Source of the DNA: a virus
DNA: 47,015 nucleotides
IMG/VR virus record: IMGVR_UViG_3300048091_000213
Coordinates: 1-47,015 of that record
Direction: 5' to 3' (one strand)
A model generated the notes under the pieces. That model searched no databases and had not been told where the DNA came from. It saw only the letters and a list, made by a program, of their open reading frames with translations. Both the position numbers and the translations under genes were made by a program. The number at the start of each line of letters is the position of its first letter. Positions within the stretch are counted from its first letter, which is position 1. Below are positions 1-47,015 of this stretch, piece after piece.

Positions 1-2
1 CC

Positions 3-290
3 TTCGCCCGCACCGGCAGCTTCGAGATCGAAGTCGAAGGCTGGCTCGGCAACGCCGGCAAAGAAGCCGCCACCGGCCCGGAAATGGCCAAGCTGCCGCC
101 TGCAAAAGTGGTGTGCATCTACGGTGAGGAAGAAGTCGACGAGAGCGGCTGCACCGACAAGACCGCCGTGGGCGAAGCGATGAAACTGCCTGGCGGCCAT
201 CACTTCGACGAGAACTACCCGAAACTGGCACAGCGGTTGGTGGATGCCATCGAGAAGCGTCAAGCGAAGGAGACGGCGGCTCAGGAGTGA
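3..290 (+). CDS. 3' end of VirJ/AcvB-like virulence-family protein (partial)
   Basis: This is an open frame entering from the left edge and ending in TGA at 288-290. About 95 C-terminal residues are visible. The tail resembles the alpha/beta-hydrolase-like VirJ domain of AcvB/VirJ proteins: a phrase containing KVVCIYGEEEVDESGC, then a GGHHFDENYPKLAQ segment typical of the conserved histidine end of that domain. Proteins of this family are periplasmic in Agrobacterium and Pseudomonas, and AcvB has been linked to lysyl-phosphatidylglycerol hydrolysis. The start and signal peptide lie outside the window. A strong terminator follows at once. The family call rests on motif memory only. Confidence 0.6.
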   Translation, partial: FARTGSFEIEVEGWLGNAGKEAATGPEMAKLPPAKVVCIYGEEEVDESGCTDKTAVGEAMKLPGGHHFDENYPKLAQRLVDAIEKRQAKETAAQE

Positions 291-307
291 GCTGAGCCGC
301 GCTCACA

Positions 308-346
308 AAAAAGCCCCCGCTACCTCACGGTTGCGGGGGCTTTTTT
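308..346 (+). terminator. Rho-independent terminator after the VirJ-like gene
   Basis: An A-run leads into GCCCCCGC, a 12-base loop region, GCGGGGGC and a T6 run. The hairpin is symmetrical and could act on both strands, but it lies just after the plus-strand stop codon at 290. Confidence 0.9.
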
Positions 347-551
347 ACATGTACAAACATGAAGCGCCACCCGCTAGCCGGATTTCATGTCAATGCTCTG
401 TGATTCCAAGGCTAAAGCTGAACATCTATCCACGTTACGTCATCTTCAACAGCGATAAAGAACAAAGGCAACCTCAGCAAGAAACGCCTCCCCCAAGCCG
501 TCTGCAACAAATTCTATGAGCTCATAATTGTGATCAGCGTTTGATGACATG
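347..551. other. intergenic stretch without a recognised gene
   Basis: About 200 bases between the terminator and the convergent gene ending at 552. The plus-strand open frames here have no ribosome-binding site and no recognisable protein features. I see nothing functional. Confidence 0.6.
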
Positions 552-1319
552 TTATTTCAGCCCCATCCCTGCTTTTAGAATGCTAACTGCCACACCACAC
601 TCTCGTGGGCCACCAAGACGGATCGCATCAGCAAGCGCAAGATAGTGATAAAGGATTCTGTCCCTCTTCACCGCCTCCGGCACCGTCTTGTAGAGCGGCT
701 CTATCGCCTGACCACGCTCAGTTCCGAGAGCATCAGGCCAAACCGGAATCAACCCACCAGCGCTCTTGATGCTTTTGGACAGCGCCGGCGCTGCGAAGCC
801 TGTTGGAATACCGCGAACCATCGCGCCCGGCTTCACGGGGAAAAAGTATTTCAGAGCGTACTCGGTGATTTTCAGCAGCTCTCGCCGATTAACTTTCGCA
901 AGCCCGGTGTCGTAGTCATTGGTAAGCATTCCGGACTCACGACACCTGGCTATAGAGTTTGAAATCTCGCTTTTGCTTAGCCCAAGGGACGCAGACAACG
1001 CACGCAACGAGTAACCTTCACTCCAACTCGCCAGCGGCGGAGAAGATACAGGCTCCAGCCACCCTTCCCACCCATCCTCGTCGCCCAAAGGTGAGTCGAA
1101 CTCCTGGCGGTGGAATACAGTTTCTTCATCATCAGCGGGATAGGTGACTAGCGGCTGCCCCACTCGCCCCCCAGCCGTCATTCGATTTATCTGCTGGGGC
1201 TTCAACAATTCCTCAACCATGCTCGAATTCGACTCAAGCTCCATCTTCCCAAAAAGATTTTCTTCCTGGGCATGCAGGCTAGCCATCTTGAACAAAAGCA
1301 AAATGTCTTGACTCTTCAT
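552..1319 (-). CDS. winged-helix/MarR-like transcriptional regulator with an internal acidic insert
   Basis: The predicted protein has 255 residues from ATG 1319 (MKSQDILLLFKMASL). I chose this start because upstream residues run through an inverted repeat. After the first helix comes an ~85-residue acidic, proline-containing stretch, then a helix-turn-helix (SLRALSASLGLSKSEISNS). The C-terminal domain has phrases such as GAMVRGIPTGFAAPALS and LYHYLALADAIRLGGPRE. In homologues I remember, the HTH follows the first helix almost directly, so the insert looks unusual. From memory, unchecked, such regulators are often paired with nucleotidyltransferase-type toxins; no partner is visible here. A 10-bp-arm palindrome in the promoter region suggests autoregulation. 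Confidence 0.6.
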   Translation of the reverse strand: MKSQDILLLFKMASLHAQEENLFGKMELESNSSMVEELLKPQQINRMTAGGRVGQPLVTYPADDEETVFHRQEFDSPLGDEDGWEGWLEPVSSPPLASWSEGYSLRALSASLGLSKSEISNSIARCRESGMLTNDYDTGLAKVNRRELLKITEYALKYFFPVKPGAMVRGIPTGFAAPALSKSIKSAGGLIPVWPDALGTERGQAIEPLYKTVPEAVKRDRILYHYLALADAIRLGGPRECGVAVSILKAGMGLK

Positions 1320-1334
1320 GAAGCTAAAAACCCC

Positions 1335-1366
1335 AAGTGTCCACATTCCATAAAACGTGGACACTT
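1335..1366. promoter_or_regulatory. perfect 10-bp inverted repeat, probable operator
   Basis: AAGTGTCCAC and GTGGACACTT are separated by 12 bases and lie 16-47 bases upstream of the regulator start at 1319. The position is typical of an autoregulatory operator. No strong -10/-35 pair was found beside it. Confidence 0.6.
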
Positions 1367-1499
1367 GTCTCATTGGAAATATCGATCCGTCAAGCTCCTT
1401 TCGATGTTTATCAGGTTTCACGGGAAACCCTGCAGATCATTTGCAAACAGGTGTAAACCTTATTCAGGACGAGACACCCCACACCATCCCCAGCTCCCT

Positions 1500-1790
1500 T
1501 TAGTCTTTCCTGGCATACCGTGCCCGCATATCGTCATGACTGATCGCCTTGGACTGGTCAAAACCGATCAATCGCTCCCGAGCCGCTGCTTCAACCCGAA
1601 GGTCCTCAAGTTCGTCGAGCATTTCCTGATACGCATCAACATTGATAATGACCGCCGCCGGCTGATTATCCTTGAAAATGACCAGCCGCTCGGTGGCCCG
1701 GCTGGAGATCTCTTTGAGCCTCGCGCTGAACCCCCTGACCATTGCCGTCACAGAAATCGCTTGGTCAGCACGCTCCAGTAATGCCGTCAT
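1500..1790 (-). CDS. Phd/YefM-family antitoxin, apparently without toxin
   Basis: The predicted protein has 96 residues from ATG 1790, which has a good ribosome-binding site (AGAGGTGAGT). It has the Phd/YefM layout: an N-terminal DNA-binding part (VTAMVRGFSARLKEIS), the typical RLVIFKDNQPAAVIINVDAY core and an acidic helical C-terminus. Family members neutralise a RelE/ParE/Doc-type toxin and repress their own operon. Downstream on the same strand there is no room for a toxin before the regulator that starts at 1319, and none lies upstream. It is therefore an orphan antitoxin, either a relic or one acting on a distant toxin. Confidence 0.88.
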   Translation of the reverse strand: MTALLERADQAISVTAMVRGFSARLKEISSRATERLVIFKDNQPAAVIINVDAYQEMLDELEDLRVEAAARERLIGFDQSKAISHDDMRARYARKD

Positions 1791-2313
1791 ACTCACCTCT
1801 CTACACACTCATGCAAATTTGAACACACATTTCTACGCAGAGTATCGCGTCGAATTCGACATACAGCAAGCTGCAAAAAACGCGAATCTACGAACCTCCG
1901 TTTTTCCATGCCTACAAAAAATGAGTCGAACGATTGTGAATTCTTTCGCCACGTTTAGTTTCGTTTACTTAAGGTTTCGCAATATCAGATGACGTCCGCA
2001 GACCTTGTAGGCAAACTCCGAATCGTCCTTTTTGGGCACTTTGCCGCCTTGTTGCGCTTTTCTTCGACGGAATACTCTCCGGACGTCGCTGACCATTCAG
2101 CGATCGGGCTTGGAAACCCGTCGAGTTAAGTGCAACAGCGCCCCCCATCAGTACGGCAGCGGTTTTTACAGCTGCGATCCTGTTATGGCGGCTGTGCGTG
2201 GGACGCCTTCGGGCGTGCCGGTTCCTTAGCTCCCGGTTTTCCAACCTGCGCACAGCTGCCACCCATTCGCTTGGAAACGAACGTGGCCGCTCCCTCGGGT
2301 TAAGGAGTTAGAC
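1791..2313. other. 523-base intergenic region: AT-rich half plus a structured leader
   Basis: The left half (1800-1990) is AT-rich and contains a 12-bp palindrome GTCGAATTCGAC at 1849-1860, about 60 bases upstream of the antitoxin start. The right half holds the candidate structured leader annotated separately. No convincing gene is seen. Confidence 0.5.
2186..2261 (+). promoter_or_regulatory. candidate structured 5' leader RNA of the following small gene
   Basis: TGGCGGCTGTGCG (2186-2198) can pair with CGCACAGCTGCCA (2249-2261): 13 pairs including one G-U. Inside this stem lies a hairpin ACGCC-TTCG-GGCGT (2203-2216) with a stable UUCG loop, and a further GGTT/AACC pairing (2220-2246). The arrangement suggests a three-way junction about 52 bases upstream of the ATG at 2314. 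I recall similar leaders before DUF3077-type genes in fluorescent pseudomonads but cannot check this. Confidence 0.5.
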
Positions 2314-2640
2314 ATGAGCAAAACAGATTCGCCCGCTCCCTCAGAACTAAAAACCATCGGTTTCACGCCACTCATCTACTGCTCCGATCAGGCGTTGTTC
2401 AACGTCCGCGCCGGTGTCCCCATCGTTGATGCCTTGTCGCAAGCTTCCGACCTGCTGTTCCTCGCCAAATCGTTTGCCGAGGATGCGGCCTACATAAAAG
2501 ACACCGACCGCCACGCCTGGGCCGCGCATTATTTGACGGCAATGGGCAAGGCAGTGATTGATGATGTGGTGAAGGTGCTGACCCCGCGACCTGCGCGGAC
2601 AAAGACCGAATCTGAAGAAGTGCTGCCTGAAAGCCAGTAA
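2314..2640 (+). CDS. small DUF3077/DUF6124-type Pseudomonas protein
   Basis: The predicted protein has 108 residues starting after TAAGGAGTTAGAC. The central part (LFNVRAGVPIVDALSQASDLLFLAKSFAED in outline) matches a widespread family of ~100-residue Pseudomonas proteins: a short variable head, an LFxVxxxvxxxdaLxxas core and an amphipathic helix. No biochemical function is established that I know of. It is monocistronic, with a structured leader upstream and a bidirectional terminator downstream. Confidence 0.7.
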   Translation: MSKTDSPAPSELKTIGFTPLIYCSDQALFNVRAGVPIVDALSQASDLLFLAKSFAEDAAYIKDTDRHAWAAHYLTAMGKAVIDDVVKVLTPRPARTKTESEEVLPESQ

Positions 2641-2701
2641 AGGCACATTCCAGCAAATCCCCTGTGGGATTTTCGTAGGTTCGGATCAAGTGCCAGACAA
2701 T

Positions 2702-2740
2702 AAAAAGCCCCCGCTACCTTCAAGCAACGGGGGCTTTTTT
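2702..2740. terminator. bidirectional terminator between the small gene and kup
   Basis: AAAAAGCCCCCG and CGGGGGCTTTTTT flank a short loop between two convergent genes, with A- and T-runs on both sides. It can end transcripts from either direction. Confidence 0.9.
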
Positions 2741-2748
2741 GATGTGGC

Positions 2749-4650
2749 TTACATCTCGACCTGAGTACCCAACTCAATCACCCGGTTCAGCGGCAGGTTA
2801 AAGAACCGCAGGTTGCCGTTAGCATTTTTCAGCATGAAGGCGAACAACGCCTCGCGCCAGCGGGCCATGCCTTCGAGTTTGGAGGCGATGACCGTTTCGC
2901 GACTGAGGAAGTACGTGGTGCGCATCGGGCTGAAGTCCAGGTTATCGAGATGACACAGCTTCAGCGCCTGCGGCACGTCCGGCTCGTCGGTGAAACCAAA
3001 GTGCAGGATCACCCGGAAGAACCCTTCGCCGTAGGAATCGACCTCGAAACGTCGTTGTGGCGGGACTCGCGGGATGTCTTCGTACACCACCGTCAGCAAC
3101 ACCACCTGCTCGTGCAGCACCTGGTTATGCAGCAGGTTGTGCAACAGCGCGTGAGGCACGGCATCCGGGCGAGCGGTGAGGAACACAGCCGTGCCCTGGA
3201 CACGATGCGGCGGTTGCACGCGGATACTGCTGATGAAGATCGGCAGCGGTAAACCGCCTTCGTCGAGACGCTCCACCAACAGTTGCTTGCCGCGTTTCCA
3301 GGTAGTCATCAGTACGAACAGCACGATACCGGCGATCACCGGGAACGCCCCGCCCTGAATGATTTTCGGCACGTTGGCGGCGAAGTAGAGTCCGTCCACC
3401 AACAGGAAGCCCAGCAACACCGGAACCGCGAGGACAGGTGGCCACTTCCACAACAGCAACATCACCGCCGACACCAGGATGGTGGTCATCAGCATTGTGC
3501 CCGTCACCGCCACACCGTAGGCCGAGGCCAGGGCACTGGAGGACTCGAACCCCAGCACCAACAGAATGACGCCAACCATCAGCGACCAGTTCACCGCGCC
3601 GATATAGATCTGGCCTTGCTCGGCACTGGAAGTGTGCTGAATCTGCATGCGTGGAATGTAGCCAAGCTGGATCGCCTGACGGGTCAGGGAGAACGCACCG
3701 GAGATGACCGCTTGCGAGGCAATCACCGTGGCCATGGTCGATAACGCCACCAACGGGATCAGCGCCCAGCTTGGCGCCAACAGATAGAACGGGTTGCGGG
3801 CAGCTTCCGGATCACCGAGCAGCAAGGCGCCCTGCCCGAAGTAGTTCAGCACCAGGGCCGGCAGCACCAGGATGAACCAGGCCCGAGCGATCGGCTTGCG
3901 ACCGAAGTGGCCCATATCGGCGTACAGCGCCTCTGCACCGGTCAAGGCCAGCACCACAGCACCAAGAATCGTGATCCCCATGCCTGGGTGGTCCATGAAG
4001 AAGCGTACGCCCCACACAGGGTTTATCGCTTGCAACACTTCCGGGTGCTGGCTGATGCCATACACGCCCATTGCACCGAGTACCAGAAACCAGGTAACCA
4101 TGATCGGCCCGAACAAAATGCCGATCCGCGCCGTACCGTGACGTTGAATCAGAAACAGCGCCACAAGCACCACCAGCGACAGTGGCACCACCCAATGGTC
4201 AATGCCTTCGAAAGCCAGCCCCAGCCCTTCAATCGCCGACAGTACGGAAATCGCCGGGGTGATCATGCTGTCACCATAGAACAGCGCCGCACCGATCAGC
4301 CCGCAGACCACCAGCAACGTGCGCAATTTTGCACGCCCCCCCGCTGCTCGTCGGGCCAGGGCGGTCAAGGCCATGATCCCGCCTTCGCCCTGGTTGTCGG
4401 CACGCAGCACGAACAGTATGTATTTGATCGACACGACCCAGATCAGCGACCAGAAGATCAGCGCCAGAATCCCAAGCACGCCGTCATGGTTGACGGACAC
4501 GCCATAGCCACCGGAAAACACTTCTTTGAGGGTGTACAACGGGCTCGTGCCGATGTCGCCATAAACCACGCCGACCGCCGCGACCAGCATGCTGATCGGC
4601 TTCGCCGCCGAATGCCCACCGGCTATCGCCTGACTACTTGCCTGCCCCAT
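2749..4650 (-). CDS. kup: Kup potassium uptake permease
   Basis: The predicted protein has 633 residues, the usual Kup/HAK/KUP length. The N-terminus carries the signature [19 protein letters not shown], followed by ~12 hydrophobic membrane segments with [14 protein letters not shown] and [11 protein letters not shown] motifs, and a C-terminal cytoplasmic tail after about residue 450 ([21 protein letters not shown]). It is a K+/H+ symporter of the inner membrane. The start at 4650 has an AGGAG sequence 8 bases upstream. In Pseudomonas chromosomes kup lies back-to-back with rimO, which identifies the host locus of the prophage. Confidence 0.95.
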
Positions 4651-5094
4651 CCATCACTCCTACTACTCAGACCTGGGCTTCTTCGAAGAAGCACTATGCT
4701 TTGTCGTGCAGCATGCACTGTTTTACTTGTTGTTACAGACGTTTTGTTGACTGTAGAAAATCGGTAAAGCGTAACGGCGCGAAGCATAGCGCAGCACTCG
4801 TCGTATTTCCCTGCATAAAGCTGGTCAAGTGCGCCTCTCATCGCTAGAATTGCGCACTTTTTGATCAGAGGCTAAGCGTCCTGCCTCGCGAATACTGCTG
4901 TTTTTTGACGGCGCCTGTTGTTGCCATGCTGCGTTGCCGCTTCTCGCCATAGCGAGCTATGACTCGGCGCGGCGCCTTGCCTGGCAACAACAGTCACTCG
5001 TCAAAAAGCAGCGTACTCACGAGGCAGGACGCCAAGCGCCCGTCTGTCGCCTTGCCGTCTTCGGCTGGAGGCGTCCCAAACACCGAGGTTAGAC
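4651..5094. other. kup-rimO intergenic region
   Basis: This 444-base divergent region must hold the original promoters of kup and rimO. Its right half is dominated by the long imperfect palindrome at 4871-5040. No gene is seen. Confidence 0.6.
4871..5040. repeat. long imperfect palindrome, MITE/BIME-like intergenic repeat
   Basis: The arm at 4876-4910 (GCGTCCTGCCTCG...TTTTTTGACG) pairs with 4999-5032 (CGTCAAAAAGCAG...GAGGCAGGACGC). Nested inside are TGTTGTTGCCA and TGGCAACAACA, and GCCGC/GCGGC arms around a CTCGCCATAGCGAG centre. It resembles the palindromic intergenic repeats scattered in P. fluorescens genomes; whether it is multicopy cannot be seen here. Confidence 0.6.
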
Positions 5095-5181
5095 ATGTCC
5101 ACCACTCCTGCGCCAGCCAATCCAAAAGTTGGCTTCGTATCCCTGGGTTGCCCAAATGATGCTAAAAATATAGCGAGGTGA
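5095..5181 (+). pseudogene. rimO: rimO 5' stub cut off by prophage insertion
   Basis: The ATG at 5095 starts MSTTPAPANPKVGFVSLGCP, the N-terminus of RimO. The frame leaves rimO after TGCCC (5149-5153) and stops at 5181 after eight foreign codons. It keeps the host ribosome-binding region (GAGGTTAGAC) and presumably the original rimO promoter. Expression would give only a 28-residue peptide containing the first of the Fe-S cluster cysteines. The remainder of the gene continues at the right prophage end. Confidence 0.9.
5135..5172. other. attL: left junction in rimO
   Basis: The host half is rimO codons up to CTGGGTTGCCC. The phage half begins AAATGATGCTAAAAATATAG. The core shared with attR is only TGCCC, followed by an A-rich triplet, consistent with the 2-5 bp crossover core of serine integrases. 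Outer limits are approximate. Confidence 0.75.
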
Positions 5182-5226
5182 ATGCAGCTCGTCTGGGATG
5201 CCGATCCCCCTATTCAGCATGCCGTG

Positions 5227-5255
5227 TTGACACCCTTTACCCTTAAGGGTAAATT
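5227..5255 (+). promoter_or_regulatory. sigma70 promoter with an 18-bp perfect palindrome between -35 and -10
   Basis: TTGACA (5227-5232), a 17-base spacer and TAAATT (5250-5255). The spacer and -10 are covered by TTTACCCTTAAGGGTAAA (5236-5253), a perfect palindrome and so a likely repressor operator. The promoter points toward the terminator at 5359-5390 and the DUF3800 gene. Confidence 0.65.
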
Positions 5256-5358
5256 TTCCCTGAGTCGGTAGCGCTGCCCTTAGCGGTGCAAGAGGGAACT
5301 CCTTCGCTGGCTTACCTAATTCGTTAAAGACTGTGCCACATGCACGGTTCTCATCATC

Positions 5359-5390
5359 AAAAGTCGAGCAGCCTGCTCGACTTTTTTTTT
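5359..5390 (+). terminator. Rho-independent terminator or attenuator before the DUF3800 gene
   Basis: GTCGAGC (5363-5369), loop AGCCT, GCTCGAC (5375-5381), then nine T. It ends a ~130-nt transcript from the 5227 promoter only 28 bases before the next ATG. The transcript could be a small RNA or an attenuated leader. Confidence 0.85.
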
Positions 5391-5417
5391 GCCTTCCTTT
5401 TGCTTGGGGTTGATTGG

Positions 5418-6212
5418 ATGCACCTTCTCTACGTTGACGAATCAGGCTCGCCAAGCGATCCGGACCAGAATTTCTTTATCCTGTCCGGTGTGTCTATCTT
5501 CGAGCGGAAGACACATTGGGTTGAAACACAGCTAAATGAAATTGTCGCCAGGTTTAGCCCTGAAGACCCTTACGCTTTAGAGCTGCATGGATCGCCTATG
5601 CGATCTGGTAAAAGCGAATGGAAGCATTTTCAGAAGGAGGATCGTATTCAGGCGATCAAGGACTGTCTGTCAATCATCGCTGACTCGAAAGGAAAGATCA
5701 GACTGTTTGCTGCGGTGATCGAGCGTGGAGCGAATGGCGGTGACGATCCAATCCAAAGCTGTTTTGAACAAGTAGCCTCCCGTTTCGACATGTACCTGCG
5801 TCGACTCCATGCGCAAGGGGATCCTCAACGAGGGATTGCCATTTTCGATAAGTCAAGCACTGAAAAAAGCATTCAGAACCTTGCAAGGACTTTTAAGCAC
5901 GACGGCCATTCATTCGGCAAAATAAAAAACTTTGCTGAAGTGCCGCTGTTTTTAGATTCCAAAGCGTCCAGGATGATCCAGCTTGCTGATCTGGTGGCTT
6001 TCTCAATCTACCGGCATTATCAGGCTGACGATTCGCAGTTCTACGACATCATAAAAAACTGCTTCGATAACGTCGGAGGCACCGTGCACGGCCTACATGT
6101 GCGCCGAAAACTCCAGCGTGTCGAAGCTGCCCCAACGCTAGCAACCGCGATTATTACTACAGAAATGGTCGAAACGATGCAGGTCGAAATTCGACTGCCC
6201 GATAGAGGCTGA
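5418..6212 (+). CDS. DUF3800-family protein (prophage cargo)
   Basis: The predicted protein has 264 residues from ATG 5418; upstream codons of the same frame run through the terminator and are excluded. The N-terminus HLLYVDESGSPSD and the C-terminal LADLVAFSIYRHY segment are the hallmarks of DUF3800, thought to have an RNase H-like fold with acidic residues in YVDESG. The family often occurs in mobile elements and defence neighbourhoods; its activity is unproven. Base composition is lower in GC than the phage structural genes. The position beside attL and the separate promoter mark it as lysogen-expressed cargo. Confidence 0.85.
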   Translation: MHLLYVDESGSPSDPDQNFFILSGVSIFERKTHWVETQLNEIVARFSPEDPYALELHGSPMRSGKSEWKHFQKEDRIQAIKDCLSIIADSKGKIRLFAAVIERGANGGDDPIQSCFEQVASRFDMYLRRLHAQGDPQRGIAIFDKSSTEKSIQNLARTFKHDGHSFGKIKNFAEVPLFLDSKASRMIQLADLVAFSIYRHYQADDSQFYDIIKNCFDNVGGTVHGLHVRRKLQRVEAAPTLATAIITTEMVETMQVEIRLPDRG

Positions 6213-6309
6213 GTCCTAACTGTGCTCCTTGCGAGCCTGTGTAACGCCTAAATGGCCGTCAACTGGCTCACAACCCACGTATTTCCTCGATAAAAGAGAA
6301 AAATGAGCA

Positions 6310-7089
6310 ATGGATAAAATCTCGAAAGGCATGGGCACAGTCTCACAGGTGACCGCAGTATGTATAGTTCTTACATTTATCGTAGGAATGCGATGGCAAG
6401 ACGGCTTTTACACTGAACTTGGCTTCCCTTGGATGAGTGGATATGCAAATTATTTAGATACCATCAAGGCGGGCATAGTAATCATTGAGTTATTTCTTCT
6501 GGCCGGAGCCGTCGGATGGTTTTCCATTTGGGGGTTGTCCAACTGGAGATATGATGCCGCGACGATGACTCTAGCTATCTTCGCTTTTATATTGGCTCCG
6601 TTTGGAGATCTCGCTGCTTCACTAATTGAACAAAACTCAACACCAGAATATTCAATCTTTAAGAGCCAGTATCAGATATGCACCACAGGCTTTATTCTCG
6701 GCGGGATAATAAAGCTTCTTTCAAACGAAAAAACCACTCCAAACTTTGAAACCAATGAGAGAAAATTCCAAATCCCAATCTATTCCTTGCTTATTTTTTG
6801 CATAGTAATGATAGGAACTTTCGACTCTCCAAAATCCCTAGGAGCCGCAGCTGCACAGAGCGCTATGCGCACTGGGTTCAGCAATTACTCTTCGGTTAAG
6901 GATGGCAAAGCAGAGCATTGGAGCATCATAGGGCAGAACCAAGGCAATTTTATTCTCGCGAGACCGCTTTACAAAAACAACACAATAGAAATTAAAGTTG
7001 CTAACAATACATCTGAGCTTGTTATCTATCCGACCACACCTATTTCTTCCGGAATTATTGACACTACAAGCACGTTAAGCAATCCGTAA
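6310..7089 (+). CDS. multi-pass membrane protein of unknown function (cargo)
   Basis: The predicted protein has 259 residues. It has about four hydrophobic segments (roughly residues 10-27, 52-75, 83-105 and 152-170) and a C-terminal ~90-residue polar domain ending in a threonine/serine-rich tail. Codon use is clearly AT-richer than the flanking phage genes, a sign of separate acquisition. It follows the DUF3800 gene by 97 bases on the same strand, so the two may be co-expressed. I do not recognise a family. Exclusion of other phages or an abortive-infection effector are possible roles, but this is inference from position only. Confidence 0.7.
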   Translation: MDKISKGMGTVSQVTAVCIVLTFIVGMRWQDGFYTELGFPWMSGYANYLDTIKAGIVIIELFLLAGAVGWFSIWGLSNWRYDAATMTLAIFAFILAPFGDLAASLIEQNSTPEYSIFKSQYQICTTGFILGGIIKLLSNEKTTPNFETNERKFQIPIYSLLIFCIVMIGTFDSPKSLGAAAAQSAMRTGFSNYSSVKDGKAEHWSIIGQNQGNFILARPLYKNNTIEIKVANNTSELVIYPTTPISSGIIDTTSTLSNP

Positions 7090-7129
7090 AAGATGATGCA
7101 ATGGTAAATCCAAGGCCTTACTGGCAAAA

Positions 7130-8407
7130 CTATTTACATGATACCGTCCATAATTGATCGAGTTTCGTTGTGTAGCTCTGGCTCATCATCTCCCGCCGCA
7201 TGCCCCAATCTGGATTGCTTGGCACACTCGCGGACCGGAGCGTACCCCTACCCCACCGTCCATTGATTTCGTCCAACACCGCCATCACCCTTGTTGCCTC
7301 AGTGGGCTGAGAAATGGCAAACAGATCATCCGTGTATTCACCCGGCTGGCAGAGATTCAGCAGCAGGACTTCCGCTTTGCTGTAACTGAAACCAGGACGG
7401 AACACGCGATCAAGAGCACCGACGGCCGCCGTCGTTAGAAGCCGAACGTCATCCGTTGGATAAGGTAGATCGACCACTACACCGTTTGCGTATTTAGCCT
7501 CATCGGGATTGAACATACCGGTGCGAATGCTGACGCGGATCTTCTTGCACAGCGACTTCTGTGCCCGGAGCTTCTCCGATGCCCGCATCATGTAGGTTGC
7601 CACGGCTTCCTTGATCGGCGGCAGCTCCTTCAGTCGTTTGCCGAACATCCGGCTGCAGCAGATCTCCTGCTTTGGCGGGTCCGGCTCGTCCAGCTCCAGG
7701 CACGGCGTGCCGGCCAACTCTCGGGCGGTTTTCTCGATCACCACGCTGAAGTTTTTTCTCAACGTCCACGGGTCGGCCTTGGCCAGATCCATGGCGGTCT
7801 TGACCCCCATGGCATCCAGGTGCATTTTCATGCGCCGGCCTACTCCCCACACCTCCGCTACATCAGTGTTGCGCAGCACCCAGTCGCGCTTGATGGGGTC
7901 GCAGATGTTCACGACGCCGCCGGTTTGCGCCTGCAGCCGCTTGGCGGTGTGGTTGGCCAGCTTGGCCAAGGTTTTGGTATGAGCGATGCCGACACCGACC
8001 GGGATGCCCGTGCAGCGTAGTACCTGGCTGCGGATCTTGCGGCCGAGGCCGTCGAGATCGTTGATGCCGTTGAGGTCGGCGAAGGCTTCGTCGATGCTGT
8101 AGACCTCGACGGCCGGCACCATAGACTCGATCAACGTCATGACGCGCTCGCTCATGTCCCCGTAAAGCGCGTAGTTCGAGGAGAACGGGACGATGCCGTG
8201 CTGCTTGAGCTTGTTCTTGATCTGAAAGTACGGCTCGCCCATTTTCACGTAGGGCTTGGCATCGTAGCTGCGGGCGATGACGCAGCCGTCGTTGTTCGAA
8301 AGCACCACGATGGGCACCTTGGCAAGGTCAGGGCGGAACACGCGTTCGCAACTGGCGTAGAAGCTGTTGCAATCGATTAGGCCGAACACCGGCGTTACTT
8401 TAGACAT
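7130..8407 (-). CDS. umuC: UmuC-like Y-family DNA polymerase
   Basis: The predicted protein has 425 residues, full length for UmuC/RulB/MucB. The palm carboxylates are in DCNSFYASCERVF (Asp12) and YSIDEAFADL (Asp106, Glu107). The helix-hairpin-helix region VWGVGRRMKMHLDAMGV and the C-terminal little-finger part follow. It is the catalytic subunit of error-prone translesion polymerase V. The ATG overlaps the umuD-like stop by eight bases, so translation is coupled, and both genes lie behind a LexA box. Confidence 0.95.
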   Translation of the reverse strand: MSKVTPVFGLIDCNSFYASCERVFRPDLAKVPIVVLSNNDGCVIARSYDAKPYVKMGEPYFQIKNKLKQHGIVPFSSNYALYGDMSERVMTLIESMVPAVEVYSIDEAFADLNGINDLDGLGRKIRSQVLRCTGIPVGVGIAHTKTLAKLANHTAKRLQAQTGGVVNICDPIKRDWVLRNTDVAEVWGVGRRMKMHLDAMGVKTAMDLAKADPWTLRKNFSVVIEKTARELAGTPCLELDEPDPPKQEICCSRMFGKRLKELPPIKEAVATYMMRASEKLRAQKSLCKKIRVSIRTGMFNPDEAKYANGVVVDLPYPTDDVRLLTTAAVGALDRVFRPGFSYSKAEVLLLNLCQPGEYTDDLFAISQPTEATRVMAVLDEINGRWGRGTLRSASVPSNPDWGMRREMMSQSYTTKLDQLWTVSCK

Positions 8408-8825
8408 GGCTGCGCACGCTGCCGATGATTACGCCCCAGATGGCCAGCTCATCCCCTTCCAGCACATAGCGTGGTGGATACTTGGGGTTCTCCGACAAAA
8501 GGATCACATCCTTTCCGCGGATGCATAGTCGTTTGCACAGCGGATCGTTGTTCAGCAGCGCCACGACGATGTGACCATGGGCCGGCTCCAGCGAACGATC
8601 TACGACCGCCAGGTCCCCGTCAAAGATGCCCGCACCCTGCATGCTCTCCCCGGTAATTTTCACCAGGTAGACATGCGGGGCGCGGATGTTCAGCACCTCA
8701 TCTAGGGAGATGTGTGCCTCAATGTGATCCGCTGCCGGCGAAGGAAACCCAGCCGGTACTTGGAACAGACAAAGAGGCAGTTTCCGGCCGACCTCTGCAA
8801 TACAACCTAAAATTGAATAGCTCAT
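8400..8825 (-). CDS. umuD: UmuD-like SOS mutagenesis protein (S24 autopeptidase)
   Basis: The predicted protein has 141 residues. It shows an Ala25-Gly26 bond for RecA-stimulated self-cleavage (VPAGFPSPA), catalytic Ser61 in TGESMQGAGI and Lys98 in NDPLCKRL, all at UmuD-like spacing. After cleavage UmuD' joins the UmuC-like polymerase encoded just downstream. The start at 8825 has GGAAG nine bases upstream and lies 18 bases below a LexA box. Confidence 0.95.
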   Translation of the reverse strand: MSYSILGCIAEVGRKLPLCLFQVPAGFPSPAADHIEAHISLDEVLNIRAPHVYLVKITGESMQGAGIFDGDLAVVDRSLEPAHGHIVVALLNNDPLCKRLCIRGKDVILLSENPKYPPRYVLEGDELAIWGVIIGSVRSHV

Positions 8826-8843
8826 GACGCACGACTTCCGACA

Positions 8844-8859
8844 CTGTACGAATGTACAG
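8844..8859. promoter_or_regulatory. LexA (SOS) box
   Basis: CTGTACGAATGTACAG matches the CTG-N10-CAG LexA consensus with perfect outer half-sites. It lies between the divergent umuD-like and SRAP genes and could repress both. Confidence 0.88.
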
Positions 8860-8876
8860 TTAACTTTCAGAAGTGC

Positions 8877-8905
8877 TTGCGGTCAATTTTTGTAGGAGAT
8901 ATCTG
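8877..8905 (+). promoter_or_regulatory. possible promoter of the SRAP gene
   Basis: TTGCGG (8877-8882), a 17-base spacer and TATCTG (8900-8905), directed to the ATG at 8921. The fit to consensus is moderate. Confidence 0.35.
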
Positions 8906-8920
8906 ATAGGCGGGCGAGCT

Positions 8921-9604
8921 ATGTGCGGACGACTTTCACAATACGACGGCATTCACGACTTTGTGGCGGCGCTGAGCATGCCCAACGCGCTAGTCAATCA
9001 CACGGGCGACCAACCCTTCGAACGCTACAACGCAGCTCCCACCACCCAGTTGGCGATTTTCCATCAAGAAGGTCAGTACCTGCACGCCGACATGGTCCGT
9101 TGGGGATGGCGTCCACACTGGGCGAAGGATCGCGCCGCGCCGATCAACGCTCGGGTAGAGAAAGTCGCACATGGCCCCTTCTTCCGGGCAATCTGGCCGC
9201 ACCGGGCGATCATTGCGATTAACAATTGGTTTGAATGGGTGGATGAAGGCGGACCCAAGAAGCAGCCCTACTTGATTCGCCGGCGAGACCGGGCGCCGAT
9301 TCTTTGCGCCGCGATTGGGCAGTATCCCAATGCAGAACATCCACCTGGCGAACACGACGGCTTTGTAATCATTACCGCTGACAGTGCTGGCGGTATGGTG
9401 GACATCCACGACCGTCGTCCTGTGACACTATCGCCGGAATTGGCTCGCGAATGGCTGGACCCGGCTACGCCAAAAGATCGCGCCGAACAGATCGCACTGC
9501 TGCAGGGTGAGCCCACCGAGGCGTTCGAGTGGTTCAAGGTCGACCGAGCCATTGGCAATGTGCGCAATCAAGGGAGGGACTTGCTAAACCCTAAAGAGGA
9601 ATAG
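8921..9604 (+). CDS. SRAP-domain (HMCES/YedK-like) abasic-site protein
   Basis: The predicted protein has 227 residues from ATG 8921, chosen so that Cys2 (MCGRLSQYDG) becomes N-terminal after methionine removal. SRAP proteins need this cysteine to crosslink to abasic sites in single-stranded DNA. Other signatures are RWGWRPHW, NARVEKV, a WFEW segment with the conserved glutamate, and a HDRRPVTL segment with the conserved histidine. The family shields abasic sites at forks and is a frequent SOS neighbour. Here it is divergent from the umuDC-like pair across one LexA box. Confidence 0.92.
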   Translation: MCGRLSQYDGIHDFVAALSMPNALVNHTGDQPFERYNAAPTTQLAIFHQEGQYLHADMVRWGWRPHWAKDRAAPINARVEKVAHGPFFRAIWPHRAIIAINNWFEWVDEGGPKKQPYLIRRRDRAPILCAAIGQYPNAEHPPGEHDGFVIITADSAGGMVDIHDRRPVTLSPELAREWLDPATPKDRAEQIALLQGEPTEAFEWFKVDRAIGNVRNQGRDLLNPKEE

Positions 9605-9648
9605 CGTTTACAGGTACTTTCGAACTCTCCCAGCTACTCAACCATTTC

Positions 9649-9691
9649 TTATTTCGTTATTTCGTTATTTCGTTATTTCGTTAATTCGTTA
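9649..9691. repeat. tandem octamer array TTATTTCG
   Basis: Four perfect TTATTTCG units and one TTAATTCG unit follow each other directly (9649-9688), then TTA. This could be an unstable simple repeat or a protein-binding/DNA-unwinding array. Confidence 0.9.
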
Positions 9692-9800
9692 GCCCACCAC
9701 TTAATAAATATCCTTCCGATATCCTTTGGATATACATTGAGTACCCTTTAGATATTCAGATTTGCAAAACCGCTAGCGCACGGGGTGAAGATAGCGTCTC

Positions 9801-9887
9801 CCATACACCTATTGCCCTATGACAGGGTGTCCATATACACCCATTGCCCAAGACCAAAGTTCCCCTATACACCCATTGCCCTACGAC
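9801..9887. repeat. three iteron-like direct repeats with 32-bp period
   Basis: Cores TACACCTATTGCCC (9804), TACACCCATTGCCC (9836) and TACACCCATTGCCC (9868) start exactly 32 bases apart, about three helical turns. Downstream bases (TATGAC, AAGACC, TACGAC) are partly conserved. The geometry suggests cooperative binding by a protein such as a replication initiator or regulator. Confidence 0.8.
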
Positions 9888-10122
9888 GCGCTCCATTGCC
9901 TGCGTGACGAGTTGATACTTGACGAGACGCAACAATTAAAATTAAGGTGCCAGCCAACAAACTTACAGCTGCAACATCGAACGCCGCTTTTTAGCGCCGC
10001 GACCTTACTTACCTTACGAGAAGCCAATGAAAAACATTAGCTATGCGCGTCTGTGCCTAATTTTCGCAATTGAGTTAATTCGACTGATACAGCTTCTCGT
10101 TAAGAAAATCCCATGGTGACAA

Positions 10123-10917
10123 TTAAAACAATCCTCCCAACGATTCTGGCGCCCAGTTCATGATCACCAGCTCGCCGCTCACCTCGGCTTTGCCTTGGCG
10201 CTGATTGGCAGTGGTGTAACGAATGTCCAAGGTCTCGAAGTGGAAGCCTTTGAATACGCGGCGGATGTCGGGATGATCGTTGATGCTGACCATCACCCTA
10301 CCTTTGCAACGGCGCATGAAGTCGGCCATCCGTTCATAGTTCTCAAACGGAAAGTCCACGCCATAACCAGCGGTCTGCCAGTACGGCGGATCCATGTAGT
10401 GGAAGGTGTGGGCACGGTCGTAGCGTTCTGCGCATTCAAGCCATGGGAGATTTTCGACGTAGGTGCCGGACAGGCGCTGCCACGCAGCCGAGAGGTTTTC
10501 CTCGATGCGCAGCAGGTTGATGGCCGGTGCGGTGGTCGCCGTGCCGAACGTCTGACCGGAGACCTTGCCGGCGAAGGCATGATGCTGCAGATAGAAGAAT
10601 CGGGCGGCGCGCTGGATGTCGGTGAGGGTTTCGGGGCGGGTCATTTTCTGCCATTCGAACACCTGTCGCGAACTGAGCGCCCATTTGAACTGGCGCACAA
10701 ATTCTTCGAGGTGGTTCTGCACGACGCGGTAAAGCGTGACCAGGTCGCCGTTGATATCGTTGAGAACTTCGACCGGCGATGGCTGGGGCTTCATGAAGTA
10801 CAGCGCGGCACCGCCGGCAAAGACTTCAACGTAGCATTCGTGTGGCGGAAAAAGCGGAATGAGGCGGTCGGCCAGGCGGCGTTTGCCGCCCATCCATGGG
10901 ATGATGGGTGTAGACAT
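10123..10917 (-). CDS. D12-class DNA adenine methyltransferase (Dam-like)
   Basis: The predicted protein has 264 residues from ATG 10917. It has the AdoMet-binding IPWMGGKRRL motif near the N-terminus, EVFAGGAALYF (motif I, G-x-G-type) and the catalytic DPPYW at about residues 176-180. This layout belongs to D12 enzymes that methylate N6 of adenine, as in GATC. Phage copies protect DNA from restriction or affect regulation. It is the last minus-strand gene, after Rz. A LexA-like box lies 18-33 bases upstream, so it may have its own SOS-dependent promoter. Confidence 0.93.
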   Translation of the reverse strand: MSTPIIPWMGGKRRLADRLIPLFPPHECYVEVFAGGAALYFMKPQPSPVEVLNDINGDLVTLYRVVQNHLEEFVRQFKWALSSRQVFEWQKMTRPETLTDIQRAARFFYLQHHAFAGKVSGQTFGTATTAPAINLLRIEENLSAAWQRLSGTYVENLPWLECAERYDRAHTFHYMDPPYWQTAGYGVDFPFENYERMADFMRRCKGRVMVSINDHPDIRRVFKGFHFETLDIRYTTANQRQGKAEVSGELVIMNWAPESLGGLF

Positions 10918-10934
10918 TGATAGCAAGACCTTTA

Positions 10935-10950
10935 CTGTATGGATAAACAG
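10935..10950. promoter_or_regulatory. LexA-like (SOS) box upstream of the Dam gene
   Basis: CTGTATGGATAAACAG matches CTG-N10-CAG and agrees with the CTGTATATATATACAG ideal at 13 of 16 positions, one more than the umuD box. It is 18 bases upstream of the Dam start. Confidence 0.65.
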
Positions 10951-11025
10951 GTGCTAGGCTCGCCGCGCTTTGTGCACGGAGCAAGAGCCTTGGCTGGACT
11001 TGCAGGGACAATCTGCAGGGACGGC

Positions 11026-11069
11026 GGTCGGTCTGGATGTTGACGCATCCGGACCGGCCGCTCTTTTTC
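11026..11069 (+). terminator. hairpin with T-run on the plus strand between Dam and Rz genes
   Basis: A long imperfect stem (GCGGTCGGTCTGGATG against CATCCGGACCGGCCGC) is followed by CTCTTTTT on the plus strand. No plus-strand gene precedes it. It could end a short RNA starting near the LexA-like box, or simply form a barrier at the end of the Rz transcript. Confidence 0.5.
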
Positions 11070-11610
11070 ACTTCGGTGTTGAGACTTCTTTGGCGTATGC
11101 CTGACAGGCCGCGAGGGCAATCAGCCCCCGGTCGCCGTCATCGGTGACGCCGATAATTCGTTGAGCATGCGCTGGGTCAAGTTCGGCTCTTGTGGGGCCA
11201 TGAACCACGCCGCCGGTGGCGGTGGCGGCTGACACCGATCCGTTGCCGGCGCCGTTGGTGGCGTCGAGTAGGACTGACAGGCGCAGATCAGCAGTGGCAA
11301 GGCGGTCGCGCAGGCGACCTTGATCACGTTGGACATCGCTCAAGGCTCGGTAATGGGTTTGTTCACTGGTTGCCAGGCGCTGCTCGAGCGCGAGGCGTTC
11401 GTCTTGTTCGTCACGCTGCTGCGCGGCCGAGGCCAGGGCCAGTTGATTGAGGGTTTCGGTGTGGAGGCGGGCCTGCTCTGCGAGCTGTTTGCCGTAGCGC
11501 CAATCCTGCAATTGCCAGGTAATGGACGCAGAACCACCGGCCAAGACGATCAGCACCAAGCCCTTGGCCACTAACCGATACGGTGCAGGGATCAGTTCGC
11601 CGAGACGCAT
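11068..11610 (-). CDS. Rz-like inner-membrane spanin
   Basis: The predicted protein has 180 residues from ATG 11610 after GAGGGCGGTGCT. An N-terminal hydrophobic segment (LVAKGLVLIVLAGGSASITW in outline) is followed by a periplasmic helical, coiled-coil region rich in Gln, Arg and Glu. The C-terminal part contains CQAYAKE, a feature of many Rz proteins. It would complete lysis by fusing inner and outer membranes together with an outer-membrane partner. It overlaps the endolysin stop and has an Rz1-like frame embedded. Confidence 0.85.
   Translation of the reverse strand: MRLGELIPAPYRLVAKGLVLIVLAGGSASITWQLQDWRYGKQLAEQARLHTETLNQLALASAAQQRDEQDERLALEQRLATSEQTHYRALSDVQRDQGRLRDRLATADLRLSVLLDATNGAGNGSVSAATATGGVVHGPTRAELDPAHAQRIIGVTDDGDRGLIALAACQAYAKEVSTPK
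11121..11336 (-). CDS. Rz1-like outer-membrane lipoprotein spanin embedded in Rz
   Basis: The predicted protein has 71 residues in another frame inside the Rz-like gene. It begins with a basic/hydrophobic signal ending in a lipobox (LLICAC, lipidated Cys at about residue 20). A proline-rich stretch (CQPPPPPAAW) follows. This matches embedded Rz1 o-spanins, which are small proline-rich lipoproteins nested in Rz. Confidence 0.8.
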   Translation of the reverse strand: MSNVIKVACATALPLLICACQSYSTPPTAPATDRCQPPPPPAAWFMAPQEPNLTQRMLNELSASPMTATGG

Positions 11611-12155
11611 AGCACCGCCCTCGCCCGCCCCCACAACTCCAGCCGATCCTGCAGGCCATTGAGGCCGCCGTTGATCCTGCGGGTGATCGTGTTGAACTCG
11701 TTTTGATCGGCCAGTGCGTTCAGCCCATTCACTGACCAGAACCACGCGGCCGATTCAGCGGCCCACTGCGGCAGCTCCAGCAGTTCAGGGGTGCGCAGCA
11801 ATCGCTCGTCGCCGAACAGCGCGAGGCTGCAGCGCAGGTAGTTGTCGTGGCCGGTGACCTGGATCAGTCCGCGACCGCGATAACGCTGGCCATCGCCGTC
11901 CGCTGCCGGGGTGTTGCCCAGTTTCGCGGCCAGGGCACCGGTGTCGTATTTGCTCAGGTATTGATCGCCGCCCAGCTCCCGCACGTACTGCAGCTGACCT
12001 GACTCGTATCCGATTTGAGCCAAGAACGCGGCTTGGCGTTTCGGGGTGTTGATCTGCCGGCGGGCCATGGCTGCGTTGAGCGCGGATACAAAAACGCCCG
12101 CTTGGCGGCGGGCGTTGGGCATGATGGATTGCAGTTGCTGTTCGGTCAGTGACAT
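11592..12155 (-). CDS. GH19 chitinase-like endolysin
   Basis: The predicted protein has 187 residues. Glycoside hydrolase family 19 signatures are IGYESGQLQYVREL, with likely catalytic Glu51 and Glu60, and YRGRGLIQVTGHDNY. Phage GH19 proteins cleave the glycan backbone of peptidoglycan. No signal peptide is visible, so export needs the holin, whose candidate gene lies some 21 kb away beside the terminase. The first codons also encode a strong hairpin followed by T5 on the minus strand. Confidence 0.92.
   Translation of the reverse strand: MSLTEQQLQSIMPNARRQAGVFVSALNAAMARRQINTPKRQAAFLAQIGYESGQLQYVRELGGDQYLSKYDTGALAAKLGNTPAADGDGQRYRGRGLIQVTGHDNYLRCSLALFGDERLLRTPELLELPQWAAESAAWFWSVNGLNALADQNEFNTITRRINGGLNGLQDRLELWGRARAVLCVSAN
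12090..12116 (-). terminator. terminator-like hairpin inside the endolysin 5' coding region
   Basis: On the minus strand AACGCCCGC, a six-base loop and GCGGGCGTT are followed by more T, at about codons 14-22 of the endolysin. It may attenuate lysis-gene expression unless antitermination is active. Confidence 0.5.
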
Positions 12156-12192
12156 CGATGTCTCCTTGATTTGTGAGGATGCGCCGCTATTG

Positions 12193-13236
12193 CTAGAGCT
12201 GAACGACCTTCAGATCCTTTGCCGCTTTTTTCTTCTTGCCCTTGGCTTTGGCTTTACCCTTCTTGCCGCCGTTGCACTCGACCGTCGTGCTCCAGCCGGA
12301 CTGGGTGAACACTTGCTCCACCGAATCAACCAGGTACTCGCCATCGAGGCCGACCTTGAAACCTTGGGCATTGATCGAGCGTTCGGCGAACAGGTCGGTA
12401 CGTCCGGGCATTTCCAGCCGGACACCGGCGGTGGAGCGGTTGAACGCAGTGAGGCGTGCCTGGGCTGCCGCTTCGGCGGCTGATTTGTTCGGGTAGATGT
12501 GGCGGTCGGTATGCACCGGCGGCAAACCGTCCGGCGATTCGTCGTTGTCGAGGGTGACCACGGCGAGCTTGCCGGTCTTTTTGTCTTGGTGCTTGGCCGA
12601 CACGGCCTTGTGCGTGTTGCGGTCACCGAGCCGAAACTGGAAGCGACTGACGTCGCGCCGCTGGATCGGTACAACGCCGAAGCTCTTACCCGAGGCGCTC
12701 TGCCCGGCCTGGCGTGGCATCACCAGAAGCTTTCCGTCAGCGACCTTGGCCGTGCAGTCGTGATGCTTTGCCAGACGGGTGATGAAGTTGAAATCCGATT
12801 CATTGAGCTGATCGGCACGCGGCACCTTGGTTTGCACCGGGCACACCGGTTGCCAGCCATTGCGTGCAGCGACGTCGGCCACAATTCGTGACAACGGTAC
12901 GTTTTCCCAACTACCGCTGCGGATCGTTTTGCCACTGCCGCGCATGTCGCTGGCCTTGCCGGTGATCACCAGCGTATCCGGCGGGCCGGATAACTCGATC
13001 TCGTCGACGACATAGCGGCCGATGCGTGTCAGCGACGTTTCAGCGTAACCCAAAAAGATCTCGATGCTGGCCCCGCGAGGGGGCAGCACTACCGCGCCAT
13101 CGCGGTCATCAATGCGCAGCTCGAACTCATCGGATTCCATGCCGGGCTTGTCGGTGGTTTTCAGCTGCAGCAGCCGGTCATTGATTAGCGCGGTGATGTC
13201 GGCACCATCGGCCACCACGCGAAAGGCTGGAGTCAT
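12193..13236 (-). CDS. P2 gpD-like late control / baseplate hub protein
   Basis: The predicted protein has 347 residues from ATG 13236 (MTPAFRVVADGADITALIND), the typical start of P2 GpD-family proteins. It continues with ERIGRY-like baseplate hub phrases (LTRIGRYVVDEIELSGPPD) and FNFITRLAKHHDCTAKVADGKL. GpD forms the tail hub, corresponding to T4 gp27, and in P2 is named late control D. The C-terminus is lysine-rich (KGKAKAKGKKKKAAK). It is separated from the upstream moron-like gene by a minus-strand terminator. Confidence 0.92.
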   Translation of the reverse strand: MTPAFRVVADGADITALINDRLLQLKTTDKPGMESDEFELRIDDRDGAVVLPPRGASIEIFLGYAETSLTRIGRYVVDEIELSGPPDTLVITGKASDMRGSGKTIRSGSWENVPLSRIVADVAARNGWQPVCPVQTKVPRADQLNESDFNFITRLAKHHDCTAKVADGKLLVMPRQAGQSASGKSFGVVPIQRRDVSRFQFRLGDRNTHKAVSAKHQDKKTGKLAVVTLDNDESPDGLPPVHTDRHIYPNKSAAEAAAQARLTAFNRSTAGVRLEMPGRTDLFAERSINAQGFKVGLDGEYLVDSVEQVFTQSGWSTTVECNGGKKGKAKAKGKKKKAAKDLKVVQL

Positions 13237-13249
13237 TTGTGCTGTCCAT

Positions 13250-13273
13250 AAAAAAGCCCGCACAAGGCGGGCT
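13250..13273 (-). terminator. intergenic terminator upstream of the gpD-like gene
   Basis: On the minus strand AGCCCGCC, TTGT, GCGGGCT is followed by TTTTTT. It lies after the small membrane/zinc-ribbon gene and 14 bases before the gpD-like ATG. Confidence 0.8.
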
Positions 13274-13310
13274 GAGTTGATGACGTTGTCTGCAGACGAA
13301 GCGTTGCAGA

Positions 13311-13634
13311 TCAATCGATTTTGATAATCACCAAGCTGTCTTCTCGCACGGCAATGCAGCTGTGGCATACCGGGCAGGCGAACACATCCGTCTTGGGGTC
13401 GACAGGGAGCAACTTGGTGCAGGCCGGGCAGCTCCCCTCTAAGAAGGTTTCACGAAACCCGAAGGTTTTGTAGAGGATCGCGAACGCCATTCCCAAGGCC
13501 AGAAACCAGCCGAGCACAGGGATGAAACACAGGAGGATTGCGCCGATGGTTCCGAAAATTATCCAGTTCAGGCGATAGTTGAGTTCCCCCCAAAGGCTCC
13601 GTTTTACTTTCCTTAACTCTGTCGATCTTTCCAT
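13311..13634 (-). CDS. membrane protein with C-terminal zinc ribbon (moron)
   Basis: The predicted protein has 107 residues. Two adjoining hydrophobic segments span about residues 23-56. The C-terminal part has CPACTKLLP ... CPVCHSCI, a two-knuckle CxxC zinc ribbon. No tail protein of this type is known to me in P2-like modules. The gene interrupts the normal X-D gene order and has its own terminator downstream, which marks it as a moron. Superinfection exclusion is possible but unproven. Confidence 0.75.
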   Translation of the reverse strand: MERSTELRKVKRSLWGELNYRLNWIIFGTIGAILLCFIPVLGWFLALGMAFAILYKTFGFRETFLEGSCPACTKLLPVDPKTDVFACPVCHSCIAVREDSLVIIKID

Positions 13635-13720
13635 AAAGGGTCTCTCACGCCTTGCAAAAAAAGGCGAGTCTATCGGCGCCTGAAATCAACGGCAAATTGA
13701 CATCAGCGACTTATGCCCGA

Positions 13721-13927
13721 TTACTCCCACAACATTACCCCATCATTACTGGGTGCTGGCAGATCCGGGAACTCGATTACGATGCCGGCGCGGTAAGGTT
13801 GCACCTCATCGGCCAAGCCCTGATTGGCACCGAGCACCGCCTCAACCGTGCCCTCAAGATGCCCATAGGCGTGGTAACACAGGGTGTCCAGCAGATCCCC
13901 ATCAGACGTTCTGCAGGTCGTCGCCAT
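13721..13927 (-). CDS. tail protein X (P2 gpX-like, LysM-type)
   Basis: The predicted protein has 68 residues from ATG 13927. It has the pattern of small GpX proteins: CRTSDGDLLDTLCYHAYGH, then a turn, VLGANQGLADEVQPY and a final VIEFPDLP. GpX has a LysM-like fold and is needed for tail assembly. It overlaps the end of the gpU-like gene by 26 bases. Confidence 0.9.
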   Translation of the reverse strand: MATTCRTSDGDLLDTLCYHAYGHLEGTVEAVLGANQGLADEVQPYRAGIVIEFPDLPAPSNDGVMLWE

Positions 13928-14747
13928 AACGCACAAACTCCAAAGTAAACGCCTGCTTGCGCGGGATCCCGCCCTGCAGCAGCGCGCTCTGTTCTTCTTC
14001 AACGCTCTTCAGGCACCAGGTGCCGAGCACGTCGCCATAGCCGGTGGTCAAGGTCAGCGGCTTGAGTTGGGCACCGAGGCTGCGCAGAGTGTCCAGTTGT
14101 TTGATCCCGCCTTTGAAGCCGGGAAAGATCGCGCCCTTGAGCGTGATCTTTTCCTCACCGATACCGACCGCTTGTTGTGCCGGCCGACGGGTGAGTCGCT
14201 CCTGCGAAGCCCATCTAAACTCAGTCGAGCGCCGCAGTTCATCAAAGGCTGCGGTGTCCAGATTGAAGTAGTAGGGCTGTGCCTGCGGATCCTGTGGTTG
14301 CACGATCAGTAGATGCGGGAACGGCTTCACCGTTTCCGGCAATGGGGTGGCATCACCACCCAGCGAACCGGTCGGGACGATGTTGGCCAGCGACGGGCTG
14401 ACCTTGCCGGCGACCTTGTTGATTGCGGTGGACGCCCGGGCGGCCTGTTCCTTCAGCTCGCCCATGCGCTCATCGATCTGCGATACGGCACGCGTAGCTT
14501 TGTTGTACGTGGCCACCACCTGGCCGACCTTGGCCTGAGCCGCGTTGACGCCGCGCATGACACGCTGCAGCTTTGCTCCAATCGCCGGACCGACAAAGGG
14601 AATCCCTTCCAGCTCCGAGGCCGCGCCGCTGATCTCGCTGATGGCACCGTTGACTGGCCCCATCATGCCGTCGAGGCTGCGCCGACCGCTCTCTCCTGCT
14701 GCCGCCAGATTTTTCAATCCCGACTGCAGCTGTTCCATGTAGGCCAT
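13902..14747 (-). CDS. tail protein U (P2 gpU-like) with long N-terminal extension
   Basis: The predicted protein has 281 residues; P2 gpU has about 160. The C-terminal ~150 residues contain the GpU pattern (FRWASQERLTRRPAQQAVG, TLKGAIFPGFKGG, LTTGYGDVLGTWCLKSVEEEQ). The N-terminal ~110 residues are Ala/Gly-rich and helical, resembling tape-measure tails. GpU helps terminate the contractile tail. The start has GGAGGGCCA just upstream. Confidence 0.9.
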   Translation of the reverse strand: MAYMEQLQSGLKNLAAAGESGRRSLDGMMGPVNGAISEISGAASELEGIPFVGPAIGAKLQRVMRGVNAAQAKVGQVVATYNKATRAVSQIDERMGELKEQAARASTAINKVAGKVSPSLANIVPTGSLGGDATPLPETVKPFPHLLIVQPQDPQAQPYYFNLDTAAFDELRRSTEFRWASQERLTRRPAQQAVGIGEEKITLKGAIFPGFKGGIKQLDTLRSLGAQLKPLTLTTGYGDVLGTWCLKSVEEEQSALLQGGIPRKQAFTLEFVRYGDDLQNV

Positions 14748-14759
14748 TGGCCCTCCTCG

Positions 14760-17354
14760 TTACACATGCGGTTCATCGAACAGCGAGCGGTTTTGCAATT
14801 GCTGCGTGGACTGACGCCACTGCTGATCGATGTAGGGTTGTAGCTCTCGCGCCAGCTGCGCCGGGTCCTTCACATCGCCCTGCACGGTGACATGCAGAGG
14901 TGCCTGAATATCGAACCGTTGCTCGACCTTGGTCGACTGAGGTTTCGCAGCAGCAGGCGGTGCGAGCATCGCCGGTACCGCTGGAGATACCGGCTGACTC
15001 AGTGCTCGCGTGACGTCTCCCAATGCTGTTGCAGCCGACTCACGCTCAGGCAGCAGTGGCCTGGAAACAGGCGGCGCTGGAACGAGTGGAGGCAGCACTT
15101 GCGTAGGCTTGGTACTGTCGTGAGCTGCTTGAGGCACAAGCGCCGCTCCAGTCAGCAGCGGCAACATTTTAGGTTGCGGCTGAACCATATCTTTGACAAC
15201 CGGTACCGGCGCGAATGAATGGGCGATATCGCCCATCACTGGCGGGATGTTTTGCCCAGCATTGACCATCATCAGTGGGCCGGCGTCCGGCACTTTCTTG
15301 AGTGAGTCTGGGGTTCCGAACATCTCTTTGCCCGCAAAGCCGCCGAGTGCGTCGCCGCCCATGTACCCGAGATAACCACCGATCAAACCGCCGACGATGT
15401 TGCCAATGATCGGCACCGCCGTACCGATGGCCGCACCAGCAGCGGCGCCGGCCAACGTGCCGGCCAAACCACCTGCAGCCTTTCCATAGCCTTCGGCTTT
15501 TTCATCCTGCGTCTCGGCGTTCTCATAGGTGTCATAAGCCTGATAACCCGCCTGCGCGACTGCAAGGATTGCTGGGCCTTTCATGCCGCCCACGATCTTG
15601 GCACCCCGCCCACCACCTCCTCCTCTCCCGCCGCCTTTACCCCCCTTGCCTTTCTTACCTTCTCCACCGACATCAAGATCACCGCCATTTAGCCCACCAC
15701 CAGCACCAGGCAGGTTGGTGACAATGACTTTTTGCGGAATGTTCGGGTTGCCCATCAAGGTGCCGCGCCCGATATTCATCAAGCCCTTACCCATCTTGAA
15801 TGCGCTGACAGCCCCCTTGAGCGCGACTAGGCCTGCCACAGCGGTGCCGATGGCCGTCACCAAACGTGGCGACTCATCGGACAGGCCTGCGAGCTGACGA
15901 CTGACATTGGTAATGCCCTCCGCCACCGCATCAGTGACCGGGCGAATCGCATCACCGATGCTGCGCATGGCATCGTCCATGGACTGGGCCATCTCGGACC
16001 ATTTTTGCGCCGAGGTTTGCCGGCGCTCGGCCAGGTTCTTATCGAGGATCCCGGTCGCCCCGGCGGAATCTTTTTTCAACTGCTCATACAGATCCTTGTT
16101 CTGCATGTACGCGGTCAGCGCGGCCTTGACCTGCATATCGGCGAACAGGTCACCGGTGCGTAAAGCCTCCTCCAGAGACTTCATCATGGCCTTGGCTTTC
16201 TCGGGGTCAGCCTCTTTGCTAATCGCGGCTGTGGCCTTGGCCATCTCGGCGGCCCGCTTCGGATCGGTCGCTTCGATGTACTTCTGTGCCAGAGCGAAAC
16301 TGGATTCCAAGGTGGATTTGCCGTTCTGCAAACCGGTCTGCATCGACCCCTTATAGTCGATCCCAGCCTTCTGGTAAGCCTTGACCGTTTCACCAGAGCC
16401 AATTTTCTCCATCCAGTTCTTGAGGTTGTTCGCCGCCTCGTCCGAACCACCGGCCGTTTTCATTTGCACCTGCAGCATCGCGCCCAGTTGCGTTACCGAA
16501 TCCATGCCGGTGATACCCAGTTTGCCCATGCCGGCCAGCAACTCAGGAAACCACTTGGCCATGTCGACGGCTTCAAAACTGCCCGCCTGGCCCTGGTAGG
16601 CGATAGCCTCCAGCGCCTGCTGCATCACCTTGGGGTCAGTGATCTTGGCGTTCTGGCCCAAGGCGTTGATCATCTTCGCCGTTTCCGTGCCATCCGATCC
16701 CTGCCCCACAGCGAACTTGGCCGCCGTCGGCGCATAGGACAGCGCCTTGTCCAACTCCATACCGGCACCAACCAGGGCGTTGACCACCTCGGCCACCTGA
16801 TTGCGCGCCATGCCTGTATCGCGTGAGGTGTCGATCACAGTCTTGGACAGCTGTGCCTCTTCCGGCGAGTTGGCAATATTGGCCTTGATCGCGATGTCAC
16901 GAATGATCGCGCCGTAATCCGCGCTGACCTTGGTAGGAATCGCTACGGCGGCAGTCAGTGCACCGGCCTGACCGAGGGTGCTTTTCATCCCCTGCCGACC
17001 TTCGTCCAGTTGCCGGTGGCCGAGCGCCTTGAGTTCAGCACCGGCCGCAACGCGCCCCATCGTGGCGTAGGCCTTACTCAGCCGCCCGACCTCGACGCCC
17101 TGTTTCTTGAGAAGGTCGAGGTTCTTTTCGTATTTGGACAACAGCTTGTCGGCACCGGCGGCGCCAGTTGCGTGCGCCTTGCGCCATTCCTCACGCAGAC
17201 GCATGGTGTCGCCGATGGTGTTCTGCAGCACCCGGGCTTTACTGCCGACCGTGTCCAGGTGCTTGATCTTGCTTTCGACGTCCTTGAACGCTTTGCCCAC
17301 CGTAGGATCGACGGCGCCGCCGATGACAAAGCCGAGTGCGAGGTTCTTCGCCAT
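14760..17354 (-). CDS. tail tape-measure protein (P2 gpT-like)
   Basis: The predicted protein has 864 residues from ATG 17354, chosen because AGGGA lies eight bases upstream. The N-terminus (LALGFVIGGAVDPTVGKAF) and a TP901-type core (QVAEVVNALVGAGMELDKAL, NLKNWMEKIGSGETVKAYQKAGID) identify a phage tape measure. Two hydrophobic stretches lie near residues 500-530 and 640-690 (Gly/Ala-rich, with GGLIGGYLGYMGGD). A proline-rich linker precedes the C-terminus. Its length sets tail length. Confidence 0.95.
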   Translation of the reverse strand: MAKNLALGFVIGGAVDPTVGKAFKDVESKIKHLDTVGSKARVLQNTIGDTMRLREEWRKAHATGAAGADKLLSKYEKNLDLLKKQGVEVGRLSKAYATMGRVAAGAELKALGHRQLDEGRQGMKSTLGQAGALTAAVAIPTKVSADYGAIIRDIAIKANIANSPEEAQLSKTVIDTSRDTGMARNQVAEVVNALVGAGMELDKALSYAPTAAKFAVGQGSDGTETAKMINALGQNAKITDPKVMQQALEAIAYQGQAGSFEAVDMAKWFPELLAGMGKLGITGMDSVTQLGAMLQVQMKTAGGSDEAANNLKNWMEKIGSGETVKAYQKAGIDYKGSMQTGLQNGKSTLESSFALAQKYIEATDPKRAAEMAKATAAISKEADPEKAKAMMKSLEEALRTGDLFADMQVKAALTAYMQNKDLYEQLKKDSAGATGILDKNLAERRQTSAQKWSEMAQSMDDAMRSIGDAIRPVTDAVAEGITNVSRQLAGLSDESPRLVTAIGTAVAGLVALKGAVSAFKMGKGLMNIGRGTLMGNPNIPQKVIVTNLPGAGGGLNGGDLDVGGEGKKGKGGKGGGRGGGGGRGAKIVGGMKGPAILAVAQAGYQAYDTYENAETQDEKAEGYGKAAGGLAGTLAGAAAGAAIGTAVPIIGNIVGGLIGGYLGYMGGDALGGFAGKEMFGTPDSLKKVPDAGPLMMVNAGQNIPPVMGDIAHSFAPVPVVKDMVQPQPKMLPLLTGAALVPQAAHDSTKPTQVLPPLVPAPPVSRPLLPERESAATALGDVTRALSQPVSPAVPAMLAPPAAAKPQSTKVEQRFDIQAPLHVTVQGDVKDPAQLARELQPYIDQQWRQSTQQLQNRSLFDEPHV

Positions 17355-17391
17355 GTGCATATCCCTGGGATCGAGGATGATTGGAAATGGC

Positions 17392-17545
17392 TCAATCCGT
17401 GAGCCACCACACAATGTCGTTGAAGGGCATGGCCATGATCTCGGCAGCCGAAAAACCGGTCTCCTTGGCCAGACGCTTGGCCAGCCCCTTCAACGTTGGT
17501 CCATCAAACCTCGTCGTCTTGGACCAGACGAAAATAGCCTTTTTG
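17392..17545 (-). CDS. tail chaperone frameshift extension (gpE')
   Basis: This frame has no convincing start of its own and ends at 17392. Its product contains LKGLAKRLAKETGFSAAEIMA and a final NDIVWWLTD, the typical GpE (E') pattern. It lies in the -2/+1 frame relative to the gpE-like gene. CAAAAAGG at 17545-17538 allows tRNA-Lys to move from AAA back two bases to AAA, or forward onto AAG. The fusion would be about 143 residues, close to P2 gpE+E'. Confidence 0.75.
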
Positions 17546-17824
17546 CAGGCGCATGTAGTCGACCAGCTTGAGGGCCATCAGATCCTGTTCCGGGGTCTGC
17601 GTCAGCGAGGAGAACAGCGACATTTCGCGCTTTTCTTCATCGCCGTTGCAGGTCGCTTGCGCGGCTCGAATATCTCGCACGCACGGCGCACGGATGGTCA
17701 GCGTGTCGACCAGCACACCCGACAGTTCGGTGGGGTGTCGCAGTGAGATGCGAAAGCCTTCCTCGGTCAGTTGCAGCCAGCTTGGCAGTGGTTTTTCTTG
17801 AGTGGCTTGATTCGTTTGCGTCAT
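17504..17824 (-). CDS. tail assembly chaperone (P2 gpE-like)
   Basis: The predicted protein has 106 residues. The region FRISLRHPTELSGVLVDTLTIRAPCVRDIRAA and the C-terminal LMALKLVDYMRLQKGYF match the GpE/gp41 tail-assembly family. It sits between the tube and tape-measure genes, the invariant position of the frameshifted tail chaperone, which binds the tape measure during assembly. A slippery CAAAAAGG lies about 12 codons before its stop. Confidence 0.88.
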   Translation of the reverse strand: MTQTNQATQEKPLPSWLQLTEEGFRISLRHPTELSGVLVDTLTIRAPCVRDIRAAQATCNGDEEKREMSLFSSLTQTPEQDLMALKLVDYMRLQKGYFRLVQDDEV

Positions 17825-17836
17825 TTCATCGTGTCC

Positions 17837-18340
17837 TTAAAGGCCGAGGGCCGAACGTTCGTCAGCGAGCTGGTCGACGCCGTCGACGACCAGGACCATC
17901 CCCAGCATGTCGATCTCGTAAACCACCCGACCGGCAACTTCGAGTTTGTAGTAGGTCAGTGCCATGTTGTGTTTGGTCTCGGCCTTGTCGCCGGGCTTCC
18001 AGTCGCCCATGTCGACTTCCTTGATACCGCCACGCATGGTGACGATGACTGGGGTGACCTTACCCTTCAGGCCTTTAAATGAGCCTCGGAACACCGCACT
18101 ACAGGCGGTGCGGTCAGACAGGCCGAAAAACTTCAGCGCTTCGCGGCGCACACCGTTGGTGGTGAAACCGGCTTCGAGCTTTTCCACGCCGGTCGGGATC
18201 TCGACCTCGCCGGCCATGCCGCCGCCTCGGTAGGCTTCGGTTTTCAGGACCACCTTGGGCAAAGTGAGGCTCGGCATTTCACCGGCAAAACTGACGCCGT
18301 CGATAAACCCGGCGCAGTTGGAGAGAACTTCAGGAATCAT
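17837..18340 (-). CDS. major tail tube protein (P2 FII-like)
   Basis: The predicted protein has 167 residues, equal to the usual size of P2-type tube proteins. It starts MIPEVLSNCAGFIDGVSFAG and contains the TLPKVVLKTEAYRGGGMAGEVEIPTG pattern of the family. It would form the rigid inner tube under the sheath. The ribosome-binding site is GGAGGCACCCTG. It lies 12 bases after the sheath gene. Confidence 0.95.
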   Translation of the reverse strand: MIPEVLSNCAGFIDGVSFAGEMPSLTLPKVVLKTEAYRGGGMAGEVEIPTGVEKLEAGFTTNGVRREALKFFGLSDRTACSAVFRGSFKGLKGKVTPVIVTMRGGIKEVDMGDWKPGDKAETKHNMALTYYKLEVAGRVVYEIDMLGMVLVVDGVDQLADERSALGL

Positions 18341-18352
18341 CAGGGTGCCTCC

Positions 18353-19519
18353 TTAGGCAGGTTCAAGCACTTCGGTCATCCACTCGTTGGTGACCTCGAA
18401 AAGGAAGTTCGGGTTTTCAGCCGGCGGTACGTCGGTGAAGCGGATCCGCCAGTACACCTTGCCCTGCTCGATCTGGCTGGCCGTGTTCAATTCGTGATCC
18501 GGGAACACCTCGAAGTTGATCACCGCGCCTTGATTTTTCAGGTCGCGCATGAACGCTTCCAGGCCGTCGGTGACGTCCTTGACGTAGGTCTTGGTGATCG
18601 AGCGGTCGACCGCCCATTTGTGGCCGGCCTGTACCGCATCCATGAGGATGAACAACGTGCGCACGCGGGTGACGAATGCCCATTTCGGATCACTCGACAG
18701 CGTGCGGTTGCCCCAGAGACGGAAACCATCGTCACGAATGACGGTGGTGATGTTCGCGTTGTTGAGCAGGTTGGCTCGGCAGGTCTCATCGCCGTCGAGG
18801 TACTCGACCGCACGGGTGGTACCGGTGATGCCGGTGAACTCTTTGTTCGACGGCGAAGCCCAGAAGCCGTAAGTGGCATCCGTCCAGGCAAACAGGCCGG
18901 CAGTCCAGGCAGAACCAGGCGCGTCCACCGTCTTGCTTTCGCCGGTGTCCCAGAACTGCACACCGGGGTCGACCATGAACAGATTGCGACTGCCGAAGTT
19001 TTTCGCGTAGGCCATGGCGGCCTCGTCGGTGGTACATGGCCCGTCGATGATCCCGATAGCCCGCAGCTTTTGCGCCAGGCTATCCATGGCCGTGGCCACT
19101 GCTTGCGTAGCCGAATGGCCGGGGGCGATCAGCAATCGCGGCTGGGCGTTGAACAGGCTCTTACCATCGAGCAGCGCCTGCAGGCCAGTACGCTGACCGG
19201 ACGCCAACTCACCCCCGATGATGGCCGAGATCTGCAGCGCCGGGTCGTCCATCTTCGGCACACCGATGGCGACGATTACTGCCTTGGCCTTGGCGTAAAT
19301 CGCCTTGCAGGCCTTGGTGATCGCTGAATCGGCGCCGAACGCTGCAATGGCTTCACGTTCGGTGGTGATCAGCTTGAGTTCGCCGGCCTTGGCCGTACCG
19401 CCACCCACCAAGCCAGGGCTAAAGGTGTCGCACAGGCCGATGATCGACGAGGACGGCAGCGAGATAGTGCGTGCGCCGGTATCGACCGAGGTGGTCGTGA
19501 CGCCGTGAAAGAAACTCAT
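18353..19519 (-). CDS. contractile tail sheath protein (P2 FI-like)
   Basis: The predicted protein has 388 residues, typical of P2/phage FI sheaths. It begins SFFHGVTTTSVDTGARTI and includes LWGNRTLSSDPKWAFVTRVRTLF and the C-terminal IRFTDVPPAENPNFLFEVTNEW. These match the sheath family. The sheath shows that the virion is a myovirus. Two minus-strand terminators lie just upstream, between it and the tail-fibre genes. Confidence 0.96.
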   Translation of the reverse strand: MSFFHGVTTTSVDTGARTISLPSSSIIGLCDTFSPGLVGGGTAKAGELKLITTEREAIAAFGADSAITKACKAIYAKAKAVIVAIGVPKMDDPALQISAIIGGELASGQRTGLQALLDGKSLFNAQPRLLIAPGHSATQAVATAMDSLAQKLRAIGIIDGPCTTDEAAMAYAKNFGSRNLFMVDPGVQFWDTGESKTVDAPGSAWTAGLFAWTDATYGFWASPSNKEFTGITGTTRAVEYLDGDETCRANLLNNANITTVIRDDGFRLWGNRTLSSDPKWAFVTRVRTLFILMDAVQAGHKWAVDRSITKTYVKDVTDGLEAFMRDLKNQGAVINFEVFPDHELNTASQIEQGKVYWRIRFTDVPPAENPNFLFEVTNEWMTEVLEPA

Positions 19520-19540
19520 AAGGCTCGTTCTCCAAAAACG

Positions 19541-19564
19541 AAAAAGCCCCGCATAAGCGAGGCT
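19541..19564 (-). terminator. terminator between fibre-assembly and sheath genes (1 of 2)
   Basis: On the minus strand AGCCTCGC, TTAT, GCGGGGCT is followed by TTTTT (one G-T pair). It is the second of two hairpins in the 104-base gap. Confidence 0.75.
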
Positions 19565-19594
19565 GTGAGGGGGGTTCGTATTACGCGTAACGGA

Positions 19595-19622
19595 AAAGAA
19601 AACGCCCCGTCAGTGCGGGGCG
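19595..19622 (-). terminator. terminator between fibre-assembly and sheath genes (2 of 2)
   Basis: On the minus strand CGCCCCG, a short loop and CGGGGCG are followed by TTTTCTTTT. It lies directly after the fibre-assembly gene. Confidence 0.75.
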
Positions 19623-19623
19623 A

Positions 19624-20070
19624 TTATTGAGGCGGCTCGGTCAACCACAGCGGCGCAATCGGTCGATGCTCGGCGAATGGGAATTGCGAGCCTTGCGGCC
19701 AGTCGCGCAACTGGCGGCGGTAAGCCTGCAGCTCCGCGTACTGCTCAGCCGTGATCGAGGTCGGGCCGCCCTCCTCGATCTCGTCGCGGTGCCGGGAGAC
19801 CAGCGGATCGGTCAGCGCCAGTTGCGCGTCACGCCAAGCCCGTTCGACCGCCGCCAGCTCGTCAGCAGCAAGCGGCGGCGGATCGATCAACACCGGCTGA
19901 CCATCAGGCCGGGACGACATTTTTTTTGGACTGGTCGCAAGCTCCGCAAGCAGTTGACGCCAAGTGCTCGCCGCGACCTGTACAACATCCTCCGGCATAT
20001 CAGAACCATGCACGGCATACGTGTAAGCACCACACGTTGTCGGACTGAAAAACACAACATCATCCATCAT
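19624..20070 (-). CDS. tail fibre assembly chaperone
   Basis: The predicted protein has 148 residues from ATG 20070, which overlaps the fibre stop (TGATG). The middle, with VERAWRDAQLALTDPLVSRHRDEIEEG and ITAEQYAELQAYRRQLRDWPQ, is the typical C-terminal half of phage tail fibre assembly proteins (DUF4376/Caudo_TAP-like). It should help fold or trimerise the fibre encoded just upstream. Confidence 0.88.
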   Translation of the reverse strand: MMDDVVFFSPTTCGAYTYAVHGSDMPEDVVQVAASTWRQLLAELATSPKKMSSRPDGQPVLIDPPPLAADELAAVERAWRDAQLALTDPLVSRHRDEIEEGGPTSITAEQYAELQAYRRQLRDWPQGSQFPFAEHRPIAPLWLTEPPQ

Positions 20071-22049
20071 CAATCCCCCGAGGCCCGCCAGTAGACAGTC
20101 CAGCCTGCCTGAACAGCGCCGCTTTGATTTTGAAAACGAAGGGTGCACCCTGACTTGGTCAGCGAGCCAAAGACGACACACCCCATGACTCCCGCCGTTC
20201 CCGTATGAAAAGCGATAACGCTCCGGGCAGCATTAGGAAACGCCGTCTGGAACGTCACATAGATATTGCCGCTCGCATCTGTAGACCCCGTTCCCCATTG
20301 ATCGATAAAGCCCGATGGCAGCTTTTGATAGCCGCTGCCGCCCCAAGAGCTACCGAACTCAGGTGCATACTTCAAAGCAGACATACCGCTTTCAACGACC
20401 CACTGCCCATTGCCTGCGGTGATCACAATGGTGGACAGGGACTGAAGGGTTACAGAGGTCATGGAATTAACGGACATCGCGCTAATAACGTCCGTACCCT
20501 GCCGAGCGACGGTGACCACACCCGGCGTCGTGTTGAACAGAAAGAAATTGGTGCCCGTCGGCACCGAAGCAACAGGCGGCAGGGTCAGCGTCCCTGACGC
20601 CGCCAGCACAATACGGCAGCCAGCGGCCGAGGCACTGAGCGTTGCGGGCAATGCTCCAATATCCACACGCCCGGCAAAATTCCCCTGCGCCCGCTGCGCA
20701 AATTCCGTCGTCGCCAGCGCCTTGCCATTATCGAACAGTGGTTGCGTCAACCAGTTCGCACCAGAAAATACCGCCGAATATTTGAGCGAAACAGATCCGC
20801 CGCGCAAACGCCACTCGCCAGTTACTTTAACGAAATAAGCGTTATCCCCTGCCCCCAGGACAACTGGAACAACGAGGCCGCTTTGCGCTGTCAGCACATC
20901 AGAGCCTGAAGGCAGCATGGTTACCACCCCGCCGCCACCAGCATTGACTACCTCAATCGTTGCGCCATGCGGCACGCCCGCCGTAGGTGGCAACGTCACA
21001 TTGATCGGCGTGGCGGAGGACGCGCTAACCACCCCACCGATACTGGCACTGGTTAGAGCCGTACTGACTCCGATTGAGCCCAAACCGGAATACTCAACCC
21101 CCGCTCGCTTTACAAACTCAGTCGTCGCCAGCGACTTGCTGCTATCGAACTGTGCCGGCGTCGGGGCTGTTGGGTTGCCGGCGAAACTCGGCGACAACAG
21201 TCGGGCGAATCCGTCGGTGATGTCCTTGAACGTCAGCGCCGTGGCGCCCACGACAATCGGGCCGTCAGTCACCAGTTGCCAGATCGTGTCGGCCTGCGTC
21301 GCACCGGCTTCGACCGCCACCGTCAGGTTGGGCGTCACCTTGGCATTACTGTCGGCATCCTTGGCCCGCACCCAGGCACCCACCGCCACCACATACGGCC
21401 CGTTATCCTTGGCGGCCGCCTGATTCTTCACCAGCACCCGATCACCGGCGGCCAGCGCGACACCGTCAATCGTCTGCAGACCGACCAGACTGATGTTGGC
21501 CGTAGTAGCGGCGCGCACCGACTGCTTGATGTCGAGTTTGCTCAGCTCTTCGAGAATGCGCGAATCGACGTATTCACGCGTCGCCAGCACCACGGCCGGG
21601 TCGATCTTGAGGGTGATGTTGCCCGTGCTGCTGACCACGAAGTTCATCCGCACCACTTGCGTGCGGCCGGAGCCTTGCGACAGCAGCGGCTTGAAGCTCG
21701 GCGCGCAGTTGGCCACCGCCACCAGATCCCCGTCCGCGTCGTAGAGGCCGATTTCGCGAATCCACTTACCGCCCTCGTCGGCCGGAATGATTTGCTCCGC
21801 GATGATCACCGCCGGGTTGACCGGGTCAACGCGAAGCTGATTCAACGGTTTGCGGCGCCACTCGCTGAGCAGCTTGGTCTGAGTGGCCGCCGGCACTGGA
21901 TTAGGCGGGTCGGCCAACCCTCCCGGGTTGGCATCGCCAACCCCCATTTCGGTGATTTTCCAGGCAACGCCGAGCGCGTCGGCGTTCGCCTGTTTGGCCA
22001 TCCCCACGTTCGTGAGGATCGCGAAAAACTGCGAATTCGCATCAATCAT
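20070..22049 (-). CDS. tail fibre protein (gpH-like)
   Basis: The predicted protein has 659 residues. The N-terminus (NSQFFAILTNVGMAKQANAD) fits the DUF3751 fibre-attachment domain of P2-like phages. A middle module with GDRVLVKNQAAAKDNGPYVV and two ATTEF segments (FVKRAG, FAQRAQ) is common in Pseudomonas phage fibres. The C-terminal part is probably the receptor-binding tip (YWRASGD end). It decides host range. The chaperone gene follows. Confidence 0.93.
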   Translation of the reverse strand: MIDANSQFFAILTNVGMAKQANADALGVAWKITEMGVGDANPGGLADPPNPVPAATQTKLLSEWRRKPLNQLRVDPVNPAVIIAEQIIPADEGGKWIREIGLYDADGDLVAVANCAPSFKPLLSQGSGRTQVVRMNFVVSSTGNITLKIDPAVVLATREYVDSRILEELSKLDIKQSVRAATTANISLVGLQTIDGVALAAGDRVLVKNQAAAKDNGPYVVAVGAWVRAKDADSNAKVTPNLTVAVEAGATQADTIWQLVTDGPIVVGATALTFKDITDGFARLLSPSFAGNPTAPTPAQFDSSKSLATTEFVKRAGVEYSGLGSIGVSTALTSASIGGVVSASSATPINVTLPPTAGVPHGATIEVVNAGGGGVVTMLPSGSDVLTAQSGLVVPVVLGAGDNAYFVKVTGEWRLRGGSVSLKYSAVFSGANWLTQPLFDNGKALATTEFAQRAQGNFAGRVDIGALPATLSASAAGCRIVLAASGTLTLPPVASVPTGTNFFLFNTTPGVVTVARQGTDVISAMSVNSMTSVTLQSLSTIVITAGNGQWVVESGMSALKYAPEFGSSWGGSGYQKLPSGFIDQWGTGSTDASGNIYVTFQTAFPNAARSVIAFHTGTAGVMGCVVFGSLTKSGCTLRFQNQSGAVQAGWTVYWRASGD

Positions 22050-22650
22050 AGTAAACGTCCAGAGTGTCTATGGTGTGTTCGCGGCCGACCACGCCAATGC
22101 TTCCGGTGACCTCAATGTCACGCATGACGGGCGGGTAAACGTCGATTTCGTCGCCGTCGTATAGGGTCACGGCAATGTCTAAATTGCCTTGGGTTTCCAG
22201 GCTGATGGCCAAGCCGGTAAGTTGTCGGCTGACGGGCTTGGCGTCGTCGATTAAGCGTTCAAGTTCGAGATACATTTCCTCGGTGATGCCGGTGTCGAGC
22301 ACCCCCACCTTCAGCGCGAAGGTGCCCGGCACGCCCTGCGGCACGGTGTTGAACCATTCGACGATCTCGATCAGGTAGCCCAGCGGCTCAACCACTCGAC
22401 GCAAAGCGCCGATGGTGCCCTTGTGCTTGTGGATGAAGAACGACGCCTTGATGGCGGCACGCTTGACCGACTCCGACCACGCCGGATCCCAGCGGTCGAC
22501 CGACCAGGCCCAGGCCAGATGCGGCAGCAGGTGCACCGGACAGGTGTCGGGGTTGTACAAGGTGCGCAGCGGAATCAACGTGTTTTCGGCGAACGTCGCC
22601 TCGATACCCCGCTCCAGGGGAGTGCTGTTGAGCGGCAAGAGACTGCGCAT
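22042..22650 (-). CDS. baseplate protein I (P2 gpI-like)
   Basis: The predicted protein has 202 residues. The pattern CPVHLLPHLAWAWSVDRWDPAW and the helix IKASFFIHKHKGTIGALRRVVEPLG are diagnostic of GpI/tail protein I. It joins the wedge or fibre attachment of the baseplate. It lies between J and H as in P2 and overlaps the fibre start by eight bases. Confidence 0.95.
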   Translation of the reverse strand: MRSLLPLNSTPLERGIEATFAENTLIPLRTLYNPDTCPVHLLPHLAWAWSVDRWDPAWSESVKRAAIKASFFIHKHKGTIGALRRVVEPLGYLIEIVEWFNTVPQGVPGTFALKVGVLDTGITEEMYLELERLIDDAKPVSRQLTGLAISLETQGNLDIAVTLYDGDEIDVYPPVMRDIEVTGSIGVVGREHTIDTLDVYYD

Positions 22651-22651
22651 A

Positions 22652-23536
22652 TCAACCTCCCAGCACGACGGAATAACCGGTGCAGTACGCCGCCTGCGCC
22701 TTGGTCGGTTTGAGATCCAGCCAGTCCGTCAGCTCCACGCGGGCCACGCCGGCAACGTGCAGCTGCGCATCGATGCCAGAACGCGCCACTTCGACGCCCA
22801 ACCGGCGGCGTGGATTGATCCAGGCCTCAAGCCGCTTGATCGCCTCGGTAAGCGCGGCGTCGTTCTCCGGGCCAGCACCTTTCATGTGCAGCACGGCGTC
22901 TACGCGGTAGCGCAGGATCTGCGCGCCGCGCACGGTGACGCGGTCCCCCACCGGGCGCACGTCGTCGTCATTCACCGCCGTGGCGACCAGCTCCAACAGT
23001 TCAGGACTGGCCGTGCCGTCACCCTCAAGGCCCAACACCGTGACATCCACACAGGCCGGTGATGGGCTTTCTGCCGTGGCATCAGCCACCAGCGCCGAAG
23101 CATTGCGCGCATGCAAGATGTAGCTGTTACGCGGCCCTGCCGTGGTCAGACCTTCGTATGCCAATTGCACACGCTCGCGCAGAGCGTCGTGTGATTCCAT
23201 CACCGCCTCAACCGGTGGCACCGCGAGCGGGTCGGCGGGCTGAATCACCAGGCGCTTGAGATTGACGTTGGCCGCGAGGTGATCCAGATCGGCGCCCGTG
23301 GCGTAGGCCAGCAGTTGCGATTTGGCCGCGTCGTTGACCCGTGCCCGGTTGCCGAGCTTGATATAGCTCCCAACCTCAAGCAGCTTGGTTACCGGATCGC
23401 TCTCAAGCGAGGCCGTCCAGTTACCCCCCATGTGGCCGCGAAACACGTCGAGTGCCTCGCCATACACTTCTTCAAAATCCAGCGGTTCCAGCACGTCCGG
23501 TGCCGGCAGCTCCGACAGATCCACCAGGGTACTCAT
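22652..23536 (-). CDS. baseplate assembly protein J (P2 gpJ-like)
   Basis: The predicted protein has 294 residues from ATG 23536 (STLVDLSELPAPDVLEPLDFEE), which overlaps the W stop. It contains YIKLGNRARVNDAAKSQLLAYATGADLD and GPRNSYILHARNAS, matching GpJ of the wedge. P2 gpJ is 302 residues, so it is full length. Upstream codons without a ribosome-binding site are not counted. Confidence 0.95.
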   Translation of the reverse strand: MSTLVDLSELPAPDVLEPLDFEEVYGEALDVFRGHMGGNWTASLESDPVTKLLEVGSYIKLGNRARVNDAAKSQLLAYATGADLDHLAANVNLKRLVIQPADPLAVPPVEAVMESHDALRERVQLAYEGLTTAGPRNSYILHARNASALVADATAESPSPACVDVTVLGLEGDGTASPELLELVATAVNDDDVRPVGDRVTVRGAQILRYRVDAVLHMKGAGPENDAALTEAIKRLEAWINPRRRLGVEVARSGIDAQLHVAGVARVELTDWLDLKPTKAQAAYCTGYSVVLGG

Positions 23537-23859
23537 ACCCACACCTCCAACGTGCCGCGCACACCGAGGTATTCGCCGCTGACTTGTATGTTGATTTTGC
23601 CGCCCAGTACGGACAGCACGCGCACCCGTTCCAGCTTCAAACGTGGCTCCCACCGGCCAAGTGCCCGGGCGGCTTCAGCCTGCACGGCGCTTTTCCAGCC
23701 CTCGTTGACAGGCAGGTCGACCATGCGCCGCAGTTTGCTGCCGTACTCGGGACGCTCACGGCGACTCACCAATGGCGTGCCGAGGATGTCCCCGACGGAC
23801 TGGCGTAAATGCTCGATGCCGGAGATGGGTTGCCCGGTGTGGCGATCCATTCCGATCAT
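23533..23859 (-). CDS. baseplate protein W (P2 gpW / T4 gp25-like)
   Basis: The predicted protein has 108 residues. MIGMDRHTGQPISGIEHLRQSVGDI and TPLVSRRERPEYGSKL are typical of the gp25-like lysozyme-fold baseplate protein. It starts after GGAGTAAACCTG. It connects sheath and wedge in contractile tails. Confidence 0.95.
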   Translation of the reverse strand: MIGMDRHTGQPISGIEHLRQSVGDILGTPLVSRRERPEYGSKLRRMVDLPVNEGWKSAVQAEAARALGRWEPRLKLERVRVLSVLGGKINIQVSGEYLGVRGTLEVWV

Positions 23860-23864
23860 CAGGT

Positions 23865-24095
23865 TTACTCCTTGAGTTGCTCGAACTCGGCATGGGCTTT
23901 GAGCGTTTTCAGCGCCACATCGTCGGCGCTATCGACCGTGACCTTGTTTTTCGCCACCGCGAGCGTGCGGCCGTCCGGCAGGACGACAGTGCGAGAGGTG
24001 TAGAGCATGTCGCGAAAAGTCACCACAGAGGGCGTGAGCACCGGGCTGACTGGGAAGGACTCAGATGCAGTTGAATCATCTTGATGTTTGGCCAT
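23865..24095 (-). CDS. small conserved tail-region protein of unknown function
   Basis: The predicted protein has 76 residues from ATG 24095 after GGAGTTCTC. It lies between V and W. The middle, TRTVVLPDGRTLAVAKNKVTVDSADDVALKTL, suggests a small beta-rich domain. I recall similar small frames in other Pseudomonas P2-like clusters but not a name or function. A terminator hairpin precedes it on the same strand. Confidence 0.7.
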   Translation of the reverse strand: MAKHQDDSTASESFPVSPVLTPSVVTFRDMLYTSRTVVLPDGRTLAVAKNKVTVDSADDVALKTLKAHAEFEQLKE

Positions 24096-24111
24096 GAGAA
24101 CTCCAGGCATG

Positions 24112-24134
24112 AAAAAGCCCGCACGCGGCGGGCT
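24112..24134 (-). terminator. intergenic hairpin/terminator between V and the small gene
   Basis: On the minus strand AGCCCGC, a five-base loop and GCGGGCT are followed by TTTTTC. Confidence 0.75.
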
Positions 24135-24148
24135 GAATAGATGTTGAA

Positions 24149-24733
24149 TTAGTGTTTGTGATGATTGTCACTTTGACCGGTGGCCAGAATGTCGGCATCG
24201 CTGGTGATGCTTTGGGTGGCGTGCAGCGGGCCGTCGATGTTGACCTGGCCTTTGATGTTCACAACGCCCTCCAGATCGATCGTTCCGGACTTCACGGCGA
24301 CGGTGTTGTCGGTGACTTCGGCCAGAGTTGATCCGACCTTGATCGTGACCGTACCGCTCGGCACACTGACGGTGTAGCTGCTCGTCTGCCAGTCGTAGAC
24401 CAGAGATCCGCCATCGTCAAAACGCCAGACTTCGACGTGATCGCGATTGTCCGGCGGCGCGCCGCCATTGCCATAAAGTCCGGGAATGAATGTGCCCTGC
24501 GCCACCTCGCCACTGGCACTGATCAGGGTGCCCTGCTCGTTGATGCTCGGCGCCCGCCAGTGCCGTGCCTTGCCGGCGGCGACGCTGTGCCAGCGCACCC
24601 AGCCACTGACCCATTCACCGTCGGACACCCGGCACACCGGTGGTGACGCGGCGAGATCCAGCGCGACCACGTAACAGTCCTTGACCAGGCCGGCGAGCAT
24701 GCGGTCATGCTGGGCGCTGACGTAGCCGCTCAT
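24149..24733 (-). CDS. baseplate spike protein V (P2 gpV-like)
   Basis: The predicted protein has 194 residues. The N-terminal OB-like part (CYVVALDLAASPPVCRVSDGEWVSGWVRW) is followed by a beta-helical stretch of short valine/threonine-rich repeats (VPSGTVTIKVGSTLAEVTDN) and an end in DNHHKH. P2-type spikes hold iron at the apex through HxH motifs near the C-terminus, so this tail fits. The spike punctures the outer membrane. Confidence 0.95.
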   Translation of the reverse strand: MSGYVSAQHDRMLAGLVKDCYVVALDLAASPPVCRVSDGEWVSGWVRWHSVAAGKARHWRAPSINEQGTLISASGEVAQGTFIPGLYGNGGAPPDNRDHVEVWRFDDGGSLVYDWQTSSYTVSVPSGTVTIKVGSTLAEVTDNTVAVKSGTIDLEGVVNIKGQVNIDGPLHATQSITSDADILATGQSDNHHKH

Positions 24734-25269
24734 GACAGATTCTCCGGAGCAAAATACTTCTCCTTGTTGGCCAGGCCAGTGTCTGGCTCAACGCCGAATA
24801 GCAGCGTGCCTGGTGGCTGATCAGGCCACGGCCATTGCGCTTCGCCGAGGTAAATCTGCTGCGTCCATTCCACAACCCAGACTGTGTAGCCGTCCAGCTC
24901 GGGCTTGGTCCAGTCCGGCATAGCCTGAACAAACTCGGCCGGTTCGACCTCGATACCCCAGGACTGCATCCGCAGTAACACAGCCAATTGCCCGACGATA
25001 AACACTGCTTGCTGGTGGTGATCGGGCTGGATCGGGTCGGTAATCACCCGCGCTTCGAACTTGCACGACAGGCCCGTCTCACCGGTTCCAGGGTCGATGC
25101 CTGGCTCCATCTCTGCCAGTTCGACCAGCACCGCTGGCAGTGGAATACTGCTTTCGATGATGGGCCAAGTCGCGACGATCTGAAGGTCCGGCAAATGATC
25201 CTGAATGCGCCGCTCAATGGCTTGATACAACTGCTCAAGACTGAACGGCTCGTCGACTTCATCCGTCAC
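24730..25269 (-). CDS. tail completion/terminator-type protein, unassigned
   Basis: The predicted protein has 179 residues with a GTG start at 25269 after GGGGAAATGAC. It lies where lambda-like gpU or P2-like gpR tail terminators occur, between the Z-like and V-like genes. The core ERRIQDHLPDLQIVATWPIIESS and VWVVEWTQQIYLGEA is compatible with such a small alpha/beta protein. I do not recognise a named family with confidence. Confidence 0.7.
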   Translation of the reverse strand: MTDEVDEPFSLEQLYQAIERRIQDHLPDLQIVATWPIIESSIPLPAVLVELAEMEPGIDPGTGETGLSCKFEARVITDPIQPDHHQQAVFIVGQLAVLLRMQSWGIEVEPAEFVQAMPDWTKPELDGYTVWVVEWTQQIYLGEAQWPWPDQPPGTLLFGVEPDTGLANKEKYFAPENLS

Positions 25270-25270
25270 G

Positions 25271-25927
25271 TCATTTCCCCTTCAAGTGCTTCTGCACTTC
25301 AAAATTGAGTTCCTGCTGCAGGACATGCACCAACTGTTCGTCAGCCTTGCGAATCCAGCTTTCGAAGTGTGGCCGGGCCTGCTCGAGCGATACCTTGGCT
25401 TTCGCCAACGGAAAACGGCTACCGTGTTCGGCGATCCAGCCTGAACTGGCGCCACCCGCCCCGCTGACATCACTGTCGGGGTAGTCACTGGCGTCGAAAT
25501 GCTTGCTCGCTGTGCGGATCCAGACGTCCGCGCTGTTGCCGTAGACCTTCTTGAAGAACGCGCCCTGAAAGCGTCGACCGGCCACGGACACACCGGACCG
25601 ACTCTGCCGAGGGCGACCAATGCGACTGGCCTCCATGGCATTGAGGCCGAACCACAATTTGCCGCTGTTCGCCCCACCGCTGACCGGATAGGCCCGCAGT
25701 CGCTGACGCACAGCAGCGACCGCAATGCGTTCCTGCCGGCCGACGGCGCGGGCGATTTGTGTGGCAAGCCAGCGCAAGGTTTTGTTGATCGCTCGGCGCT
25801 GGGCGTTGGCCGCTGCCTTTGGCAGCACGGCGGCGAAATCCTGAAAGGCTTTCAGGTCTGCCGCCGAGGTTTGCAGCGAGATCATCCCGCCACCAGCCGA
25901 GGGTTTGAAGTAGCTGCCGACGCTCAT
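25271..25927 (-). CDS. minor tail protein Z-like (tail completion)
   Basis: The predicted protein has 218 residues. The N-terminal half with FAAVLPKAAANAQRRAINKTLRWLATQIARAV and the RIAVAAVRQRLRAYPV segment match prophage minor tail protein Z of lambda-like gene sets. It links the lambda-type head module to the tail. The ATG overlaps the preceding FII-like stop. Confidence 0.85.
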   Translation of the reverse strand: MSVGSYFKPSAGGGMISLQTSAADLKAFQDFAAVLPKAAANAQRRAINKTLRWLATQIARAVGRQERIAVAAVRQRLRAYPVSGGANSGKLWFGLNAMEASRIGRPRQSRSGVSVAGRRFQGAFFKKVYGNSADVWIRTASKHFDASDYPDSDVSGAGGASSGWIAEHGSRFPLAKAKVSLEQARPHFESWIRKADEQLVHVLQQELNFEVQKHLKGK

Positions 25928-26244
25928 GGGCGTTTCCTCAGAATCAAGGCAACCAGACCGTCACCGCCCGGCTCCAGCTGCAGCAGGTCGTAGTCTCCAC
26001 CGCCGTCCAACGCCGGCAACTCCACGCTGACCAACAGTCCTTTTTTCAACCCATGCGAATCGCGGACGCGAATCTCGAACTTTGGCTCACGCAACGCCGT
26101 CCTGGTATTGCCCATCTTGGGTTGCAACCACGGTGCAGCGAACATGCCCAGCACCGGCTCGTCGTAGCCCTCAATCCGAGCCGTGTCGCCGAGGGTTTCG
26201 AACACCGTGTCGTCGACGTCTTCCAGCAATTCGCGGAAGGACAT
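25924..26244 (-). CDS. head-tail attachment protein (lambda FII-like)
   Basis: The predicted protein has 106 residues from ATG 26244 (MSFRELLEDVDDTVFETLGDTA), close to the 117 of lambda gpFII. It lies directly after the major capsid gene as gpFII does. The middle (YDEPVLGMFAAPWLQ) and beta-rich C-terminal half fit the family loosely. It would form the connector joint between head and tail. Confidence 0.75.
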   Translation of the reverse strand: MSFRELLEDVDDTVFETLGDTARIEGYDEPVLGMFAAPWLQPKMGNTRTALREPKFEIRVRDSHGLKKGLLVSVELPALDGGGDYDLLQLEPGGDGLVALILRKRP

Positions 26245-26246
26245 GG

Positions 26247-27242
26247 TCAGAGTTCCAAGAGAATCTGCGCACGTGGCCGCGTGCAAAGGTGCAGCGGGTT
26301 AGATTGGGCTTCACCAGCCATACCTTTTTTGAACGGCAACGGCTCGATCATGCTGTAGTACGGAATGCCTTGGGTGTTGACCGTTTCCATGTAGTCAGCC
26401 GGTGCGAACACCGAGATGTAAAGGTCGGGCACGCCTTCGGGAATCAGCAGCGCCTTGTCGTCGTGCACGAACGATACACCGGCCACCTTGCCACGGTAGC
26501 GTTCCCAGATGATGCCGCCGAACTCAAAGCTCTCACGAGCATCACCGCGCAGGGCTGCTGCCTGCTGGCTGTTGAGGTAGGTCTCCTTGACCGACTTGTG
26601 AACGATCAGCTTGTTCCAGAAGTTCTTGCCGCAGAAGGCACGGGAGCCGGTGCTGGTCACGCTGCCGAGCGCGTCTTCCTGCATGTCCAGGGCTTCACCG
26701 CACTTGACCCGCAGTTCAGTGCTCGAATCTGCCAAGCCCATGGACAGTTTCTGGCGATCCACACCGAAGCGGTCATAGAGGTCCAGCAGTACGGTCTTCC
26801 CATCGGCATCAAGGATCTGGCCATTCAATGCACCCATGCGCTGGAATTCGTGCGTGGCGTCCAACTGGCGCCGTGCCTTGGCCAGACGTGCATTGACCAC
26901 GTCCTGCACCGCCTGCAACTCAGTACGAGTACCGAAGGCACGGATGCCTTGGATCTCGTCGGCCTTGATCGTGAAGCGCTCCGGCAGGTGCACGGTGTTG
27001 AACGGGATCAGGGTGCGCTTGCTGCCTGCAACCACCAGACCGGAGGTGCCTCGCTCACCCGCCGGCACCAGGGCCAGGGTATCGCCGTCCTTTTCAATCT
27101 GAACGGTCAGGGTGGTGATGCCTTCCTCGCGAAACAGGCCCAGGGCGCTGATGCGCCCGGGCAAGTAGGGCTGATCGTTGAGTGCAGCGGTCAGCGAATC
27201 GACGCTGAATGCTTCGTCGTCAAAAATGGCGATATCGGCCAT
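26247..27242 (-). CDS. major capsid protein (lambda gpE-like)
   Basis: The predicted protein has 331 residues from ATG 27242 after GGAGAGTACCC. Lambda gpE has 341 residues. The pattern FDDEAFSVDSLTAALNDQPYLPG, GLVVAGSKRTLIPFNTVHLPE and YSMIEPLPFKKGMAGEAQSNPL is that of the phage major capsid E family. It builds the icosahedral shell and is followed by the FII-like gene with only a few bases between. Confidence 0.95.
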   Translation of the reverse strand: MADIAIFDDEAFSVDSLTAALNDQPYLPGRISALGLFREEGITTLTVQIEKDGDTLALVPAGERGTSGLVVAGSKRTLIPFNTVHLPERFTIKADEIQGIRAFGTRTELQAVQDVVNARLAKARRQLDATHEFQRMGALNGQILDADGKTVLLDLYDRFGVDRQKLSMGLADSSTELRVKCGEALDMQEDALGSVTSTGSRAFCGKNFWNKLIVHKSVKETYLNSQQAAALRGDARESFEFGGIIWERYRGKVAGVSFVHDDKALLIPEGVPDLYISVFAPADYMETVNTQGIPYYSMIEPLPFKKGMAGEAQSNPLHLCTRPRAQILLEL

Positions 27243-27260
27243 GGGTACTCTCCAGAAACG

Positions 27261-27283
27261 AAAAATCCCGCACGCGGCGGGAT
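27261..27283 (-). terminator. intergenic hairpin between D and E head genes
   Basis: On the minus strand ATCCCGC, a five-base loop and GCGGGAT are followed by TTTTTCG. It separates the decoration and capsid genes and may tune their ratio. Confidence 0.7.
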
Positions 27284-27304
27284 GCATATAAAAGAAGGAT
27301 CGAC

Positions 27305-27649
27305 TTAGCGGACGATCACGAAATGAGTGGCGAGTGCTTTCTCGGCGGCCAGATCCAGGCCGGTCAGGTGTGCTTCGCTGACTTCGGCCAACCGCACCAC
27401 GGCGCGGCCGCGACGAACGACATCCGACTCACCGAGCGGGCCGTAGAGAATGGCGATGGCGTTTTCCGTGCCATCTTCGGCGGTCGGGTTGTACGGAGCG
27501 AACTCACTGCTCGCAGTTACCAGGCCGAGGATCTGACCCGGCTCCAGTGCGTGACCGGCAGCGACGTTGATGGCTTCTCGCGAGATGGTTCCGGCGCCCT
27601 CGGACAGCAGGAATTCACCTGCATGCATCGGTTCGCGTTTGATAGTCAT
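27305..27649 (-). CDS. head decoration protein (lambda gpD-like)
   Basis: The predicted protein has 114 residues; lambda gpD has 110. It starts MTIKREPMHAGEFLLSEGAG and contains PGQILGLVTASSEFAPYNPTAEDG, which matches the family. Trimers stabilise the expanded capsid. The start overlaps the protease stop (ATGA). Confidence 0.95.
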   Translation of the reverse strand: MTIKREPMHAGEFLLSEGAGTISREAINVAAGHALEPGQILGLVTASSEFAPYNPTAEDGTENAIAILYGPLGESDVVRRGRAVVRLAEVSEAHLTGLDLAAEKALATHFVIVR

Positions 27650-28788
27650 GGTCTTACTCCTTTAAAGGCTTGAGATTGAGCAGCCTGACGTGCCGCCCAA
27701 ATGGACGGCGGATCGGGTTGCTTGGCTTGAATTTTGGGAGCCGGGTCTTCGTTCTGCGGCAGACTGTTGTCGATCTCAAAGCCCCCGCCCTTCCCTACAA
27801 CTTTGTCGAAGAGCCGCGCACGCACGGCACCGGTGTCCAGTCCGGCCTGTACAAACCCCACCGCAAACTCTGGTAGCCGGGCAGCAACGCACAGATCGCG
27901 GATCGACTTGGCCTGGGTGATGGCGGCCTGCACAGTCGCTTCGTCAACCAGCTTGGTCGCTGCAATAAGCGGTTCGATCAAGTTACTGATACCGGCCTGA
28001 GTGCATGACTGGGTGATCAGCAGAGCCAGCGCCGCTGCATCCGCACCAGGTGCCGATGGCTCAGGCTTGTCGACCACCGGCTCGGTCGGTTTCGTGGGTT
28101 CGTTGAGCAGATCCAGCAGCGCCTGGGGCGTGTGCTGGTATTTCTGCATGACCGTGCCCTGCCCCAGACACGCCTTGATTTGCACACCGTCGCCGACTTC
28201 ATCGGCCAATCCGAGGGCCACCGCTTCGCGAGCTGTGAGCCAGGTCTCGGCATTGACCAGGCGCCGCAACTCTACCTCGTCGATATCCGGCGCCTTGGCC
28301 TTGTAGGCCGTGATTATGAGCTCCAGCGCTTGATCCAAAGCGGTCGCTACCTTGCGCATATCCTCGGCATCACCTGAGGCATAAGTCCACGGGTTGTGGA
28401 TCATCAGTGCGGCGTTTTCCGCGATTACCACCCGATGAGCGCCGCAGACTGCGACGCTCGCGGCACTGGCTGCCAAGGCATCGACACGACCGGTGCAGCG
28501 CTCACCCAGACGTGACAGGGCGTTATGAATGGCCAGACCGTCAAACAGATCGCCGCCGATGCTATTGAACGCCACTACAATCGGTGAAGTACCGTCATCC
28601 AACGCGGCCAGGTCACGCACGAACTGATTGGCCGTAATACCCCAGGTGCCGATCTCGCCGTAGACGTACACCTCGATAGTGCGCTGTTCGGCTTCACCGC
28701 TGGCCCGGAGGCTGTACCAGTGTTTGTCTTGCACGGGCAGTTGCCCGTCCAGTTTGTTGAAGATTCGTAGAGAGAACGGCGGTTTCAT
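27646..28788 (-). CDS. ClpP/S49-like head maturation protease, probably with scaffold domain
   Basis: The predicted protein has 380 residues. The N-terminal ~200 residues are a ClpP-like fold: VAFNSIGGDLFDGLAIHNAL, the nucleophile Ser111 in LAASAASVAVCGAH, and His131 in MIHNPW. After a Pro-rich linker a helical C-terminal region of ~150 residues may act as scaffold, like lambda C/Nu3. It sits between the portal and decoration genes and overlaps the portal stop by four bases. Confidence 0.93.
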   Translation of the reverse strand: MKPPFSLRIFNKLDGQLPVQDKHWYSLRASGEAEQRTIEVYVYGEIGTWGITANQFVRDLAALDDGTSPIVVAFNSIGGDLFDGLAIHNALSRLGERCTGRVDALAASAASVAVCGAHRVVIAENAALMIHNPWTYASGDAEDMRKVATALDQALELIITAYKAKAPDIDEVELRRLVNAETWLTAREAVALGLADEVGDGVQIKACLGQGTVMQKYQHTPQALLDLLNEPTKPTEPVVDKPEPSAPGADAAALALLITQSCTQAGISNLIEPLIAATKLVDEATVQAAITQAKSIRDLCVAARLPEFAVGFVQAGLDTGAVRARLFDKVVGKGGGFEIDNSLPQNEDPAPKIQAKQPDPPSIWAARQAAQSQAFKGVRP

Positions 28789-30269
28789 GGTTTCTCCTGA
28801 TCGTCGTGTTCAATATCAACCTCGACGAGAGTTCGATAATTGAGGCCCAATTCGCGGGCACGTTGAGCGTCGGCGGCGTTTTCCGCGTCGACCGTTTCGG
28901 AGTCGTAACCGGTTCGTAGACACATCTCACTGCGCGAACCGAACCCGGCATTGACCTCAAGCATTCGCGCCTGCACGTCCTGAACCGGCTGGATATAGGC
29001 CCAGCCTTGAGGCACCCAGCGCGTGCGCAGAAATTCGCGACGACGCTTGGCGTAGTCCGGCAACTCGATCACGCCGCTCAATACCGCCATGTCCAGCCAA
29101 GCAGCGCGGACCGGCCGGCAAAGCTGGTGGATATAGACGTTGAATTGCAGCTGTTCGAGGCGGCGCCGAAACTCGTTGAGCACGACGCGCAGCGCACGGT
29201 CGTTGATGCCTTTCATGTCGCCGGTGAGGATCTCGTAGGGAGTGTCTGTACCCGCTGCCGCTGCCATCAGTTGCTGCCGCATGAAGTCCGGGTAGTTGTT
29301 GCCGGCGTCCGGAGGCTTGGAGAACTCGACCTCCTCACCCGCGCCCAGCTCCTGCATGGTGCCGGGTTCGAGTGCAACCATCGGTGTGAAGCCGTCGCGG
29401 TCAGCGGTGATCAGTTGGCCGGTGACGGGGTCGCGTGGCACCTGCCCCATCTCCGGCGACGGGCGCTTGATGAAGCCGGCGAACAGGTTGGAAACCTCCT
29501 GCCGGAACAGCACCGCATCGTCGTAGTTATCGAGGCTGCGCAGGCGCTTGAGCACCGGCGACATGCGTGGCACGCCGCGCAACTGCCCCGGTTCCAGCGG
29601 TTCAAAGATGTGCAGCACTTGGCTGGCCGGTACGCGCACCAGTTGGTTGTACCCACTGTTGAGCGAAGACGCATCACGCGGGTGCGAGCGGTACATCCAG
29701 TAAGCCACGCGCTTGCCGGTCGGGTTGAACTCGATCCCGGCGCGGATGATGTTGCCGGTCTTGGTCATCTCGAACTTGTCGTGCGGCACGAATTCCGGTG
29801 CCAGGGTCTGCAGCTGCAGCGGCACCACAAGGCCTTCGTCCAGACTGCGCGGACGCAAGCGCACAAAGCACTCACCTGCAGTTTCCACGGTGCGAGCCAC
29901 GAGCGCCTGCTGGCCGTAGAAGTCGCAGAGACCGTCGGCGTCCGACTCGTCGGCAAAGTCGTCCCACAACTCCTGCAGCAGGTTGCGCAGCTCTTCGTCT
30001 TTTACCTTCGGGCGTGGCGTGATGCCGGTACCGATCAGGTTGCTGACCCGTTTGTTGATGGCGTTGGCCGCATACGGGTCATTGCGCACCGCCGCCCGTG
30101 AACGGGCACGCAGGTTGCGTAGCGCCGGTGTGTTGATGCTGTTGATACCATCGTCGGTGGCGTCCCAGCTAGCAGATCGGCGTCCCTCCCCAGCGCCTTC
30201 GTAGCTGGCCTTGATGTTGGATGGCAGCAAGAATCCGCTACGTGAGAGCGCCGGGAATTGTCGAGCCAT
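28785..30269 (-). CDS. portal protein (lambda gpB-like)
   Basis: The predicted protein has 494 residues (lambda gpB 533). It contains ARSRAAVRNDPYAANAINKRVSNLIG, the typical start of lambda-type portals, then VLHIFEPLEPGQLRGVPRMSPVL and FIKRPSPEMG. A dodecamer forms the DNA entry channel. It is full length and overlaps the W-like gene by one base. Confidence 0.96.
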   Translation of the reverse strand: MARQFPALSRSGFLLPSNIKASYEGAGEGRRSASWDATDDGINSINTPALRNLRARSRAAVRNDPYAANAINKRVSNLIGTGITPRPKVKDEELRNLLQELWDDFADESDADGLCDFYGQQALVARTVETAGECFVRLRPRSLDEGLVVPLQLQTLAPEFVPHDKFEMTKTGNIIRAGIEFNPTGKRVAYWMYRSHPRDASSLNSGYNQLVRVPASQVLHIFEPLEPGQLRGVPRMSPVLKRLRSLDNYDDAVLFRQEVSNLFAGFIKRPSPEMGQVPRDPVTGQLITADRDGFTPMVALEPGTMQELGAGEEVEFSKPPDAGNNYPDFMRQQLMAAAAGTDTPYEILTGDMKGINDRALRVVLNEFRRRLEQLQFNVYIHQLCRPVRAAWLDMAVLSGVIELPDYAKRRREFLRTRWVPQGWAYIQPVQDVQARMLEVNAGFGSRSEMCLRTGYDSETVDAENAADAQRARELGLNYRTLVEVDIEHDDQEKP

Positions 30270-30475
30270 CAGATTCCCCTGCCTCCATGACTGAGCCGCA
30301 CAACCCGTGAGCGCGGGCCGGCAGTGCTGGTGAGCGAACTGCGGATTTCTTCACGGGCGCGGAGCAGTTCGTCGACGTCGCGGTATTCCACCGTTCGGTC
30401 GCTGTAGCGCACGGTCTTTTCGCCACGCGCAATAGCGCGCTCGATGGCGTCGAGGTGTTTTTGAGTAAAGGACAT
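30269..30475 (-). CDS. head completion protein W (lambda gpW-like)
   Basis: The predicted protein has 68 residues; lambda gpW has 68. FTQKHLDAIERAIARGEKTVRYSDRTVEYRDVDELL is an exact family-type sequence. It joins the portal to the FII connector. It lies between terminase A and portal B as in lambda. Confidence 0.95.
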   Translation of the reverse strand: MSFTQKHLDAIERAIARGEKTVRYSDRTVEYRDVDELLRAREEIRSSLTSTAGPRSRVVRLSHGGRGI

Positions 30476-30476
30476 A

Positions 30477-32501
30477 TCAGCGTCTCTTCAGGTAACCGCT
30501 GGTGGAACTACGGCGTTGAGGGGGAGCTGCAGGTCGCGATTGCGCAGCCGGTGCAGCGGGTGGTGGTGCGGGCTGAGCTTGGCGCACAGCTGCAGGCGCT
30601 GGTGTTTGCTCGCCATCAAGTCGCTCACCCTGAACAGGCTTGATGCCCAAGGCGTCGTCGAACAAACCGGACTGGGCCAGCGCTTGGCGCACCCGATCCC
30701 AGTCGTGTTCCTGGTAGCGATTGATGCCGAGGTAGTGCGCCATCGCAAGGCAGTACACCATCAGGTCGAGCGCTTCGTTGCGCTCGGCCTTGCCCTTCAC
30801 CCATTCGATGCGCTTGTGTCCGCGCACGTAGCGAACGACTTTGCGTTCGGCGACGCACTGGGCGAAGAACTCGTCCGGCAGGTCGTTGGCAAAGTGCAGC
30901 GAACCCGGACCATCCGGGAACGGATAGCGGTTGTAGATCCAGTCTTTCGCAGTGTCGGTACCGACGAACCACAGCTCGGCGCCGTTGCGTTCGGTCTGCC
31001 CCTTCCACGTCACGTCGACCATGGACGGGCGCTGTGCAATCACCGGTCGGCCCGGCTTGCTCGCGCCCTTGATGGCGAAGATGTTGCGCCAGCGGCGAAC
31101 GCGACAGAACTGGTAGACCTCGTCGGTGTGGTGACCGCCGGAGTCGACGCCGACGGCAAGAATCCCCAGCCCGACACCACAAGGATGCCGGTATCGCGCC
31201 TTGAGTTTCTCGTCCAGTACAGCCCATGTTCGGTCGTCTGCTGGATCGCCCCAGATGACCTGGTGATCGACCACCCAGCGTTCCATGCCGACGCCGAAGC
31301 CCATCACCATCATCTCCAGGCGATTGGCCTGAACGTCGACGGCGCCGGTCAGCATCAGCACGCCGGCCGGCATCGCGCCGAGGGTGTAGGTCTCCAGCCG
31401 CGCCCGGGCGATGAGCACTTCCGCCTTGGTCTGTTCGAGTGCGCTGTCCCAGACCTTGGCCAGACGGGTGTTGTAGAACACCTGCATCAGGCTAGTGTCG
31501 CCTTGAGCCTGGGCTTTTTTTGCGTCTTCAAACTCCACGGCTAGGCCGGCCCAATCCATCCAGCCGGTCGGCGAGTACAGTGCATTGAGGTGAAAACCAA
31601 CGGTTTTGCCGTCGCCACCGGCATGAGCGCGCCACTCGCCTCGGGCAAGCATGTCGCTCTTATGGTGCTCCTCGATCAGCACGTCGCACTCAGGTGCTGC
31701 ACACTCGTAATGCACAGTGCTGAAGTCCTTGCTGTAGTGCAGCCGTTCCCATTCCAGCACTTGCATATGACCGCAGGTAGGGCATGGCACGTAGTAGTAG
31801 CGCTGGTCGCTAGACTCGAACAGATCGGCGATCCGCGAGGCGCCTTTGATCGTCGGCGAGCTGGAGAAGTAAATCTTGGCGTTGCGACCGAAGTTGGTCG
31901 CCCGCGTCTCTGCCAGCTTGATGGGGTCACCCTCCTGGCCGACATCGTTCTCCCAGCGGTCGACTTCGTCGCCGTAGATGTATCGGGCCGAAAGCTCCGA
32001 CAGGTTGGCCGCAGAACCGGCGGTGGTGACATACAGCGAGCCACCCTCGAATTCCTTGGTGTCCATCGTGTTGCGTGCGTCCCGCGAGCGGGTGGCCGCG
32101 ACCCGCTCGCGCAGAACGGGGGTGGCCTTGATGGTCTTGCTGATCCGCCCCGACACCCGCTTGGACAGGCCAAGGCTGGGAAGCAGCGCCAGGATGTTCG
32201 ACGGCGCCATGTGAATCAGGCCGCCCATCCAGTTCAAGGCGATCTGCGTTTTCATCAGCTGCGAGGCCACCATGGTGACCACGCGCCTGCAAGGGTGAGC
32301 CGGCGACAGGCAGCGCATTGGCTCGCGGGCATAAGGTGTCCGTGAGGTGCGGTACTGGCCGGGTTCAGGGGCGCCGGTGTCACGCGGGATTCGCATGTAC
32401 TCGTCGGCCCATTCGTCGATCCAAAGATCGGGATCGGGGCGCAGTCCACGGAAATAAGCCTCACGGTACACCTCTGCACCGTCAGGAAATTCCGTGTGCA
32501 T
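30477..32501 (-). CDS. terminase large subunit (lambda gpA-like)
   Basis: The predicted protein has 674 residues (lambda gpA 641). It has the GpA pattern: a start with WADEYMRIPRDTGAPEPGQYRTSRTPY, an ATPase region with Walker B-like YIYGDEVDRW, a CPTCGHMQVLEWERL zinc-like knuckle and a nuclease half with VDSGGHHTDEVYQFC. It packages DNA with the small subunit encoded just upstream and cuts at cos. The C-terminus is Pro/Ala/Arg-rich. Confidence 0.96.
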   Translation of the reverse strand: MHTEFPDGAEVYREAYFRGLRPDPDLWIDEWADEYMRIPRDTGAPEPGQYRTSRTPYAREPMRCLSPAHPCRRVVTMVASQLMKTQIALNWMGGLIHMAPSNILALLPSLGLSKRVSGRISKTIKATPVLRERVAATRSRDARNTMDTKEFEGGSLYVTTAGSAANLSELSARYIYGDEVDRWENDVGQEGDPIKLAETRATNFGRNAKIYFSSSPTIKGASRIADLFESSDQRYYYVPCPTCGHMQVLEWERLHYSKDFSTVHYECAAPECDVLIEEHHKSDMLARGEWRAHAGGDGKTVGFHLNALYSPTGWMDWAGLAVEFEDAKKAQAQGDTSLMQVFYNTRLAKVWDSALEQTKAEVLIARARLETYTLGAMPAGVLMLTGAVDVQANRLEMMVMGFGVGMERWVVDHQVIWGDPADDRTWAVLDEKLKARYRHPCGVGLGILAVGVDSGGHHTDEVYQFCRVRRWRNIFAIKGASKPGRPVIAQRPSMVDVTWKGQTERNGAELWFVGTDTAKDWIYNRYPFPDGPGSLHFANDLPDEFFAQCVAERKVVRYVRGHKRIEWVKGKAERNEALDLMVYCLAMAHYLGINRYQEHDWDRVRQALAQSGLFDDALGIKPVQGERLDGEQTPAPAAVRQAQPAPPPAAPAAQSRPAAPPQRRSSTSGYLKRR

Positions 32502-32505
32502 AGAT

Positions 32506-33108
32506 TCAGTCCGTTGTCATGGCGTGTTCAAGATCGGCTGAAGAGAGCCGCTCGGCTTCCTCCAGCGTTCGACGGAAGGTGGCTGTCAGGTGTTTCTCGA
32601 TCAGCCAGGGATCGGTCATTGCCGCAAGGTCGTGTGACAGTTGCGGCAATGGCCCGAACAGCTGGTCACGCAGCAATCGGCCGGCGTTGTAGGCACCGGT
32701 TTCGACAGCCTCCTTGGAGACCAGGGAGCCTTGGGCTTTGCCCAGTTCGATCTCCGCCAGCTTGGCCATGTTGTGCTCGCGCAGGGCGCGGGCCTTCTGG
32801 AAGTCGGGGAGCTTGCCGTCGCCGGTAAGCACCTGCGGCGGCGCAGCCGTGGAAGTCGGCTCGGTCTGAGTCGACAGTTGGCTGTAAACGTCACGCTGAA
32901 TCCGGTCTTGTTGGTGCCGATCAGCGACGGCGGATTTGCTCGGGTCAGCGGTGTCGCGAATCAACGCTTCGCTGGCCTGAACGTCCACCAGTTTTCCGTC
33001 CGGCGACAGCACCAGGCGGTTGTTGTTTTTCAACCAGGTGATGTAGCTCGGTGCCCTGCCGATCCGCGCCGCGAAGGCGCTTTTCGACAGGTAAGTTGGT
33101 TCTGTCAT
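32506..33108 (-). CDS. terminase small subunit (Nu1-like)
   Basis: The predicted protein has 200 residues from ATG 33108 with GGAGGGCTT just upstream. The N-terminal winged-HTH (YLSKSAFAARIGRAPSYITWLKNNNRLV) recognises cos DNA in Nu1 proteins. The helical C-terminal half, with REHNMAKLAEIELGKAQGSLVSKE, contacts the large subunit. It lies four bases before gpA. Confidence 0.92.
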   Translation of the reverse strand: MTEPTYLSKSAFAARIGRAPSYITWLKNNNRLVLSPDGKLVDVQASEALIRDTADPSKSAVADRHQQDRIQRDVYSQLSTQTEPTSTAAPPQVLTGDGKLPDFQKARALREHNMAKLAEIELGKAQGSLVSKEAVETGAYNAGRLLRDQLFGPLPQLSHDLAAMTDPWLIEKHLTATFRRTLEEAERLSSADLEHAMTTD

Positions 33109-33117
33109 AAGCCCTCC

Positions 33118-33274
33118 TTTCAACGGCTTTTCAATGCAGACCTTTCAATTTCAATGGATTGAATTTCAGTAAGCTGGGGGCGCTCCCGCTAACACTTTCC
33201 CGCGGGTTTCCGACCCCGTGTCCTTCAGATACCCCTAGGGTCCCCGGCGGTTTTCGGCGCCCCAGATCGGTGCA
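33118..33274. other. candidate cos region with terminase-binding repeats
   Basis: Between the holin and the small terminase gene. Four TTTCAA hexamers begin at 33118, 33129, 33143 and 33149, resembling clustered R sites for Nu1. A GC-rich block (33180-33270) with ACCCCTAGGGT and CCGGCGGTTTTCGGCG follows and could hold the nicking site. The position agrees with lambda, where cos lies next to the small subunit gene. The exact ends are unknown. Confidence 0.4.
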
Positions 33275-33619
33275 TCACCCCTGTTCGCCCCCGGCGGGCG
33301 GGACTTCGCAGACACCCAGACGCTTAGCGGCCCAGCGTTCGTACAACCCGATGGCCACATCCGCACCGGCCATCGCCGTGAGGCACCCCAAGGCACCCGC
33401 CGTCCAGATCGTCATGCCGGCGGCGATCATCAGCATCATCGCCGACACCCCGCAGACAATGCAGGCACCGGACCGAAGCGCGAGCCTGCGCAACAACGCC
33501 CAGCCTCGCGCCCCATCCTTGTCGGCCCGCCACATTTCTCCCGATACGCCACCGACCAGGGCCAGGACGATCACTAACCAGATCGGCATCTCTGCCAGTG
33601 CTTGTTGCTCGCTTGTCAT
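33275..33619 (-). CDS. holin-like membrane protein
   Basis: The predicted protein has 114 residues from ATG 33619. Three hydrophobic segments can be seen (about residues 12-27, 52-72 and 75-90) and the C-terminus is charged, the class I holin layout. The pattern WLVIVLALVGGVSGEMWRADK is similar to LydA/phage_holin_3 types of Pseudomonas phages. It is the first late gene, separate from the endolysin and spanins about 21 kb downstream. Confidence 0.85.
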   Translation of the reverse strand: MTSEQQALAEMPIWLVIVLALVGGVSGEMWRADKDGARGWALLRRLALRSGACIVCGVSAMMLMIAAGMTIWTAGALGCLTAMAGADVAIGLYERWAAKRLGVCEVPPAGGEQG

Positions 33620-33635
33620 CGCCAACCCCTAAACG

Positions 33636-33662
33636 CAAAAACCCGGCGCAATGGCCGGGTTT
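33636..33662 (-). terminator. terminator at the start of the late operon
   Basis: On the minus strand AACCCGGC, a short loop and GCCGGGTT are followed by TTTGCG. It lies before the first late gene and just downstream of the Q-like gene. This is the position expected for a tR'-type terminator that an antiterminator overrides. Confidence 0.7.
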
Positions 33663-34145
33663 GGTGGTTGGTGCGTGCCGCTCTCTGCGGTCGCACCTAT
33701 CGAAGATGACTACTTTTTACAGGTCGATTCCGGTGGCAGCAACCCCGGTTTAATGCCACCCGGTGAATAAGTGGTCAATGAGGGGTGAACGTCTAGCGAA
33801 TGTAAGCGAATAACTCACCACGGCATTCTGTTGTTTCGGCGGCGTCCCATCTGTCCCACCTTTTAGAATTGAGGTGGGACGCCTGAGAGCGCCTAGATTC
33901 GGGGCTTAGCCCCACCGTCCTACTTATTTATCTATTTTCTCGTGTAAAGAGAGAAATTTATAAACACGCTTGCGCGTGAAGCGCGCGTGCATTGTGTCTG
34001 CTACGCATATGCGGGCGGGTGACGTTGCAAGGTGGGACGGTGGGACAGCCCAGCAAAGACAAGGCCCGCACCTGTCCCACTACGTCTAAACATAGTGGGA
34101 CAAGGCGGGCCGGTGGGACAGCAACAGCCGGACGAAAGCCTGGGG
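33663..34145. other. non-coding region with candidate replication origin
   Basis: At least eight GTCCCAC/GTGGGAC-type heptamers lie between 33843 and 34119. Two form inverted repeats with 9-bp arms and identical 10-base spacers (33853-33880 and 34074-34101). Two GGTGGGAC units are directly tandem (34031-34046). An AT-rich tract lies between the clusters (about 33916-33965). No gene is seen. It must also contain the late promoter and Q site. Confidence 0.65.
34063..34111. repeat. nested inverted repeat in the candidate origin
   Basis: GGCCCGC (34063-34069) pairs with GCGGGCC (34105-34111) around GTCCCACTA (34074-34082) and TAGTGGGAC (34093-34101). This makes a long interrupted stem. Confidence 0.8.
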
Positions 34146-34505
34146 TCACGCAGCCATCCCCATCATCACGCCGAAGATCTGCAGGTGTGCCTCATGCAGG
34201 CGCTGGTAGTACGTGTCACGGCCACAACCGCAGTGCGCGTACCGCAAGCGCATATCAACGTCGAGCGTGCAGTAATGCTCCCGAACAACCGTCACCAGCT
34301 CAGGCGGAAGATGCTTGTTCACGATCAGCTCGATGTCGAGTGAACTCTCCAGCGGCGCACGAAAGGCCCGCCGTCCACGAATCAGTTGCCCATTGCTTTC
34401 CATCATCATGGCAACCATGTTCCCCCCAGCAAGCCCCCCTTTTGAATGTTCGGAATGCAGCTCCTGCGCCCACAACCTAAGCAGCGAATCGATCTCCTTA
34501 ATCAC
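34146..34505 (-). CDS. antitermination protein Q-like
   Basis: The predicted protein has 119 residues with a GTG start at 34505, overlapping the primase stop by eight bases. The pattern LLRLWAQELHSEHSKGGLAGGNM in its N-terminal part and a C-terminal YAHCGCGRDTYYQRLHEAHLQIFG match small Q-type antitermination proteins of Pseudomonas and enterobacterial phages. These load on RNA polymerase near the late promoter. The terminator at 33636 and the downstream late operon agree with such a role. Confidence 0.75.
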   Translation of the reverse strand: MIKEIDSLLRLWAQELHSEHSKGGLAGGNMVAMMMESNGQLIRGRRAFRAPLESSLDIELIVNKHLPPELVTVVREHYCTLDVDMRLRYAHCGCGRDTYYQRLHEAHLQIFGVMMGMAA

Positions 34506-36717
34506 CGAAACAAGGCTCCTCTGAAGCTTCTAATTCCAAGGCAGGCGCCTTACCCCAGTCCGCTGGCTTTTTGTAGCCCCACAACCGCTGCCGACTCTTG
34601 GTCATTGCACCGAGCCGGAAACGTCTCCAGCCCAACCGATGCAGGATTGCACCGACACGCATTTGCTCCGGCTTACCCCAATGTCCCGGGTCGAGCTTGA
34701 GAGCCTGAGTCAGCACCTCGCTGCCGGTCGTGGTCTCACCAATCTGCGACTCTTCCAACCAGGTCAAGATTGGTGTTTCCCATTCGTCCACTACGAAGCG
34801 CTCGTCCTGCTCCTCCGCGAACAATGCCGCCTCATCCAGCGTTACCCACCAGAGGTCGCCAGCGTCGTAGCAGAAAACCGCCTCGGCCCAAAGCTGGTCG
34901 CGGATCGAGCGCAACAACTCCAGATCCACTTTGGTACATGCCACCGGCCAATAACGGCGGTTACCGGTCGCGTCCTTGAGATATTCGTCCTGGTTCGTCG
35001 TACCCACGAACACACACTGACGCGGCACGTCCATCGTGCGACGGCCGTAGCTCTCGCGATAAGTGTCCGTGGACGCCGAGAAAAACTGCTTGGCCTTGGT
35101 ACTCTCGGCCTTGTTGAAGCTGTCCAACTCGCCCAGCTCAACAATCCACTTGCCCCTGATCGCCTGAAAGCCGTCCTTGTCGCCCAGCGCGAACGGCGTA
35201 TCCATGAACCACTCGCCGCCGAGGATGCTCATCGCCGTCGACTTACCGGCGCCCTGCGCACCTTCAAGGATCATCACCGAGTCAGCCTTACAGCCTGGCT
35301 TCATCACTCGCGCCACGGCCGACAACATCCAGCGCTTGCCAACCTTGGACGAGTAGTCGGTGGCCTTCACACCCATGACATCGGTGAGCCAGCTTTCCAG
35401 ACGTGGCACGCGATCCCATTCGAGCTTGCGCAGGTACTGCCGCACCGGATGAAACGCATGATCATGTGCGACCACACTGACCGCCTCGATCACATGGGAC
35501 GCCTTGACCCGAAGATTGTATTGCTGCGCGAGCCACTTCATCACCCGCACGTCATCGATGTCAGCCCAGTCTCCCGTGCCGCCGCCATAAGGCGCCGCAC
35601 GTAGCTTGACGAGCTTCGAACTGAAGGCGCTGTAGCTGATGACCCCAGCCCAACGTGGATCATTGGCCAGTATTAATTCAACGTTCTGCATGTGTGCGAT
35701 CAGAGCGCCGCTATCGCTGCGAGCTAGTAGATCTTTCCAACCACCTGCAGCCGGTGGCTTGACCACGGCCAATACCTGACGGCGCACCGCCTCCAAACCC
35801 TCAGCGACATGCAGATCGTTGAAGTCGGTCCACTTCACTTCCCGCTCACTGGAGAAGATCGGCGCAACCACTTGGCCACCGACGATCAGTGCCGCGTTAT
35901 TGGCCTTCTCTTCACCTGGGTTCCAGGCGTCGCCGTTTGGCTTCGTGGTCTTCCAGTCATCATCCCTGCAAATGATCAGAGGGCAACCGGCAAACCGCTC
36001 GCGCATGGCCTTACACACGGCCAGCAGGTTACCCGCGTCGAATGCCACCGCCACGGTCAGCGAAGTCGCCATGTGCAGGCTGGCGCCGGTGGCGTAGCCC
36101 TCACATACCAGCACTGGATCACCTGGATCAGCATCAGGCCCGATAAGGTGGAAAGCACCCTCTTTCGACATCCCGTAAGGCCAGTAGGACTTGTCCCGAC
36201 CGGTGTCTTTCTGTTTGCTCGGGTAAATCACCTGAAGCCCGACGATTTCGTCCCGCGCATTGCTCATGGGAACCAAGACTGCACCTGAGCGCGGCGCGTA
36301 GCGAACCCGGAAACCGACGATCTGCTTGCGGTCCAGGTACTCGCTACGACCTTTCTCCGGCATGCGCTTAAACAAGCCGTCCGCACGCTTCGCTGCCCGA
36401 CGCGACGCATTGGCCGCCACTTCAGCAGCGCGACGCTTGCCCTCCTCCTGACGGGCACGCATGACCTCGCGCTCTTCGGGTGACATCCGACCGGCCTTGA
36501 CCTTGATCTTCTGCGTTTCACCCGAACGCCAATCCCCGAATGAGCCGAAAATAAGCGTCTCGCCCTTCTCGGTGCGATGTTCATGGGCGACGTACCAGCC
36601 GTTCTTTTCGGTGCCCTTATCCTGCGTAGTCTTGCAACGAGTGAGCTTACCGAACACCAGCGGCTGCGCTGGTACAAGGCCGTAGTCCGCGAACTGTGCC
36701 AAAACGTCATCGAGCAT
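34498..36717 (-). CDS. Toprim-VirE (VapE-like) primase-helicase
   Basis: The predicted protein has 739 residues. An N-terminal zinc-less primase-like part precedes a Toprim domain with VCEGYATGASLHMA (Glu206) and CRDDDW (residues 250-255). The C-terminal half is a VirE/P-loop ATPase with GAQGAGKST (486-494) and a VELGELDSF Walker B-like segment. Such fusions start phage DNA synthesis, as P4 alpha does. It is the main replication gene. The cluster of repeats 3' of it is a likely binding target. Confidence 0.92.
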   Translation of the reverse strand: MLDDVLAQFADYGLVPAQPLVFGKLTRCKTTQDKGTEKNGWYVAHEHRTEKGETLIFGSFGDWRSGETQKIKVKAGRMSPEEREVMRARQEEGKRRAAEVAANASRRAAKRADGLFKRMPEKGRSEYLDRKQIVGFRVRYAPRSGAVLVPMSNARDEIVGLQVIYPSKQKDTGRDKSYWPYGMSKEGAFHLIGPDADPGDPVLVCEGYATGASLHMATSLTVAVAFDAGNLLAVCKAMRERFAGCPLIICRDDDWKTTKPNGDAWNPGEEKANNAALIVGGQVVAPIFSSEREVKWTDFNDLHVAEGLEAVRRQVLAVVKPPAAGGWKDLLARSDSGALIAHMQNVELILANDPRWAGVISYSAFSSKLVKLRAAPYGGGTGDWADIDDVRVMKWLAQQYNLRVKASHVIEAVSVVAHDHAFHPVRQYLRKLEWDRVPRLESWLTDVMGVKATDYSSKVGKRWMLSAVARVMKPGCKADSVMILEGAQGAGKSTAMSILGGEWFMDTPFALGDKDGFQAIRGKWIVELGELDSFNKAESTKAKQFFSASTDTYRESYGRRTMDVPRQCVFVGTTNQDEYLKDATGNRRYWPVACTKVDLELLRSIRDQLWAEAVFCYDAGDLWWVTLDEAALFAEEQDERFVVDEWETPILTWLEESQIGETTTGSEVLTQALKLDPGHWGKPEQMRVGAILHRLGWRRFRLGAMTKSRQRLWGYKKPADWGKAPALELEASEEPCFGD

Positions 36718-36937
36718 GACGAGCTCCCTTCAATTCCGCGAGAGAAAGACAATCCACACAATGCGTGCAGCCAGGCTGCGCCACGCGGCGCGCCTCTGGA
36801 ATAGACTCATCGCACTCTTCACAGAACAGAAACGAGTGCGCCGCCAAGGGAGGTTTGGCGGCGTTACGACGTGCTGCGAGCGCTTGATCGACACGCTCCT
36901 GCACAAGGTCATTTGCGAAGTCTGCGATGTCAGCCAC
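36707..36937 (-). CDS. TraR/DksA-type zinc-finger protein
   Basis: The predicted protein has 76 residues with a GTG start at 36937 after CGAGGTGTTGACC; no ATG is available near it. An N-terminal acidic helix (ADIADFANDLVQERVDQALAARR) is followed by FCEECDES and CTHCVDC, forming the four-cysteine DksA/TraR finger. Phage members bind RNA polymerase through the secondary channel. It overlaps the CII-like gene by eight bases and the primase by eleven. Confidence 0.9.
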   Translation of the reverse strand: MADIADFANDLVQERVDQALAARRNAAKPPLAAHSFLFCEECDESIPEARRVAQPGCTHCVDCLSLAELKGARHAR

Positions 36938-37448
36938 GGTCAACACCTCGCGTCGTCTGATTGACGTAGGTGGCGCGGTTGAACAACCCGAGCAGCCCTT
37001 GAATCCCACGGAACACCTGCAGGCGAATCGCTGCCAGTTCCTGGTCGGTGACGACGCCATCACCAATGCTCTTGGCCCAGGTGTCGGCCAGATCCGCCAC
37101 TTGCCGGAAATACTCCGCGATGCCTGTCGTCAATGTCTCGGGCATGTCGTTGGTATAGGCCTCAGCCAACTCCTGCCAGGTCGTGTCGCCGACCAGTGCA
37201 TGCACCGCATCCAAAATCCGGCGATCCTTAGTCAGTTCCAGGATTTCTCCGAACTCTTGAATGTTCACCGTGTGGCTCGGATGGGTGGGGGAAAGCTTGT
37301 GCTGCAGCGTGGTGGCATTGCGACCTGTGGTGGCGGCGATGGCTGCAGCGCCACCTGGGTAGTCGCGTGCTGCGTGGTAAAGCGCGAGATCAAGCGGCAG
37401 GACTTCCCGCTGCGCCCGATCTACAGAACTCAGAGCGATTCGGCTCAT
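36930..37448 (-). CDS. phage regulatory protein CII-like (CP76 family)
   Basis: The predicted protein has 172 residues from ATG 37448 (MSRIALSSVDRAQREVLPLDLAL). The sequence PLDLALYHAARDYPGGAAAIAATTGRNATTLQHKLSP is typical of P2-related CII/CP76 regulators, with an HTH in the AAIAATTGRNATTLQHKL part. It is the second gene of the leftward early operon after the Cro-like gene. It probably controls establishment of lysogeny. Confidence 0.85.
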   Translation of the reverse strand: MSRIALSSVDRAQREVLPLDLALYHAARDYPGGAAAIAATTGRNATTLQHKLSPTHPSHTVNIQEFGEILELTKDRRILDAVHALVGDTTWQELAEAYTNDMPETLTTGIAEYFRQVADLADTWAKSIGDGVVTDQELAAIRLQVFRGIQGLLGLFNRATYVNQTTRGVDRG

Positions 37449-37507
37449 GGCATTAATCCTTGAATGTTGCCAGTGCCGCACGACAGAGAGTGGTGATACA
37501 TTTGTCG

Positions 37508-37776
37508 TGTGGCGTGTAAGTGCCCAAAAGCCGGCGAGGTCCCCAAGACCAACACCGGCACCGTGCCGGGGCGAACAATCCGTTGTTCACCCCTGGCGCA
37601 ACAGCTGCCAGCTCTGTGGTGGAAAAGGCAGCAACACCAAAGCTTCCGAGCCTTGGAAAACGCGATAGGAGTGGGCGGTTTTGCATTTGGTTTGCCCGCC
37701 ACCCCCTATCGCGGCCCGACAGCGCTGTGGTGGTGCGTGTCGGGAGGAACTGGGCGACCCTTAGGTCGCCTTTTTT
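37508..37776 (+). ncRNA. candidate plus-strand structured RNA, antisense to the early operon
   Basis: Hairpins in order: GCCGG/CCGGC (37530-37559); GGGG-c-GAACAA, loop TCCG, TTGTTC-a-CCCC (37568-37593); CGCGATAGG/CCTATCGCG with an inner GC-rich stem (37661-37713); CCCGACA/TGTCGGG (37715-37744); and the terminator GGCGACC-CTTA-GGTCGCC-T6 (37753-37776). The T-run exists only on the plus strand. An extended -10 (TGATACATT, ~37494-37502) could start it. It would oppose cro-cII mRNA, similar in idea to lambda OOP or P22 sar RNA. Start is uncertain. Confidence 0.5.
37753..37776 (+). terminator. Rho-independent terminator on the plus strand
   Basis: GGCGACC (37753-37759), loop CTTA, GGTCGCC (37764-37770) and T6. 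No plus-strand gene precedes it, which supports a non-coding transcript. Confidence 0.85.
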
Positions 37777-37783
37777 CTAACTA

Positions 37784-38056
37784 CTATGCGGCTGCTTCCA
37801 GATTCGGAATCGGAAATAGATCAGGCAAATCTGGGCGCAGCTCATGTGGCTTGACTTTGCCCTCTGAAGCACGAGCAACGGAATGGACACGCTCAGTAGG
37901 AACTCGGCCGGATTTCAGCCATTTCCAGACGTGAGGCTGCTTAACATTACAACGACGTGCGAGCTCAGATTGGTTTCCGCCACAAGCCTCCAGCACGCGT
38001 AGTAGTGCTCTATTTCCCGCTGTGTGTTCGCTCTGCTCGATTTGATTGATGGTCAT
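37784..38056 (-). CDS. Cro-like repressor (YdaS-type HTH)
   Basis: The predicted protein has 90 residues. LRVLEACGGNQSELARRCNVKQPHVWKWLKSGRVP is a Cro/YdaS helix-turn-helix. It is the first leftward gene, divergent from the CI-like repressor, the canonical position of Cro. It should repress cI and favour lytic growth. The C-terminus LPDLFPIPNLEAAA has no special feature. Confidence 0.92.
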   Translation of the reverse strand: MTINQIEQSEHTAGNRALLRVLEACGGNQSELARRCNVKQPHVWKWLKSGRVPTERVHSVARASEGKVKPHELRPDLPDLFPIPNLEAAA

Positions 38057-38074
38057 GATTAGGTCTCAACATGA

Positions 38075-38119
38075 GTAACTCCGCGCAGATTATAACCTAA
38101 AGATTAATTAGTCAACAAC
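38075..38119 (-). promoter_or_regulatory. leftward early promoter (PR-like) with operator half-site
   Basis: On the minus strand TTGACT, a 17-base spacer and TAATCT (overlapping TATAAT) lie about 30-60 bases upstream of the Cro-like start. The spacer holds TTTAGGTTA, the complement of AACCTA that also occurs in the palindrome at 38977. Bounds are approximate. Confidence 0.6.
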
Positions 38120-38164
38120 ATAGGCTGTTAGACTTTCTATAACCAGAGTCATACCCTCTCATCC

Positions 38165-38944
38165 ATGAACTATTTAGACAAAAATCAGCTTCCCACCCTT
38201 GCTGACCGCCTGAATCATGCGATGGCAGAGCGCGGCCTGAAACAGGAGCAGCTAGCGATTGCAGCCGGCTGTACACAGGCAAGCATCCAGAAGATCAGCT
38301 CTGGAAAATCCCAAAAAAGCCGGTTTCTTGCAGCAATAGCGAGAGCACTGCAGGTTGATGTCGACTGGCTTGAACTTGGAACCCTTCCAAAAGAACAACT
38401 CAACGATCAGCCCGCTACCAAGCTGCGCCCCAAAGATGGGACGCCTTTTGTTCTGGGCGAGCTGTCTCCTTGGGATGATGAAACCCCATTAGACGATGAC
38501 GAGGTCGCATTGCCGCTTTACAAGGAAGTCGAGATTTCTTCAGGAATGGGCAGATCGTCAGTCCAGATTGACGAGGGCAGGAAAGTTCGCTTTTCCAGCT
38601 ACACCCTGAGAAAGGCAGGTATTGACCCTTCCAATGCAGCCTGCGCGACCAACACAGGTAACTCAAACCACCCACTGATTCTGGACAAGGCAACTCTTGG
38701 AATCGACAAAGGAATGAGGAGCATCATCGACGGTCAGGTTTACGCGCTAGAGCACGACGGGCTTCTGCGGATCAAGTTCCTTTACCGTATACCAGGCGGT
38801 ATACGACTCCGCAGCTTCAACCGTGATGAGTATGCCGACGAGGATTACACGTTCGAGCAAGTGATGGATCAACATATCCAGATCATCGGGCGTGTTTTCT
38901 GGTGGTCAACCCTAAATCCGACAAATGTTTCATTGATCCGATAA
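38165..38944 (+). CDS. CI-like phage repressor (HTH plus S24 peptidase-like domain)
   Basis: The predicted protein has 259 residues. An N-terminal XRE helix-turn-helix (KQEQLAIAAGCTQASIQKISSG) is followed by a linker (GELSPWDDETPLDDDEVALPLYKEVE) typical of Pseudomonas PrtR-like repressors, then an S24 domain with Ser167 in TGNSNHPLI and Lys204 in LRIKF. It should maintain lysogeny and be inactivated on SOS. No Ala-Gly or Cys-Gly pair occurs in the linker, so the cleavage site is unclear. It has no good ribosome-binding site. Confidence 0.92.
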   Translation: MNYLDKNQLPTLADRLNHAMAERGLKQEQLAIAAGCTQASIQKISSGKSQKSRFLAAIARALQVDVDWLELGTLPKEQLNDQPATKLRPKDGTPFVLGELSPWDDETPLDDDEVALPLYKEVEISSGMGRSSVQIDEGRKVRFSSYTLRKAGIDPSNAACATNTGNSNHPLILDKATLGIDKGMRSIIDGQVYALEHDGLLRIKFLYRIPGGIRLRSFNRDEYADEDYTFEQVMDQHIQIIGRVFWWSTLNPTNVSLIR

Positions 38945-38962
38945 AAAATAATCGCAAGGTTA

Positions 38963-38991
38963 TTGTCGATTATTAAAACCTAGGTTATTTT
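38963..38991 (+). promoter_or_regulatory. promoter of the rightward operon with palindromic operator
   Basis: TTGTCG (38963-38968), a 17-base spacer and TATTTT (38986-38991), upstream of the ATG at 39028. The spacer holds the palindrome AACCTAGGTT (38977-38986). Just before it lies a second inverted repeat AATAATCG/CGATTATT (38947-38974). Repressor control is likely. Confidence 0.55.
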
Positions 38992-39027
38992 TGCCTCACT
39001 CTAACACCACAGAGCGAGGCTTAACCT

Positions 39028-39204
39028 ATGCAAACCAGCGCAACCCTCCACGTCCATCCGGCGTGCGTCAGCAACAAAAAGATGATCGAGCAGCTGCAGT
39101 CCGTGACTGGCTGCTTGGTGATCATTCACAACAGTAAACCCAAGCTTGTTGCCAAACCCCAGCCCTCTCCCTTCGATCCGAATGGCGGAGGGCATGCAGC
39201 ATGA
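39028..39204 (+). CDS. small phage protein of unknown function
   Basis: The predicted protein has 58 residues, first gene of the rightward operon. It starts after GAGGCTTAACCT and its TGA overlaps the next ATG. The sequence LHVHPACVSNKKMIEQLQSVTGCLVII suggests a short alpha/beta unit. I remember similar small proteins in Pseudomonas prophages near cI, but no function. Confidence 0.7.
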   Translation: MQTSATLHVHPACVSNKKMIEQLQSVTGCLVIIHNSKPKLVAKPQPSPFDPNGGGHAA

Positions 39205-39791
39205 GCAAGTACCGAATCGACAATCGCACCCTGCAGTTGCTCAAAGCTCAGGTCAACCTGACCGAGACCTTCAACCATGTCCTACGCACGGCTCCCTCAC
39301 GCGAGTGCCTCGCGTTCCGCCTTAAAGTAGAACGGGGCGCAACTGAGACCGCATTCAGCGTCGAGCTGGGGACTGAGCGTCACACGCTGACCCTACCAAG
39401 CGACAAGAAAACTCACCTCAAGTTGGCCGACTTCATTGAAGAGATCGCTAACGGACCGTTCGATCCGAGCAATTGCAGCGATCCGGTTCATCTCCCGCAT
39501 GCCAGCCGCGTATACGGCCGCTTTGAAGCCCAAGACAAGCAGCGCGTGTTTGAGCTGGTGCGCACCGGCGGCGTACAGAGCCTCGACATGGGGTTTGATC
39601 TTCCGCTGCACGTTGCCATTCACCGCACCCACACACGCCGAGGTGCGACCATCATCCTGAGCATAGGCAATAAAAGCCCCAACACCCGATGCTTCTCCGT
39701 GAGCGACACCGATGCCGAGATTTACCTAATGGTTATCGAGTCCATCAACCATCTCGCGGCCGCAGCAACGCCTGCCGCACATGCGGCATGA
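39201..39791 (+). CDS. hypothetical phage protein
   Basis: The predicted protein has 196 residues. No known domain is recognised. The mix of hydrophobic strands (FRLKVERGATETAFSVELG, TIILSIGNKS) with polar helices suggests a globular cytoplasmic protein. There is no signal peptide or membrane segment. It is translationally coupled to the genes on both sides. Confidence 0.7.
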   Translation: MSKYRIDNRTLQLLKAQVNLTETFNHVLRTAPSRECLAFRLKVERGATETAFSVELGTERHTLTLPSDKKTHLKLADFIEEIANGPFDPSNCSDPVHLPHASRVYGRFEAQDKQRVFELVRTGGVQSLDMGFDLPLHVAIHRTHTRRGATIILSIGNKSPNTRCFSVSDTDAEIYLMVIESINHLAAAATPAAHAA

Positions 39792-39801
39792 GGTGGACGA
39801 C

Positions 39802-40083
39802 ATGGAACGCACCCTCGCCCAAGCAGCCTCGCAACTCGGCCTCACACGTCCAAAACTGATTGCACTCATGCGGGAGAAAGATCTGCTGAAGGGCAATCTG
39901 CCAGCCTACCCAAAACGGGACAAAGAGTATCTGCGGGTCAAGGACGGCACCTGGTATGACGAAAAGTACGGCTTGCAATACAGCCAGTCGACGCGGGTCA
40001 AGCAAGCTGGCATCCGCTGGCTGGCTGAAAAACTCGGCATCGACCTACCAGAAATTCCGGCAGACCGCCGTGACGTGGCCTAG
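39802..40083 (+). CDS. KilAC-type antirepressor-like protein
   Basis: The predicted protein has 93 residues from ATG 39802 with GAGGTGG just upstream. LAQAASQLGLTRPKLIALMREKDLLKG and the end TRVKQAGIRWLAEKLGI match the C-terminal KilA (ANT/KilAC) domain, alone without a BRO/KilA-N part. Such domains bind DNA or other regulators. The short form may be an anti-repressor or a regulatory remnant. Confidence 0.82.
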   Translation: MERTLAQAASQLGLTRPKLIALMREKDLLKGNLPAYPKRDKEYLRVKDGTWYDEKYGLQYSQSTRVKQAGIRWLAEKLGIDLPEIPADRRDVA

Positions 40084-40249
40084 GGAATACGCCCGACAGA
40101 TCATCGCAATGCGGACACGAGAGGAGCGCAATGCCGCGCTCCTTGAGGTGCCCGAGCATCTGCGGGAATTGACCAAACGCCATTGCCTGAACGCCTGGAA
40201 CCACCCAGCAAGAAACAAACGCAAGGAGGCCACACAAAGCCATGAGTAA
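40070..40249 (+). CDS. small phage protein, DUF7696-like
   Basis: The predicted protein has 59 residues with a GTG start at 40070 (or ATG at 40112), overlapping the KilAC gene. The region EYARQIIAMRTREERNAALLEVPEHLRELTKRH is a recurring small-protein pattern in Pseudomonas phages (repeated EYARQI..., PEHLR). Function is unknown. The stop overlaps the PrtN-like start. Confidence 0.6.
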   Translation: MTWPREYARQIIAMRTREERNAALLEVPEHLRELTKRHCLNAWNHPARNKRKEATQSHE

Positions 40250-40559
40250 CGCAACCCAAGCTCCACTGCGGCTACGTCCCGCTCCTGAATCCACAACCAT
40301 CGAGCTGCTTTACCGCACCTTCGGTGATGTTCTGATTCCGCTTGAGACCGTGCGCGAGAAGTATTTCCGCAACCTCAACGAGCAAAAGTTCGTGATCGAA
40401 ATCAACAGCGGTCGGATCCAGCTACCGATCACCACACTGGACTCAAGTCGAAAAGCGCCCAAGTACGCACACATTCGACACGTTGCATCGCTCATCGATA
40501 TTCGCGCCTACCAGGCCGATGAAGACATGCAATCTCAGCAGGACGAGCCAACCGAGTAA
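40242..40559 (+). CDS. PrtN-like pyocin activator family protein
   Basis: The predicted protein has 105 residues. TTIELLYRTFGDVLIPLETVREKYFRNLNEQKFVIEI is the signature of the PrtN/pyocin activator family. In P. aeruginosa PrtN activates pyocin genes at P-boxes and is held down by PrtR. Here a PrtN-like gene lies in an operon beside a PrtR-like CI. It may activate late or lysis genes, or mediate regulation of this prophage. Confidence 0.9.
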   Translation: MSNATQAPLRLRPAPESTTIELLYRTFGDVLIPLETVREKYFRNLNEQKFVIEINSGRIQLPITTLDSSRKAPKYAHIRHVASLIDIRAYQADEDMQSQQDEPTE

Positions 40560-40614
40560 GACCTCCCCCAAGGACTGCCACCACCAGTCCGACACTTAAC
40601 CAGGAGCAAACCAA

Positions 40615-41154
40615 ATGACTGCAATTCAAATCTACGCACTCATCGCCCTAATCACTCTGGCCGGGTTATTAGTCTGGGCCGGCTACATCATGGGCCGTAC
40701 CGACGGCATGTCCGCTGGCATGAAACAAAGCGACGACGTCCTGCGCGCCGAAAGCGCCAAGACCATTCGCGAGTTAAGGGCCTCACTCGACTTCATCAAG
40801 GCCGACCACGCCCGCTTACCGCAATTCAGCAAACGCCTTCAGCAAGCGTTGACGTTCGGAAATTGCGAACGCCAGACGCTGCTCGATATCGCCGAAAAGC
40901 TCCGCATTGCCGCTGATACGTTCGCCGCATTCCGCACGGGGAAAAAACTCGAACGCGAAACCCGCGCCCTGCGCGACGAGGCGCTCACCATGGCCGAATT
41001 ACTGAAGCCCGCCGAAATAACAGGCCATGCAAAGGTTGAGATAGTGCCTCTCCGTATTCCTCTCAGCACGGAGGATGCAGAGAAAGCTGCCGCTTTTTTC
41101 CAACAAGACCACCAGGCCATCGCCACAACCGCGCAATCGAGAGGTGCAGCATGA
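40615..41154 (+). CDS. membrane-anchored coiled-coil protein, unknown
   Basis: The predicted protein has 179 residues. One N-terminal membrane segment (IYALIALITLAGLLVWAGYI) is followed by a helical region with heptad-like repeats (RELRASLDFIKADHARL and RETRALRDEALTMAELL). The pattern recurs in Pseudomonas prophages near MTase genes. Function is unknown. Its stop overlaps the HD gene start. Confidence 0.7.
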   Translation: MTAIQIYALIALITLAGLLVWAGYIMGRTDGMSAGMKQSDDVLRAESAKTIRELRASLDFIKADHARLPQFSKRLQQALTFGNCERQTLLDIAEKLRIAADTFAAFRTGKKLERETRALRDEALTMAELLKPAEITGHAKVEIVPLRIPLSTEDAEKAAAFFQQDHQAIATTAQSRGAA

Positions 41155-41693
41155 GCTGGATCCTCACCCATACCGGCAAGCGCTTTGATTTGCTTGAGCC
41201 GAACGCCGAAATGATCGATCCGCGAGATATTGCGCACTCGCTGGCTCATTTGTGCCGCTTCAATGGCCATACCCGCGAGTTCTACAGCGTGGCTCAGCAC
41301 AGCTGCATCGTCGCCGACCTGGTGCCAGAAGAACACAAACTTGTGGCCTTACTCCATGACGCCCCCGAGGCGTACTTAGGCGATATGACACGCCCACTCA
41401 AGCAGTGGATTAGTGCCTACCAACACTTCGAGGACTGCATTTGGTGGCGCGTTTGCGACCGGTTCGACATCGCCCCAGAACTCCCCACCTGCATCCACCA
41501 GGCTGACCTGATAGCGCTGGCTACCGAACGCCGCGACCTCATGCCAACTGATCCGGCTATCTGGGATTGCTTGGTCGGCATAAATCCTATGCCAGAAACT
41601 ATCCGCCCATGGTCTGCCGCAGAAGCCCGCAACACCTACCATCAGCGCCTGATGGATCAACTTGCTATCGAACATCGGAGGAAAGCGGCATGA
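41151..41693 (+). CDS. HD-domain phosphohydrolase
   Basis: The predicted protein has 180 residues. The metal-binding motif is H...HD...D: REFYSVAQHSCIVADLVP, VALLHDAPEAYLGDMTRPLK and a later HQADLIALATERRDL. This layout is the YfbR/HD phosphohydrolase type that removes phosphate from dNMPs or similar. Phage copies adjust nucleotide pools. It is in an operon with the methyltransferase. Confidence 0.88.
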   Translation: MSWILTHTGKRFDLLEPNAEMIDPRDIAHSLAHLCRFNGHTREFYSVAQHSCIVADLVPEEHKLVALLHDAPEAYLGDMTRPLKQWISAYQHFEDCIWWRVCDRFDIAPELPTCIHQADLIALATERRDLMPTDPAIWDCLVGINPMPETIRPWSAAEARNTYHQRLMDQLAIEHRRKAA

Positions 41694-42028
41694 CGCACTC
41701 ACAGGACAACACACAAGTGCAGGCCGCTTTGCTTCGCGACGACAGTGGGATCGACACGCCTGTAAAAAACAGTCTCTGCTGCGCAGCAGCAGGCATTATT
41801 GCTTCTTCCAGCGCCACTGCCGAGGCACTTATACCCCACGAAAAGCTGCGCGGGGCAGCGCTCGCTGATGCAACGCTAAACGCTCAGAAACGCCCGCTCG
41901 CGCAGCCTGTTGTGGGGTATAAGACTCCTGCGGCACAGTCGAGCGGTCTAGACATTCTGCGCAGCTACAGAGAAGCCCGTGAGAGCCTAGCGCAAGCGGT
42001 CATTGTCGAGGAGAACGCCAATGCATAA
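41690..42028 (+). CDS. hypothetical protein, low-complexity; contains inverted repeat
   Basis: The predicted protein has 112 residues with ATG 41690 overlapping the HD stop. It is Ala/Ser-rich and shows no domain. The DNA contains a perfect 12-bp inverted repeat, CTTATACCCCAC (41828-41839) and GTGGGGTATAAG (41912-41923), and other palindromic pieces. The frame might therefore overlap a regulatory RNA or DNA element. Coding status is uncertain. Confidence 0.45.
   Translation: MTHSQDNTQVQAALLRDDSGIDTPVKNSLCCAAAGIIASSSATAEALIPHEKLRGAALADATLNAQKRPLAQPVVGYKTPAAQSSGLDILRSYREARESLAQAVIVEENANA
41828..41923. repeat. perfect 12-bp inverted repeat with 72-base spacer
   Basis: CTTATACCCCAC and GTGGGGTATAAG are exact reverse complements. 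The interior is rich in GCGC pieces. It could form a hairpin in mRNA or be a protein site. Confidence 0.85.
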
Positions 42029-43823
42029 GCGCGTTCTCAGACACTTCCACATGTGCTGCGGTCTCGGCGGCGGCGCCAAGGGTTTCAACCGGGCTAAGCC
42101 CATCGTTGGGCATATCCAAGCTGAATGGCAATGCATCGGCGGCGTCGACGTGGACCCTGCCGGCCTGCGCGACTTTCAGCGTCTTTCCGGCGTTCCCGGA
42201 ACGCTGATGGATCTGTTCACCCGCGACCAGTACGCCCGCTTCCACGGTAAAGAGCCGCCTTCCGGCTGGACTGAGGCGAGCGCCGACGACCTGCGCCGCG
42301 CAGCCAGCAACGAACGTCCGGACGCTGTGTTCATTTCCAGCCCTTGCAAAGGCGCCTCGGGATTGCTGTCCGAAACAATGAGCCTGACGCCGAAGTATCA
42401 GGCTCTGAACGAGCTGACGTTGCGCTGCATCTGGCTGATGTGTGAGGCGTGGAAGGACGACCCGGTGTCGTTGATCGTCTTCGAGAACGTGCCGCGCCTT
42501 GCCACCCGTGGCCGCCACCTGCTCGACCAGATCAACAAGCTGCTGAACCACTACGGATACGCAGTCGCCGAAACCACGCACGACTGCGGCGTCATTGGCG
42601 GACTAGCCCAGAGCCGCAAGCGTTTCCTGCTGGTCGCCCGCCACATCGAAAAAGTGCCGCCGTTCCTGTACGAACCGGAAAAGAAGACGCTGAAGTCGGT
42701 CGGCTCGATCTTAGACCGCATGCCACTGGCCGGCGATATCGAAGCAGCCGGCCCGATGCACCGGGTTCCAGCGCTGCAATGGAAAACTTGGGTTCGCCTC
42801 GCCCTAGTCACCGCCGGCAAGGACTGGCGCAGCCTGAATGACTTGGCGATCGAGGACGGTTACCTCCGTGACCTGGTGATCGTGCCGGAATACCGCGCCG
42901 GCTATCTCGGTGTGCATGAATGGCAGGACACCGCCGGCACCGTTGCTGGGCGAAGCAGCCCAACGAACGGCGCGTTCTCGGTAGCAGATCCTCGCGCCAA
43001 GGCAGGCGCCCTGCAATATCAGCAGTACGGCGTGCGTCGCTGGGACGAAACGAGCGGCGCGGTAATCGGCGTCAAATCGCCCGGGCAAGGGACGTTCAGC
43101 GTTGCGGATCCTCGCCGACCTGGTGATGGATTCGGCAAGTACCTGGTAACGCCGTTCGACAATGCCGCAGGAACGGTCATCGCCGGCAGCACTACGGGGC
43201 AAGGCGCTTTTGCGGTTCAGGATCCCCGGTATCACAACTGGCACTCAGGAGCGAGCAGCCGGAAGCTTGGCGTTTGCCCTTGGGATAAAACTGCTGGGAC
43301 TGTCACAGGATCGCAGCAGGTAGCCAGTGGGGCATTGTCGATTGCAGACCCGCGCCCAGGCATGAAGCGCACGAAGGGAGACGCGTACCTGACTGGCGGC
43401 CACTACGGCGTCGTCGGCTGGAACGAGCAATGCGGCGCCGTATCGGCCAGCGCAAAGCAGGACAACGGTCGTTGGTCTGTGGCGGATCCCCGCATGCCGG
43501 AAGCCAATGACCGTCTAACCTGCGTTATCGAAAGCCTCGACGGCACCTGGCACCGACCATTCACCACACTGGAGTTAGCCGCGCTCCAGAGCCTGGTCGA
43601 ACCAGAAGAATTGTTCGAGCTGGACGGCTTAAGCGATCAGGCATGGCGCGAGCGGATCGGTAACGCGGTGCCGCCGGCCGCAGCCGAAGCAATCGCGCAT
43701 GTGATGGGCACCACCCTACTACTGGCTGCCGCCGGCGAAACCTTCATGCTCAACAGCATGCCGATCTGGGTGCGCCCGGTCGCAGTGGGACTGAGCGTGG
43801 CACAGCAGGAGGCACAGGCATGA
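42021..43823 (+). CDS. C5 cytosine DNA methyltransferase with tandem-repeat middle
   Basis: The predicted protein has 600 residues from ATG 42021 (GAGGAG at 42008). Motif I-like HMCCGLGGGAKGF, catalytic PC in FISSPCKGAS (Cys109), ENV in IVFENVPRL (155-157), motif VIII QSRKRFLLVA (~197-206) and RIGNAVPP (~545-552) define a C5 enzyme. Between motif VIII and the end lie five repeats of ~38-47 residues (about residues 296-504), each with a pattern like YGVxxWDxTAGTV and ending in VADPR. They occupy the target-recognition position. Family members occur in Pseudomonas phages; a role for the repeats is not known to me. Confidence 0.92.
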   Translation: MHKRVLRHFHMCCGLGGGAKGFNRAKPIVGHIQAEWQCIGGVDVDPAGLRDFQRLSGVPGTLMDLFTRDQYARFHGKEPPSGWTEASADDLRRAASNERPDAVFISSPCKGASGLLSETMSLTPKYQALNELTLRCIWLMCEAWKDDPVSLIVFENVPRLATRGRHLLDQINKLLNHYGYAVAETTHDCGVIGGLAQSRKRFLLVARHIEKVPPFLYEPEKKTLKSVGSILDRMPLAGDIEAAGPMHRVPALQWKTWVRLALVTAGKDWRSLNDLAIEDGYLRDLVIVPEYRAGYLGVHEWQDTAGTVAGRSSPTNGAFSVADPRAKAGALQYQQYGVRRWDETSGAVIGVKSPGQGTFSVADPRRPGDGFGKYLVTPFDNAAGTVIAGSTTGQGAFAVQDPRYHNWHSGASSRKLGVCPWDKTAGTVTGSQQVASGALSIADPRPGMKRTKGDAYLTGGHYGVVGWNEQCGAVSASAKQDNGRWSVADPRMPEANDRLTCVIESLDGTWHRPFTTLELAALQSLVEPEELFELDGLSDQAWRERIGNAVPPAAAEAIAHVMGTTLLLAAAGETFMLNSMPIWVRPVAVGLSVAQQEAQA

Positions 43824-43882
43824 ACACTCACAATGTGTACGAGTGGAGCCTGGAGCCGATGATCAAACTGGAGTCAGCATAA
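43820..43882 (+). CDS. possible 20-residue leader-like peptide
   Basis: ATG 43820 overlaps the methyltransferase stop and TAA overlaps the next ATG at 43882. The peptide MNTHNVYEWSLEPMIKLESA has no recognised feature. It may only couple translation. Confidence 0.35.
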   Translation: MNTHNVYEWSLEPMIKLESA

Positions 43883-44148
43883 TGATATTCGACGCCAAAA
43901 CCGACACGCTGCCTACCGCAACCATCAGCGGCGTTACTCACGAAGGGTTCACCTGCATCACCCACGACGGAAAAAAACTCCGCATGGCCTTGGTCGACGA
44001 GCAGGGCAACATTGTCGACGCCGGAAACCACGTCGCTCAGGAAGCCTGGAACGTGTGCATCCAAGTGCAACACAACTTCTGGATTGGGCAAGGCCATCTT
44101 CGGGTACTAAGCAAACCCCTACCGCTAGCCCAAGAAAAAGCCGCCTAA
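43882..44148 (+). CDS. hypothetical phage protein
   Basis: The predicted protein has 88 residues from ATG 43882 with GGAG ten bases upstream. It is a small beta-rich acidic protein (ATISGVTHEGFTCITHDGKKLR). No family recognised. It is the last gene in the methyltransferase run. Confidence 0.6.
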   Translation: MIFDAKTDTLPTATISGVTHEGFTCITHDGKKLRMALVDEQGNIVDAGNHVAQEAWNVCIQVQHNFWIGQGHLRVLSKPLPLAQEKAA

Positions 44149-44172
44149 CTTCACACAATCCAGAGCAAGAAC

Positions 44173-44814
44173 ATGACGAAAAGTAGAGGGATTAAACGCC
44201 CGACTTGGGTATGGACCCAAGCACAAATCATGCTGATGACAGAAAAATTTGCATTCACTGTAAATAAAGATTTAGCCCAAGAAATTGGATGCACTGTTCC
44301 ACAATTAACCCGAAAGGCAGTATCGCTGGGCCTAAAAAAATCCGGGATATCGATGCTTACTGGACGGACGCTTTCTCCAACTCACCGAGAAAGCATTAAG
44401 CAGGGGCTATTAAAAGCACACGAAGAGGGGAGATTAAAACTCCCACCTGAAACAACTATTCACGCCATGCGGGAGGGAGCAAAGCGCCCCGAGGCCGTCG
44501 CCAAACGGGCAGCACTTGCCAGCAAAAAAATGAAGGGGAGACCTCAGCGTATGGATGGACTTAGTGCCGCAGCAGAACATAACGCTCGGTCCATAACGTA
44601 TACGGTTCTGACACCCAGCAGGGTCACTCTAACCTTCAAAAACCTCAGCAACTTTGTCCGCCAGAATAGTCACTTATTTGCTGATGATGACGTGATATGG
44701 CGCCCCCCTCAAAGCCATCCATGGTGCAGAGCTCAAAGAGGCCTCTATTCCTTATTCAAGGAAACCAAACCTGTCGAACAATGGAAAGGATGGCGAGCAG
44801 TTAGAAAAACCTAA
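44173..44814 (+). CDS. HTH/NUMOD-like protein without visible nuclease domain
   Basis: The predicted protein has 213 residues. The N-terminal W-x-x-Q segment and VNKDLAQEIGCTVPQLTRKAVSLGLKKSG look like the HTH that starts HNH homing endonucleases. SPTHRESIKQGLLKAHEEGRL resembles NUMOD3. TPSRVTLTFKNLSNFVRQ resembles the NUMOD1-type tail. No HNH or GIY-YIG motif is seen, so it may be a degraded or regulatory derivative. Base composition is lower in GC than the methyltransferase gene. Confidence 0.6.
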   Translation: MTKSRGIKRPTWVWTQAQIMLMTEKFAFTVNKDLAQEIGCTVPQLTRKAVSLGLKKSGISMLTGRTLSPTHRESIKQGLLKAHEEGRLKLPPETTIHAMREGAKRPEAVAKRAALASKKMKGRPQRMDGLSAAAEHNARSITYTVLTPSRVTLTFKNLSNFVRQNSHLFADDDVIWRPPQSHPWCRAQRGLYSLFKETKPVEQWKGWRAVRKT

Positions 44815-44875
44815 ACTTCCCTGCCCGTCCCATAAAGTAACATCAACACTCCACTAAGCAGGATGGGGATTTAGA

Positions 44876-46492
44876 CTAAGCCCCCATCCCTGCTCGCCAT
44901 TCCCCTGTTTTTCGATCAATACGAAGCAATCGGGGCTGGCCACCTTTCCCGACCAATAATAAGTCGATCACATTTCCATCTCGTGCAGTTGCTTGCATCC
45001 CGTGGTGGTAGACAACTATTCGCTCGAAAGTATCTCTTACCAAGTGCCGCACTTTCATCCGTGCATCGAAGTCCATCATCTCAACTCCTGAAGACAACTT
45101 TGCCCACGCCTCAGAAAGCCCAGGTTGGTCACGGTTTGATACCGCTACCAGTTCGCGCTCGGCCTGAGCTATATCTTTTTGCTTTGCTGACAGCAGCTCC
45201 TCAAGTTCGCGAGCCTTGCGGACGAATACCAGCGGCGCCGCACCACCTTCGGCCGCCAGCAGAGCCTCACTCACCCGTTCCAGTTGCTGCTCGATAAGTG
45301 CCGCCTCGCTCTTTGCAGCCACCAGCCGTCCTTGTATCAATTGCGACTGGTCATTGCCTTCCAACAGGCTGCTGAGGTTCATGCGGTCGGTGCAATAGCT
45401 CATTAACGCTTTCTCTATAGGAACGACACTGCAACTACCACCGACAGAACAACCCTTGTTATGTGAATACCCCACGCAGATCAAACGCCGATGACCATCA
45501 GATAAGGTGCCGTCAGCTTTGGCCCTGTGCATAACGTTCTGCCCAACTACGGCCGTACCGCAGTATCCGCAATAAGTGATCCCTAAACCGGTAACAAGTC
45601 CGGGGATTTCCCCCTTACCCTTGCGCCTGACCCGGCTCTCAACGAGCATTGAAAGATCGGCGAATTCATCGGCGGTCATTATCGACGGGTAATATCCTTC
45701 AAGCCGATACGTTTCACCATCCAGCTCTAGCACCTTCACGCCCATCAATGCCGGCAGCCGGACAAGCCGGTGCACCTGCAGTGCTGTGATGCCTTTCGTG
45801 GTGACGGACAGACCGCGTTCAGTCAACTCTCGAATAATACGAACAGAACCATAGCCCTGTCGGAACAGATCGATCACCAGGCGCACACCCTCGACACGCT
45901 CTGGTAGCAGCTGGAATACCTGGCCATCCCACTGCAACCACTGCGGATCTTTGCCGTTTCGAATAATGCCCCGGTAAGTACCAGCAATCCACCCTTCGCA
46001 CTGCCGGCGGATTGCGGCCTTCACACGCTTTGATTTGGTGTCTGATTCTTCGTGCGCACGAATCATCACCAGAAGCGAATACACCAGGTCCATCGGCTGA
46101 GCCTTCAAGCCGGCTCGGTTGTATTCTCGGCCGTCACTAGCAGTAACCACAGTGATGCCAGCATTGACGATTTGAGCCAACTGGGCTTGAGCCTGAATCG
46201 GCTCGGCACGGCTCAGGCGATCCAGCCCTTCAACGACCAGGACAGAACCGTCCGCAATGAGACCGTCTTCGACAGCCTGCAGGAAGACGCCCAACGCCCC
46301 CTGCTTGACGTGACGCTGGTGATAGGCGGATAACCCTTCATCTCTCAGGGATAGTGACTCATCCAGATCGAGTCCCTTCTCACTTGCCCAGCGCTGTGCG
46401 TACTGGAGCTGACGGTCGGCACTGCTGCCGGTCGCCTGCCTAGGATCAGAGAATCGCAAATAGCTGTATACTCTCGCGCCACTTTTAGCCAT
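44876..46492 (-). CDS. int: large serine recombinase (phage integrase)
   Basis: The predicted protein has 538 residues from ATG 46492; a TTG at 46504 would add four. The N-terminal resolvase domain has catalytic Ser15 in YLRFSD, a [17 protein letters not shown] segment and [13 protein letters not shown]. The recombinase domain (about 150-300) is followed by a zinc ribbon ([11 protein letters not shown] ... [11 protein letters not shown]) and a coiled coil. Large serine integrases need no host factor for integration; excision uses a directionality factor. It lies 80 bases from attR. Confidence 0.95.
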
Positions 46493-46527
46493 TAGAAAAA
46501 ACAAGCCCTGATGAGGATCTACCTATA

Positions 46528-47015
<488 letters not shown>

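Follow-up and report, generated by a model that had tools for sequence, protein, structure and literature searches.

A phage C5-cytosine methyltransferase with a tandem array of putative interchangeable target-recognition modules

The methyltransferase gene and its repeat array

The viral DNA analysed here, a stretch of 47,015 nucleotides referred to below as the window, carries on its plus strand a C5-cytosine DNA methyltransferase gene (42021-43823) with a predicted product of 600 amino acids. Its reading frame (42003-43823) is open from a TTG at 42003, the ATG at 42021 being the probable start codon given the RBS-like GAGGAG that precedes it. The product matches PF00145 (E=6.7e-13; 49.2 bits against a curated cut-off of 22) and has the Pro-Cys, ENV and motif X signatures of that family, with the match split into an N-terminal and a C-terminal stretch which flank a repeat array. 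By profile it also belongs to the phage DNA methyltransferase groups phrog_32684 (E=8e-140, residues 7-251) and phrog_116 (1.8e-54); PHROG 32684 is restricted to the N-terminal core, and repeats or multispecificity are named in neither entry as listed. The N-terminal catalytic core (42021-42902; motifs I-VIII, about 293 aa before the array) contains PCKG (42342-42353), ENV (42483-42491) and Q-S-R-K-R (42609-42623), and the C-terminal core (43494-43823; 109 aa after the array) contains DGTWHRPFTT (43539-43568, motif IX region) and GNAVPP (43659-43676, motif X). The window protein has motifs IV, VI, IX and X, and 270-273 of the 274 homologues described below retain them intact, those of the C-terminal core being kept in 272-273. 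As judged from its sequence, the gene encodes an orphan C5 methyltransferase furnished with the catalytic motifs.

The scanned neighbours of this gene in the window include an antirepressor, a PrtN-like protein, a deoxynucleotidase, an S24 repressor and a serine integrase. A large serine recombinase gene lies on the minus strand (44876-46504) near the 3' end of the methyltransferase gene, and the two ORFs in between (43843-44148 and 44173-44814) matched no Pfam or PHROG profile. No restriction endonuclease was found near the methyltransferase, either among the scanned neighbours in the window or in the annotated neighbourhoods of homologues that were viewed, and the arrangement of a restriction-modification (RM) system with an adjacent cognate endonuclease was not observed. 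Short tandem arrays occur elsewhere in the window, at 9644-9691 (ATTTCGTT x 6) and at 9803-9887 (a 32-base unit x 2.7).

The repeat array of the methyltransferase spans 42903-43493, between motif VIII and the motif IX region, and by its location among the motifs it can be assigned to the position that the target-recognition domain (TRD) occupies in other C5 enzymes. It consists of five units of exactly 31 residues each (protein positions 301-331, 341-371, 379-409, 421-451 and 467-497), all encoded on the plus strand: module 1 (42903-42995; type T1, loop GRSSPTNGAF), module 2 (43023-43115; T3, GVKSPGQGTF), module 3 (43137-43229; T4, AGSTTGQGAF), module 4 (43263-43355; T5, GSQQVASGAL) and module 5 (43401-43493; T2, ASAKQDNGRW), giving the order T1-T3-T4-T5-T2 in the typing explained below. 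Each repeat scores 53-61 bits against the family repeat profile, and the best self-pair of 31-mers scores 90 as compared with 20.7 +/- 5.6 (maximum 54) in 500 shuffles. Tandem Repeats Finder detected no array in the DNA of the repeat region and the five units share 32-55% identity at the protein level and 43-57% at the DNA level; the latter value and the absence of a detectable DNA array indicate, therefore, that these are old protein repeats and not a slippery DNA repeat. An earlier note on this DNA had described tandem repeats in the target-recognition region over essentially the same span, sharing a pattern from hydrophobic-G-V to S-V-A-D-P-R, and it was right on both counts, the pattern matching the columns conserved over 979 repeats of the family (V4, W7, G12, T13, V14, G23, V27, A28, D29, P30 and R31). 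The shared DNA blocks it also mentioned can be recognised as GGATCC in repeats 2, 3 and 5, which is there because this hexamer spans the codons for A/Q-D-P, but a wider likeness of the repeats as DNA did not hold at the low identity given above.

Relatives, module types and exchange of modules

Relatives were collected from viral contigs, species genomes, phage records and plasmids, and 274 distinct full-length proteins were kept after removal of duplicates. They reside on phages, plasmids and chromosomes, their hosts being mostly Proteobacteria and also Bacillus/Paenibacillus. Phage members include those of Pseudomonas phages LKA5, H66 and Dobby, Sinorhizobium phage PBC5 and Marinobacter phage PS3, and others are found on Burkholderia, Roseomonas and Nitratidesulfovibrio replicons; the Bacillus and Paenibacillus plasmid members show about 38-41% identity, and a search of viral contigs with a Bacillus plasmid member found nothing. 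A family gene is present in 167 plasmid records, 66 of them predicted to be conjugative, and at some plasmid loci (such as L331, L334 and L335) rdgC or an N-6 DNA methylase gene stands beside it. In three genomes (G055, G028 and G078) the modular methyltransferase is present twice, as separate copies whose lengths differ in two of these genomes.

The number of modules varies from two to eight: one protein has 2, seven have 3, 61 have 4, 89 have 5, 108 have 6, six have 7 and two have 8. Protein length follows 389 + 42.2 x module number (r = 0.958), with near-constant core lengths and a spacing of 42 aa per repeat, linker included. This spacing and the W-D pattern led us to consider a WD-like beta-propeller, a candidate that was rejected on the existence of arrays of two and three modules and the lack of any predicted propeller. 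A search for stray modules covered 148 genomes sampled from the family to which P. aeruginosa PA7 belongs. Its strong hits came from 11 genomes, and every one of them lay in an ORF of 563-728 aa that has three or more modules; four weak single hits (E 3e-4 to 7e-3) in the same 148 genomes were judged to be due to chance.

Module types were defined as clusters on loop columns 15-26 and depend on the clustering threshold. The 1418 modules fell into about 47 types, and 97% of the modules belong to 21 of these. When types were set by columns 20-26 only, the held-out columns 15-19 proved to be fixed as well (within-type/global entropy 0.29-0.50), while the outer hairpin drifts within types at its columns 6 and 8-11, almost without constraint (entropy ratio 0.77-0.92). 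What is conserved as a unit is therefore the loop, whose columns 17-22 have a polar share of 73-96%; to be fixed within a type in this way is how a recognition loop should be expected to behave.

The 274 proteins contain 82 distinct arrays. Identical arrays are shared by 97% of the pairs above 99.5% core identity, by 67% of those at 96-98% and by only 15% at 85-90%. Two examples illustrate the change: L037 and L171 have different arrays next to N-terminal cores that are 100% identical, and L326 and L020 are closely similar throughout the gene save for one clean in-frame insertion of T5, the type of module 4 of the window protein, which is likewise cleanly missing from some close relatives. Close relatives gain, lose and swap whole modules in frame. 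Constancy of repeat number and sequence in homologues, which the earlier note had named as evidence against its own reading, is not what we found, since both vary even among close relatives. Its suggestion that copy number could vary by recombination fared less well if recombination between the repeats of one gene is meant, because the repeats are too diverged for this to be the main route and it is whole typed modules that are gained or lost; given this divergence at the DNA level, exchange between related elements would be the simpler reading.

Proposed role of the modules

The window protein, encoded by a temperate Pseudomonas phage, is in our view probably a C5-cytosine methyltransferase of modular build and multiple specificity, with the modules acting as interchangeable TRDs. 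A single catalytic core would serve a tandem array of small recognition modules, five in the window protein, each of them a putative beta-hairpin whose variable loop (columns 15-26) would contact one short DNA target, and one enzyme could in this manner methylate several different sequences, one per module. As in-frame cassettes gained, lost and exchanged between related phages and plasmids, the modules would alter the set of protected sites with the core kept constant, the likely purpose being to shield the DNA of the element from several host restriction systems by means of one gene (see also PMC8936443). We infer DNA binding by the modules, a target proper to each of them and an anti-restriction role; the varied arrays suggest multi-sequence methylation and quick re-tailoring against host restriction enzymes, and the idea put forward in the earlier note that the repeats bind several targets would fit this pattern of module variation.

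Not all modules need to contribute equally. T1 is first in 240 of the 274 proteins and T2 is last in all of its 243 occurrences, T3 is usually second and the interior, where T4 and T5 of the window protein are located, is variable. T1, T3 and T2 are almost always present, and some modules may therefore be structural caps instead of independent recognisers. A stricter version of this argument would confine DNA recognition to interior types (T4-T9 and others) acting as specificity cassettes, with T1, T2 and perhaps T3 providing a folding frame, and besides the fixed ends of the arrays it could invoke the natural two-module protein, which is made of a T1-like and a T2-like module alone. We find it unlikely, however, given that T1 and T2 share with other modules both the framework and type-specific loops, and that the Bacillus/Paenibacillus-like relatives begin and end with other types (T18 and T14).

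The arrays could also be read as a repeat code comparable to that of TAL effectors, with the modules forming a solenoid in which each reads a part of a single long composite site, so that arrays track targets. Such a code would need repeats of constant length in which a variable loop is set in a conserved framework, and the modules have this form; a module order that is partly conserved also agrees with it. The order is in part flexible, with T7 preceding T4 in 16 distinct arrays and following it in 2. Nevertheless, a base-by-base code would reuse its modules freely, and interior types are duplicated in only 3 of 74 arrays as against the 17.1 +/- 3.1 expected from shuffles in which types were permuted within slots of equal position and array length. 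This avoidance of duplicates persisted when each 80% or 90% core cluster was represented by a single protein and under a stricter type definition, and weakened upon coarse merging of types (threshold 0.6; 16 observed versus 21.7 expected). Related arrays are not fully independent observations. The fixed types of the first and last modules and the ability of one module to drop out leaving the remainder nearly unchanged speak likewise against a composite site, which we therefore regard as quite unlikely, and with it the notion of the earlier note that the repeats read several bases in this fashion. That interior types are hardly ever repeated favours instead one target per module, as proposed for the multispecific enzyme, and recombinational loss of duplicated DNA could account for part of the same effect.

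Structural models inform mainly on the core. AlphaFold2 run on the window protein with a mixed-array alignment gave a pLDDT of about 33 in the array. In the model of the natural two-module relative (L397, 107 aligned rows) the core is mostly above 90, and the modules are below 50 at residues 288-338 and at about 53-78 in the last module. A fold search with this model retrieved DNMT1, M.HaeIII and M.HhaI (E 1e-10 to 1e-14, TM about 0.4-0.5), its core having the fold of known C5 enzymes and its TRD being of low confidence. The single ordinary TRD that would have contradicted the earlier note did not appear in these predictions, which are of low confidence in that very region, and a search of the module sequence against PDB entries found no match; from their sequence pattern the modules probably fold as beta-hairpins. 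The want of a confident predicted structure might be taken to mean that the repeats act non-specifically, as a spacer or as an array for oligomerisation or protein binding, in an enzyme of low or single specificity, but this is very improbable. The array occupies precisely the slot of the TRD, a spacer would not be expected to keep polar loops invariant within each type or to avoid duplicates, and arrays of 2-8 units rule out a closed propeller with a fixed number of blades.

Comparison with known enzymes

Tandem TRDs within one C5 methyltransferase have been known from Bacillus phages since the 1980s, and multispecific enzymes of this kind have been studied in a handful of these phages. The Bacillus enzymes (M.SPRI, M.SPBI/phi3T, rho11, H2 and phi-BssHII) and the window protein have in common that they are phage orphan C5 methyltransferases with a single conserved core, and the variable region of the former likewise holds a tandem series of TRDs, each of about 40 aa, in sets that differ between close relatives. 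The comparison with them draws on background knowledge, reviews and deposited sequences. Comparison of the deposited sequences of SPR (439 aa), SPbeta (443 aa) and SPbetaL2 (510 aa) revealed segment-wise differences in the TRD region, and their TRDs show stretches comparable to the window modules (sPTITT...KIAV and ePAFTVNT..HGVAV). The repeat profile did not match SPbeta, SPR or SPbetaL2 (-4.5 to -4.8 bits), hhalign of the modules against SPbeta-type TRDs gave a probability of 0.1%, and the whole-protein profile scored only 1.5 bits, so that homology to the SPR/SPbeta enzymes beyond the general C5 core was not found in these searches. Unlike the Bacillus enzymes, the window family has between two and eight regular repeats per protein, each 31 residues long and built on a shared W...GTV...G...VADPR frame, and 47 module types common to a wide range of hosts. 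The window protein does have tandem units in the variable region of a single chain, for which we infer a role in recognition, and there is good support for the view that it would function in the manner of the Bacillus multispecific enzymes. Temperate Bacillus phages array several TRDs in one polypeptide against many RM systems (2025 review, PMC12707154).

Other systems provide more distant parallels. The swapping of TRD cassettes against a constant enzyme, with a consequent change of specificity, recalls HsdS of Type I RM systems, a separate subunit with two TRDs that each read half of one bipartite site (PMC12707154); the cassettes of the window family, in contrast, are tiny, many and placed within the catalytic chain. 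The monospecific M.HhaI and M.HaeIII share the core fold and motifs with the window protein but have a single TRD of ordinary length devoid of repeats.

What sets this family apart is the regular, numerous and widely shared modules. Our search of the literature for open-licence papers found none on this modular methyltransferase family. With some reserve, we lean towards the broader view that the modules represent a large shared pool of recognition hairpins of about 31 aa, each with its own target, and that proteobacterial and firmicute phages and plasmids shuffle them on one methyltransferase core to combine up to eight specificities. If this is true, the pool would amount to a natural plug-in recognition kit, larger and more regular than those that, to our knowledge, have been described for C5 enzymes. 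Hundreds of natural arrays are available, with aligned 31-residue modules, pairs that differ by plus or minus one module and types recurring across contexts, and they make the assignment of modules to motifs directly testable. Such an assignment would make it clear how a single gene enables phages and conjugative plasmids to evade several restriction systems, and the modules, if confirmed, would be small transplantable sequence readers. It is also tempting to think that the copies on large plasmids perhaps belong to anti-restriction gene sets.

The over- and under-representation of restriction sites was screened in the flanking DNA of loci with and without each module type, and CCGCGG appeared depleted near T4 genes and CAGCTG near T5 genes (p about 1e-5); because lineage and composition confound these figures, we set them aside as evidence.

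Two phage records deserve mention with regard to gene integrity and annotation. In Pseudomonas phage PA8 (2880-4040) the methyltransferase copy is broken, with its N-terminal part in another frame, the first module and much of the core missing, and the pieces annotated as hypothetical proteins. Sinorhizobium phage PBC5 (2971-5226) encodes an eight-module member which the original GenBank entry divides into several 'unknown' ORFs (orf51-54) and RefSeq presents as one methyltransferase.
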